Shown here: piece after piece, positions 1 to 55,774 of the stretch
Numbering within the stretch: the first letter of the stretch is position 1
Layout of the letters: each line of letters opens with the position of its first letter
Assembly (NCBI GenBank): GCA_016795505.1
Contig: JAEUHH010000043.1
Location: 1-55,774 of the forward strand
DNA: 55,774 nucleotides
Direction: 5' to 3'
From: Verrucomicrobiales bacterium
Lineage (GTDB): Bacteria; Verrucomicrobiota; Verrucomicrobiia; Verrucomicrobiales; DEV007
Notes under the pieces: model-generated
Databases searched by the model: none
The model's input: the letters and a program-made list of their open reading frames with translations, nothing else
What the model was told of the DNA's origin: nothing
Made by a program: the position numbers and the translations under genes

Positions 1-6110
<6,110 letters not shown>

Positions 6111-6134
6111 TGAGCGATCCGCCTTTCCTTTCCC

Positions 6135-6941
6135 ATGAATGCTCCGCTCCCGTTCCCTACCTCCACCACCCCGCCTTCGTCCGCCGGCCGCAGGATCCCC
6201 ATCCGAACCGGCGAGATCCATCTCTGGGCCGTCTCGCTGACAGCCGAGGGCGACGACTACCGCTTCTGGCTGTCCCTACTGTCTGAGGGGGAGAAGCAGC
6301 GGGCCGACCGCTATCGCTTCGACCAAGATCGCCGTCGCTTCGTCGTCGCCCGCGGCATGCTGCGACACTTGCTCGAGGAATATACCGGTACCGAGGCCAC
6401 CCGGCTCGTCATCGACACCGATACCCACGGCAAGCCCCGGCTCGTCCAGACGGCCCGCCCCATCCACTTCAATCTCGCCCACAGTCTCGACCGCGCGCTC
6501 ATCGCCTTTTCCCGCGACTCGGCGGTGGGCGTGGACTTCGAGGACCTGAGCCATCAGGATCGCGTCGTCGAGGTGATGGATTCCATCTGCACCGCGGACG
6601 AAAAGGCAGCCATCGCAGCGCTCGGTGACGAAGCGGCCCGGTCACGGGCCCTGCTCCGGCTGTGGAGCGCCAAGGAAGCCTTCCTCAAGGCCATGGGCAC
6701 CGGACTGCACGTCGATCCGACCGCCCTCTGCGTGTCTGAGTCTGTGTGGACAGGATCAGCCGCGCCCTCCCCGGTGCGGTGGGAGGGATCGCCGGGCATC
6801 TCGTCCCGTTATGCCCTGCATCCCCTGCCCGACTGCGAAGACTGGCTCGGCGGTTCGGCGGCCGTCGTGGCGATGAAGCTCGCCGTGCCCCACCGGCTCG
6901 TGTGGATGGATCTCGCGTCGGAAGTCAGCGCGGCGGCTTGA
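6135..6941 (+). CDS. 4'-phosphopantetheinyl transferase, Sfp/AcpT type
   Basis: This 268-residue protein transfers phosphopantetheine from CoA to the carrier-domain serines of PKS and NRPS proteins. The family motifs are all visible: FNLAHS at about residue 113, the metal-binding GVDFED (Asp134, Glu136) and WSAKEAFLKAMG (Trp177, Lys180, Glu181). The length is slightly above Sfp (about 225) because of extra N-terminal sequence. It starts 24 bp after the megasynthase stop, so it is probably cotranscribed with it and activates its ACP and PCP, and perhaps the stand-alone carrier at 7983-9146. No Shine-Dalgarno sequence is seen before the ATG. Its 3' end overlaps the convergent gene 6925-7986 by 17 bp. 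Confidence 0.93.
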   Translation: MNAPLPFPTSTTPPSSAGRRIPIRTGEIHLWAVSLTAEGDDYRFWLSLLSEGEKQRADRYRFDQDRRRFVVARGMLRHLLEEYTGTEATRLVIDTDTHGKPRLVQTARPIHFNLAHSLDRALIAFSRDSAVGVDFEDLSHQDRVVEVMDSICTADEKAAIAALGDEAARSRALLRLWSAKEAFLKAMGTGLHVDPTALCVSESVWTGSAAPSPVRWEGSPGISSRYALHPLPDCEDWLGGSAAVVAMKLAVPHRLVWMDLASEVSAAA

Positions 6942-7986
6942 ACCAGCGACGCAGGATGGCACCGCCGCCGCCGTCGGGCTCGACCTGCGTGCCCTCGTGC
7001 CATTCGTTGAACGACGTAATGGCCACATGGCCGAGCCGCTCGTCGATATGCCGCGCTGCCATCGCCGCCATCGCCTCAAACAGCGAGTCGGGACCGGCTC
7101 CGGGTTTTAAGACCCGTGGAATGGTGTAATGCCGGCCGCCGGTATCGAAGCCGGGGATCAATCCCGGCACGATGGCCGTGCCCAGCGGCGTCGCGACATC
7201 GCGGTATCGGGCATGGACCGCCCCGCAGGCCTCGACGAATCCAGTCCAATCCTCCCGACCGGCCCACTCGGTCGGTCCATGCAGATTGTAGGCCGTGATC
7301 GCATCCAGATAGCCGATCCGGCGCGCATCCGGCTCGCCCCAGTAGATTTCGTCACCGATCAGATAGACCCGGAATCCGCGTGCCTCGGCCACAGCCCGGG
7401 CCGTCGCCAGGGCGCGGGCAAAATCCCCCGTATAGGTGCGGCTCAGATACAGATAGACCACCGGCCGTCCGCCGACGCGTTGATACGACGGATGAGCGAA
7501 GTAGTGCTCCACCAGATGACGGAAATGATCGGAAAACGCCCGGATCTTCTCCTCGTTGAACTCGATGCCACGCTCGGGATCGAGCCCCAACAATCCCTCT
7601 GACTCGTAGAGCAAACACAGGGTCGGCGCGGGCTGGCCGGCGGCGGCCATCTTTCCCAAAGCCGGTAGCACGTGCCGGAGCAGCGTCTCGGCCTCCCAAC
7701 TGCCGGGACCCCACCAGGAGGCGATCCAGTTGTCGATGCCGAACTCAGCCGACCAGGCGATGTGCCGGCGGATCGTCTCCTCGGCGCGCGAGTCATAACG
7801 GCCCAAAGCCGGCCCCTGCCCCGTGTCGCGACCGGCATAGCCGAGATCCCAGTGACGGCCATCCGCGCCATACCACGGGTAGTAATACGCCGAGACGACC
7901 GGCTCAGCCGGGTAAGCCATGCCGGATCCGGCAAGGGCGGCCAGAACCGCGAGCCCGGCTCGAATCCAGCCCCGAACCGGCTTCAT
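6925..7986 (-). CDS. Secreted GH99-like (endo-mannosidase/WbsX-like fold) protein
   Basis: The 353-residue protein has a Sec signal peptide (Met-Lys then a hydrophobic stretch ending near AYPA, about residue 25). The mature part opens with VVSAYYYPWYG and later has WIASWWGPG, GDEIYWGEP and the hallmark SFNEWHEGTQVEP near the C-terminus, as in glycoside hydrolase family 99-like proteins. Family members act on alpha-mannosides, or occur in polysaccharide loci with unknown substrate. I chose the ATG at 7986 because its first four bases overlap the stop of the upstream carrier-thioesterase gene (ATGA) and because it begins a clean signal peptide. A longer in-frame start at 8136 would lie inside the upstream gene and was rejected. 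Substrate is unknown; coupling with polysaccharide genes upstream suggests a role in the same export/processing operon. Confidence 0.82.
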   Translation of the reverse strand: MKPVRGWIRAGLAVLAALAGSGMAYPAEPVVSAYYYPWYGADGRHWDLGYAGRDTGQGPALGRYDSRAEETIRRHIAWSAEFGIDNWIASWWGPGSWEAETLLRHVLPALGKMAAAGQPAPTLCLLYESEGLLGLDPERGIEFNEEKIRAFSDHFRHLVEHYFAHPSYQRVGGRPVVYLYLSRTYTGDFARALATARAVAEARGFRVYLIGDEIYWGEPDARRIGYLDAITAYNLHGPTEWAGREDWTGFVEACGAVHARYRDVATPLGTAIVPGLIPGFDTGGRHYTIPRVLKPGAGPDSLFEAMAAMAARHIDERLGHVAITSFNEWHEGTQVEPDGGGGAILRRWFKPPR

Positions 7987-9146
7987 TCCACCGCCTCCCC
8001 GGCGAGGAACCGCCTCGTGTAACCGGATGTGAGCGAAAGATGCGGCTTCTCGAAGATCTGGAGATGATTTCCCGTCACCCGATGCACCCCAAACTCTCCC
8101 GTGAGGATGTTTTCCCAACCCAACTGATCGCTGCACTCGAACTTGTCCGTGTTCTCCTCCGTGGCCAGGATCAGCGTGCGCCCGCCATAGACACCGGGAC
8201 GGCAGTCGCGGATCAGGCCTTCATTCTTCCGCCGGATGGCAATGCGCCGCCGATGTGCCGGATCGAGGAGGCTCGGATGCAGCCACAGCCTTTCCGCCTG
8301 GTGCCGCAACATCCACCCGGCCAGAGAACCCATCCGGGCAGCCAACTTCCAAGCGGCCCGAATCAGCCCCTGATCGCTGCTTTGCCGCCAGCAATGGACG
8401 AGGCGGCCGACCACCGGACGGATGCGCGTCTCAGCAGGATTGAACATATCATAGAGGATCAAACCCTCTACTTTGTCACCGGACTCGACCGCCAGGCGGG
8501 AGATCTCGTGCGCAATCAGAGCTCCGAAGGAATAGCCGGCAAGCAGGTAGGGACCATGGGGCAACTCGGCTTTGATCCGGGCCAGGTAGCGCCTCGCGAT
8601 CGCCGTGATGTCCTCATTCGCAGGACCATCGGTGGCAGAGGCCTCGATCGCATAGTAGTCGCGGTCGTCAGGCAATTGCTCCACGAGCTGTCGGTAGAAC
8701 ATCACCCCGCCATCGATCGCATGGATGCAGATCAGCGGCGCCTTCGAGCTGCGCGGCGATTCGCGCAGCGGGATCAGGCCGACTGAGAGCGATTCCAAGT
8801 CCGCCTCGGAACGATCGGCCGCCCGGTCGATCAACGCTGCAAGACGGCGGGGCGTCGGGCAGTGAATCAGCGCGGTTGGGGAGAAGTCCACGTCATAGAT
8901 GTCCTCCCGGACGCGCTTCAACAGCTCCAGAGCCAGCAGCGAATCGCCACCGAGCGAGAAGTAGTCGTCATCGGGTCCGATGGTGGCATCGGCAAACTCC
9001 GTTCGCCACAGATCCAAAACCTGTCGCAGGGTGTCAGACTGGGCGGGAGGAGCGGAGGTCAGATTACGAACGGCCATGTTTCCGGTCATTTTTGGGGATG
9101 TCGATGGACGGGGACGACTGGACGTGGAGGGGGGATGGAGAGTCAT
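7983..9146 (-). CDS. Free-standing carrier protein-thioesterase didomain
   Basis: The product is 387 residues from the first ATG; starts at 9089 and 9077 are also possible, and none has a Shine-Dalgarno sequence. Residues about 38-110 are a PCP/ACP domain with DDDYFSLGGDSLLA (phosphopantetheine Ser69). Residues about 135-375 are a type I thioesterase: GYSFG nucleophile (Ser206), LYDMFNP (Asp233) and TGNHLQIF for the His. There is no adenylation, condensation or ketosynthase domain. The thioesterase is clearly paralogous to the one ending the megasynthase at 1-6110 (shared GG-x-x-FY, Y-x-A-x-EA, DKFE, GWE and GNH positions). It could accept an intermediate in trans for release. It lies downstream of a glycosyltransferase and is translationally coupled to the GH99-like gene, so its true partner is uncertain. 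Confidence 0.88.
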   Translation of the reverse strand: MTLHPPSTSSRPRPSTSPKMTGNMAVRNLTSAPPAQSDTLRQVLDLWRTEFADATIGPDDDYFSLGGDSLLALELLKRVREDIYDVDFSPTALIHCPTPRRLAALIDRAADRSEADLESLSVGLIPLRESPRSSKAPLICIHAIDGGVMFYRQLVEQLPDDRDYYAIEASATDGPANEDITAIARRYLARIKAELPHGPYLLAGYSFGALIAHEISRLAVESGDKVEGLILYDMFNPAETRIRPVVGRLVHCWRQSSDQGLIRAAWKLAARMGSLAGWMLRHQAERLWLHPSLLDPAHRRRIAIRRKNEGLIRDCRPGVYGGRTLILATEENTDKFECSDQLGWENILTGEFGVHRVTGNHLQIFEKPHLSLTSGYTRRFLAGEAVE

Positions 9147-9160
9147 CGGGGGGGGGAGGA

Positions 9161-10345
9161 TCAGGCTTTCTGATCCAACAGGGTTTGATCGGCGATCCGA
9201 CCCTGTTGCATCGGAACGGGCGATGCCTCCGCCCGGGCCACCCGCTCAAGCAGGCGCCGGGTTTCGGCGACAAAGCGATCGATGGAAAAACGTTCGGCAT
9301 TTTCCCGGATGACCCGGCGGTCCCAGACGATGCCGTCGAAGCGCTCCAGCGCCTCCGCCAACGCCCCGGGCTCGGGACGGTCGAAGAAGACGCCGGTGCG
9401 GTCTTCGATCACCGTCTCGAGGGCTCCCCCCTCGCGGAAGGCGATGACCGGCTTCCCACAAGCTTGTGCCTCGACCGGAGTGATGCCAAAGTCCTCACTA
9501 CCGGGAAAAACGAAGCCGCGACACGTCGCCATCATCTCGGTGACCGTCTCGTCCGGGGCCCGGCCGAGGAACGTGACCGTCGGACCGGCCATCGCCTCGA
9601 GCCGGGCACGATCCGGACCATCGCCGATGATGACCAGCTTCCGGCCGGCTTCGGTGCAGGCCCGCACGGCCAGATCGATGCGCTTGTAGGCGACGAGCCG
9701 CGAGACGATGAGGAAGAAGTCGCCCGTGCGGTCGCTGACCTGGAATCGCTCGACATCGACCGGCGGATAGATCACCACGCTGTCGCGGCCATAGCACTCG
9801 CGGATGCGTTTCTGCACGTTGCGGGAATTGGCGATGAAATAGTCGATCTTGCGGCTCTGGCGTCGGTCGCTCCAGCGGAACAGCGGCATGGTCAGCCGGA
9901 CAAAGCGGCGCAGCAGGGGATTGCGGATCTCGTTTTCGAGATAGTCGTCGGGATTCCAAAAGAATCGCGGCGGCGTGTGGCAATAGCAGACGAAGCGGGA
10001 GCCAGCCGGCTTGGGAATCCACTTGGAGAAGCTGCTGCTGCTGATCCAGGCGATGTCGGTCTGGAAGAGGCGCAGACATTTGAATGCCAGCGGATAGAGG
10101 AAAAAGAGCTTCTTGTGGTGCTTCCGCATGCCGGGCAGGTATTGCATCCAGGTATTGCGCACCCGGGAGGAGCGGAAGGCGGGAAACAGATTGGCCCCGA
10201 AAGTGGCGCTGGTGACGATGGGCGCGCTGGGAAAGGCCTCGGCCATGACTTCGACGACACGCTCGGCGCCGCCCATTTGAATCAGAAAGTCGTGCACCAG
10301 GGTGAGCCGGTGTCGCAGGATGTCATTGGCGGGATCCGGAGTCAT
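9161..10345 (-). CDS. Glycosyltransferase family 4 with palindrome-encoded C-terminus
   Basis: This 394-residue GT-B enzyme has an N-terminal domain with VHDFLIQMGGAERV and a C-terminal nucleotide-sugar domain with LIVSRLVAYKRID, IIGDGPDR and GSEDFGITPVEAQACGKPV (the E-x7-E region of GT4). It probably adds a sugar to the lipid-linked repeat unit of the neighbouring exopolysaccharide locus. The start at 10345 is preferred because it is followed directly by the conserved N-terminus; the frame is open to 10531, but that part is low-complexity and overlaps the next gene. The last 17 or so residues (from VPMQQG to the stop) are encoded by a 49-bp palindromic repeat at 9168-9216, so the natural C-terminus has probably been replaced or extended. 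Confidence 0.92.
   Translation of the reverse strand: MTPDPANDILRHRLTLVHDFLIQMGGAERVVEVMAEAFPSAPIVTSATFGANLFPAFRSSRVRNTWMQYLPGMRKHHKKLFFLYPLAFKCLRLFQTDIAWISSSSFSKWIPKPAGSRFVCYCHTPPRFFWNPDDYLENEIRNPLLRRFVRLTMPLFRWSDRRQSRKIDYFIANSRNVQKRIRECYGRDSVVIYPPVDVERFQVSDRTGDFFLIVSRLVAYKRIDLAVRACTEAGRKLVIIGDGPDRARLEAMAGPTVTFLGRAPDETVTEMMATCRGFVFPGSEDFGITPVEAQACGKPVIAFREGGALETVIEDRTGVFFDRPEPGALAEALERFDGIVWDRRVIRENAERFSIDRFVAETRRLLERVARAEASPVPMQQGRIADQTLLDQKA
9168..9216. repeat. 49-bp palindromic element, copy A (inside GT4 gene)
   Basis: Arms TTCTGATCCAACAGGGT (9168-9184) and ACCCTGTTGCATCGGAA (9200-9216) flank a 15-nt centre that is itself GATC-rich. Two mismatches separate the arms when inverted. It supplies the C-terminal residues of the glycosyltransferase. 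Confidence 0.9.
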
Positions 10346-10388
10346 GGCGGGAGTATGGGGCAAATGTTTGCAGTCGACACCGGGCCCC

Positions 10389-11795
10389 TCAACGGGCTGA
10401 CTTTGGTGGGAAGACGACCTGCCATGCGGTGTCGAAGACGATGCAGATGTCGAGCAGCAGGGACCAGCGACGCAGGTAGAAGTGGTCGAGGCGGACGCGC
10501 TGACGCACCTTGAGCCGGGTATCGGTCTCACCGCGGCAGCCCTTCACCTGGGCGAGACCGGTGATGCCCGGCTTGGCGAAGTGCCGGACCGGGTAGTCAT
10601 CGACGATCTCGGAGAATTCGATGTCGTGATCGACGAAGTGGGGACGCGGTCCGACGACGCTCATGTCGCCTCTCAGCACATTCAAGAACTGCGGGATCTC
10701 GTCGAGGCTCGTTTTCCGCAGAAAGTGGCCGCCGCGGATGATGCGCGAGTCGCCCTGGGTGGCCTGACGGCCGGGCGTGTCGTTCACGTGCATGGTCCGG
10801 AGCTTGTAGACCTCGAAGACCTCACCCTGGCGGCCGGTGCGGGCTTGCCGGTAGAGCAGCGGTCCAGGTGAGACGAGCCGGTGGAGCAGCCAGACCCCGA
10901 CCAGCAGCGGAGGCAGCACGGTGAGCGACACGAAGCCGGCAAAGACCAGGTCGAAGGCGCGCTTGATGGCGCGATTCATGGGATCTTCGAGCGGCTCACG
11001 CCAGTTCGTCAGGTAGAGCCGGGAGCCGTGCTGGTGGGTGTCCAAATTGCCGGGAAAGTGGTCCTCTTTGTCATCCACCCAGATCAGCCGCATGCCGAGC
11101 GAGTCGCAGAGCTGCTGCAGGGAGCGGATCAGGTCGGGTTGGGGATGCAGACCGAGAGCGAGGAGCAGTTTGGCCCGGCAGGAGCGGCAGATCTCCCGCA
11201 GATGATCGAAATCGCCCAGGATCGGATAAGACGGCAGGGTCGCCACCGCGTCGCCGCCGTAGGTGACATACCCGAGCACCTCAGCACCGGGGACATTTCG
11301 CGTCATGTGAAGAGCTCCGTCGCGCTCGATCTCACGCGGGGGAGCCAAAACCAGCGTATTGGCCGGGTGATGGGTGCGGCGAAACAAGTGCCGCACCAGC
11401 TTTCGGTGGCCCACCAGATTCATCCACGCGACCCAACCGGAGTTCGTGGCGAGGAAGACGGCGAGAAAGGCGCGGGAGAGACGGTCGTCCTTGCTCATCA
11501 CGATCACCCCGAAGATCGCGACGAGTCCGAAGAGGATCTCGCGCTGGGTGACACTCCAGATCTCCGATCGCGACAGCCCGGAGAGCGATCGCTGGCGCTT
11601 CTCTCGGATGGAGAACTCCAGCACGGCCGCCGCCGGCACCAGCAGGGAGACCCACACGTAGTTGGCCGGCAGCAGATCGGCCCGGTACACCACCATGTGG
11701 AGAGCCCAAACCGCCCCCCAGAACAGGGCGAACGATCCGGCCAGTTTGAGGCAGAAATGGAGTCTGATGGTCCCGTGATAACGGTCGGAGATCAT
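10389..11795 (-). CDS. Exopolysaccharide polyprenyl glycosylphosphotransferase (WbaP/WcaJ type)
   Basis: This 468-residue membrane enzyme would start repeat-unit synthesis by moving a sugar-1-phosphate to undecaprenyl phosphate. The N-terminal half has several hydrophobic segments (roughly residues 12-35, 42-60, 80-100 and 108-125) and a CoA-binding-like domain. The C-terminal catalytic domain starts near 270 with [10 protein letters not shown] followed by a membrane hairpin. It contains [32 protein letters not shown] and GITGLAQV, all signatures of bacterial sugar transferases. It is the first gene of the leftward half of the locus, reading from the AT-rich divergent region at 11796-11952, with the GT4 gene 43 bp downstream. 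Confidence 0.94.
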
Positions 11796-11952
11796 GGAAG
11801 ACGAAAATTTAAGTAATCAAAAATAAATCTTGATTTTGTAAAAATTATCATTTTGGCGTTGCATGTCCACCCTTTTTCGATTAATTTTGAAAATAATTTT
11901 TATTATTGTAATTCGAATCTGAGAAATTCGATTTCCCTTCCGTTCCCCACAC
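11796..11952. promoter_or_regulatory. AT-rich divergent promoter region with AATTCGA direct repeats
   Basis: This 157-bp gap separates the two divergent halves of the exopolysaccharide locus and is strikingly AT-rich against its GC-rich surroundings. Two near-identical decamers on the same strand, AATTCGAATC (11910-11919) and AATTCGATTT (11925-11934), are 15 bp apart; the first contains the palindrome ATTCGAAT. They lie just upstream of the ATG at 11953. These are candidate operator half-sites. No convincing -35/-10 pair could be picked by eye because the region is too AT-rich. Confidence 0.5.
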
Positions 11953-13962
11953 ATGACCCCAGCTGTTTTACCTCCCCGCACCGAACTCGCCGCTCCATCA
12001 CCCCAGCCCGCTCCTGTCGAATCCCGGCAGGGCTGGGATTTGATCGAGGTGAGCCCCGCAGTCGATTTCCAGGACCTCTGGAGCATCATCAAACGCCGTC
12101 GGATGCTCCTGATGATCATCCCCGCCGTGTGCGCCGTCATTGCGGTCGTCTTCGTGAAGCTCGCGATGACGCCGCAGTACAAGAGCAATGCGCTGATCTT
12201 CATCGACCCGATGTTCGATCAGGTGCTCCAGGTCGAGGCCGTCGGTCAGGTGATGTCCGATTTGGATTCCCTGAACTCCCTGGAAAAGGCCATCGTGTCC
12301 GATTCCATGATCCTGCGGGTCGTCGACCGACTGGAACTGAGAAAGGACCTGGGTTTCCTGCCGAAATCGCTTCACAAATACGTGCTCCGCGGCGAGGAAG
12401 TCTCCAGCTCCCGGTTGCTCGCCGAGATCCGGAAAAAGCGCTTCTCGGCGAGTCTCATCCGCCCCACCCGCCTGCTGGAACTGACCGTGTTCGATCCGGA
12501 TCCGATCCGCGCCCAAAAGATCGCGCAGACTTTCGTGGATGAGTTCGAGAGCTTCCTGGGTGAGCAGAAAAGCCGTGAGGCCGGCCGGGCGACCGAGGAC
12601 CTGCGCCGCCAGGCGGCGGATGCCTACACCCGCGCCCTCGAGGCGGAAAAGATGCTGGAGTCTTTCCGCATGAAGAATCCCGGTCTGACGGTCGAGCAGG
12701 ATCACCAGCTCTTCGCGGAGAGGCTTAGTAAGATCGGCGACGAGTTGAACCTCGTATCCGGCAAGGTGCTCGATCTGCGGAGCAAGGTCGAGACCCTCGC
12801 AGGCGTGGATCCCGAGAAGGACCCGATCAAAGTCATCCAAGTGGGCAATTTCACCGGCATCATACACGTCTCGGAGCTGCTCAACCAGCGGCTCGGTGCC
12901 CACGCTGCGCTCGCGGCTACGGCCGAGCAATATGGGGAAAACCACCCCCGCCTCCGGGAGGCCCGCAGCCGCGTGGCCGAGATCGAAGCCCAACTCCGCC
13001 GCCTCGCCGCCGACCTGAAGGCCACTGTCGACGCCGACTACGCCGCCTCCGTGTCGAATGAGAAAATGCTCACCCAGCGCGTGGCCGAGCTGCAGGGGCA
13101 GTTAACCGCCCAGAAGAGCGCCAGTTCGGAGTTCCGGGCCATCCAGCAGAAGGTGGAAACCGAATGGCAGGTGCATGAGTCGCTGCAGAATCGCATCGGC
13201 GCCACTTCCATCACCTCGGAGAAGGCCACCGAGATCACCGTGCTCATGTCCGCGCCGATCGTCGCCCACAAGCCCTCCAAGCCCAGCGGGAGCATCGCGC
13301 TCGCGTCGGGCGGCTTCGCCGGCCTGCTGATCTGCTTCGGTCTGGTGGCCTTCGATCTCTTCCGGGGCGGCCCGTTCGTCAGCCGCTACCAGTTGGAAAG
13401 CAATCTGCGCCTCCCGGTGGTCGCCCAGGTCGATTTCTCGATCCGGGGCATGGATGAGGAAGAGGTCGTCGAGGAAATGTCTCGTGCCCTGATTTCGCCG
13501 CAGTGCCGCCATGCCCGGTTCATCCACGTCACCTCGGTCTGGAGCCATCCCGAGGGTATCCGGGTGGCCGGCTGCCTGGCGGCGGCTTCGGCCCGCTGCG
13601 GCAGTTCCACCCTGCTCATCTCCGTGGCCCCGGGAGGCAATCCCAATACGCTGGTCAACCTCGTCCCGCAGCCGTCCCATATCGAGAATCTCCACACCCT
13701 GCGTCTGCCCGCCTGCTTCCTGATCTCTCCGACGAATCCCTGGCAACTCCTCGGCCCCCATCGCCAGCACTTCGGCCGCATCATCATCGAGTCCACCTCC
13801 CTGAGCCAGGCCAGCCAGATTCCCGGCGTGATCGCCTCCTTCGCCGATGCCAATCTCCTCGTCGTCCCCGAGGGCCGTGGCACCAAGCGGGAGGTCGAGG
13901 ATGCCGCTGTCCAACTGGGTGGGAACAGCCGGGGCCCCGTCGCCCTCGTGCTGCAAGCCTGA
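11953..13962 (+). CDS. Wzz/GNVR polysaccharide co-polymerase with degenerate tyrosine-kinase domain
   Basis: The 669-residue protein would control chain length and export of the polymer. After a Pro-rich N-terminus comes a Wzz domain with DLWSIIKRRR and a membrane segment at about 51-70. A long periplasmic region (about 190-430) looks coiled-coil, with the GNVR-type stretch before the second membrane segment at about 446-470. The cytoplasmic C-terminus (about 480-669) resembles the CpsD/BY-kinase fold, with HVTSVWSHPEGIRVAG at the P-loop position. The Walker A Gly-Lys-Ser/Thr is missing, and no Tyr-rich tail is seen, so kinase activity is unlikely. The flippase follows 61 bp downstream. Confidence 0.9.
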   Translation: MTPAVLPPRTELAAPSPQPAPVESRQGWDLIEVSPAVDFQDLWSIIKRRRMLLMIIPAVCAVIAVVFVKLAMTPQYKSNALIFIDPMFDQVLQVEAVGQVMSDLDSLNSLEKAIVSDSMILRVVDRLELRKDLGFLPKSLHKYVLRGEEVSSSRLLAEIRKKRFSASLIRPTRLLELTVFDPDPIRAQKIAQTFVDEFESFLGEQKSREAGRATEDLRRQAADAYTRALEAEKMLESFRMKNPGLTVEQDHQLFAERLSKIGDELNLVSGKVLDLRSKVETLAGVDPEKDPIKVIQVGNFTGIIHVSELLNQRLGAHAALAATAEQYGENHPRLREARSRVAEIEAQLRRLAADLKATVDADYAASVSNEKMLTQRVAELQGQLTAQKSASSEFRAIQQKVETEWQVHESLQNRIGATSITSEKATEITVLMSAPIVAHKPSKPSGSIALASGGFAGLLICFGLVAFDLFRGGPFVSRYQLESNLRLPVVAQVDFSIRGMDEEEVVEEMSRALISPQCRHARFIHVTSVWSHPEGIRVAGCLAAASARCGSSTLLISVAPGGNPNTLVNLVPQPSHIENLHTLRLPACFLISPTNPWQLLGPHRQHFGRIIIESTSLSQASQIPGVIASFADANLLVVPEGRGTKREVEDAAVQLGGNSRGPVALVLQA

Positions 13963-14023
13963 TCCCGCAGGGCCACCCTCGATCCAACCACCCTCGCCGA
14001 TCCGTTCCTCCACCTTCCCGTCC

Positions 14024-15358
14024 TTGAAAGCCGCCCTCCTCACCACCCATTCCTTTGCCGCCCGCTGGCTGTCCGGCAATCCGCTGGCTTCCCTGTTCCG
14101 GACGCTGATGCCGTCGGCCCTGCGCATGAGCGGGGCTGCTTTGCAGTTCCTCAGCACCGTGATCGTGGCCCGGGCCCTTGGCGACGAGTCGAGCGCAGCT
14201 TTCTTTTTTTGGTCATCCGTGCTCATGACCTCCGGCCCCATCGCCAGCTATGGTCTCGAGCAGATCGCCCTGCGGTCCGTACCACGCCTCCAGGAGCAGG
14301 GCGCCGCGGCCATCGGCACCTTCCTCGGGCATCTCCGGTTCATTTCCCTGATGGTCTCGCTGCTGCTGGGCATCGGCCTCATCGTTTTCGAACTCGTCAC
14401 GGAACAGTCCGATCAGGGCCTCCAGACGTGGCACCTCATGCCCCCCATCGCCCTCGCCAGCATCGCTCTTTGCCTGATCAATGGCGAGGCGCTCAAGGGC
14501 CTGTCACGGCCCATGATGGCGGTCGTGTTTGGTCACCTCATCCCCGTCAGCCTCTTTTGCCTGCTCATTATCCTGTTCGCACGCGGCGCCCCTTCCGCCG
14601 GTGTGCTGGCGCTCTACACCTTCAGCTACTTCCTCGGAGCCATCGCCATCCGCTTCTGCCCGGCCCGCGAATGCCGACGCCCGCTCGTGGCCATTCCCTC
14701 GGCCAGAAAATTCCGCGAAACTCTCCGCGAGGGCTTCCCGGTTTGCTGTGTCAATCTCTTCGGTGCCATGGGCTTCATTCTGCCCCTCGCCATCCTCGAG
14801 GTCACCCGGCCGGCGGCCGAGGTCGCCTACATCACCACGGCCTTCCGCATCAGCATCCTGTGCATTGTGCTCTCCGCCGCCATCCACGGGGTCTTCGCGC
14901 CCGTCATGTCCCGCGCCGCCCTGCTGCCCGATCCCCGGCGCGCCCTTTTCCGGGTGTATGGCAAAGCCGTGCTGATCACCCTGGGCACCCTGGCCATCCC
15001 GCTCGCCATCGGGATCGGCATGCCCGGCACGGTCATGTCCATCTTCGGTGAGTCGTTCCGCAATGGTGCCGATGCCCTGCGCCTGCTCCTCATCGCGCAG
15101 CTCATCACCGTCTGCATCGGCCCCGTGCCACAACTGCTCCTCATGACCGGCCATGCCAGCATGCTGGCTGTCCTCGGCGTACTGAAACTCATCACCGGCG
15201 TCGTCCTCTCCGCCCTGCTCATTCCCCACTACGGCGGGGTCGGCATGGTCATCGGGATGGGAATCGCCTTCGTGGCGGAGGAAATTGTCGGTCTCGGATA
15301 CGCCCTCGCGAAACTCCGCCGCCCCGCGAACGCCGAGGCACCCACAGGCCAGCCATGA
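14024..15358 (+). CDS. Wzx-type polysaccharide flippase (MATE/MVF superfamily)
   Basis: The 444-residue multi-spanning protein has about 12 hydrophobic segments and an N-terminal motif typical of oligosaccharide flippases (SALRMSGAALQFLSTVIVAR, then ALG and FFFWSSVLM). It would move the lipid-linked repeat unit across the inner membrane. I chose the TTG at 14024 because it gives a compact N-terminus 61 bp after the previous stop. The frame is open further upstream, but only inside the previous gene; an ATG at 14108 is the next alternative. Its stop overlaps the start of the polymerase gene by ATGA. Confidence 0.87.
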   Translation: MKAALLTTHSFAARWLSGNPLASLFRTLMPSALRMSGAALQFLSTVIVARALGDESSAAFFFWSSVLMTSGPIASYGLEQIALRSVPRLQEQGAAAIGTFLGHLRFISLMVSLLLGIGLIVFELVTEQSDQGLQTWHLMPPIALASIALCLINGEALKGLSRPMMAVVFGHLIPVSLFCLLIILFARGAPSAGVLALYTFSYFLGAIAIRFCPARECRRPLVAIPSARKFRETLREGFPVCCVNLFGAMGFILPLAILEVTRPAAEVAYITTAFRISILCIVLSAAIHGVFAPVMSRAALLPDPRRALFRVYGKAVLITLGTLAIPLAIGIGMPGTVMSIFGESFRNGADALRLLLIAQLITVCIGPVPQLLLMTGHASMLAVLGVLKLITGVVLSALLIPHYGGVGMVIGMGIAFVAEEIVGLGYALAKLRRPANAEAPTGQP

Positions 15359-16737
15359 GGTCCGATGTCCGCCAGCACGAGTTCGATCCCCACCGTGGCA
15401 TGCCCTGGCTGCCGTGGTGGTACCGGCCCTCGCGCATGTTCCTCGGCGCCTCCCTGCCCGCGCTGCTGATTTTCTCCTTCTCCGACAGCACCCTCACGCT
15501 GTCCCGGGCACCCCTGTTTTACGGACCCCGCGATCTCGTCGTCGGCCTCATCGCTCTCGTCATGCTCATCGCCGGGGCCTTCCTCGGCGAGTCCAGGTTG
15601 CTCGCCAGCGTGTGGGGAGCCATCACCGGTCGGGGTCGCGGTCCCCGCCACCGCTCCGCCGCCACCACCGGACCGGCTCCCCGTCTCGCCGAGGCCCTCC
15701 TCTCCGAGCAGGTGGACCGCTGGCTCCTCGTCGTTTTCCTCGTCGCCCATGTCATTTTCTTCCGCAACTTCATCACCAGTCCCGGCCTCATCGCTGGCGT
15801 GCTGGGCGGGAATGTCGAGCTGAAACACACCTTCAAGACCATTCCCGGCGTCACCACCTGGACCCAGGTCTCCCTCGTGCTCGGCGCCCTGCGCGGACTC
15901 CGCTGGTCCGGCATCCTGCCCGGGCGCATCAAGCTCATCTCCCTCTTTCACCTTGCCTTTTTTGGCACCCTGTTTGTCCGCGCCATCCTCTGGTCCGAGC
16001 GACTCGCCATGATCGAGGGCGCCGTGCCCTTCTTTGTCTGTGCCCTGCCCCGCGTCTGCGCCCAGGCCGGTCCCTTCTGGCGCCTGTTCCTGCGCCTGTT
16101 CCCTTTCATCGTCCCCATCATGCTGCTGGTCGTGTTCACCGCCTTCGAGAGCCTGCGCTCGTGGGGCTACTACTCCAGCCAGTATTCCAGCGTCTTCGAG
16201 TTCGGCTGGCGACGCCTCTACACCTACTACTTCGAGGCCATGAATACCGGAGCCGCCGCCCTCGGTGCCGGCGGCTTCTACGACGGCCCCACCGGCTTTC
16301 TCACCCACGATGGCTATGAGTCGATCTATCAGGGACTCTACCAGGGCACTCTCGATCTCGAATACAACAACGTCTCCGGCCTCTGGTACGTCGCCCTGCG
16401 CATGGGGAATCTCCTCTTCGGACCCGTCTTTTTCCTCGTCGGCGTGTATTTCGGGCTCACCTGGCGCGGGTTCGTCGCTGGCCGCCTGACCGGCCTCCTC
16501 TACCCCATCACCTTCCTCGGCCTCATGGAGGTCATCCGCATCCCCTACTGGGCCGGCCTGCCCCGCGTACTGCCCACCACCGTGGTCATCATCGGCATCC
16601 TCATCTGGGGCGCCAGCCTGCCCTACCGGATGAGAAAGCGGCGCCTCGCGCCCGATCCCATCGGCGGAGCCGGTGCCGTCGCTCTGCCTCCCGCCGCCCT
16701 TGCCACCGGCTCCCACCAGTATTTGCGTCCCCGATGA
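15355..16737 (+). CDS. Wzy-like oligosaccharide repeat-unit polymerase
   Basis: The product is 460 residues with about 10-12 predicted membrane spans and no recognisable soluble catalytic domain. A large loop with several Tyr (YYSSQYSSVFEF to YTYYFEAMNTG, about residues 260-300) suits a Wzy periplasmic loop. Wzy proteins are poorly conserved, so the call rests on topology and on position: ATGA-coupled to the flippase before it and to a glycosyltransferase after it (16734). It would join repeat units in the periplasm under control of the Wzz-type protein at 11953-13962. Confidence 0.78.
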   Translation: MRSDVRQHEFDPHRGMPWLPWWYRPSRMFLGASLPALLIFSFSDSTLTLSRAPLFYGPRDLVVGLIALVMLIAGAFLGESRLLASVWGAITGRGRGPRHRSAATTGPAPRLAEALLSEQVDRWLLVVFLVAHVIFFRNFITSPGLIAGVLGGNVELKHTFKTIPGVTTWTQVSLVLGALRGLRWSGILPGRIKLISLFHLAFFGTLFVRAILWSERLAMIEGAVPFFVCALPRVCAQAGPFWRLFLRLFPFIVPIMLLVVFTAFESLRSWGYYSSQYSSVFEFGWRRLYTYYFEAMNTGAAALGAGGFYDGPTGFLTHDGYESIYQGLYQGTLDLEYNNVSGLWYVALRMGNLLFGPVFFLVGVYFGLTWRGFVAGRLTGLLYPITFLGLMEVIRIPYWAGLPRVLPTTVVIIGILIWGASLPYRMRKRRLAPDPIGGAGAVALPPAALATGSHQYLRPR

Positions 16738-17825
16738 GCCTTCCCGCCGCCAGCAACATCCATCTCAACGCCCGGTTCAAATCCCGGCCCGTCACCGGCG
16801 TCGAGCGTTTTGCCTGGGAAGTCGGCGCCCGCCTCGCCACCCACCATCTCCCCGACCTCGGCGAGATCGCACCCGAGCAGCCCGTGCAGGGACTAAAAGG
16901 CCACGCCTGGGAGCAGTTCCAGCTTCCCCGCCAACTGCCGCGCGGTGCCGCCCTCTTCTCACCCTGCAACACCGGCCCCATCGCCGTCACCCGGCAGCTC
17001 GTCGTCATTCATGACGCCGCCGTGTGGGACTGCCCCGACGGCTTCAGCACCACCTTCCGCCACCTCTATCGCCAGCTCCTGCCCCGGCTCGCCCGCCGCA
17101 GCCGGGCCATCGCCACCGTGTCCGAGTTCAGTCGCCAACGACTCGCCCACTGGCTGCAGCTCCCCGCCGAGCGCATCGCCGTATTGGGCAATGCCGTCGG
17201 CCCCGAGTTCACCCCCGGCGATCCCGCCCCTCCGACCGATGCCAAAGCCGGCGGCCCCGTGCTGCTCTGCGTCGGCTCCCTCGATCCCCGGAAAAACCTG
17301 AACCGCCTCCTCCGCGCCTGGCTCGACCTCCACGCCGCCGGCCGTCTGCCCGATGGCGCCCGCCTCCATCTCGTCGGCGGAGCGAATCCCCGCAGCTTTG
17401 CCGCCCTCGACCGCGTCGAGGACCACGACTCCATCCGCTGGCTCGGCCGGCTCAGCGATCGCGACCTCATCGACCAATACCGCCGCGCGGATGCCTTCAT
17501 CTTCCCCAGCCTTTACGAAGGCTTCGGCCTGCCCCCGCTCGAGGCCATGGCCTGCGGCTGCCCGGTGCTGCTGAGCCATCGCGCCAGCCTGCCCGAAGTC
17601 GGCGGCCCCGCCCACGACCCCGCCGGACCGGCCAACGGCACCAGCGGAGCCGCCCTCTATTTCGATCCCGAGAGCGAAGCCGACATCGCCCGCGCCATCG
17701 AGCGGTTCCTGAGCCTAGGGCCCGACCAACGCGCCCCTCTACGCACCGCCGCCCTGGCCCGCGCCGCCACCTTCCGCTGGGAAACCGTCGCCGCCCGCAC
17801 CGCGGAGGTGCTGGAGCGGATCTGA
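16734..17825 (+). CDS. Glycosyltransferase family 4
   Basis: This 363-residue GT-B enzyme has RFKSRPVTGVERFAWEV at the N-terminus, VGSLDPRKNLNRLLRAW at the start of the C-terminal domain, and SLYEGFGLPPLEAMACGCPV with the E-x7-E pair that binds the donor phosphates. It is closest in style to mannosyl/rhamnosyl transferases of capsule loci, but the sugar cannot be read from sequence. Its ATG overlaps the polymerase stop. It is the last gene of the rightward polysaccharide unit; 81 bp separate it from the TIM-barrel gene. Confidence 0.93.
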   Translation: MSLPAASNIHLNARFKSRPVTGVERFAWEVGARLATHHLPDLGEIAPEQPVQGLKGHAWEQFQLPRQLPRGAALFSPCNTGPIAVTRQLVVIHDAAVWDCPDGFSTTFRHLYRQLLPRLARRSRAIATVSEFSRQRLAHWLQLPAERIAVLGNAVGPEFTPGDPAPPTDAKAGGPVLLCVGSLDPRKNLNRLLRAWLDLHAAGRLPDGARLHLVGGANPRSFAALDRVEDHDSIRWLGRLSDRDLIDQYRRADAFIFPSLYEGFGLPPLEAMACGCPVLLSHRASLPEVGGPAHDPAGPANGTSGAALYFDPESEADIARAIERFLSLGPDQRAPLRTAALARAATFRWETVAARTAEVLERI

Positions 17826-17906
17826 GTCCACCACGCCGGATTTTCATCGCGGGACAGGCCCGTCTCCGTTTAAAGTGGCGGCACATTCCCGTCCCGCCCT
17901 GACCCC

Positions 17907-18845
17907 ATGATGCCCGCCGACCCGTCCCTCCCGCCCATTTCCCGTCGCCAGACCATCCGCGGCCTCGCCGCCGCTGCCAGCCTGCCGGCCCTCTCCGCCG
18001 GGAAAGCCCTCGCCGACGAGGGACACCACATCGCCACCAACACCTACCCGTGGTCGACCTTCGCCAAACGCGCCGGCGAGGCCTTCGAGATCCATTCCGA
18101 CGTCCTCCTCGCCCGCATCGCCTCCACCGGCATCACCGGTTACGAACCCGCCATCAATAACCCGGCCGAGTTCACCGGTCTCCGCGAGCGCCTCGACCGC
18201 CATGGCCTGGAGATGCGCTCCCTTTATGTGAACAGCCTGCTGCACGAGCCCGAAGCTGCTGAGAAAAGCCTGACCGACGTGATGGCTATCGCCACCGCCG
18301 CCAAAGCCCTCGGCACCCGGATCATTGTCACCAATCCCTCCCCCATCCGCTGGGGCGGACCGGAAAACAAAACCGACGCCCAGCTCCGCACCCAGGCCGC
18401 CGCGCTCGACCGGCTCGGTGCCGCCCTGCGCCAAGCCGGGCTCACCCTCGCCTATCACAATCACGACATCGAGCTGCGCCATGGCGCCCGCGAGTTCCAC
18501 CACATGCTCACCGCGACCAATCCGGAGAACGTGAAGTTCTGCCTCGACGCCCACTGGGTCTATCGGGGCTGCGGCGACTCGCAGGTCGCCCTGTTCGACA
18601 CCCTCGCGCTCCATGGCAGCCGCATCGTCGAGCTGCACCTACGCCAGTCAGCCGGTGGCATCTGGACCGAGGCCTTCACCCTCGATGGCGACATCGACTA
18701 CGCCCGGCTCTTCGCCTGGCTCAAAGAACGCGACCTCCACCCGCACATCGTCCTCGAGCAGGCGGTCGAAACCGGCTCGCCCCAACAACTCGATGCCGTC
18801 GCCGCCCACCGGCTCAGCCGCGAGCACCTCGCCGCCGCCCTCTGA
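17907..18845 (+). CDS. Tat-exported sugar phosphate isomerase/epimerase-like TIM barrel
   Basis: The 312-residue protein starts with a Tat-type signal (SRRQTIRGLAAAASLPALSA). The mature part has the AP-endonuclease-2/xylose-isomerase-like TIM-barrel pattern, with IASTGITGYEP, AYHNHDIEL, FCLDAHWVYRG and HLRQ, which place the usual His, Asp and Glu metal ligands. Such proteins act on hexoses or inositols; the substrate is unknown. It sits 36 bp before a pectate lyase and near a Tat-exported oxidoreductase, a common grouping in Planctomycetes and Verrucomicrobia for periplasmic sugar conversion. Confidence 0.88.
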   Translation: MMPADPSLPPISRRQTIRGLAAAASLPALSAGKALADEGHHIATNTYPWSTFAKRAGEAFEIHSDVLLARIASTGITGYEPAINNPAEFTGLRERLDRHGLEMRSLYVNSLLHEPEAAEKSLTDVMAIATAAKALGTRIIVTNPSPIRWGGPENKTDAQLRTQAAALDRLGAALRQAGLTLAYHNHDIELRHGAREFHHMLTATNPENVKFCLDAHWVYRGCGDSQVALFDTLALHGSRIVELHLRQSAGGIWTEAFTLDGDIDYARLFAWLKERDLHPHIVLEQAVETGSPQQLDAVAAHRLSREHLAAAL

Positions 18846-18881
18846 TCTCCCGCCCCAATCCCTAACAATCCGGCCACCGCG

Positions 18882-20471
18882 ATGCACCCGTCCCGCCTGC
18901 CCGCCATCCTACCCGGCCTCCTCGCCGCCGTAGCCCTGCCCCTCCTCGCCCAGGAGCCTGCCGCGCCGCCGCCGAAGCCCCGGATCTCCGTCGATCTCTC
19001 CGCCGATTTTCTGGCCCTCCACGTGAAAATTCAGGCCCCCGAGGGCACCACTAAGGTCCAGTATCGATTCGGCGCCGAGACTGCCGTGCCGACCGACTCG
19101 CAATGGACCGATGCCCCGCCGCTCACAGCGGAAGACCGTCGCGTCAGCCTCGATCTGCCGCTGCCCCGGTCGCGTTGGACCGAGTTCCAGGCCCGCGCCT
19201 TGAAGGACACCGAAGTCCTCGCCACCTCCACCAAGCGGCACACGCCCCGCGCCCTCACCCTCGTCACACCCGAGCGCCTCGCCGCCCTGCCCGAGTCAGA
19301 CCGACCCGCGTGGACGGCTTATGTGGAAAAGTCCGCCCGCCTCGCCGATGCCGAGTTCGACCACCTCGCCGCCGAGTGCCGCGCCGCAGCGATGCCCCGG
19401 TCCCGTCCCGCCCCCAGTGGCGGCGAATTCGAGATCGACGACGACACCCCGGACTCCTGGTACCGCAGCGACACCGCCGCCCGCCTCGCCGCGGCCGTGA
19501 TCAGCTTTCAGACACCCTCCGGCGGCTGGTCGAAGTCCCTTTCCTTCGAAGAGGGCAGCCGCCAGCCGGGCACGCACTGGACCTCGCACCCCGACGATCC
19601 GTGGCACTACTCCGGCACCCTCGACAATCGCGCCACCACCGAGCAGATCCGTTACCTCGCCATCTTTCACAGCATCACCGGCGACTCCGACGCCCGCGCC
19701 GCCGCTCTCCGCGGCCTCGAGTGGCTGCTGTCCGCCCAGTATCCCAACGGCGGCTGGCCGCAGAACTACCCGCTCGAGTCCGGCTATCACGAGGCCATCA
19801 CTCTGAACGACAATGCCATGCTCCACGCCATGCAACTCGCCCTCGATGCCTCGCGCGGGGAGGCGCCCTTCACCTTCGTCGATGCCCCGCTGCGCCAGCG
19901 GCTGGCCGGTGCCTTTGATCGCGCCCTCGACTGCCTCTCCGCCGCCCAGGTGAGCTTCGGCGGGAAGCCGTCCATCTGGTGCGCCCAGCACGATCCCCTG
20001 ACCCTCCAGCCCGCCGCCGCCCGGCTCAAGGAGCCCCCGTCCCTGAGCGGCGGCGAGTCCGCCGAGATGCTCAAGTTCCTCATGCGCGAAGGCCCGCTCA
20101 CCGACCGTATCGTCGCCCTCGTCGAGCCCGCCGTGGCCTGGCTCGACGCCCACCGCGTCACTGGATTGAAGAAAACCAAGAACGAAGCCGGCAAGACCGA
20201 CTACATCGCCGATCCAGCGTCCGACGAAGTGTACTGGGCCCGCTTCTACGATCCCGTCACCGCCCGTCCGCTGTTCGCCGGTTCTCAGGACGGCATCGTC
20301 TATGCGACCTTCACCGAGATGGCGGCAAAGAACAAAGTCAGCTACGACTATTTCGTCACCCGCCCCGGCGAGGTCATCGGCAAGGAGATGGACCGCTGGC
20401 GCAAACGGATGGACAAGGAGGGCTTCACCCCCGCTCAGCCCAGCCCCGGCACCGACCAGCCCTCGCGGTAG
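18882..20471 (+). CDS. Secreted pectate lyase, PL10 family
   Basis: This 529-residue protein has a Sec signal peptide (to about residue 24), a beta-rich N-terminal domain of about 100 residues and a PL10 catalytic domain. Visible family features are SFQTPSGGWSKSL, GTLDNRATTEQIRYLA, the QYPNGGWPQNYPL stretch, TLNDNAM, WCAQHDPLTLQPAAAR and SGGESAEMLKFLM. It would cut polygalacturonate by beta-elimination using Ca2+. The last 37 bp overlap the 3' end of the convergent gene 20435-21775, which probably leaves no room for a conventional terminator between them. Confidence 0.93.
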   Translation: MHPSRLPAILPGLLAAVALPLLAQEPAAPPPKPRISVDLSADFLALHVKIQAPEGTTKVQYRFGAETAVPTDSQWTDAPPLTAEDRRVSLDLPLPRSRWTEFQARALKDTEVLATSTKRHTPRALTLVTPERLAALPESDRPAWTAYVEKSARLADAEFDHLAAECRAAAMPRSRPAPSGGEFEIDDDTPDSWYRSDTAARLAAAVISFQTPSGGWSKSLSFEEGSRQPGTHWTSHPDDPWHYSGTLDNRATTEQIRYLAIFHSITGDSDARAAALRGLEWLLSAQYPNGGWPQNYPLESGYHEAITLNDNAMLHAMQLALDASRGEAPFTFVDAPLRQRLAGAFDRALDCLSAAQVSFGGKPSIWCAQHDPLTLQPAAARLKEPPSLSGGESAEMLKFLMREGPLTDRIVALVEPAVAWLDAHRVTGLKKTKNEAGKTDYIADPASDEVYWARFYDPVTARPLFAGSQDGIVYATFTEMAAKNKVSYDYFVTRPGEVIGKEMDRWRKRMDKEGFTPAQPSPGTDQPSR

Positions 20472-21775
20472 GCGCGCCGCACCAGCGCCGTCGCCCCGGC
20501 GTGACCGGTGAAAGCCAGCGCCTCCCGGTCCCACGTCAGCCACTCGCCCGCGAAGCGGTCGGCCATCGCCCCGACCAGCACCGTCTCCGTGAGCGGCCCG
20601 CCGTGGCTGAAATCACCGATCGACTTCCGCCCCTCGCGGATGGCATCCACCCAGTCGTGATAGTGATTCTGCGGCGCCGGCTTTTCCGGATACTTCGCCG
20701 CCGGGAAATCCGACTCCGGCAGCACCACCGGACTGCCGCCGCGGTAATTCTTGAAGATCGTGCCCCGCTCGCCGATCCAGCACGTGCCCGACTCGGGCAG
20801 CGCGGTCACCTCCCTGGGTAGCGGGATGCGCGCCGGGTCCGGCCTCAGGTCGCCGTCGTACCACGTCAGCTTCACCGTGTCACCGGCCGTGCGCTCGGTG
20901 CCGGGAAAGATCATCTCCACCTCGCGGCGCTGCCCCCACAGCGGGCCACTGCTGCCCGGCGTCGTCTGCCGCACCCGGATCGGAGCCGTCAGATCCAGCG
21001 CGTCGAAGGTAGTGTCGAAATGATGGCACCCCATGTCGCCCATTTCCCCCACCCCGAAGTCGAACCACGCCCGCCAGGCCTTCGGGTGGTAGGCTCCATC
21101 CAGATAAGGCCGCGCCTCGCGCACCCCGAGCCAGAGATCCCAGTCGAGCCCCGCGGGCACCGGATCGCCGGCGGCTTTCAGCGTCGTGTTTTTCGGCCAC
21201 CAATTCAGCGGCTTGTTCTCCCACAGGATCACCTCCCGGACCTTGCCGATCGCCCCGCTGCGGATCAACTCGACGGTCAGCCGGCTCTCCACGCTGGAGC
21301 GCCCCTGGTTGCCGAGTTGGGTCACCACGCCCGCCCGGGCCGCCTCCGCGGTGATCACCCGGCACTCATGCAGCGTCGGCGCCATCGGCTTTTGCAGATA
21401 GACGTGCTTGCCTGCCCGGATCGCCATCACCGCCGGAGCCGCGTGCCCATGGTCCGGCGTGCCGATGGTGACGGCGTCAAAGGCATCCGCATGTTTGGCC
21501 AGCAGTTCCCGCCAGTCCCGCTCGGCCACCGCGCCGGCGAAGCTTTTCGCCGCCAGATCCAGCGTGCGCGGCTCCACATCGCACACCGCCACGATCTTCA
21601 CTCCCGGGTGGCTCGCCACGCTCTTCATCGTGTTGCCCCCCATGCCGCCCACCCCGATCGAAGCCACCTGGAGCAGCGAATTCGGCGAAGCCGTGCTGAG
21701 GATGGCGGGAAAGCCGATCGCCCCCGTCGAAGCGGCGGCGGCGGCACTGCGCTGGAGAAAATGGCGGCGTTTCAT
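20435..21775 (-). CDS. Tat-exported Gfo/Idh/MocA oxidoreductase
   Basis: The 446-residue protein begins MKRRHFLQRSAAAAAS, a twin-arginine signal. A Rossmann domain follows, with GVGGMGGNTMKS and AVCDVE, then DAFDAVTIGTPDHGHAAPA and KHVYLQKPMAPTLHE, where the Lys-Pro is the conserved catalytic-region motif. The C-terminal domain is the GFO_IDH_MocA_C type, with GEMGDMGCHHFD. Exported members occur widely in Planctomycetes and Verrucomicrobia; substrates are mostly unknown sugars. It converges on the pectate lyase gene with a 37-bp overlap. Confidence 0.92.
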   Translation of the reverse strand: MKRRHFLQRSAAAAASTGAIGFPAILSTASPNSLLQVASIGVGGMGGNTMKSVASHPGVKIVAVCDVEPRTLDLAAKSFAGAVAERDWRELLAKHADAFDAVTIGTPDHGHAAPAVMAIRAGKHVYLQKPMAPTLHECRVITAEAARAGVVTQLGNQGRSSVESRLTVELIRSGAIGKVREVILWENKPLNWWPKNTTLKAAGDPVPAGLDWDLWLGVREARPYLDGAYHPKAWRAWFDFGVGEMGDMGCHHFDTTFDALDLTAPIRVRQTTPGSSGPLWGQRREVEMIFPGTERTAGDTVKLTWYDGDLRPDPARIPLPREVTALPESGTCWIGERGTIFKNYRGGSPVVLPESDFPAAKYPEKPAPQNHYHDWVDAIREGRKSIGDFSHGGPLTETVLVGAMADRFAGEWLTWDREALAFTGHAGATALVRRAYREGWSVPGLG

Positions 21776-21859
21776 GCGGCCCAGTTTACCGCCGCCTCCC
21801 CCTGCCGCGGAGAACGCATGTGCGCCCCTGACCGACGGATCAGCCGGCCTGGCTGACTT

Positions 21860-21930
21860 TTCCGATCAGACCCTGTCTCATCTCCGATCCAACAGGGTCT
21901 CATCGGAGCAGCAACCCTGTCTGATCGGAA
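21860..21930. repeat. 49-bp palindromic element, copy B, plus an extra right arm
   Basis: Arms TTCCGATCAGACCCTGT (21860-21876) and ACAGGGTCTCATCGGAG (21892-21908) have the same 15-nt spacing as the other copies. A further right arm ACCCTGTCTGATCGGAA lies at 21914-21930. It is intergenic, between the Gfo/Idh/MocA and HD genes, both of which point left. Confidence 0.88.
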
Positions 21931-21940
21931 GGCGGCGGCG

Positions 21941-23659
21941 TCAGGCGGCGCCGGCCGGCTTGCGATCGCCGGGAGAGTTCGGCTGGACAGCCGGGGCGGA
22001 CTTGATCGGCTGCGACTTGGTGCCGGAGACGCGTTCTTTCTCACGCGGGGCGGCCTCTTCGGACGCGGGACGGGACTCGATGCCGCCCTCCACGCGGGGA
22101 TAGGAGATGCGGTTATGCATCATGCTGCGCAGGGTGGCGTAAAAGCTGGCTTTGATGGCGGCGAGATCGCGCAGGGTCAGGGGCGCATCGTCGAGCTGGC
22201 CTTCGCGCAGGCGTCCACGCACGATCTCGTCGATCAATTGCTCGATCTTTTGCGGGGTCGGCTTTTGCAGGCAGCGGGAGGCGCTCTCCACGGCGTCGGC
22301 GAGGCTGATGATGGCACTTTCGCGCGTCTGGGGCGGCGGTCCGGGGTAGCGGAAACCCTCGCGGTCGACTTCGGGCGCATCCTCGGGCCGCTCCTGTCCT
22401 TCGCGGACGAGCGCCTCGAACTCGTCCTTCTTTTTCAGGGCGCGATTGTAAAAATACTGCACCAGCGAGGTGCCGTGGTGTTCGCGGATCACGGAGATGA
22501 TCTCGCGATTGAGGTTGTGTTTCAGCGCGAGGTCGACGCCATCCTTAACGTGGGCGATGACGATGAGGGCGCTCATCGTCGGAGTCAGGTCATCGTGGGG
22601 ATTCTCGCCGTCGCCGATGTTTTCGATGAAGTACTCGGGCTTGTTGAGCTTGCCGATGTCGTGGAAGTAGGCGCAGACGCGGCACTGGGTGGCATTGGCC
22701 CCGATGGCCTCGGCAGCGGCTTCGGCGAGATTGGCGACCACGAGGCTGTGATGGTAGGTGCCGGGCGCCTCGATGGTCATGCGCTTGAGCAGCGGGTGAT
22801 TGAGGTCGGCCAGCTCGATCCACGAGATGTCGGTGGTGATGCGGAAGGACGCCTCGACGACCGGCAGCAGGCCACCGACGAGGATGGCGGTCAGGGTGGG
22901 CACGATGATGGCGGCGAGGGCCTGCCGGCCCATCACATCCCACGGCTGCGGTGCGCCGGCCTCGGGCAGCACGGCAATGAGGGGCGGCCACTGGATAAAG
23001 CCAAGGATGAAGCCCACGGCCACGACGGTGAAACCGATGTAAACACCGGCTGACATGAGTTTTCCCCGTCTCCGGATGCGGTGGGTGAGGTAGGCGGCCA
23101 CCAGGCCGGCGGTCAGCGAAAAAAGCAGGAAGGAAAACGCCTGACGGCCATCGATGAGGAGGGAGCCGTAAAAGGCGGCAAAGAGGGCGGCCAGGCTGGC
23201 CAGGCGCCGCCCCTGCAACAAGCCGACCAGCATGGGCGCGAAGGCATAGGGCGCGACGAGAAAATGGAACCGGCTCTCCGGGGCAAAGGTGTCGGCCAGG
23301 TAGCCGCTGAATTGCATCAGCAGGAGCTGCCCCAGCAGGGCGACGGCCAGGAGGGTGACGCGGGAATTGCGGCGCAGCACCTCGGGCATCTGAATGCGCA
23401 GACCGATGGCCAGCAGGGCGGTCAGGGTCAGAGCCACCAGCGAGGTGGTGACGGGCCGGCCGGCGAAAATCGCGAGCGGGTGGCTCGCATAGATGGCGAG
23501 GAAGGCGACCACCGCGCTCAGCGCGGCCAGCACAGCCACACAGAGGGTGGGGCCCTCGCGCAGGTAGCGGGTGAGACCGCTGTCGCGAGGTTTACGCCGT
23601 TTTTTGCCGCTGGAGAAACCCTGTCGCTTCAGCCGCAACTGGGAAAAGAAATCAAACAT
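21941..23659 (-). CDS. Membrane HD-domain phosphohydrolase, PgpH-like, without extracellular HDED domain
   Basis: In this 572-residue protein, residues about 40-280 hold seven or eight membrane segments. Residues about 300-500 are an HDIG-type HD domain: APGTYHHSLVVANLAEAAAEAIG, CAYFHDIGKLNKPEYF, ALIVIAHVKDG and REHHGTSLVQYFY. In PgpH this domain degrades c-di-AMP. PgpH proteins usually carry a large extracellular 7TMR-HDED domain after the first span; here the first spans are close together and that domain is absent. The C-terminal tail is charged and Pro-rich. The gene lies 138 bp downstream of ftsH on the same strand, and the two may be cotranscribed. Confidence 0.9.
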   Translation of the reverse strand: MFDFFSQLRLKRQGFSSGKKRRKPRDSGLTRYLREGPTLCVAVLAALSAVVAFLAIYASHPLAIFAGRPVTTSLVALTLTALLAIGLRIQMPEVLRRNSRVTLLAVALLGQLLLMQFSGYLADTFAPESRFHFLVAPYAFAPMLVGLLQGRRLASLAALFAAFYGSLLIDGRQAFSFLLFSLTAGLVAAYLTHRIRRRGKLMSAGVYIGFTVVAVGFILGFIQWPPLIAVLPEAGAPQPWDVMGRQALAAIIVPTLTAILVGGLLPVVEASFRITTDISWIELADLNHPLLKRMTIEAPGTYHHSLVVANLAEAAAEAIGANATQCRVCAYFHDIGKLNKPEYFIENIGDGENPHDDLTPTMSALIVIAHVKDGVDLALKHNLNREIISVIREHHGTSLVQYFYNRALKKKDEFEALVREGQERPEDAPEVDREGFRYPGPPPQTRESAIISLADAVESASRCLQKPTPQKIEQLIDEIVRGRLREGQLDDAPLTLRDLAAIKASFYATLRSMMHNRISYPRVEGGIESRPASEEAAPREKERVSGTKSQPIKSAPAVQPNSPGDRKPAGAA

Positions 23660-23797
23660 GGAACGGAAGGCGCCGGTGGGTTTTCCGGGGCCTCAGGGGC
23701 CGATATTAGCGGATGGCCGGGTGCAGGGAAAGGCTCGAATTGCGTTTTGTTGTCCCGACACGGCCCAAGCTTGGACCGCGCGACAAAAGCTCCATCA

Positions 23798-25867
<2,070 letters not shown>

Positions 25868-26138
25868 GTTTCTGAGTGGAACCGCCGGAAAAGACGTCCT
25901 TGGAGGGGCAAAGCTAACACATCGGGACCCGGTTGCAATCGGCTCGGCTCCGACAGGGTGTGTGGAGGCGTCCCGGACACGGAACAGGGGGTCTGTCTCT
26001 CTATACGCCCGCCGGGGTCGGGGGCGATGCCTCGGTGACGGGCGGAAGGGTCGGCCTTTTCGTCCAGCGGCGCATCCGGCGCATAGGCGGGATATACGGC
26101 GGCGGACACCCGGGGCAGAATAGCCGCCATTCATCACC

Positions 26139-28193
26139 ATGAAAGCCCTGCCCGCCATCCGACTGCTCGTCCTCTTCCTGCTCCTGTCCTCCCTGCCCGC
26201 CGTCTCACCGGCGGAGGATGTGAGGCAGGCACCGCCGAAGGATCTCAATGGCTATTTTCCCTTCACTCCGCCGACTTCGCTCGACGTCTGGGCGAAGCGC
26301 CGGGAATGGGTGCAACGACAGATCCTCGTCTCGCAGGGCCTCTGGCCGATGCCGACAAAGACGCCCCTGAACGCGGTGATCCATGGCAGAATCGAGCGCG
26401 ACGGCTACACGATCGAGAAAGTGTACTTCGAGAGCGCGCCCGGCTTTTTCGTCACCGGCAACCTCTACCGGCCGGTGAATCCGAAGGGCAAAGTGCCGGC
26501 CGTGCTGTTCGCCCACGGTCACTGGAAAGACGCCCGGCTCTCCCTCGCCGATCCCAACCGGGTGCGGCAGGAGATTTCCACCGGCGCTGAGCGCTTCGAA
26601 AGCGGCGCCCAGAGCATTTTCCAGAGCCTCTGCGTGCAACTCGCGCGGATGGGCTGCGTCGTGTGGCAATGGGACATGCTGAGCGACTCCGATGCGATCC
26701 AGTTTTCCGCGGAGGTGGTGCACCGTTTCGCCAAACAGCGGCCGGAGATGAACACCACGGAGAACTGGGGCCTCTACAGCCCGCAGGCGGAGTCGCACCT
26801 GCAATCCATCATGGGACTGCAAACGCTCAACGCGATCCGCGGTCTCGACTTTGTGCTCAGCCTGCCGGAGGTCGATCCCAAGCGCACCGCCATCACCGGG
26901 GCGAGCGGCGGCGGCACCCAGACGATGTTGCTGGCCGCGGTGGACGACCGCATCCATCTCAGCTTTCCCTGTGTGATGGTGAGCACCTCCATGCAGGGCG
27001 GCTGCACCTGTGAGAATGCCAGCCTGCTGCGCATCGGCACGGGGAACATCGAGTTCGCCGGCTTGTTTGCCCCCAAGCCGCAGGGCATGAACACCGCGGA
27101 CGACTGGACCAAAGAGCTGTCCACCAAGGGCTTCCCGGAACTGCAAAAGCTCTATGAGCTGCACGGCAAAAAGGACCACGTCTTCCTGCTGCGCGGCGAG
27201 CATTTCCCGCATAACTATAATGCAGTGACCCGAAGCGCCTTCTACACCTTCCTCAACCGGCATTTCAAGCTCGGATTCCCCGAGCCGGTCATCGAGCAGG
27301 ACTTCAAACCCCTGCCGCGGGAGGAGCTGACGGTGTGGAACGACCAGCATCCCGCGCCGAAGGCCGCCGATCCGGACTTTGAGCGTTCCCTGCTGAAATG
27401 GTTCACCGAGGACTCCACCACCCAATTGAAAAAAGCCGCCGCCGATCCCGATGGCATCGACAAAGTGCTGCGCCCGGCAATGGAAATTGTGCTCGGTCGC
27501 ACCTACGAACAGGCCGGCGAGGTGAAGTGGGAGCTCATCGACAAGCAGGACCGGGGCGGCCATCTGGAGATGACGGGCAAGCTGGTGAACACTACCCACG
27601 GCGAGGAGGTGCCCGTCGCCTGGCTTTATCCTAAAGAATGGAAGGGCCGCGTCGTCGTGTGGCTCGCCGACAACGGCCGTGCCGGGCTGAAGAGCGCCGA
27701 AGTGACGCGGCTCGTGGCCGCTGGTGTCGCGGTGGTGGGGCCGGATCTGCTTTTTCAGGGCGGCGAGCCGGTGAAGCAGACCCGCGTAGTGCAAAATCCG
27801 CGCGAGTTCGCCGGTTACACCCACGGCTACAATCACGCGCTCTTTGCCCAGCGCACCCACGACGTGCTCACGCTGGTCACCTTCCTGCGCAACACCAAAG
27901 TCGGCTCGCATCCGAGCCCGCAGTCGGTCGTGCTCGCCGGCTCTGGCCAGAGCGGCACGATCGCCCTGGCGGCGCGGGCCCTGGCCGGTGCGGCGGTGGA
28001 CCGGGCGGCGGTCGATACCGGCGGATTCCGTTTTGGCAAGGTGCTCGACTACCGCGATCCGATGTTCCTCCCCGGTGGATCGAAGTATCTCGACGTGCCG
28101 GGCCTGATCGCGCTGAATGGCCCCCATCCCCTGCGCGTGGCAGGCGAGGGCGAAGCTCCTGCCGGAGACCTGGTCGAGTGGCTACTGGAGTGA
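26139..28193 (+). CDS. Secreted acetylxylan-esterase-like protein with two alpha/beta-hydrolase domains
   Basis: This 684-residue protein has a Sec signal peptide (cleavage near VSPAE, residue 25). The first alpha/beta-hydrolase domain (about 40-380) has [10 protein letters not shown] and the nucleophile elbow GASGGGTQT (Ser256). A second, shorter domain (about 480-684) has [12 protein letters not shown] and its own elbow-like GSGQSG. Such tandem proteins in PVC bacteria are annotated as acetylxylan esterase-like; the substrate is probably an acylated plant or algal glycan. It is divergent from ftsH across a 271-bp gap in which I saw no clear promoter or repeat. Confidence 0.8.
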
Positions 28194-28322
28194 TGGCCCG
28201 GCGCGCACCGTCGCCCGGCCGGGGTTCTTCCTCCGGCTTCGCTTGTTGACTGTCCATTTGTGTGGGAGCCTTGCCGACGCCGCTGGTCACGGGACCGGCG
28301 GCGGGCTTGGCTTTTTGGGAAA

Positions 28323-30581
28323 ATGCGCGAGAGGCACTCGATCCGGCTGATCTTTTTTGGTGGAGGCATGATGGCCCTCGCCTGGCAGGTGTTATGGGCA
28401 CACCGGCTGTCCCTCGCTCTCGGCGTGTCGGCGCAGGGCGTGGCGCTCACGGTCGCCACGACCATGGCCGGGATGACTCTCGGAGCCTGGTGGATGGGAG
28501 CGCGGGTCCAGTCCCGCGCGCCCCGGCATCCGCTGCGCCTCTACGCCGCGATCGAGCTGATCATCGCGATCACCGCCCGGTTGCCAGAATGGCTGGGTGG
28601 CCGTATCGCAGACTGGGATGCCACGCTCTACCAGCGGCTCGGGGACGGGTCCCCGGTCTTTTTGCTCGCGACACTCGCACTGACCATCGGGCCGGCCGCC
28701 TGGGCCATGGGCGCCTCGTTCCCGCTGATGGGTCTGGCGGCCCGTTCGGCGCGACTGCCGATCTCCGCGCTGTATGGCTGGAACACGGCCGGCGCCGCCA
28801 TGGGCATCGTCATCGTTTCCTTCTGGATTTTGCCCCATGCGGGCCTGCTCGGCGGCTCGCTGCTCCTCACCGCCGGTCATCTCCTCGTGGCGACCGCCTG
28901 CCTGCTCACACGGACCGCAGCGCCAGACTTACCCCTGTCGGATAGTCCGGTTGCACCAGGCGACCGGCCCGGCTGGCGGCCCCTGGCCCTCGCTTTTGTG
29001 ACCGGACTGGTGACCTTTCAGCTCGAGGTGGCGTGGTTTCGACTGCTGCGATCGGCTTGGTTCAGCACGGCAGACGCCTTCGCGGTGATGCTGTTCTGCT
29101 TTCTCATCGCCCTCGCCGCCGGTGCCGCGATCGCCCCACGGGTGGCGCGCTGGGGCCTGCCCGTCGGTGCGGGACTGGGGCTCGCCGCCGCCGCCGTGGC
29201 GCTGGCCACGCCGATCATCGGATGGTTTGATCGCTGGACCGTCTTCCACACCTGGAGCGAATGGCGCCCGCTCTGGCGGCTCCTCGCAGGCCTGCTGGTG
29301 ATGGGACCGCCCGTGATGGCGATCGGCATTCTTTTCCCCGCCCTACTCGACCGGCTGGGAAAAGCCCGTGACTGGAGCCTGCTCTATGGAGTGAACACCG
29401 CCGGCGCCGTCATCGGGTCAAACCTCGCCGCCTGGGTGCTGCTCCCGGCGGGCGGCGCGGTGATGACCGCGTGGGTCGGCGCGATCCTGCTGGCCATCGC
29501 CTCCCTGGCCGCCCTGCGGACCTGGCGAAGCCGGGGAGAAATGGCCATCGCCCTCGCCGTCGCTGGCGTCGTGGCGGTCGCGATGCACTGGGGCGACCGC
29601 GACCGCGTTCTGGGAGTGGAACGCATCGCCCGCGGCGAGCATCAAGTCATCGCCCGCGAGTGGGGACCCGACGCCGATGTGGCAGTGATCGGATTTTCCG
29701 GTGGCAAGGCGCTCATGATCGACGGCTTTCTGACAACCGCCCAACTGGACAATGGCCTGGCGAACTACATGGACCGCATGGGGCGCCTGCCCATGTTGTT
29801 GCACCCCGCCCCGCGGTCGGCCCTGGTGATCTGTTTCGGCACCGGCCAGACCGCCAATGCGGTGCGGGAGGAAAATCCCGACGCGATCGATCTGGTCGAC
29901 CTGAGCCCGGCCGTCTTCCGGATGGGCGCCCATTTCGAAGCCAATCGCGGCGTCCTCGACGACCCGCGGGCGAACCGCATCGTCATGGACGGACGCTCCT
30001 GGCTGCGGCGCACTGATCACCGCTACGATGTCATCACCCTCGAGCCGATGCCGCCCTATTTCGCGGGATCGAACTCGCTCTATTCGGTGGAGTTCTACCG
30101 CGAGGCGGCCGCGCGCCTTCAGCCGGGCGGACTGATCGCCCAGTGGTTTCCACTTCACCTCCTCACTCCGGAGCACGGCCGTTCGATCGCGGCGGCCTTC
30201 TGTTCCGTGTTTCCCGATGCCATCCTGTGGCTCGATCCCGACAGTGGCCCCCCTGGCGGCCTGCCCGACCAAGCCATGCTCATCGGGCGACTGCCTGCGG
30301 AAGGCGACCGCCCCGACGACCGGATCTTCTGGCTGAAATGGCCCGGCTTCGACCGCCCGCCCGGCCCCTCGCCGCGGCGACTGGATCCGATGACCGCCGC
30401 GCGCCAGGTCTGGCTCACGCCATCCCAGTTGACCGCCTACGCCGACCACGCCATTTCGGTCACCGACGAGAATCTCCTGCTCGAATACTCCGAGCGCCCC
30501 ACCTCGTCCCAAGAAGGCCGGAAAGGATCGGCAGTCTGGGTCCGAGAGATCCACCAGCAATTCGATGCCGCCAGAAACTGA
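28323..30581 (+). CDS. Membrane protein with fused spermidine-synthase-like domain
   Basis: The product is about 752 residues from the ATG at 28323; the frame is open to 28260. The N-terminal two thirds has about 12 hydrophobic segments in an MFS-like layout (for example MMALAWQVLWAHRLSLALG and the GWNTAGAAMGI motif seen twice as W/GVNTAGA). Residues about 480-680 form a Rossmann methyltransferase fold like SpeE: ALVICFGTGQTANAV, IDLVDLSPAVF, DGRSWL and DVITLEPMPPY. In SpeE the 'gate' motif has an Asp where this protein has EPMPP, so polyamine synthesis is not certain. The substrate is unknown. Confidence 0.82.
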   Translation: MRERHSIRLIFFGGGMMALAWQVLWAHRLSLALGVSAQGVALTVATTMAGMTLGAWWMGARVQSRAPRHPLRLYAAIELIIAITARLPEWLGGRIADWDATLYQRLGDGSPVFLLATLALTIGPAAWAMGASFPLMGLAARSARLPISALYGWNTAGAAMGIVIVSFWILPHAGLLGGSLLLTAGHLLVATACLLTRTAAPDLPLSDSPVAPGDRPGWRPLALAFVTGLVTFQLEVAWFRLLRSAWFSTADAFAVMLFCFLIALAAGAAIAPRVARWGLPVGAGLGLAAAAVALATPIIGWFDRWTVFHTWSEWRPLWRLLAGLLVMGPPVMAIGILFPALLDRLGKARDWSLLYGVNTAGAVIGSNLAAWVLLPAGGAVMTAWVGAILLAIASLAALRTWRSRGEMAIALAVAGVVAVAMHWGDRDRVLGVERIARGEHQVIAREWGPDADVAVIGFSGGKALMIDGFLTTAQLDNGLANYMDRMGRLPMLLHPAPRSALVICFGTGQTANAVREENPDAIDLVDLSPAVFRMGAHFEANRGVLDDPRANRIVMDGRSWLRRTDHRYDVITLEPMPPYFAGSNSLYSVEFYREAAARLQPGGLIAQWFPLHLLTPEHGRSIAAAFCSVFPDAILWLDPDSGPPGGLPDQAMLIGRLPAEGDRPDDRIFWLKWPGFDRPPGPSPRRLDPMTAARQVWLTPSQLTAYADHAISVTDENLLLEYSERPTSSQEGRKGSAVWVREIHQQFDAARN

Positions 30582-30613
30582 ATAATCGTTCCCCATTTCT
30601 GCTCCGATCAGCC

Positions 30614-31888
30614 ATGAAACCCATCCGTCTCCTCCCGTCCCTGCTCCCGCTCCTGCTAACGGCCACCGCCTTTGCGGCCGAGCCCGCCCGGGAACGCGTC
30701 GCCGTCGTCACCGGCATGCCCGGACTCGTGGCCTTCTGGGATTTCGTCAAACGCGAGCCCTCCGGCGACCAGCGCTTCACCGCCCACGTCCCGGCCGGAG
30801 CGCCGACCGACTACCCACTCGATGCGGGTAACTACATCCGGCAATACTGGGACGCCGGACGCGAGGCGACCTATGCCGATTTCCCCCTGCTGGGTCGTGG
30901 GCCCTTTGGTCAGGCCATCCGCATCGTCCGCGAGACCGACCCCGATTTCCGGCCCTTCCTCTACGTGCCCCGGTCGCGCCTGCACGACACCCCGCTCGAC
31001 ATCAAAGGCCCCGGTCGCTCCGTCACCGTCGTGGTGTGGGCCATCCGCGAGAGCGGCAACCATGCCCTCGCCGGCATCTGGCACGAGGGCACCGACCTGA
31101 AACAGGCCGAGACCGCCACCATCGCCCGCGTCGAGCGCGGCCAGCGGCAGTACGCCCTGTTTGCCGGATTGAACAAAGCCGGCAGCGCCTGCGGTCACGT
31201 GTCGGAGAATGGCGCCAGTTCGTTTCTGAACCGCTACGCCCTCCACAAATGCAATTCCGCCGCGCAGGCCCCCGAAGTGCCCGCCGACGCGCCTGCCGCC
31301 ACCCTCGATGCCGCCTGGCATACCTTTGCCATGACCTTCGACGACGCCACCGACGAACTCACCGGCTGGCTCGATGGCGTCGCGGGCGACCGGTGGCTCG
31401 ACCAGCCGAAAAACGACAAGCTCATCGCCTCCGCCCACCGCGCCTACCTGCAGGGCCACTACGCGCGCCAACCGGGTCGTCAGGCCGGCGAAGAGGCCGA
31501 TTTTCCCTCCGACCAGTACTACAATCCACCGGAGGATACTCCGCTCGCCACCGAAATCCTGCGCGACACCCCCGACGAGCGCATCGAACGGCGCACCTAC
31601 CGCTACACGAAAATCGAAGTCGTCCTGCGCAAGGGAGCCGATGGCCGATTGACCGAAGCCAGCCGCGATCTCGTCGCCCTGCGGCTGAATCCGTGGTGGT
31701 ATCCCCATGGCCTCTACGCCCCGAAGGATGCCTCCAGCGGGGGTCCCTTCACCATCGGCCGCGTCATCCACAGCGCCCGCAGCGTCGGCTTCACCGGCTG
31801 GATCGGCGGCGTCGCCGTTTACGACCGGGCGCTCACACCCGAAGAACTCGTCCGTCTCGCCGCCATCCGGGGACCAGCGGCCGATTGA
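30614..31888 (+). CDS. Secreted LamG-like (concanavalin A fold) domain protein
   Basis: The 424-residue protein has a clear Sec signal peptide (MKPIRLLPSLLPLLLTATAFA). The rest has the beta-sandwich pattern of LamG/concanavalin A-like proteins. Typical stretches are GRSVTVVVWAI, AAWHTFAMTFDDATDELTGW and, near the C-terminus, FTGWIGGVAVYDRALTPEEL. The ATG at 30614 begins the signal peptide; the frame is open further upstream within the preceding gene. The role is probably glycan binding at the cell surface. It lies 32 bp after the spermidine-synthase-like gene. Confidence 0.82.
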   Translation: MKPIRLLPSLLPLLLTATAFAAEPARERVAVVTGMPGLVAFWDFVKREPSGDQRFTAHVPAGAPTDYPLDAGNYIRQYWDAGREATYADFPLLGRGPFGQAIRIVRETDPDFRPFLYVPRSRLHDTPLDIKGPGRSVTVVVWAIRESGNHALAGIWHEGTDLKQAETATIARVERGQRQYALFAGLNKAGSACGHVSENGASSFLNRYALHKCNSAAQAPEVPADAPAATLDAAWHTFAMTFDDATDELTGWLDGVAGDRWLDQPKNDKLIASAHRAYLQGHYARQPGRQAGEEADFPSDQYYNPPEDTPLATEILRDTPDERIERRTYRYTKIEVVLRKGADGRLTEASRDLVALRLNPWWYPHGLYAPKDASSGGPFTIGRVIHSARSVGFTGWIGGVAVYDRALTPEELVRLAAIRGPAAD

Positions 31889-32001
31889 GACCGGAAGAGC
31901 CCCCGGCTTTACCAGAAAGCCCGTGCCGATTCCCCGGCAGCCAAGCCAGCGATCCCCGGACCTTGCCAATTTCCGATTTCCGACCGATCTAGTCGGGAAT
32001 C

Positions 32002-32436
32002 ATGACCATTTCCCGCAAAGCCGAGTACGCCCTGCGCGCCATGACGCTGCTGGCCGGCGCTCCGCCCGATCGGCCCATGCTCATCCAGGAGCTGGCCGAG
32101 ACCGGCGGCATTCCGCTGAAATTCCTCGAGCAGATCCTGCTGACCCTGAAACGCGGCGGCCTGCTGCGGAGCAAGCGGGGCGTCGGCGGCGGCTACCACC
32201 TCGACAAGCCGGCCCGCCAGATCGCCATCGCCGACATCATCGCCCTCATCGACGGCGGCCTGTGCGCCCTGGCACCCGCCGAGACTGATGACGCGCCCGA
32301 GTTCACCGGCGCCCGCGGACTCCGCGCCGCCCTTGCCGACATCGACGCCCTCGTCAACGGCCAGCTCCGTGCCGTCTCGCTGGAGGATGTCTTGCAGCGC
32401 GACACGCCGGACGCGATGCTGGCTTTCGGCATCTGA
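32002..32436 (+). CDS. Rrf2-family transcriptional regulator without the Fe-S cysteines
   Basis: The protein is 144 residues. The winged-helix region is typical of Rrf2: MTISRKAEYALRAMTLLA, IPLKFLEQILLTLKRGGLLRSKRGVGGGY and the dimerisation helix with I-x-DIIALIDGG. Only one Cys is present (GGLCALA), where IscR- and NsrR-type members have three that hold a cluster, so this is probably an apo or non-metal sensor. It lies 29 bp before rarA in the same direction and may be cotranscribed with it. Confidence 0.9.
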   Translation: MTISRKAEYALRAMTLLAGAPPDRPMLIQELAETGGIPLKFLEQILLTLKRGGLLRSKRGVGGGYHLDKPARQIAIADIIALIDGGLCALAPAETDDAPEFTGARGLRAALADIDALVNGQLRAVSLEDVLQRDTPDAMLAFGI

Positions 32437-32465
32437 CCGCCTCCCTCCCCCCGGACTTTTTCCCG

Positions 32466-33896
32466 ATGGAAGACGAATTGTTCACGCCCGAGCCCGACGG
32501 CGATTCCGATGAGACAGGGTCTGATCTCCGATCCAACCCTGTCTCATCGGAAACCGCCCCGTCCGGACCGGAAAATCGCAACATCCCGCTCGCCGCGCGG
32601 ATGCGCCCGCGCTGTCTGGACGAGTATGTCGGGCAGAAACACATCCTCGGCGAGGGCCGGCTGCTGCGCCGTGCGGTGGAGGCCGACCGCTTCACCTCCC
32701 TGATCTTTTACGGCCCACCCGGCGTGGGCAAGACCAGCCTCGCCGAACTCATCGCCCGGCGCACCGAGAGCCGATTCGTGAACCTGAGTGGCGTCGAAAG
32801 CAACGTCGCCGAGATCCGCAACGCCGTCGAGGCGGCCCGCTCCATTCTGCGCACCCAGAAGCGCGTCACCACCCTGTTCGTCGACGAGATCCACCGATTC
32901 AACAAAGCCCAGCAGGACGTGCTGCTGCCGCACATCGAGCGCGGCACGGTCCGCTTCATCGGCGCCACGACGCACAACCCCTATTTTTACATCAACAGCC
33001 CGCTCGTCTCGCGCAGCCAGGTTTTCCAGCTCGAGCCACTGGCGGAAAGCGACCTCGCCGAGCTGCTCCAGGCCGCCATTCACGATCCCGGGCGCGGCTT
33101 TGGCAAACTGGCCCTGACCGTCACCGACGAGGCCGCCGCCCATCTGGTGCGGATGTGCGATGGCGACGCGCGCAAGTTGCTGACCAGCTTCGAGCTGGCC
33201 GTGCTGACCACCGAGCCGGACCCGGACACCGGCGAGATCACCATCGACCTCGCCGTGGCCGAGGACTCCATCCAGCGCAAGACCGTCGTCTACGATGCCG
33301 ATGGCGATGCCCACTACGACACCATCAGCGCCTTCATCAAGTCGATCCGCGGCTCCGATCCCGATGCCGCGCTCTACTGGCTGGCGAAAATGCTGTACGC
33401 CGGCGAGGACATCCGCTTCATCGCCCGCCGCATCGTCATCGCCGCCAGCGAGGACATCGGCATGGCCGATTCGAATGCCCTGCGCGTCGCCGTCGCGGCC
33501 CAGCAGGCGGTGGAATTTATCGGCATGCCCGAGGCGCGGATCCCGCTCGCCCACGCCACCGTCTACCTGGCGACCGCGCCGAAGAGCAACCGCGCCTACG
33601 CCGGCATCGACGCCGCACTGAAAGATGTGGCCGAGGGCCGCACCCTCGCTGTGCCGGCCCATTTGCGAACGAAAACCCGTAAGCGACTCGCCCGCGAAGC
33701 CGGTGGCGCGACCGAGTCCGAGACCGAATACCGCTACAGCCACGACTACGAAGGCGCCTACGTGCCCCAGGCCTACCTCCCCGAAGGTCGGCGCTACTAC
33801 GAGCCGGGGGAGCAGGGCATGGAAAAGCGGGTGAAGGAGCGGCTCGATTTCTGGCGGGAGCAGTTTTTGCGGGAGAGCGGTCAGAATGAGACCTGA
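32466..33896 (+). CDS. rarA: Replication-associated recombination protein A (MgsA/RarA) with palindrome-encoded insert
   Basis: This 476-residue AAA+ ATPase acts at stalled forks. IPLAARMRPRCLDEYVGQKHILG leads into Walker A (FYGPPGVGKTSL), Walker B (LFVDEIHRFN), sensor 1 (FIGATTHNP) and a conserved C-terminus ending YLPEGRRYYEP...LDFWREQF. The MEDELF start is plausible for the family, but about 40 residues precede the IPLAARMRP block, compared with about 16 in E. coli RarA. Residues about 13-29 (DSDETGSDLRSNPVSSE) are encoded by a 49-bp palindrome at 32504-32552 with perfect 17-bp arms, an in-frame insertion in the non-conserved N-terminus. The last 114 bp of conserved coding sequence are duplicated at 37427-37540. 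Confidence 0.95.
   Translation: MEDELFTPEPDGDSDETGSDLRSNPVSSETAPSGPENRNIPLAARMRPRCLDEYVGQKHILGEGRLLRRAVEADRFTSLIFYGPPGVGKTSLAELIARRTESRFVNLSGVESNVAEIRNAVEAARSILRTQKRVTTLFVDEIHRFNKAQQDVLLPHIERGTVRFIGATTHNPYFYINSPLVSRSQVFQLEPLAESDLAELLQAAIHDPGRGFGKLALTVTDEAAAHLVRMCDGDARKLLTSFELAVLTTEPDPDTGEITIDLAVAEDSIQRKTVVYDADGDAHYDTISAFIKSIRGSDPDAALYWLAKMLYAGEDIRFIARRIVIAASEDIGMADSNALRVAVAAQQAVEFIGMPEARIPLAHATVYLATAPKSNRAYAGIDAALKDVAEGRTLAVPAHLRTKTRKRLAREAGGATESETEYRYSHDYEGAYVPQAYLPEGRRYYEPGEQGMEKRVKERLDFWREQFLRESGQNET
32504..32552. repeat. 49-bp palindromic element, copy C (inside rarA)
   Basis: Perfect inverted arms TTCCGATGAGACAGGGT (32504-32520) and ACCCTGTCTCATCGGAA (32536-32552) flank a 15-nt centre. 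It starts 38 nt after the rarA ATG and is read in frame. Confidence 0.95.
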
Positions 33897-33972
33897 ATGA
33901 AACGGCCCAATGGCCCACGACCTCCCATCGAAAGCGGAGTAAAAAAACTTCAACCTAATCAAAAAAAAGTCA

Positions 33973-34008
33973 TTGACTAAATTTACGCCCCTGTGTTTTC
34001 CTACCGCC
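33973..34008 (+). promoter_or_regulatory. Possible promoter upstream of the repeat protein
   Basis: A TTGACT hexamer at 33973-33978 lies in an A/T-rich stretch 30 bp upstream of the ATG at 34009. Seventeen bases further on the sequence is TTTTCC, a poor -10 match. It is a weak candidate promoter supported mainly by the base-composition shift and the -35-like hexamer. Confidence 0.3.
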
Positions 34009-35002
34009 ATGAGTTCTCCAATCAGCTTCTCCGCTTCTCCGCTTCTCCGCTTCTCCGCTGATCGCATTCGCCTTGGTCAGTAACTTTGCGGTAGCTCAGG
34101 GGCCGACCTACACTTCCGGCCAGACCTACACCCCTGGTCAGACCTACTCCCCTGGCCAGACCTACTCCCCTGGCCAGACCTACTCCCCTGGCCAGACATA
34201 CAACCCCGGCCAGACCTACAACCCCGGCCAGACCTACAACCCCGGCCAGACCTACAACCCTGGACAAACATACTCGTCGGGGCCCACCTACAATTCAAGC
34301 CCCACCTACAGCTCAGGGCCTACATACGATCCGAACAGCAATCAGCCTCCGGAAGCCTACGACGATTATATTACAGTTGAAGATGGTGTTACGTTTACAT
34401 CCACCACATCCCTTCTTGCAAACGACACTGATCCAGATGGCCAAGCGCTCACAGTTGAGTCGGGCACATTCACTACTAGCGCCAATGGTAGCTTCACTAT
34501 AAGTACTGACGGTAGCTACAGCTATTCACCTCCAACGGATCAATACGTCGGAAATGTAGATACGGTAGTCTATTCTGTCTCTGATGGCTCCGAGAGTGAT
34601 ACGGCCACCCTCAATATTGACATTTTGAGAGAAGAAAGAGTGGTGAAGGCATATTGGGAAATACAGGCAAGCGTAAAACTCAGACCGAATTCTACCAAAA
34701 CTATGGCAGAGATAATGACCGCAGTCCGAGCATACGTGAAAGATAGCTGCAAGGCAGGTGCAAATCCCGATGCAAAGCCCGTGGAAGGGTTGCCTCCAGC
34801 GCTCGCAGCCGAGTTAACCGCTGATTCAACCCTGAATAGTGTAAAAAAGAGCGACCCAGAGAGAGCCAAAGTGTGGAAAAGACGCGATAAACCGAAGGGA
34901 ACGATTCAAGACAATCATCCGATCGAAAGCGGAGACATACTAGAAAATGGTGTGTGGGCAGTTCAATTCGATTGCAATGTGGAATGGGACTGGACTGAAT
35001 AA
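34009..35002 (+). CDS. Secreted hexapeptide-repeat/Ig-like protein with slippage-prone start (candidate phase-variable)
   Basis: As sequenced, the ATG at 34009 opens a frame that ends at TAA 34081-34083; the main frame is readable only from a TTG at 34073 (309 residues). Between them lie four perfect GCTTCTCC units (34025-34056). One extra unit (or two fewer) would join the ATG to the main frame and create a leader with the hydrophobic run PLIAFALVSNFAVA before AQG, a good signal peptide. From the TTG, residues 10-87 are 13 hexapeptides of GQTYxP type; about 88-185 are a cadherin/VCBS-like Ig domain (ITVEDG, LLANDTDPDG, DTVVYSVSDG); about 186-309 are unknown, with two Cys. The Ig-like pattern suggests a surface adhesin. 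The coding sequence is AT-richer than the flanks. Confidence 0.72.
34025..34059 (+). repeat. Octanucleotide tandem repeat GCTTCTCC x4 plus 3 bp
   Basis: Four perfect copies of GCTTCTCC (34025-34056) are followed by GCT, located 14 bp after an ATG and inside the predicted signal-peptide region of the next gene. Because 8 is not a multiple of 3, each gain or loss changes the reading frame. Confidence 0.92.
34100..34333 (+). repeat. 18-bp minisatellite encoding 13 G-Q-T-Y-x-P-type hexapeptides
   Basis: Thirteen consecutive 18-bp units encode one GPTYTS, one GQTYTP, three GQTYSP, four GQTYNP and then four degenerate units (GQTYSS, GPTYNS, SPTYSS, GPTYDP). The central seven are nearly identical at DNA level, which suggests recent expansion. 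The unit length keeps the frame, so copy-number change would alter stalk length without disrupting the protein. Confidence 0.92.
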
Positions 35003-35003
35003 C

Positions 35004-35008
35004 GAGGT
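35004..35008 (+). promoter_or_regulatory. Shine-Dalgarno GAGGT for the gene at 35013
   Basis: GAGGT lies just after the stop of the repeat protein and 4 bp before the ATG at 35013. It fixes that start over an upstream in-frame ATG at 34947 that would lie inside the previous gene. Most genes in this window have no such site. Confidence 0.6.
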
Positions 35009-35012
35009 GTCT

Positions 35013-35921
35013 ATGAAAGGTCCAATAGGGGTTCTTGCCGCCATATTAATTCTGGGGTTCGTGGTGCTGGCCTTTCTTAGGGGCGGCCCTCGCCCGGAGC
35101 CGGTGGACGATTCTGCCCAATCCCCAAATTTGGCCAACGGATCGAATCTGCCTGCCAGTTCCGGGCTTGGAACCGGGCCAAAATCGCCAAAGAAACCAGA
35201 AGAAGATCTCTCCCATTTGTTGGGTAGCAATCACTTCCTCCGGTGGTTGAGATTCGGGCCTCTTGATGAAAGGCTCGAGTACTTTCGCAGGTTGCCCGTC
35301 GGTTCCAAAAATGACTATGGGGGCGCCGCCCGCCAGTTGATAAAGGATCTCTATCCGGTGTCTCCCGAAGATGCCATTCAGTTGGTCGTTGAAAAAAAGG
35401 GCCTCGGCGACTTTTGGGCGGCATCAATGCAACTCGGGGAGTTTCTGGGGAAGGCGGGAAATTTGGACAAGCTCAATGAGCTGTCTACCACTGAGGGCGG
35501 CAAGGTAATCACTTCTGGCTACTTGGAAGGCTTCGCTACCGTCAATCCGGAGGAAGCCCTTGCCTTGAGTGCAGTATTTTCTACGACCGGGGTTGATCCT
35601 AGTGGAGCTATCATCTCGGCAGCGGCTAGCGCGGGAAAGTATCAGGAGGCTATTGCTGCGATACGGAAATTCAATCTCCCCGCAAAAGATCTCAGTATCC
35701 AGTCAGTATACACGACATGGGTTAAGTTTGCGCCCGTTGACGCTGCAAACCATTTGATCCGGCAGGCAGCCACTCCTTCCAGGGAGGTATTTTTGGGGCA
35801 TGTGCTGTCCGAGTGGGAATCCTGGGATCCGGATGGATATAACAATTGGATGGCATCGATGAAAGACAGTCCGAACGAAGATTTGATCAAAGAAGCGCTC
35901 AGAGATGTGGGCCAGAATTGA
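35013..35921 (+). CDS. Membrane-anchored helical-repeat protein of unknown function
   Basis: The product is 302 residues. An N-terminal membrane segment (about residues 4-22, GVLAAILILGFVVLAFL) is followed by a Pro/Ser-rich linker to about 65. The rest is helical and solenoid-like, with recurring patterns such as P-x-DA-x-x-LV, G-x-L-x-KAGN and DP-x-G-x-x-NW, resembling TPR/HEAT-like proteins common in Verrucomicrobia. No catalytic motif is seen. It lies 10 bp after the secreted repeat protein and probably shares its transcript, so it could help export or anchor that protein, but this is inference. The coding sequence is AT-richer than the core genes. Confidence 0.72.
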   Translation: MKGPIGVLAAILILGFVVLAFLRGGPRPEPVDDSAQSPNLANGSNLPASSGLGTGPKSPKKPEEDLSHLLGSNHFLRWLRFGPLDERLEYFRRLPVGSKNDYGGAARQLIKDLYPVSPEDAIQLVVEKKGLGDFWAASMQLGEFLGKAGNLDKLNELSTTEGGKVITSGYLEGFATVNPEEALALSAVFSTTGVDPSGAIISAAASAGKYQEAIAAIRKFNLPAKDLSIQSVYTTWVKFAPVDAANHLIRQAATPSREVFLGHVLSEWESWDPDGYNNWMASMKDSPNEDLIKEALRDVGQN

Positions 35922-35954
35922 TGTCCTGATGGATTTGTGGCATTCTAGTTTGGG

Positions 35955-36539
35955 ATGGATATTCAATATAATTCTGCTAAACAACGTGGTTCGGTTTCCG
36001 GAGTTATTTTCCTTTTCTTGTTTACGCTAACTTGGCAGATGCCGGTAGTTTTTCATAAGAAGGTGGAAGGTTCTCTACCTCTGCACATCAGGCACTACAG
36101 CGACCTCGCCCGCCTGTTTCCCCGGAGAGTGGACTCGTGGAGTTTCTTTCAGATTCAGGCTCGATTCACCGGCGGCGGCGGCAGGCGGGAGGATGTTCAG
36201 TTGGCGGATTACTCCCAGATGGAGAACTATGGCTACCTGACGCGGCTGGATCGCATCCTGGATGAGGCTGGCACGCCTGATCGCGGTCCCCTGGCCAGGC
36301 GTGAACTGGCGGCCTATCTGGCTGCCAGACACGCGACCCTGTTCCCCACGGCTCCAGCGATGCGGGAGGTCCGCTACCTGCGCCTCTCCGTGCCGGTCGG
36401 GCATCCGATCAGCGCCCACCCCGCCGGCCGCTGGGTCAGTCCGGCCGCACAATCGGTCCCGCCGGAATGGGTGCGCCAGATTCAGATCGTGACCGACCGG
36501 GAATGGACCAAGCCCCTCCAGGAGGTCGTAATACCATGA
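35955..36539 (+). CDS. SdpA/DUF5819-like membrane-anchored partner of the HTTM protein (tentative)
   Basis: The 194-residue protein has one N-terminal membrane segment (about residues 14-33) and a soluble part starting LHIRHYSDLARLFPRRVDSWSFFQIQ. A short membrane-anchored protein with a 'LFP..W.FF' stretch placed directly before an HTTM gene is the arrangement seen for SdpA-SdpB and for DUF5819-HTTM pairs. The similarity is in architecture and context, not firm homology. Its stop overlaps the HTTM start (ATGA at 36536), implying tight co-expression. Confidence 0.55.
   Translation: MDIQYNSAKQRGSVSGVIFLFLFTLTWQMPVVFHKKVEGSLPLHIRHYSDLARLFPRRVDSWSFFQIQARFTGGGGRREDVQLADYSQMENYGYLTRLDRILDEAGTPDRGPLARRELAAYLAARHATLFPTAPAMREVRYLRLSVPVGHPISAHPAGRWVSPAAQSVPPEWVRQIQIVTDREWTKPLQEVVIP
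36520..36524 (+). promoter_or_regulatory. Shine-Dalgarno GGAGG for the HTTM gene
   Basis: GGAGG lies 11 bp before the ATG at 36536. It supports that start over the longer in-frame ATG at 36467. Confidence 0.55.
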
Positions 36540-37423
36540 GCGCTGCGGATATTCGCCGACGATTCGGCTCGTTCTGGACGGGCGAGGGTTCGCTGGCCCG
36601 CTTCCGGCTGTTTGAGATCTGTTTCTCCATCGCCTTTCTGGTTTACATGGGTCGCAACCTGCTGGCCGCAGGCGAGTGGCTGACCGACTCCGGGTTTCAC
36701 CTTTCCGCGGCCGCCAGCCGGAGTGGGGGGACGACGCCGCTGCCGACACTGCCCGATTGGGCGGTGCCGCTCTTTGCCATGGCGATCCTTGGATCGGTGG
36801 GTGGTGTGATCCTGGCGCCGCGGCTGCGGCGGGTATGGTTCGGCCTGCTGGCAGTACTGGCCTGGTACGCCGAGGGAGTCGATCCGGCATCTGCTTTTGC
36901 GTTGAACAGGATCTTTGTGGCGGGGTTTTTCTTTATCGCACTCAGCCCCGGCTACGATCCGGCCTCGTATCGGGGATCCGTGGCGGGTCTTCGGGCGTTT
37001 CAGTTGTTTCTGGTGACTTTGTATTTGGTGACCGGGCTGCCAAAGGCACTGGAGGGCGACTGGCTGGTACACACCGATGTGGTGTGGACTCACGCCCAGG
37101 GCCACTACCGCACCCCGCTCGCCGCCTGGATGCTGCGTCATCTGCCCCTCTGGGGATGGGCGACGATCCAATACTCGGTGCTGATCTTCGAGTTGGGCGC
37201 CCCGATCTGGCTCACGTGGCGACGCACCCGCCCCGTCGCGATCGTCTTCGGACTTTCCTTTCATCTGGGGATTGCACTCCTGATGAAGGCGGTGTGGGTA
37301 TTCAGCCTGCAAATGGTGGCATTCTACGTTCTATTCCTGCCGGATGATTGGGCGCGGGAGTGGATTCGCCGTTTCCGGGAGACGCGGGCGCTCTGGTCGA
37401 TGTCCCGGCCAACCCTGACATGA
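36536..37423 (+). CDS. HTTM-domain (SdpB-like/gamma-carboxylase-like) membrane protein
   Basis: The 295-residue protein has about six or seven hydrophobic segments. The pattern fits HTTM proteins, which include SdpB and the membrane part of vitamin K-dependent gamma-carboxylase: an amphipathic start (SLARFRLFEICFSIAFLVYMGRN), LFLVTLYLVTGLPKALEGDWL in the middle, then IFELGAPIWLTWRRTRP and FGLSFHLGIALLM. The short length has no soluble C-terminal domain. In Bacillus, SdpA and SdpB together mature the SdpC toxin; here no SdpC-like gene is evident, so the client is unknown. The stop lies 3 bp before the rarA-derived repeat. Confidence 0.68.
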   Translation: MSAADIRRRFGSFWTGEGSLARFRLFEICFSIAFLVYMGRNLLAAGEWLTDSGFHLSAAASRSGGTTPLPTLPDWAVPLFAMAILGSVGGVILAPRLRRVWFGLLAVLAWYAEGVDPASAFALNRIFVAGFFFIALSPGYDPASYRGSVAGLRAFQLFLVTLYLVTGLPKALEGDWLVHTDVVWTHAQGHYRTPLAAWMLRHLPLWGWATIQYSVLIFELGAPIWLTWRRTRPVAIVFGLSFHLGIALLMKAVWVFSLQMVAFYVLFLPDDWAREWIRRFRETRALWSMSRPTLT

Positions 37424-37426
37424 CGT

Positions 37427-37540
37427 CGCCTACGTGCCCCAGGCCTACCTGCCCGAAGGCCGGCGCTATTACGAGCCCTGCGAGCAGGGCATGGAAAAGC
37501 GGGTTAAAGAGCGGCTCGATTTCTGGCGGGAGCAGTTTTT
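37427..37540 (+). pseudogene. Duplicated 3' end of rarA
   Basis: This 114-bp stretch matches 33755-33868 with 8 mismatches, most at third codon positions. It encodes YVPQAYLPEGRRYYEP through LDFWREQF and stays open for 16 further codons to a TAG. It lacks the ATPase part and any start codon. The mostly silent differences point to a diverged rarA homologue rather than a fresh copy. It marks the right edge of the accessory segment. Confidence 0.85.
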
Positions 37541-37649
37541 GGGGGGGGCCCGGAATCAGGGGGCATTCGGAGAGAGTCCGTAGGAGATCGGAGCTCGAGA
37601 TGACTGCTCGAACAGTCTGGTTGGGGCCTAAATTTTGTAAAAAATAAAT

Positions 37650-37735
37650 AATTTCCATAAATTCAATGTTTTTGAGTTGAATTAACGGAATGATGGAGTA
37701 AAATTTCTATAAATTCAATAGTTCAGCTTGCTGAA
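37650..37735 (+). promoter_or_regulatory. Operator-like region: 18-bp direct repeats and a palindrome
   Basis: AATTTCCATAAATTCAAT (37650-37667) recurs as AATTTCTATAAATTCAAT (37702-37719), one mismatch, start to start 52 bp or about five helical turns. TTCAGC-TT-GCTGAA (37722-37735) is a perfect inverted repeat ending 3 bp before the ATG at 37739. The region is very AT-rich. These look like binding sites for one or two regulators of the next gene. Confidence 0.55.
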
Positions 37736-37738
37736 ACA

Positions 37739-38305
37739 ATGAAATTTGCCCCGTATCGACCCTTCCAGCCCGCCAATCTCATCTCCTTCCCGGCCGAGCT
37801 TCCCACTCCCTCCTCACCGTCCACATCCATGAATGCCTCCACGATGATCCCCACCCTCGAACAGTTCCAACTGCACGCGATCGACCAGATCTGCCTGTCG
37901 AAGGGACATTCGCAGCTCACTTTCAGCATCGAGCTGTCGCACGACCACATCACCCAACGGGTGCTGCTGGCACTGCTCGATGAGAACCGGGAGAAGGGCG
38001 TCTGCGTGGCGATCTACCCCGCCACGGGCGAGGTCTGCGACCTGACGAACGGAGGTGGAGTGATCGGCTATCTGTCCTTGTCGCCGCTGCTGCCCGGCCA
38101 GTCGATTCACTGCGAGTTGCTGGTTTACAAGTTCGGACCGAACTGCGTCTGCACGGCGCGGATCTGCGGCGAGACCTTCCTCTATCCGGCTTTCGTGATG
38201 CACGGCAACCCCCGCCTGACGGCTCTGGTCGGCTACGACTCGGGCGCGGGGATCCAGTGGGACGAGGAAATGCTCCATGTGACCGAGACGCAGGCGGTGG
38301 CCTGA
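37739..38305 (+). CDS. Protein of unknown function
   Basis: The product is 188 residues from the ATG at 37739; an internal ATG at 37826 would give 159 residues and removes a Pro/Ser-rich leader. The body is mixed alpha/beta with four Cys (EKGVCVAIYPATGEVCD and FGPNCVCTARICG contribute five positions in total). There is no signal peptide, membrane segment or known motif. It has its own upstream repeats and a strong terminator after it, so it is probably a single-gene, regulated unit. I do not recognise the family. Confidence 0.65.
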   Translation: MKFAPYRPFQPANLISFPAELPTPSSPSTSMNASTMIPTLEQFQLHAIDQICLSKGHSQLTFSIELSHDHITQRVLLALLDENREKGVCVAIYPATGEVCDLTNGGGVIGYLSLSPLLPGQSIHCELLVYKFGPNCVCTARICGETFLYPAFVMHGNPRLTALVGYDSGAGIQWDEEMLHVTETQAVA

Positions 38306-38371
38306 TCCACGGTTCCGACCGCGAACTCCCTTTAGCTTTTCTTTCAGGCGCAGGCTCCTGATCGGCAATGT

Positions 38372-38398
38372 CAGCCGGTCCGGAGCCGGCTGTTTTTT
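38372..38398 (+). terminator. Rho-independent terminator
   Basis: A perfect 7-bp stem CAGCCGG/CCGGCTG (38372-38378 and 38386-38392) with a 7-nt loop is followed by six T. It lies 66 bp after the stop of the gene at 37739-38305 and 81 bp before mgtE. Confidence 0.85.
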
Positions 38399-38479
38399 GG
38401 GCGAAAATCGCCGCAGTCAGGCCCGCGCGGGGCTTTTCCACCTTGTCTTTCCGGGGCGGAAATCGAGAGTGACAGCCTC

Positions 38480-39892
38480 ATGTCCGATCCTTTCTCCGCA
38501 CCCGCCATCCAGCAGCCGGTCTCGCTTGATGCGATCCTGGCGGTGCTGCACGGGGGCGATGCGGCGGCGATCGCGGCGATCTGTCGACAGGCACACCCGG
38601 GCGACATCGAGGCGGCGATCGAACAGTTGGACGAGGCGGACCGCGAGGCCTTCCTCGCCGCGCTGCCGGTGGAGTTGATCACGGAACTGGCCGACTACCT
38701 GCCTTCGGCGGCGCTGGAGAATCGCTTCCGTTCGCTGCCGGAAGCGGAGAAGCGCGAGGTGCTGGAGTCCCTCTCCGACGACGAATTGGTGGACCTGCTC
38801 CAGGAAGTGCCGGAGGAGGAACGCGAAGAGATCATCGACCTGCTGCCCGAGGAGATGCAGGAGGTGTCGCAGGACCTGCTGCAATTCCCGGAGTATTCGG
38901 CCGGGGGGCGCATGACGACGGCCATCGCGGAGATCAAGGCGTCGATGACCATCCGCGAGGCGCTCGCGCTGCTGGCCGAACAGCAGGAGGACACGGAGAT
39001 CCTGAGCCGCATCTACGTGGTGGATGACGCCGGGCGGCTGCTGGGCAAGACCCGCCTGCGCGATCTGGCCTTCAATCCCCGCAGCAAGCTGGTCCGGGAC
39101 ATCATGGACGGCGACCAGATCTCCATCGAGGCGATGGCCGACCAGGAACAGGCGGCGCAGATGATCGCCCGCTACGACCTGGTGGCGCTGCCGGTGGTGG
39201 ATGCCGAGCGGCGGTTGCTGGGGGTGATCACGCACGACGACGCGCTGGACATTTTGCAGGAAGAGCACACCGAGGACCTCGAGCTGGCGAGCGGTATCTC
39301 GGGCGAACGGGGCGACTTGGCCTATCTCCAAACCCCGGTGGTGGACCACCTGCGCCGGCGGTTTCTGTGGGTGCTGGGCATGGCTTTGCTGGGCCTGATC
39401 TCCGGGACGGTGCTCCACGATCAGGGCGATGTGTTCAAAGCCCACTATGTGCTGGCCCTATACCTGCCGATGGTGGTGGCCGCCGGCGGCAACACGGGCT
39501 CGCAGGCCGCGACGATGGTGATCCGGGCGATGTCGCTGGGGGAATTGGGTCCGAAGGTCTTTTTTCGCGTGGTGTGGAAGGAAATGCTGATCGGCCTGCT
39601 GATCGGCAGCCTGCTGGGGCTGTGCATCGCGCTGCAGATCCGCTTTCTGCTGCCGCAGGGACTGGCGGGCGAGACGGGAGCATCCCTGATGCACGTAGCC
39701 CTGGTGGTCGGGCTGTCGCTCACGGCCCAGGTGACCGCCTCGACGCTGACGGGCGCCGCGTTGCCTCTCGGCGCGCGGGCGATCCGGCTCGATCCTGCGG
39801 TGGTGGCCTCGCCGGCCATCACGACGCTGGTGGATGTGACGGGGATGCTCATTTATTTCGGACTGGCGCGTTTGTTGTTGCCGGGAGCTTGA
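38480..39892 (+). CDS. mgtE: Magnesium transporter MgtE
   Basis: The 470-residue protein is a Mg2+-gated channel. The N-terminal acidic superhelical domain (about 1-150) includes EEREEIIDLLPEEMQEVSQDLL. Two CBS domains follow (about 155-285) with DDAGRLLGKTRLRDL and DAERRLLGVITHDDALDILQEE. The membrane part (about 300-470) has five segments and the pore signature YLPMVVAAGGNTGSQAATMVIRA. The length matches the family (about 450). No M-box-like leader was recognised in the short upstream region. The neighbour 70 bp downstream is an unrelated metallopeptidase. Confidence 0.96.
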   Translation: MSDPFSAPAIQQPVSLDAILAVLHGGDAAAIAAICRQAHPGDIEAAIEQLDEADREAFLAALPVELITELADYLPSAALENRFRSLPEAEKREVLESLSDDELVDLLQEVPEEEREEIIDLLPEEMQEVSQDLLQFPEYSAGGRMTTAIAEIKASMTIREALALLAEQQEDTEILSRIYVVDDAGRLLGKTRLRDLAFNPRSKLVRDIMDGDQISIEAMADQEQAAQMIARYDLVALPVVDAERRLLGVITHDDALDILQEEHTEDLELASGISGERGDLAYLQTPVVDHLRRRFLWVLGMALLGLISGTVLHDQGDVFKAHYVLALYLPMVVAAGGNTGSQAATMVIRAMSLGELGPKVFFRVVWKEMLIGLLIGSLLGLCIALQIRFLLPQGLAGETGASLMHVALVVGLSLTAQVTASTLTGAALPLGARAIRLDPAVVASPAITTLVDVTGMLIYFGLARLLLPGA

Positions 39893-39962
39893 GTTCGCAT
39901 CCAAAATGGGTCGGACCGGGAATCCAGGCCCGCCAATTCACCAAGCCAAACGCACCGCAATC

Positions 39963-40823
39963 ATGAAATGGGAAGGACGCCGCCGCAGTGACAATATCGA
40001 GGACCGGCGGGGCGCCGGTGGGCCGCGGATGGCGATGGGTGGCGGACTCGGCCTCGTCGTGATCCTGGTGCTGGTGGCACTGCTCGGGGGAGACCCGATG
40101 GCCCTGCTGGAGCAGATGGATGGCGGCTCGGGCGGGCTGCCGGGCATCGAGCAGAGCGGCGGTCCGGTGGATCCGGCCCAGGATGAATTGGCCGCCTTCG
40201 TCGGGGTGGTGCTCGCTGACACGGAGGATGTCTGGCATCACCTGTTTCAGGAAATGGGCGACCGCTACGAGGAGCCGAAGCTGGTGCTTTTCTCGGGCCA
40301 GGTGCGCTCGGCCTGTGGCTTTGCGTCGGCGGCTTCGGGGCCGTTTTATTGCCCGGCGGACCGGAATGTCTATATCGACCTCGTTTTCTACAAGGAGCTG
40401 AAGCAGCGATTCGGGGCTCCGGGGGACTTTGCCCAGGCCTACGTGATCGCCCACGAAGTCGGGCATCATGTGCAGAACCTGATGGGCATCTCGGAGAAGG
40501 TGCAGTCGATGCGCGGCCGGGTGTCGGAGGCGGAATACAACCAACTCTCCGTGCGCCTGGAACTGCAGGCCGACTTCTTCGCCGGCGTCTGGGCGCACCA
40601 CGCCGAGCGGATGAAAGGCATCCTCGAGTCGGGGGATGTCGAGGAGGCGCTGCGGGCGGCCAACGCGATCGGCGACGACACCCTGCAACGGCAAAGCCAG
40701 GGACACGTGGTGCCCGACTCGTTCACCCACGGCACCTCGGATCAGCGGATGCGCTGGTTCCTGAAGGGCTTCCAGACCGGCGACCTTTCCCAGGGTGACA
40801 CCTTCGCGGCCCGCGAGCTGTAA
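39963..40823 (+). CDS. Neutral zinc metallopeptidase (YpfJ/DUF2342-like 'zinc_metallopeptidase' family)
   Basis: The 286-residue protein begins MKWEGRRRSDNIEDRRG, the conserved YpfJ-type opening. One membrane segment (about 26-43) anchors it, and the domain has CGFASAASGPFYCPAD and the zinc motif HEVGHH (His164, Glu165, His168). LQADFFAGVWAHH gives the likely third ligand region. The ATG at 39963 is chosen because it starts the conserved block; an in-frame ATG lies at 39906. The physiological substrate is unknown. Confidence 0.92.
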   Translation: MKWEGRRRSDNIEDRRGAGGPRMAMGGGLGLVVILVLVALLGGDPMALLEQMDGGSGGLPGIEQSGGPVDPAQDELAAFVGVVLADTEDVWHHLFQEMGDRYEEPKLVLFSGQVRSACGFASAASGPFYCPADRNVYIDLVFYKELKQRFGAPGDFAQAYVIAHEVGHHVQNLMGISEKVQSMRGRVSEAEYNQLSVRLELQADFFAGVWAHHAERMKGILESGDVEEALRAANAIGDDTLQRQSQGHVVPDSFTHGTSDQRMRWFLKGFQTGDLSQGDTFAAREL

Positions 40824-40847
40824 GAAAAATCCCGCGGAGGGGCGGAG

Positions 40848-43800
40848 TCAGCCGACCTCGTCCCAAAGGCGATCCTTTTCCGCCAGCACCGGCATGCGCC
40901 GGAACACCGCGATCTCGAAGACGGTGCCTTCGGAGATCTCCCGGCCGGCCCATCCGCAGGCCTGGCGCTCGGGTCCGGTGGAGGCGTGACCGAATCCCCA
41001 TCCGCCAAAGGTGAAGCGGGTCTCGAAGTCCTGGGGCAGAGCCTCGTCGAAAAAGCCGAGATGGTGGGCGCCGTAGAAGAACTCGTTGGCTCCATTGAAT
41101 CCGCGGCTTTGCCCATCGCCATCGTCGGTGAGCTGGGCATTCGTCACCGGCGCCACGAGTCCTTCGCCGGTGTCGAGACGGCGCAGGCGCAGGTAGGCGA
41201 GTCCTTCCGGCAGCCAGTCGAGCCGCCGGGCACGGCGATTCATGCCGGTGTACACTTCACTACCCCATAGGCCCGGATCGTTCGAGCGGAAGAGGACCAG
41301 GCCAGAGACCCGGTTGTCGCTGAGGGCGCGGAGATGGTCGCGCTCCGCCTCTCCGGGTCCGGATGCCAGGGCGGTTTCCTGCTCAGGAGCTTCGTCAGCC
41401 GCTGCCGATTCGTCAAACAACCCGAGCGCTACAGGTTCGATCGCCGGGGTTTCCGTCATGGCCATTTCGGGCGCGACTCCCGTCCACCGCGATCGGGGAC
41501 CGACGCTGATCTCAAAGCCGGCGGTGAAATCGGCGATTTGACGGCCCGCCCAGGCATAGGCCTGGCCATTGCTGCCATCGGCACGGTGGCCAAAACCCCA
41601 GCCGCCAGCCCCGAAGCGGGTTTCCACCTCACGCGGCAGCGATTCGTCGAAAAAGCCCAGGTGGCAGGCGCCAAAGTATTGCTCGACCCGGCCTGACCAG
41701 CCCTGCTTTGCCTTGGGATCGCCCCCCGCCAGCAGTTCCTCCACGCTGATCGCTCCGACGACGGACTCGCCGGTGTCGAGACGGGTCAGTCGCAGGTAAC
41801 CGGTGTCGGCAGGCAAAGCCGGCGCCGTCCCATCGATGTCGTCCTTGTCAGTGCTGCCCGGCAGGGCCCAGGACTCCGGATCGAGGCCGCTGAACAACAC
41901 GGTTTCGCCCTGTCGATCCGGCAGAGAATCTCCCGGCAGGATGGCGCCCGGCAGAAGGGCTTTCGCAGCGCTTTCGGCAGGCAGAATTCCGGGGATTTCA
42001 GTCGCCGGCTCCACAACAGGGGCTACAGGAGCCGTCACCTCCCGCAGTCGGGCTTCCAGATCGGCGATCTTCCAGTCGCGTTCGCGGAGGGCCTCCTTGA
42101 GGGCATCCCATTCTGGCTCAGACGGAGACGCATCGGCGTCGGCCCCAGCCGGAGCCAGCACGGCGGCGGGAAGGCCATGATGACCGGCCGGTGACGCCTC
42201 CCCCGCGACTTCGACCGGCACGCGCCGCAACTCGGTGACGATGGCTTTGGCCTCCGCAAGTGTGGCGACCACGGCCGGAGCGGACGGATAGGCCGACGAG
42301 GTGTCAAGATCGGACTCCCAGCGGCCCGGCCCCAGACCGAGGAGCCGGCGGATCAGATGACGGCTGGGACGTGCCGTCGAGGGAGTCGGCGCGGCGACAC
42401 TTTCATCGGTTTCCTCTTCCTCATCGGCATGCATCGGAATAGCGGGGTGGCCGGTGCGGGCTTCGGAAAGAGCCTTCGCGAGCGAGGCCTCCAGTCCGGC
42501 CAGGGATTCGCGCAGGGAGGCGATTTCGGCGACACGATCGGCCGATTCTGCTTTCACCGATGCGAGTTCAGCTTCCAGCGCGGTGCGGTCTTCCGCTTGT
42601 TCTTCCAGCGCTGCCAGGGGCTCGGCATCTGGAGTTGGCGCTTCGATGGACAGGCTTTGCGCAGCATCGACCGACCGGACAGCCCGGTCCGCCGCCTCCA
42701 TGAGTCGGCGTTTTCCGCACCCGGTGGCCGGGGCGGCGATGGCACCCGTCTCGAGTGTCACCTGGATGCCGGACAGGGCGCCGCGGAGTTCGTTGAGATC
42801 ACGCCAGACCCGGCTTTCGATCCAGGAAAGGGCCAGGTCGCCTCCCGATTCCCCGTCGTTCAGGCGGTCCAGCGCCTTGAGGAAACCGGCCGGCGAATCG
42901 CGGACCGTCCAATCGACCCGGCCGATCATCTCGGCGATCTCCTGATCGATGCCGTTCTCCAGCGTGGCGACGTGCCCGCCAGCCTCCGTGAGCCGGCTTC
43001 GCACCGCGTCGAGCACCGGGGCGACATCGACGCTCTCATCCGAGGAAAGCAGTATCTCGCTGAGCGATTTCTCCGCTTCCTGAATCGGCTGGGCGGCCTC
43101 CCGCAGCTTTCCCTGCTCCGACTGGAGGTGCTCGCGGGCCGACTGAATGCGGGACACGCAGCCGCTGATGTTCTGTCCGAGCACGCGCAACTGGTCATCC
43201 ACCTGGGAAAGCCGGTCGGCCAGGGCGAACAAAGCCGGCCCCGTACCCGCGGTGTCGGACAGCCGGCCGCCCACCTCGTCGCGGGTCCGGGCCAATACCT
43301 CGCCGGCTTGGCGGAATCGACGGTCCTCCTCCCGCATCCGGGTCTCCAGATGCTCCAGCCGGGCCAGACAACCACCGAGCAGCTGTCGCTCGCCGTGAAC
43401 GACCTCGGCCAGTTGGTCCACCGGCAGCTTCACCTGCGCCAGGACGGTGCGGGGCGTCACCGGACCACCGACCAGAGGCGTCAGGGCGCTCAGCCGCAGG
43501 CTTTTTTCCTCCAATTGCTGCCGGAGCAGGGCAAAACGCTCGCCGAGGAGCTGGATCTCCCCATTCTGGCTCTCGGAGAGCCGTTTGGAGGCAGCCAGAT
43601 CGCCTTCCAGCGCGGCCACAGTCGCCTGCGCCTCCCCCAGTTCGGCGCGTAGGGCCCGCAGAGCCTCTGGATCCGCATCGGCTTTGTTGTCAGCCGGCGG
43701 CACGGCGGCCGGGGCCTCGACGAGAGTCTCGGCTCCCGCGTCCGGCGCGTCCTGAGGATCGCCCGCCGTTGCCCGGCGTCCGGATCGGGAAATCAAAAGG

Positions 43801-43928
43801 CCGAAAACCAATCCCAAGGCGAACAAAAGCACCGACGGCAGCAGCGTGATCGGGTCACTCAACGAGACCCCGGAGAACAGGAAAGCGGGGCCGGCTATCG
43901 TGGCCGTCAAAAAGGCGAAGTGACTCAT
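40848..43928 (-). CDS. Large membrane-anchored coiled-coil protein with duplicated C-terminal domain of unknown function
   Basis: The product is 1026 residues from the ATG at 43928; ATGs at 43931 and 43985 are alternatives. The N-terminus has two hydrophobic segments (about 4-22 and 27-47). Residues about 85-530 are helical and probably coiled-coil, rich in Glu, Leu, Arg and Ala. A low-complexity stretch follows. Two copies of a domain of about 138 residues lie at roughly 674-812 and 876-1014. They share YLRL-x-RLDTGE, the AHLGFFDE-x-LP pattern, ETRF, GGWGFGH and WAGR-x-I. No enzyme motif is seen. It is divergent from the PrsW-like gene, the start codons being about 100 bp apart. I do not recognise the repeated domain. 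Confidence 0.8.
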   Translation of the reverse strand: MSHFAFLTATIAGPAFLFSGVSLSDPITLLPSVLLFALGLVFGLLISRSGRRATAGDPQDAPDAGAETLVEAPAAVPPADNKADADPEALRALRAELGEAQATVAALEGDLAASKRLSESQNGEIQLLGERFALLRQQLEEKSLRLSALTPLVGGPVTPRTVLAQVKLPVDQLAEVVHGERQLLGGCLARLEHLETRMREEDRRFRQAGEVLARTRDEVGGRLSDTAGTGPALFALADRLSQVDDQLRVLGQNISGCVSRIQSAREHLQSEQGKLREAAQPIQEAEKSLSEILLSSDESVDVAPVLDAVRSRLTEAGGHVATLENGIDQEIAEMIGRVDWTVRDSPAGFLKALDRLNDGESGGDLALSWIESRVWRDLNELRGALSGIQVTLETGAIAAPATGCGKRRLMEAADRAVRSVDAAQSLSIEAPTPDAEPLAALEEQAEDRTALEAELASVKAESADRVAEIASLRESLAGLEASLAKALSEARTGHPAIPMHADEEEETDESVAAPTPSTARPSRHLIRRLLGLGPGRWESDLDTSSAYPSAPAVVATLAEAKAIVTELRRVPVEVAGEASPAGHHGLPAAVLAPAGADADASPSEPEWDALKEALRERDWKIADLEARLREVTAPVAPVVEPATEIPGILPAESAAKALLPGAILPGDSLPDRQGETVLFSGLDPESWALPGSTDKDDIDGTAPALPADTGYLRLTRLDTGESVVGAISVEELLAGGDPKAKQGWSGRVEQYFGACHLGFFDESLPREVETRFGAGGWGFGHRADGSNGQAYAWAGRQIADFTAGFEISVGPRSRWTGVAPEMAMTETPAIEPVALGLFDESAAADEAPEQETALASGPGEAERDHLRALSDNRVSGLVLFRSNDPGLWGSEVYTGMNRRARRLDWLPEGLAYLRLRRLDTGEGLVAPVTNAQLTDDGDGQSRGFNGANEFFYGAHHLGFFDEALPQDFETRFTFGGWGFGHASTGPERQACGWAGREISEGTVFEIAVFRRMPVLAEKDRLWDEVG

Positions 43929-44029
43929 CATTGCGTCAGATTTTCGATAATTGCCAATATTGACTAGAATGCTCCTAAAATCCAAGTGGATTCCTCAAAA
44001 TTTTTAACGAATTAAGGCGGTTGTCCTAA

Positions 44030-45727
44030 TTGTCAGGCTATCTTAGCCACCTTCCCCTGCCCCCCGTGAAATTCAGCCGTGCCGTCCTTTCCCGCCGGTC
44101 CCGCGACCATCGCCTGCTGCTCCGAGTCGCCTCGGGCATCGGACTGGTCAGCCTCGTCGCCGGCTTTTTGGTGTCGCATTTCACCGCCAGCGGCTCCTGG
44201 GCGCCCTTTTTTGACGCCGTGCGGGGAGTGCATCGGCTGCCGGCGATACCGGATCTGCCCGATCCCGAAAAGGCCACCTTCGCGGACTGGCTGCAGGCGA
44301 TACGCGGCCTCGACCTCATCGACCGTCAGACGGCGGAGGAGGAAAGCCCCGCGCCCAGAGTTCCGGTGATGCCCGCTCCTCCCGAGGATCTCGCGCCGGC
44401 GCCACCGGACTTTGCCTCGGAACTGAGCCGCCTCGAAACCGCCCTGATCGGATCGGCCCTGCCGGAGCCCGAGCGCCAACTGCTGCTCGCCCTCCTGCAC
44501 GGTCTGCTCGGCACCGAGAAAGCCGAGCGCGAAGCCGCGACCCGGGAGCTCCGGTCAATGGCCAACGCCACCCCGCCCCGGCGACGGGCGGCGGAGTTCC
44601 TCGGCGATGTCCTGGAGCGGGCGGGCGACGCCGGCGGGGCGATCGATGCCTACCGCACCGAGGTGGACCGCTTTCCCGCAGAGAGCCCCCGCTCCCTGCA
44701 CCGACTGGCCACCTTGCTCCGGCAGGAGGAGCGCCTCACCGATCTGGAGCAGCTCATGCAGCGGCCCGACCTGCGACAGCAGTTCCCCATCCGCGACCAC
44801 ATCGACCTCGCCATCGACCGGCGGGATTACGCTGCCCTCGCAAAATGGACCCTGCTCCACGATCTCCAGTTCCACGATCCCTGGCTCGCCGTCCTCAGCC
44901 TGTTTGCCGCCGTGGTCTGGCTGATCATTGTCACCCAGTTCGCCGGATGGGATCGCCAACGCCTCTCCCTCTACACCCTGGCCGTCGGTCTCGGCTGGCT
45001 GAGTGCGACCCTGACGCTCTACGCCGTGTTCATCCAATCGGAGATCCGCGGCTTCGACTTCGACGAGAGCGACGACGCCGTGCAGCAGATCCTCTATTTC
45101 GTCGCCGGCGTCGGGCTGCGGGAGGAAACCCTGAAACTGCTCTGCTTTCTGCCCCTGGTCCCCTACCTCGCCCGACGCGCCGGAGAGAACGACGCCCTCG
45201 TGTGCGCGGGACTCGTCGGACTGGGCTTCGCCCTCAATGAAAACATTGGCTACGTCGACCGCGGCGGGGAATTCACCGCCTGGAGCCGCTTCCTGACCGC
45301 GAATTTCGCCCACATCGCCTGGACCGGCATCGCGGGACTCGCCCTCTACCGACTCTGGCGGCGCCCCCGGCGGAGCTGGGACCACTTCCTCCACGATTTC
45401 CTGATCGTGGTCGCCGCCCACGGTGCCTACGATGCCTTCATCGCCGTGCCGGCCCTCGGCGACTACAGCTTTCTCAGCCTCGTCATCTTCGCCGCCAGCG
45501 CCTACTGGTTCCTCGACCACGCCGCCGATCAGCAGTCGGGCTCGGGGGCGATGACAGTCTCGCCGATCGCGGTCTTTGTCATCGGTGGCGCGCTGCTGAT
45601 CGGGGTCACCTTTTGCTACGCCTGTTGGGCGGTGCCATTTTCCATCGCGATGGCCGAGTATGTCCGCAGCCTCGCCGGCGTGGTGCCCGTGGCCTTCATC
45701 TTCATCAACCGCTTCCGGCACTGCTGA
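44030..45727 (+). CDS. PrsW-like intramembrane metalloprotease with TPR-like domain
   Basis: The product is 565 residues from a TTG at 44030, or 553 from a GTG at 44066; no ATG fits. One membrane segment lies at about 35-49, a helical TPR-like region at about 130-275, and about seven spans at 285-560. Within these the PrsW/CPBP-type signature is clear: LREETLKLL (Glu365, Glu366, Lys369), GLGFALNENIGY (Asn403, Glu404), NFAHIAWTGIAG and VVAAHGAYDAF give the Glu and His residues that bind the metal. PrsW in Bacillus cuts an anti-sigma factor. Whether the coiled-coil protein encoded opposite is a substrate is unknown. Confidence 0.85.
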   Translation: MSGYLSHLPLPPVKFSRAVLSRRSRDHRLLLRVASGIGLVSLVAGFLVSHFTASGSWAPFFDAVRGVHRLPAIPDLPDPEKATFADWLQAIRGLDLIDRQTAEEESPAPRVPVMPAPPEDLAPAPPDFASELSRLETALIGSALPEPERQLLLALLHGLLGTEKAEREAATRELRSMANATPPRRRAAEFLGDVLERAGDAGGAIDAYRTEVDRFPAESPRSLHRLATLLRQEERLTDLEQLMQRPDLRQQFPIRDHIDLAIDRRDYAALAKWTLLHDLQFHDPWLAVLSLFAAVVWLIIVTQFAGWDRQRLSLYTLAVGLGWLSATLTLYAVFIQSEIRGFDFDESDDAVQQILYFVAGVGLREETLKLLCFLPLVPYLARRAGENDALVCAGLVGLGFALNENIGYVDRGGEFTAWSRFLTANFAHIAWTGIAGLALYRLWRRPRRSWDHFLHDFLIVVAAHGAYDAFIAVPALGDYSFLSLVIFAASAYWFLDHAADQQSGSGAMTVSPIAVFVIGGALLIGVTFCYACWAVPFSIAMAEYVRSLAGVVPVAFIFINRFRHC

Positions 45728-45737
45728 GCACTTCCGC

Positions 45738-46070
45738 TCAGAGCCCGTCGATCGCGCTCCGGTAGCCTTTCACGGCTCCGTCCAGATCGTCCTCGGCCAT
45801 GGCCTGGCTGGCGCGCAGGGCGGCGTCATCCATCCGGCGGATCTGCTCCTGTCGGCGGATCACCTCGCGCTGGGCGATCGCGGGGATCGAATCTGCCGGC
45901 AATGGCTTGGCCGCGCCCGGCACCACGGATCTCGCCGGCGCTGGGGCCGGTGTCGCCGCCGTCGCCTGACTCACCGACCGCGAACTCTGGCAGGCGACCG
46001 ATGCCAGGCTCCAGCCCATCACCAGCGCCGCACAGATCACCCGGCTCGATGGCAGCTTCGCGTTCATCAT
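45738..46070 (-). CDS. Small predicted lipoprotein
   Basis: The 110-residue protein has a lipoprotein signal with a lipobox near SLASVAC (Cys27), then an Ala/Pro/Thr-rich linker. A short helical tail (AIAQREVIRRQEQIRRMDDAALRASQ, about 65-110) ends DLDGAVKGYRSAIDGL, like a single TPR-type helix pair. The function is unknown. It converges on the PrsW-like gene, with 10 bp between the stops. Confidence 0.72.
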   Translation of the reverse strand: MMNAKLPSSRVICAALVMGWSLASVACQSSRSVSQATAATPAPAPARSVVPGAAKPLPADSIPAIAQREVIRRQEQIRRMDDAALRASQAMAEDDLDGAVKGYRSAIDGL

Positions 46071-46114
46071 CGTCGGCGGCGGGTTAATAAAAGGGAAAAA
46101 CGATCGCGCTACCG

Positions 46115-46498
46115 TCAGTCCTGAGCCTCATCCAGTGCATCGACGCCGTATTCCTCCAGCACACTGCGGGACACATATTCCAACGCGGCCGCGCTCGTCG
46201 CCTCCAGCACCACCGGACAGGCATGACCGGCATCGAGGGCCTCCTTCCACCGCGGCGCGCAGACGCACCACCGGTCGCCGGGATTCAGGCCGGGAAAGCC
46301 ATACTCCGGGCGCGGCGTGCTCAGGTCATTGCCAGAGGCGCGGCTGAATTCCAGAAAATCGTCCGTCACCACCGCGCAGACCGCGTGGCAGCCGAGATCC
46401 TCCGGTCCCACGTCACAGCTTCCCTCGCGGTAAAAGCCGGTCAGCGGATCCAGACTACACAGTTGCAGGGGACCTCCCAGGATGTTTCTCGATGCCAT
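46115..46498 (-). CDS. DUF2237-family protein
   Basis: The 127-residue protein matches the DUF2237 pattern almost throughout: NILGGPLQLCSLDPLTGFYREG, GPEDLGCHAVCAVVTDDFLEFS, RASGNDLSTPRPEYGFPGL, and PGDRWCVCAPRWKEA. Several Cys are conserved. The family is widespread and uncharacterised. It lies between two small lipoprotein genes on the same strand, 44 bp before the 110-residue one. Confidence 0.92.
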   Translation of the reverse strand: MASRNILGGPLQLCSLDPLTGFYREGSCDVGPEDLGCHAVCAVVTDDFLEFSRASGNDLSTPRPEYGFPGLNPGDRWCVCAPRWKEALDAGHACPVVLEATSAAALEYVSRSVLEEYGVDALDEAQD

Positions 46499-46522
46499 GG
46501 CGGTAGTCGGTTCGGCAACGCC

Positions 46523-46696
46523 TCAGAAAGTGCCGCGCTGCAGGCTCGAGTGCATTTCCTGCACCCGGTTCGTCTGGTAGGTGCGATTCGCCTCGTAGTC
46601 GGGGCCAATCTTGCCGGTCCCGGCGGGACCACCGGCACAGCTCACCAGAACCCAGGAAACAGACAGCAGGGCGACAAATCGGATCGGTTTCATCAT
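46523..46696 (-). CDS. Very small lipoprotein (57 aa)
   Basis: The product reads MMKPIRFVALLSVSWVLVSC followed by a Gly/Ala-rich stretch and a polar tail (GPDYEANRTYQTNRVQEMHS) ending LQRGTF. The lipobox VLVSC places the lipidated Cys at 20. The start is the ATG at 46696 or the one next to it at 46693. It is 57 residues, so length-filtered gene callers may miss it. It stops 24 bp before the DUF2237 gene and may be cotranscribed with it. The function is unknown. Confidence 0.68.
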   Translation of the reverse strand: MMKPIRFVALLSVSWVLVSCAGGPAGTGKIGPDYEANRTYQTNRVQEMHSSLQRGTF

Positions 46697-46750
46697 GCCT
46701 CTCGATTAGCGGCCGCCCTCCGGCCTGTCAAGACCATTCCCCTCGCCCCA

Positions 46751-47818
46751 TCAGGGCTCCACCGCCAATTCCGCCAGGTAAATCGCCGTGATCAGCTCGC
46801 CCTGCTCGTTCTTTTCATGGGTCGAATACCACGACACCAGAGCGCGCCCGTCATCCAGCGTCACCAGGCCGGGATAGGAATTGTCCCCGCCGCTCGGGAG
46901 TTCCGCGAATGGCTCCAGCCGGTCTCCCGCCTCCAGCCAGTAGAGCACCGTCTTCGGGCCCGCCTCCGTGTTCCGCCGGCCGCCCACCACATGCCGGTCG
47001 CCCCACCGGGCCACCAGCGGCCCGCCGATGTAGAGATCGATCGGATGGCGTTCCCACTCGGAGTAAGGCGGCTTCGCGCGCGCGATCTGCGATTCCGTCG
47101 CACTGCCCCGGCTCACCGCCAGCAGAGTGCCGTCGGGTTCCATCGAAAAGGCCGTTTCATTGCCCGAGCGGGTCTGGATCAGCGAGCGATAGCGCCAGAT
47201 CAGCCCGTCCTCACTCTCCAGCAGCGCCGCCTCCATGATCGTCGCCCCGCCGGTGCCGCCGTCCTCATCCGAGTAGTTGGCCTTGCGCCGCGCGCACAGG
47301 TAGGCCGTGTCCCCCTGCGCCGCCGCCCGCCAGATGTAGTGCCCGTAGGTGCCCTCCATCTGGCGCGGCCCCTCCCAGCTCGCCCCATCCGCCGTCCAGA
47401 CCGCGTAGCCGAGGTGCTGGTTGATCTCATACTGGTCCCGCGGCAGAATCCCCTCGCCGGAATACCAGGTGCCGGTGTAAACGAACAGCTTTCCCTGAAA
47501 ATCGAGAAAATGCGGATCGCGCGTGTCGCGCTTCGGCACCGAAAACCGGTGCTCCTCCCGCCACGTTTGCGCGTCCGCGCTCGACAGGACGATCACCGAC
47601 GCCGTCGAGCTGACCATGTGCCCGTCCGGACAACTCCGGAACGTCAGCCAGAACCGGTCGCGCCAGCGGATCAGGTCGGTGAAGGCGTTGTGCTCCCCAT
47701 TGTGGTAAGCGCGCCGGATGTTTTCCACCCGCACCTTCGGTCCCGCCGCAGCGGTTCCCACCCACAATCCTATCCACAGCGACAGCGACGACAACACGAT
47801 CCCGACCCGAGTTTTCAT
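46751..47818 (-). CDS. Secreted sialidase-like (BNR/beta-propeller) glycosidase
   Basis: The 355-residue protein has a Sec signal peptide (MKTRVGIVLSSLSLWIGLW, cleavage near AAAG). The mature part shows a propeller with AFTDLIRWRDRFWLTFRSC, SSADAQTWREEHRFSV (an Asp-box-like S-x-D-x-x-x-TW), DTRDPHFLDFQGKLFVYTGTW, and AFSMEPDGTLLAVSR. The C-terminal part has DNSYPGLVTLDDGRALVSWYS. This fits exo-alpha-sialidase-like proteins of PVC bacteria; the real substrate is uncertain. I chose the ATG at 47818, with ATG 47830 as an alternative. It is 73 bp downstream of the aldolase gene, same strand. Confidence 0.82.
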   Translation of the reverse strand: MKTRVGIVLSSLSLWIGLWVGTAAAGPKVRVENIRRAYHNGEHNAFTDLIRWRDRFWLTFRSCPDGHMVSSTASVIVLSSADAQTWREEHRFSVPKRDTRDPHFLDFQGKLFVYTGTWYSGEGILPRDQYEINQHLGYAVWTADGASWEGPRQMEGTYGHYIWRAAAQGDTAYLCARRKANYSDEDGGTGGATIMEAALLESEDGLIWRYRSLIQTRSGNETAFSMEPDGTLLAVSRGSATESQIARAKPPYSEWERHPIDLYIGGPLVARWGDRHVVGGRRNTEAGPKTVLYWLEAGDRLEPFAELPSGGDNSYPGLVTLDDGRALVSWYSTHEKNEQGELITAIYLAELAVEP

Positions 47819-47891
47819 ACCTCGAGCCATATCGCACGACCCGCCTCCGGCACAGGTCCGCGATGCCGCCGCCGCCGCATCCGGCGGATGA

Positions 47892-48548
47892 TCACGCCTC
47901 CGCCGCCCGCGCGCGGGCCTCACGGGCATTCGCCTCGATCCGCTGCCAGTCCCTCGCCGCGATCACCTCCCGCGGCGCCAGCCAGCTCCCGCCCACCGCC
48001 GCGATCAGGTCCGATCGCAGGTAGTCCAGCATGTTCGACAGCTTGATGCCGCCCAGCGGGATGAATTTCAGCCCCAGATGCAGGTAGGGCGCCGCGATGT
48101 TGTTCAGGTGCGGCAGACCGCCCGACGACTCGGCGGGGAAAAACTTCAGCAGCCGGCAGCCGATCTCCACGCTCTGGTCGATGTCCGTCGGCGTCATCAC
48201 CCCCGGGGCGAAGCGCATCCCCAGATCCATCGCATGCAGCGCCACCTCGCGGTTCACCGCCGGCGCCACCCCGAAGGCCGCCCCCGCCGCATGGGCCAGG
48301 TCCGCCTGCTGCTTCGTCAGGATCGTTCCCACCCCCGCCACCATCTCCGGCACCCGCTGGCGGATCTCCACCAGCGCGTCGAGCGCCGCCTCCGTGCGCA
48401 GCGTCAGCTCCATGATGTCCACCCCGCCCGCCAGCAGGGATTCCGCCACCGGCACCGCGTCCTCCACCCGGTCGATCACCAGCACGGCGATCACCTGGCT
48501 CCGTTGGATGTGGCGTCCGAGTTCTGAATCGAGGAAATGGGGTCTCAT
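47892..48548 (-). CDS. eda: KHG/KDPG aldolase
   Basis: The 218-residue class I aldolase splits 2-keto-3-deoxy-6-phosphogluconate into pyruvate and glyceraldehyde 3-phosphate. The active-site positions align with E. coli Eda at an offset of two: Glu47 and Arg51 in [11 protein letters not shown], Thr75 in GVGTILT and the Schiff-base Lys135 in [10 protein letters not shown]. The start at 48548 gives [11 protein letters not shown]; an ATG at 48566 adds six residues. It precedes the sialidase-like gene, so sugar-acid breakdown may be linked to secreted glycosidase products. Confidence 0.93.
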
Positions 48549-48627
48549 GCCCCGACGTTCCCGCATCCCGGCCGCCGACGCAATTTTGGAATTGTCCCCG
48601 CCCGCGCCAGTGGGCACAATGCCGCCC

Positions 48628-49368
48628 ATGAAACAATCCCTCGCTCTCGTCACCCTCCTGAGCCTCCTCCTCGGCACCGCCCTCGGGCAGCAGGAGCCGG
48701 CCAAAAAGAAAAAGGCCTCCGAACCCAAAGGCCCGTCGCCGCTCGCCCAGATCGAGGATGTCCCCGGCCTGCCGCGCGTGCTCATCCTCGGCGACTCGAT
48801 TTCGATCGGCTACACCCTGGCCGTCCGGGATCTGCTCAAGGGCAAAGCCAATGTCCACCGGCCGCGGGCCAATTGCGGTCCCACCACGGCGGGACTCAAG
48901 AGCCTCGACGAGTGGCTCGCCTCCGGTGGGGCCGGCAAGAAGTGGGATGTGATCCACTTCAATTGGGGACTCCACGATCTGAAATACATGGGGCCCAATG
49001 GCGAAAACCTCACCGATCCGGCCGCGCCCGGCAGCCACCAGCAGGTCCCGCCGGCCGAATACGAAAAGAACCTGCGCGCCCTCGTCGCCCGCCTCCAGCA
49101 AACCGGCGCCAAACTGATCTGGCGCAACACCACGCCCGTGCCCCCCGGCGTCAAAGGCCGCGTCCCCGGCGACGAGGTGACATACAACGCCATCGCCGCC
49201 AAGATCATGGCCGAGCACGACATCCCCACCGACGACCTCTACACCTTTGCCCAGAGCCGCCTCGCCGAGATCCAGTTGCCGGCCAATGTCCACTTCAGCG
49301 ACGAGGGCTCGAAGGTCCTCGCCACCCAGGTCGTCGCCGCGATCGAAAAGGCCCTGCCCCAGCCCTGA
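48628..49368 (+). CDS. Secreted SGNH/GDSL hydrolase
   Basis: The 246-residue protein has a Sec signal peptide ([20 protein letters not shown]) and a Lys-rich linker. Block I is [13 protein letters not shown] with the nucleophile Ser, [11 protein letters not shown] supplies the Asn region, and [16 protein letters not shown] is block V with the catalytic His. In block V the usual Asp before the His is replaced (A-N-V-H), a variant that may shift the relay. It is divergent from eda (79-bp gap) and ends 9 bp before the convergent sulfatase stop. Confidence 0.87.
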
Positions 49369-49377
49369 CCGACGCTC

Positions 49378-51228
49378 TCACGGCGCGGCGTCGAATCGGA
49401 AACGGCTGGCTTTGCCATCCCGGCCGCGCAGCTCGATCGATTGGATCTCGACCCCGCGCACCTGGGGTCCGGGCGTCAGGCGCAGGTGGATGATCCTCGC
49501 CGTCTCCGGCAGCTTCACGGTGATATCCTGCCACTCCGGGCCGGCCGGCCAGTCGAAGGCAGCCACCTGCGCTGGAGTGAAGGAATCCGTCTTCGTCCGC
49601 CACGTGATCGTACCGGGTCCGCCCGTGCCGGCCCGCACCCGCAGCGTCGCCGTCACGGGACCGGCCAGGTCGAGCCGCGCATTCGTCAGAAAGGGCCGGG
49701 CCTGGCCCTTCAGACCCGCATCGGGCGTGACGACCAGCGCGCCATCTTTCACCGCCAGCGTCCCATTCCGGCAAAGCCAGCCCTGGATGCCGGCTTCGAC
49801 CTCCGGCGTCGGAGCGGCGGCAGCGGGAGCTGCTCCGGGGAGGATGCCGTGCTCGGTGAACAGCCCCTCATGTCGGCGGGAAAAGGCATTCACCTCGGTC
49901 GACAGTCCCGGCGGTTGCAGCTCCGCCGCCCAAGCCGTGAGGGAGCGATCCAGCCGCGCGACGATGTCGGGGTGTTTGGCAGCGAGATTGCGCGCCTCGG
50001 CCTCGCCGTCCGGCCGGGTGACATCGAACAGCAGCGGCGGCCGGTTTCCCAAGCGGATCAACTTGTAAGGCATCTCCAGCACCGCCCCCTGCGAGCCCCA
50101 TCGCCAGTAGATCCGCTCGTGCGGAGCGCCCGGCTTCTCCCCGGTCAGGTAGGGCAGCAGATTGACCCCGTCCAGCCGCGGATCGACCGGCAGCCCCGCT
50201 GCGGCGAGGGCCGTGGCAGCCACGTCCAGACTGATGACCGGCTCGTCGACCACCCGACCCGCCGGCAGACGGCCCGGCCACGCGGCGAGAAACGGCACCC
50301 GCACCCCACCCTCGGACACCATGCCTTTCTGACCCACCATGGGCAGGTTGATCGATCCATCCCACGACGAGCCGAGCGGCGCGCCATTGTCGCCGATGAA
50401 AAAGATCAGCGTCTTCTCCGCCTGGCCCATTTCGCGCAGCTTCTCCCGGATCCGGCCGACCCCGTCATCCATCGCGGCGATCATCGCGAGCGCCTGGCGG
50501 CGGGGCAGCGGGAGATGCGCCGGCGTCTGGGAGAACCACGGCTCCGGCGACTCCAGCGGCACATGCGGGGCATACCACGCGAGGTAGAGAAACCAGGGCT
50601 GCCCCGGTGCCGCCGCCCGGCGATCCAAAAAGGACAGAGCCGCCTCGGTCTGAACGGTGACGCGAAAGCGATCGTCATTCACCACCCGCGGCGCATCGGC
50701 AAAGGGCCGGCCCTGCAGGTCGTGCGAGGCGTGATACTGCTTCAGCTCGCCGCGGAAGTATTCGGCAAAGCCCTGGTGATGCGGCATGTGATCGGCCAGC
50801 CGCCGGCTGTCCTTGCCGCCTTTCCCCTGCCGCTCGCCGGCGATGTCGAGGTGGCTTTTGCCGACCCAGCCACTCAGGTAGCCAGCCGGCGCGAGCAGTT
50901 CGGCGATGGTCTTTTCCGCCAGCGGCAGCGGGCCGTGGTTGTTGTCCTCCACCCCGAAACGCTGCTGATAGCGCCCCGTCATCACGCCGGCCCGGGACGG
51001 CACGCACTGCGGCGCCGTGACATAGCCGCGGGTGAAGCGCACCCCGTCGCGCGCCAACTGGTCCAGATGGGGCGTCCGGATATCCGCATCCACCCCCTGG
51101 ATCCCGAGATCCGCCCACCCGTGGTCGTCGGTGTAGATGAGCAGGACATTCGGACGCGTCTCAGCCGCCTGGACAGCCCCTGACAGGATGAGACCGGCGG
51201 ACAACCAAAGAAAGCAGGCACGATGCAT
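49378..51228 (-). CDS. Secreted type I sulfatase with C-terminal beta-rich domain
   Basis: The product is 616 residues with a Sec signal peptide (about 1-22). RPNVLLIYTDDHG supplies Asp34 and Asp35 for Ca2+, and QCVPSRAGVMTGR carries the Cys75-x-Pro-Ser-Arg motif that is converted to formylglycine. GDNGAP gives further metal ligands, so the enzyme should be active if a maturase is present elsewhere. The catalytic part ends near 430. Residues about 465-616 are a beta-sandwich-like extension (RPFLTNARLDLAGPVTATLRVRAG to RLTPGPQVRGVEIQSIELRG), possibly glycan-binding. The substrate would be a sulfated glycan. Confidence 0.92.
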   Translation of the reverse strand: MHRACFLWLSAGLILSGAVQAAETRPNVLLIYTDDHGWADLGIQGVDADIRTPHLDQLARDGVRFTRGYVTAPQCVPSRAGVMTGRYQQRFGVEDNNHGPLPLAEKTIAELLAPAGYLSGWVGKSHLDIAGERQGKGGKDSRRLADHMPHHQGFAEYFRGELKQYHASHDLQGRPFADAPRVVNDDRFRVTVQTEAALSFLDRRAAAPGQPWFLYLAWYAPHVPLESPEPWFSQTPAHLPLPRRQALAMIAAMDDGVGRIREKLREMGQAEKTLIFFIGDNGAPLGSSWDGSINLPMVGQKGMVSEGGVRVPFLAAWPGRLPAGRVVDEPVISLDVAATALAAAGLPVDPRLDGVNLLPYLTGEKPGAPHERIYWRWGSQGAVLEMPYKLIRLGNRPPLLFDVTRPDGEAEARNLAAKHPDIVARLDRSLTAWAAELQPPGLSTEVNAFSRRHEGLFTEHGILPGAAPAAAAPTPEVEAGIQGWLCRNGTLAVKDGALVVTPDAGLKGQARPFLTNARLDLAGPVTATLRVRAGTGGPGTITWRTKTDSFTPAQVAAFDWPAGPEWQDITVKLPETARIIHLRLTPGPQVRGVEIQSIELRGRDGKASRFRFDAAP

Positions 51229-51354
51229 GGGAAATCAGGTCGGCAGGAAATGGCCGCCCGCCAATAAACCCGCCCCGACGCCATGCGGTAGCGGGAAATC
51301 GGCATTTTCTTCGTCACCATCCACCCGCCCCCCAGCCCAACGGCTTCGCCCGAA

Positions 51355-51412
51355 AGTCGCTTGGGCTACAGCCCCATTCAGAAGAAGGCCTCGGGCCGAA
51401 GCCCAAACGACT
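51355..51412. repeat. Imperfect inverted repeat (21-nt arms, 16-nt loop)
   Basis: The arm AGTCGCTTGGGCTACAGCCC plus one C (51355-51375) pairs with 51392-51412, whose reverse complement begins AGTCGTTTGGGCTTCGGCCC; 17 of 21 positions agree by hand count. It could be another interspersed repeat or a bidirectional terminator, although both flanking genes read outward. Confidence 0.65.
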
Positions 51413-51442
51413 CGTCTGCGTGGCTCGCCCTTTTGGCCGCGA

Positions 51443-51491
51443 TTCCGATCAGACCCTGTTCCATCTCCGATCATACCCTGTTTGATCAGAA
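51443..51491. repeat. 49-bp palindromic element, copy D (intergenic)
   Basis: Arms TTCCGATCAGACCCTGT (51443-51459) and ACCCTGTTTGATCAGAA (51475-51491) flank a 15-nt centre. The outer 12 nt of the arms pair, but the inner CCTG core is in the same orientation on both sides, so the inner part does not pair. Confidence 0.88.
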
Positions 51492-51570
51492 ACACCGCAT
51501 CGCAGACCACCCCACCCTGCGACGCGAACACGGACTTGGGCGCGCTCCGGCGGGGCGGTTTAATGGTCGG

Positions 51571-53244
51571 ATGCTGCGTCACCCGCCCCGATGGCTTTCT
51601 GTCCGGCCGCCCGCTCTCCTGATGAGCGCGGTCTCGCTGGCCTGCGCCTTCGCCACGGCCTTGGCTGAAACGCCGCCGCTGCATCGCGAGATCGATGCGC
51701 TGATCGGTGAAAGGCTGACCACGCAGAAAGTGACTCCGGCGGCGCGCTGCGATGACGCGACTTTTGTGCGCCGCCTTTATCTCGATCTCACTGGCATCAT
51801 CCCCACGGCAGCGGAGGCGCGGGCTTTCATCGACGATCCGGCGCCGGACAAGCGCGCCCGGCTTATCGAGGCGCTGCTCGCCAGTCCAGCCCACGCCATC
51901 CATCTGGCGCGGGTCTTTGATGTGATGCTGCTGGAGCGCCGCTCGGCCATGGGCGGCAGCACGGTGGATGTGGCCCCGGCCTCTTGGCGGGCTTATCTGG
52001 CGGGGGCTTTCGCGGAAAATCGTCCCTGGGACCAGATGGCGCGCGAGATCCTGGGCAGCGATGGTCTGGATGAAAAGACGGGCGCGGCGGTGCGCTTTTA
52101 CATCGCCCGCAATGTGGACGCGCACCAGCTCACCCGCGATGTGGGCCGCCTCTTTCTCGGCATGGACCTGCAATGCGCGCAGTGCCACGATGATCCGCGT
52201 TTTTCGGACTACCGGCAGGCGGATTACTACGGCCTTTATGCGTTTCTGGAGCGCTCGAAGATCCATCCGCTGAAGCCGAAGGGCTCGGCTCTGGGCGAGC
52301 TGGGGGTGGGCGAGACGAAGTTTACCAGTGTCTTCACCGCCAAGAGCGGCAGCACGGCGCCGAAGCTGCCGGGCGGCGGGATGATCGCCGATCCGGTGCT
52401 CGCCAAGGGCGCGGAATACCGGGTGGCTCCGGCAACGAAAGAACGACCGGTGCCGGTTTACAGTCGCCGGCAGAAGCTGGCGGAGGAGTTGCCGAAGGCG
52501 GCGACGGATGGGTTCGCGGCCAATCTCGCGAACCGACTCTGGGCGCACCTGCTAGGCCGCGGTCTGGTGCATCCGCTGGACCTGCGCCACGAAGGCAATC
52601 CGCCGTCGCATCCGGCGCTGTTCCAGCGGCTGGAGCAGTGGACGATCGACAATGGCTTCAACATTCGCGCCCTGCTGCGGGAGATCGCGCTGAGCGAGAC
52701 ATATCAGCGCGCGAGTCTGCTGCCGGCGGGGACATCGGGCGTGCCGCCGGAGGACACCTTCGCGGTGGCCGGGCTGCGGGGCCTTTCGGCGGAGTCATTC
52801 CGCTGGTCGGTGTTGCAGGCGACGGGCCGGCTGGAATCGCATCTGGCCAGGGCGAACGATCTGACCGACTGGCAGGCGCGGCTGTCGCATCTGGAGGCGC
52901 TGGAGCGGCCGAGCGCTGGGCTGCTGGCGGTGTTTTCCGGCCTGCCGGGCCAGCCGGAGAGCGGATTCCAGCCGACGGTGGATCAGGCGCTGCATTTATT
53001 GAACAGCGCAAAGTCTCTGCCGCTGCTGGAAGCGGGTCCTGGCACGCTGCTGGAGCGGCTGGCGGCGATGCAGGACCCGGCCACGGTTACGGAGGAGCTG
53101 TATCTCGCCGTCCTGTCGCGGCGCCCGACGGCGGATGAGTCGGCCGAGGCGGCCGCGGTGCTGACCGGAGCCGATCGGACGGGTGCGCTCAAGTCGCTGC
53201 TGCACGGGCTGCTGCTCTCGGCGGAATTCCGGCTCAATCACTGA
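51571..53244 (+). CDS. DUF1549/DUF1553 secreted protein with haem-like CxxCH
   Basis: The 557-residue protein has a signal peptide (cleavage near ALA-E, about residue 32). The N-terminal DUF1549 part has DDATFVRRLYLDLTGIIPTAAE and MDLQCAQCHDDPRF, where CAQCH (about 201-205) is a c-type haem-binding pattern. The C-terminal DUF1553 part has FAANLANRLWAHLLGRGLVHP, RALLREIALSETYQRAS and EELYLAVLSRRPTADE. These proteins are nearly confined to the PVC superphylum and usually sit before a DUF1501 gene, as here (8 bp). The biochemical role is unknown. Confidence 0.92.
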   Translation: MLRHPPRWLSVRPPALLMSAVSLACAFATALAETPPLHREIDALIGERLTTQKVTPAARCDDATFVRRLYLDLTGIIPTAAEARAFIDDPAPDKRARLIEALLASPAHAIHLARVFDVMLLERRSAMGGSTVDVAPASWRAYLAGAFAENRPWDQMAREILGSDGLDEKTGAAVRFYIARNVDAHQLTRDVGRLFLGMDLQCAQCHDDPRFSDYRQADYYGLYAFLERSKIHPLKPKGSALGELGVGETKFTSVFTAKSGSTAPKLPGGGMIADPVLAKGAEYRVAPATKERPVPVYSRRQKLAEELPKAATDGFAANLANRLWAHLLGRGLVHPLDLRHEGNPPSHPALFQRLEQWTIDNGFNIRALLREIALSETYQRASLLPAGTSGVPPEDTFAVAGLRGLSAESFRWSVLQATGRLESHLARANDLTDWQARLSHLEALERPSAGLLAVFSGLPGQPESGFQPTVDQALHLLNSAKSLPLLEAGPGTLLERLAAMQDPATVTEELYLAVLSRRPTADESAEAAAVLTGADRTGALKSLLHGLLLSAEFRLNH

Positions 53245-53252
53245 CTCTACCC

Positions 53253-54509
53253 ATGAACGTCTCCCCAACCTCTCTCACGACGCGGCGGCAATGGCTCGCG
53301 GGTGCCGCCAGTGCCGGAGCCGCTGCGGCTCTGGCCAGTTCCGCGACCGCCCGGACCGAACCGAAGCCGCGCCGGCAGTTGTTGCTGCTGTTTCTCTCCG
53401 GCGGCGCGAGCCAGTTCGAGACCTGGGACCCCAAACCGGGTGCGAAAACCGGCGGGCCCTTCCGTTCCATCCCCACGTCGATACCGGGCACCCACATCGG
53501 GGAGCTGCTGCCGCACACGGCGAAGATCCTGCACCGGCTCACGGTGGTGCGCAGCGTGCAGTCGAACATCGCGGATCATTTCCAGGGCCATTACGCACTG
53601 CAATCCGGCCGCATCGCGCCGGGCTATCCGGTGCTCGGCTCGGCGGTGGCGAAATTGTTGGAACAACCCGACGACGTGTTGCCGGGCTACATTTCGATCC
53701 GCCGCAATGGGCCAAAGGCCTACACAGACATCGGCGACGCGGGTTTTCTCGGAGCGAAATACGACGGGGTGAAGGTTTACGACAACCTGCCGCCGGAGAA
53801 TCTGGTCCGCCCCGCCTCCATCTCGCCCGGCCACGCATCGGCGGCGGATCGCGCCCGGCGCGCGGCGGACGAACGCTTCCGCCAAGGGCGGGACGCGCGG
53901 CCGATCGCTGCCAACGAGGCGACCTTTTCCCAAGCCGAGGCCCTGATGCGGCACCGCGAGATCTTCGAACTGGCCCAGGAACCGGCGTCGATGCACGACC
54001 GCTACGGGCGCCACGAGTTCGGCCAGCATTGCCTGCTGGCGCGGCGGCTGCTGGAGGCGGGGGTGAACTGCGTCCGAGTCACCCATTTTGACTGGGACGC
54101 CCACCAGGACAATTTTTACTGGCACCAGATCCGCTGCGCGGAGTTTGACAGGACTTTCGTCACTTTGCTCGACGATCTGGAGCAACGCGGCATGTTGGAT
54201 CACACCCTCGTCGTGGTCACCGGCGAGATGGGGCGCACGCCGCAGATCAACAATCTCGGCGGCCGCGATCACTGGGGTCGCGCCTGGAGCATGGCCATGG
54301 CCGGTTGCGGCGTGCAGCAGGGCCTCGTTTACGGGTCAACCAACGACCTCGGCACGGAGGTCGCGGAAGATCCGGTCACCCACGGCGATCTTTTCCACAC
54401 CTACCTCCAGGCGCTCGGCATCGATTCGCATGGCAACTACCTCATCGACGGCCAGACCAATCCGATCGCCGATCCCGATGCCACGCCGGTCAAAGCCCTG
54501 CTCTCCTGA
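53253..54509 (+). CDS. DUF1501 Tat-exported protein
   Basis: The 418-residue protein starts with a Tat-type signal (TTRRQWLAGAASAGAAAALASSA). The mature part has the DUF1501/alkaline-phosphatase-like pattern: LLLLFLSGGASQFETWDPKPGA, VRSVQSNIADHFQGHYALQSG, VTHFDWDAHQDNFY, VVVTGEMGRTPQIN and GRDHWGRAWSMAMAGCG. It is the standard partner of DUF1549/DUF1553 proteins and would be exported folded, possibly with metals. The next gene starts 6 bp after its stop. Confidence 0.93.
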   Translation: MNVSPTSLTTRRQWLAGAASAGAAAALASSATARTEPKPRRQLLLLFLSGGASQFETWDPKPGAKTGGPFRSIPTSIPGTHIGELLPHTAKILHRLTVVRSVQSNIADHFQGHYALQSGRIAPGYPVLGSAVAKLLEQPDDVLPGYISIRRNGPKAYTDIGDAGFLGAKYDGVKVYDNLPPENLVRPASISPGHASAADRARRAADERFRQGRDARPIAANEATFSQAEALMRHREIFELAQEPASMHDRYGRHEFGQHCLLARRLLEAGVNCVRVTHFDWDAHQDNFYWHQIRCAEFDRTFVTLLDDLEQRGMLDHTLVVVTGEMGRTPQINNLGGRDHWGRAWSMAMAGCGVQQGLVYGSTNDLGTEVAEDPVTHGDLFHTYLQALGIDSHGNYLIDGQTNPIADPDATPVKALLS

Positions 54510-54515
54510 CTGCTC

Positions 54516-55514
54516 ATGCCGATCGATCCCAAAAAGGCGACGCCCGCCGGCGAGTTTCCCGTCGCCACGCCGCTGCTGAGTGTCGCCTTCGACGCCTCGG
54601 GACGCTTCCTGCTGGCCGGGGGACGCGACCACGGCCTCGTCGCCGTGGATCTGGGCGCCCAAAAGGTGGAAACGCTCGCAGGACACGACAGTTGGATCGG
54701 AAACCTCGCCCGCGCCGAGGGCGGCCTCGTTATATCCGCCGACTATGCCGGGCGCGTCATCGCCTGGGACTGCGCCGGCTCCCAGCCGGAGGTGCGCTGG
54801 ACGCTCGAAGCCCATCCCGCGACCATCTATGCGCTCGCCGTCAGCCCGGATGGCAAAAGCTTCGCCACCGCCGACCGTGACGGCCTGGTGCGCGTATGGC
54901 ACAGCAACGACGGCACGCCGGCGGGTGAACTGCCACGCATCGCGCATCCCGCCTATGGCGTCGCCCTGCATCCCGACGGCAAACGCGTCGTCACTGCCGA
55001 CCGCCAGCCGCAAAAGCCGCGCCTGTTGGTACACGACCTCGCCAGCGGGCGGGAACTGCTGGCCATTGAGGTGGCCCAGCTCTCCGGCTACCGCCGCGTG
55101 GAGGATATCGAGTGGGGCGGCATCCGCGCGATGATCCTGTCGCCCGACGGCGGCCAGATCGTCGCCTGCGGCCGCAAAGGATACGACGGCACGGGAGGGG
55201 CGATTGTTTTCGACACCACGACCGGCAAGGAGATTCGCCAACTCGCTTCGCCTTTGAAGGGCGGCTTCTGCTACGGAGCCCGCTTTTTTCCGCAGGACGG
55301 CTCGCTCCTCACCGTGGGCGGCGATCTCGGAAAGGGCGAACTGCGCTTTTGGGGTGCCACCGACGGCACCGACCGGGGAGCGATTGAAATCGCCGGTCCC
55401 GGCATGGCTTTCGACCTGCATCCCGACGGCCGCCAAGTCGCGGTGGCGATGAATGTGGGAAAGGGCTCCTACCCCGACTCGGGGAGGATCGCCCTGTATC
55501 GCTTCGGCGGCTGA
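54516..55514 (+). CDS. WD40-repeat protein
   Basis: The 332-residue protein has repeating blades such as LLSVAFDASGRFLLAGGRDHGL, SWIGNLARAEGGLVISADYAG, IYALAVSPDGKSFATADRDGLVRVW and GVALHPDGKRVVTAD. No signal peptide is seen. It is probably a seven-bladed propeller acting as a scaffold or sensor. WD40 genes often follow DUF1549 and DUF1501 genes in Planctomycetes and Verrucomicrobia; the short gap suggests one operon. Confidence 0.88.
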   Translation: MPIDPKKATPAGEFPVATPLLSVAFDASGRFLLAGGRDHGLVAVDLGAQKVETLAGHDSWIGNLARAEGGLVISADYAGRVIAWDCAGSQPEVRWTLEAHPATIYALAVSPDGKSFATADRDGLVRVWHSNDGTPAGELPRIAHPAYGVALHPDGKRVVTADRQPQKPRLLVHDLASGRELLAIEVAQLSGYRRVEDIEWGGIRAMILSPDGGQIVACGRKGYDGTGGAIVFDTTTGKEIRQLASPLKGGFCYGARFFPQDGSLLTVGGDLGKGELRFWGATDGTDRGAIEIAGPGMAFDLHPDGRQVAVAMNVGKGSYPDSGRIALYRFGG

Positions 55515-55563
55515 GCAAATCGGGAAAGGCCCTGTCCGTCCAAGGCTCCAGGATCTTCTCAGC

Positions 55564-55774
55564 TTACTTCGCCGCGGTTGTCGCGGGCGCAGGTGCCGCC
55601 TTCGGCTTCACGGAGACGCGGATGGGCGACGAGACGTAGATGTCGACGATGTCCTTCGGCGCGGCGGCGTCGGTGGCGGCCTTCACCTTGGCGGTCATTT
55701 TTGTCATCATCGCCTCGGCTTCCTTCTGTTTTGCCTCGGCGGCCTTGGCGGCGCTGGCCATTTCGGTCTTTTTC
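55564..55774 (-). CDS. C-terminal fragment of a leftward protein (cut by window edge)
   Basis: The frame is open to the right edge (about 69 residues visible), and the internal Met at 55761 need not be the start. The visible part is Ala/Lys/Met-rich and helical (AAEAKQKEAEAMMTKMTAKVKAA), then KDIVDIYVSSPIRVSVKPK and an Ala/Pro/Thr tail. It may be the tail of a larger secreted protein. The family is not recognised. Confidence 0.55.
   Translation of the reverse strand, partial: KKTEMASAAKAAEAKQKEAEAMMTKMTAKVKAATDAAAPKDIVDIYVSSPIRVSVKPKAAPAPATTAAK

Follow-up and report, generated by a model that had tools for sequence, protein, structure and literature searches.

A candidate opa-like slippage switch at an octanucleotide array preceding a signal-peptide-like core in a Verrucomicrobiales bacterium

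Can an octanucleotide repeat turn the synthesis of an exported protein on and off in a member of the phylum Verrucomicrobiota? The question is raised by a locus (34009-35002) in a window of 55,774 nucleotides, the whole stretch of Verrucomicrobiales DNA that was analyzed, where a repeat tract stands directly 3' of the putative start codon of a gene for a probably exported protein. The ATG lies at 34009-34011 on the forward strand, and an ATG is also found at the matching place in two related genes of G064, a genome from another genus of the family. Thirteen bases separate the ATG from a forward-strand tandem array of GCTTCTCC (34025-34059), which has 4.375 perfect copies (period 8, 4.4 copies, and 100% matches by Tandem Repeats Finder). 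The ATG frame runs for 24 codons and ends at a TAA (34081-34083). The main frame opens at 34013, after a TGA (34010-34012) overlapping the ATG, and extends over 329 codons without an in-frame stop to the TAA at 35000-35002. From the ATG to an internal TTG at 34073 there are 64 bases, which puts the ATG one base out of the body frame. Direct reading confirmed what the first-pass annotation had described, namely, four octanucleotide units between the ATG and a main frame displaced by one base, and the hydrophobic run PLIAFALVSNFAVA that it had noted is present in the main frame.

The effect of the unit number on the reading frame was computed with a script for 0 to 9 units. Only with 2, 5, or 8 units is the ATG joined to the signal-peptide-like stretch and the body, as had been claimed earlier (a fifth unit, or the loss of two, joins them), and at the other numbers the ATG frame stops after 6 to 32 codons. 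The four units of the assembly leave the ATG and the body unjoined, which is an OFF state. The locus has the layout of an opa-type contingency locus: the tandem array is perfect with a unit (8) that is not a multiple of three, it is stop-free in all forward frames and lies between the putative start ATG 34009 and the body, and a change in unit number joins the two, in silico. The first-pass annotation was right about the layout and the frame arithmetic.

The GCTTCTCC array far exceeds chance. When the window was searched with a 24-base array pattern allowing up to 3 mismatches, matches were found solely at the array, and no such match occurred in 100 shuffles. A run with a period of 7, 8, 10, or 11 reaches 27 here, whereas the maximum in 300 simulated windows was 15. 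The two-unit GCTTCTCC pattern occurs at a single locus of its own genome, and (GCTTCTCC)3 in 1 of 387 phylum genomes, at this locus only; the unit does not belong to a dispersed family of extragenic tandem repeats. This bears on the accuracy of the assembly, in which the unit number might be wrong and the true gene in frame and constant. The genome is in 120 contigs, and three fetched contigs end in perfect heptamer arrays of 17 to 19 copies (L158 1-122, L164 1-118, and L169 15354-15486), at which the assembly seems to break. The GCTTCTCC pattern, however, is present once in the genome, and ordinary short reads are long enough to contain a perfect array of 35 bp, so that we consider an assembly error highly improbable.

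After the array, the main frame encodes a signal-peptide-like core, LIAFALVSNFAVAQ (34058-34099, forward strand), recognized by a crude rule of 7 residues with a mean Kyte-Doolittle value of at least 2.7 followed by a small-x-small site. In a sample of the own genome, the rule recognized 107 of 1,056 N termini of long open reading frames versus 99 of 13,946 short open segments. Since short open segments rarely have such a stretch, its presence directly after the array is unlikely to be due to chance, and a start upstream of the array is likely. The first-pass annotation had proposed that the sequenced state is OFF or uses the internal TTG. The first part stands, with four units out of frame, but the second lost ground: the TTG (34073-34075, forward strand) is the earliest ATG, GTG, or TTG in the main frame, and a protein beginning there (MVSNFAVAQGP) retains no signal-peptide-like stretch by the same rule. 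After the array, codons for LIAFALVSNFAVA follow in a frame other than that of ATG 34009. The five- and eight-unit forms carry an arginine before the core. The two-unit form has no lysine or arginine there, as is the case for 17 of 122 signal-peptide-like N termini, while the other 105 have one.

Signals for initiation were of little help. Shine-Dalgarno-like motifs precede the first ATGs of 55 of 788 genes in the own-genome sample versus 11% at random places, which makes the motif useless as a start codon test here. A TTGAC on the forward strand (33973-33977), 36 nt upstream of the ATG, is a weak candidate for a -35 element. TTGAC or TTGCC is found 36, 37, and 40 nt upstream of the ATG in the three genes that share the N-terminal module (here, G064 C244, and G064 C702), but a strict promoter scan of 33800-34300 found none, and the position of TTGAC upstream of 162 genes had no clear peak.

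G064 emerged from a search of the N-terminal part against 288 genomes of the order, in which 23 genomes matched, the own genome included. Many of the matches appeared to be of low complexity (L238 and L242 are among those inspected). The match in G064 covers a threonine- and tyrosine-rich (TY-rich) linker at 67%. By motif rule, the linker was found in L247 (G064) alone among L247 to L252. Of 386 genomes from the order, two, the own genome and G064, contain the linker motif PTYxxGPTY. A scan of viral contigs for the PTYD motif gave 0 hits. In the G064 gene C244, an ATG is followed by 13 units of 7 to 8 bp with a common core (ten GCTTCCC, two GCTTCCCC, and one GCTCCCC) and then by TILAMIVFGFLVNRAFADPTYDSGPTYDSG up to the contig end, which falls within the linker. 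GCTTCCCC differs from GCTTCTCC by one base, and (GCTTCCC)3 occurs in 1 of 74 family genomes, G064, and there at the C244 gene only. As assembled, the ATG and the signal-peptide core of C244 are in different frames. The second G064 gene, C702, has the same module without an array, with an ATG and, in frame with it, MEPLSTPRLLAPVFGLATALFGLTIIFCAYGEDPTYDTGPTYDS. It continues for 1,663 codons, among them TSP3 repeats, and is still open at the contig end.

The signal-peptide-like core of the window aligns with C244. When the C244 stretch was searched back against the 74 family genomes, 34058-34201 matched at 51% with an E value of 1.9e-5. A linker-only match in another genome, G085, reached 2.3e-5, so that the E value alone is no proof of signal-peptide homology. 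The array is part of neither search alignment by which G064 was reached (residues 73 to 105, and 7 to 53 in the back-search). A gene with a similar core and linker thus has its own array after the ATG at the corresponding place, which suggests that the array here lies within the signal-peptide-coding region. The comparison argues for ATG 34009 as the start of the module, with the array grown inside the signal-peptide n-region.

The same comparison offers another start. C244 has an internal ATG directly after its array, overlapping the TGA stop of the upstream frame, and the codon at that position in the window is CTG 34058. The array may then be a leader: translation would start after it and give a short signal peptide at any unit number, and the frame from ATG 34009 would be a short one upstream, to which the restart might be coupled. 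Arrays also stand just upstream of start codons in other genes, e.g., in L211, L232, and L225. CTG, however, is a rare start codon, the resulting MIAFALVSNFAVA has no charged n-region, and in C702, which has no array, the frame runs on from the earlier ATG. We regard a start after the array as quite unlikely in the window. In L225 (genome G018), a (GGAGACAA)14.75 array (13104-13221) is immediately upstream of an ATG, and its units contain GGAG, so that copy number might affect initiation there.

The protein body behind the core begins with the linker (34100-34333, forward strand), which consists of thirteen 18-bp units encoding 6 residues each (GQTYxP and variants), as delimited by Tandem Repeats Finder and unit comparison. 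Being an in-frame 18-bp tandem array, it may vary in length without a frame break. Of 45 differences among the 13 units, 24 affect the third base of a codon (P = 0.004). Counted by codon, 14 differences are synonymous and 17 are not, in copies that are not independent of each other. The linker is followed by a bacterial Ig/cadherin-like domain (approximately 34340-34624, forward strand; residues 90 to 182 of the 309-amino-acid reading), for which Pfam gave Big_9 (E value of 2e-15), Cadherin_5 (8e-14), and Cadherin_4 (1e-13). At a Pfam E value cutoff of 0.1, families other than Ig/cadherin-like ones had no match. An NCBIfam tandem-95 match was below the cutoff of that family. The third-position excess among the linker units and the intact Ig-like domain point to past coding constraint on the body frame, which appears to have been translated in the past.

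Relatives of the protein were found for parts of it. Matches at an E value of 0.001 were obtained for 20 of 57 relatives, the own genome included, and center on the Ig/cadherin region; of 13 plasmid records with matches, the 8 listed span the Ig/cadherin part alone. No relative of the whole protein was found in the genome contig collection, viral contigs, or phages, and there was no match in PHROGs. For the C-terminal part (34640-35002, forward strand, with the stop at 35000-35002), a search of 384 genomes of the class gave its own match and two weak ones in or across unrelated reading frames. One of the weak matches is in frame within a 407-amino-acid frame, which resembles an acetyltransferase, and the other is opposite a long frame. 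The structure of 34334-35002, predicted alone, had a mean pLDDT of 49.7 and was set aside. No anchor was seen in the protein, and its prediction as a surface protein draws on the one bacterial Ig/cadherin-like domain and the signal-peptide-like stretch. With Ig/cadherin-like families as its only Pfam matches, the product falls outside the Opa protein family; the locus may work like opa, yet its product is not an Opa.

Four reading frames lie between rarA and a gene at 37739, and the gene with the array comes first among them. In the three congeners compared, rarA and the gene at 37739 are neighbors, and the four-frame stretch (33897-37426, forward strand) is missing. The GC content of the gene with the array is 0.52 (0.48 behind the linker) versus 0.66 for rarA. 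A direct duplication of the 3' end of rarA (119 bp; 33755-33873 and 37427-37545, 110 of 119 positions identical) bounds the inserted stretch, with the second copy on its right. With respect to the age of the two copies, the relatives are split 2:5, 5:2, and 5:3.

We counted short tandem arrays (units of 7, 8, 10, or 11 bp with at least 3 copies) relative to crude gene calls, in which about 90% of the bases were called coding. In 1.55 Mb of the own genome there are 24 arrays, 17 of them between genes, with the array at 34025 counted among these 17, and in 0.4 Mb of four family genomes there are 13, 11 of them between genes. The GCTTCTCC array may thus be a neutral repeat that arose by spacer-type slippage, a recent low-GC gene having been frameshifted by accident in the sequenced lineage with no selected switch. 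The intergenic position of most arrays and the absence of the stretch from the congeners, together with the GC difference, fit such an origin. It fails, however, to predict an array of different construction at the same place in a similar gene of another genus; GCTTCTCC is not among the dispersed units, and the main frame is free of in-frame stops over its whole length. Calculated post hoc, the number of arrays expected in a given 100 bp is about 0.002 at the own-genome density and 0.011 at the spacer density. We give the neutral repeat a modest chance.

A script for the same layout was run on the 1.55 Mb of the own genome, the 0.4 Mb of the four family genomes, and 0.88 Mb from 80 named loci. 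It returned further arrays after an ATG, and with homopolymers left out and translations judged by eye, none of them ran into a signal-peptide-like stretch. Arrays of 7- to 8-mers are ordinary in this family; one after a signal-peptide ATG, in two genera, is not. A second octamer array, CTCTGCGT in L171, was considered as a like case and rejected because it is located in a spacer repeat. In this spacer element (8410-8800), a segment of about 180 bp that contains CTCTGCGT repeats and CGCAGAGGCG stretches is repeated in tandem almost without change. A named Roseibacillus locus (L089) has a T8 tract (2782-2789) inside an in-frame signal-peptide-like start, MKNRLLPLLFFTLFISNVFGADQG, another possible slippage site.

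A candidate Opa-like slippage switch is the best single explanation of the locus, and we place it just on the probable side. Translation would begin at ATG 34009, and the array would be a slippage-prone tract within the n-region of the signal peptide. Slipped-strand mispairing in the living population would add or remove 8-bp units and thereby shift the frame. Where the unit number n equals 2 modulo 3 (2, 5, or 8), the ATG, the core, the TY-rich linker, and the Ig/cadherin-like domain would form one protein, presumably exported (ON); the remaining numbers from 0 to 9, including the assembled 4, would be OFF. Cells might benefit from switching. Support for the switch comes from the frame table, the signal-peptide-like stretch behind the array, the coding constraint on the body frame, the rarity of the array, the gene in the other genus that has a separate array at the matching place, and the in-frame C702 with no array. 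Against it count the shortness of the array (four units), the OFF state of both arrays as assembled (here and in C244), the abundance of 7- to 8-mer arrays in the genome and family, mostly in spacers, the two-unit form without lysine or arginine before the core, and the presence of mutS and mutL in the genome. In C244, the overlap of the internal ATG with the upstream stop would make a restart possible at any array length. Taken as a whole, the interpretation in the first-pass annotation is partly supported, and the observation on which it was built is confirmed.

The locus is assigned to the opa type by its layout and not by proven function. Switching of the Neisseria opa genes depends on CTCTT repeats that lie in the region for the leader peptide (PMC3960869, PMC5354566). 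In both systems, the units are not multiples of three and follow the start codon inside the signal-peptide-coding region, and the gain or loss of units would connect the start with the body or separate them. Unlike opa, which has a pentamer and for which switching has been seen, the locus here has an octamer in four units, an unrelated protein, and another phylum as host, and the likeness is one of layout (PMC3960869, PMC5354566). In Haemophilus influenzae, hepta- and octanucleotide repeats are candidate phase variation tracts, some within reading frames (PMC2651432). The units of 7 to 8 bp are alike, but the octamers described there are upstream of hmw and pdxS, outside a signal peptide (PMC2651432). 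Dispersed heptamer repeats have been described in spacers of Xanthomonas and Nostoc (PMC4692102). The 7-bp arrays of this family are likewise plentiful between genes; one unit is spread genome-wide there, however, whereas GCTTCTCC is at one locus here (PMC4692102).

The first-pass annotation had also held that such a locus would be notable in this phylum. That claim is weakened by Akkermansia muciniphila Amuc_1413, for which variation of a G-tract is reported, mucin binding being lost upon a frameshift (PMC13055324). Slippage phase variation has therefore already been reported in Verrucomicrobiota. The phylum is the same, as would be the slippage frameshift, and the gene there is a cell envelope gene; Amuc_1413, however, has a G homopolymer in a 735-codon exopolysaccharide gene, with variation and phenotype both observed (PMC13055324). 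No case of phase variation by an octamer or in a signal peptide from Verrucomicrobiota was found among the listed results of the literature search, which covered open-licence papers only.

The shared N-terminal part may be a transferable module for switchable export, composed of a short promoter, an ATG, a hypermutable C/T-rich tract of 7- to 8-bp units, the signal-peptide core, and the TY-rich linker. It would have unrelated passengers (the Ig-like protein here, the TSP3-repeat protein in C702, and an unknown one in C244) in two genera of the family, and phase variation would travel with the module. We give this idea a small chance. If the unit number does not vary in nature, the locus would be an example of spacer-type arrays disrupting newly acquired genes. 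If it varies, an octanucleotide would underlie an opa-style on/off switch in Verrucomicrobiota, and the locus and its G064 counterpart would form a testable pair with the same place and different unit lengths. Such variation would support a repeated origin of signal-peptide slippage switches wherever slippage arrays are common.
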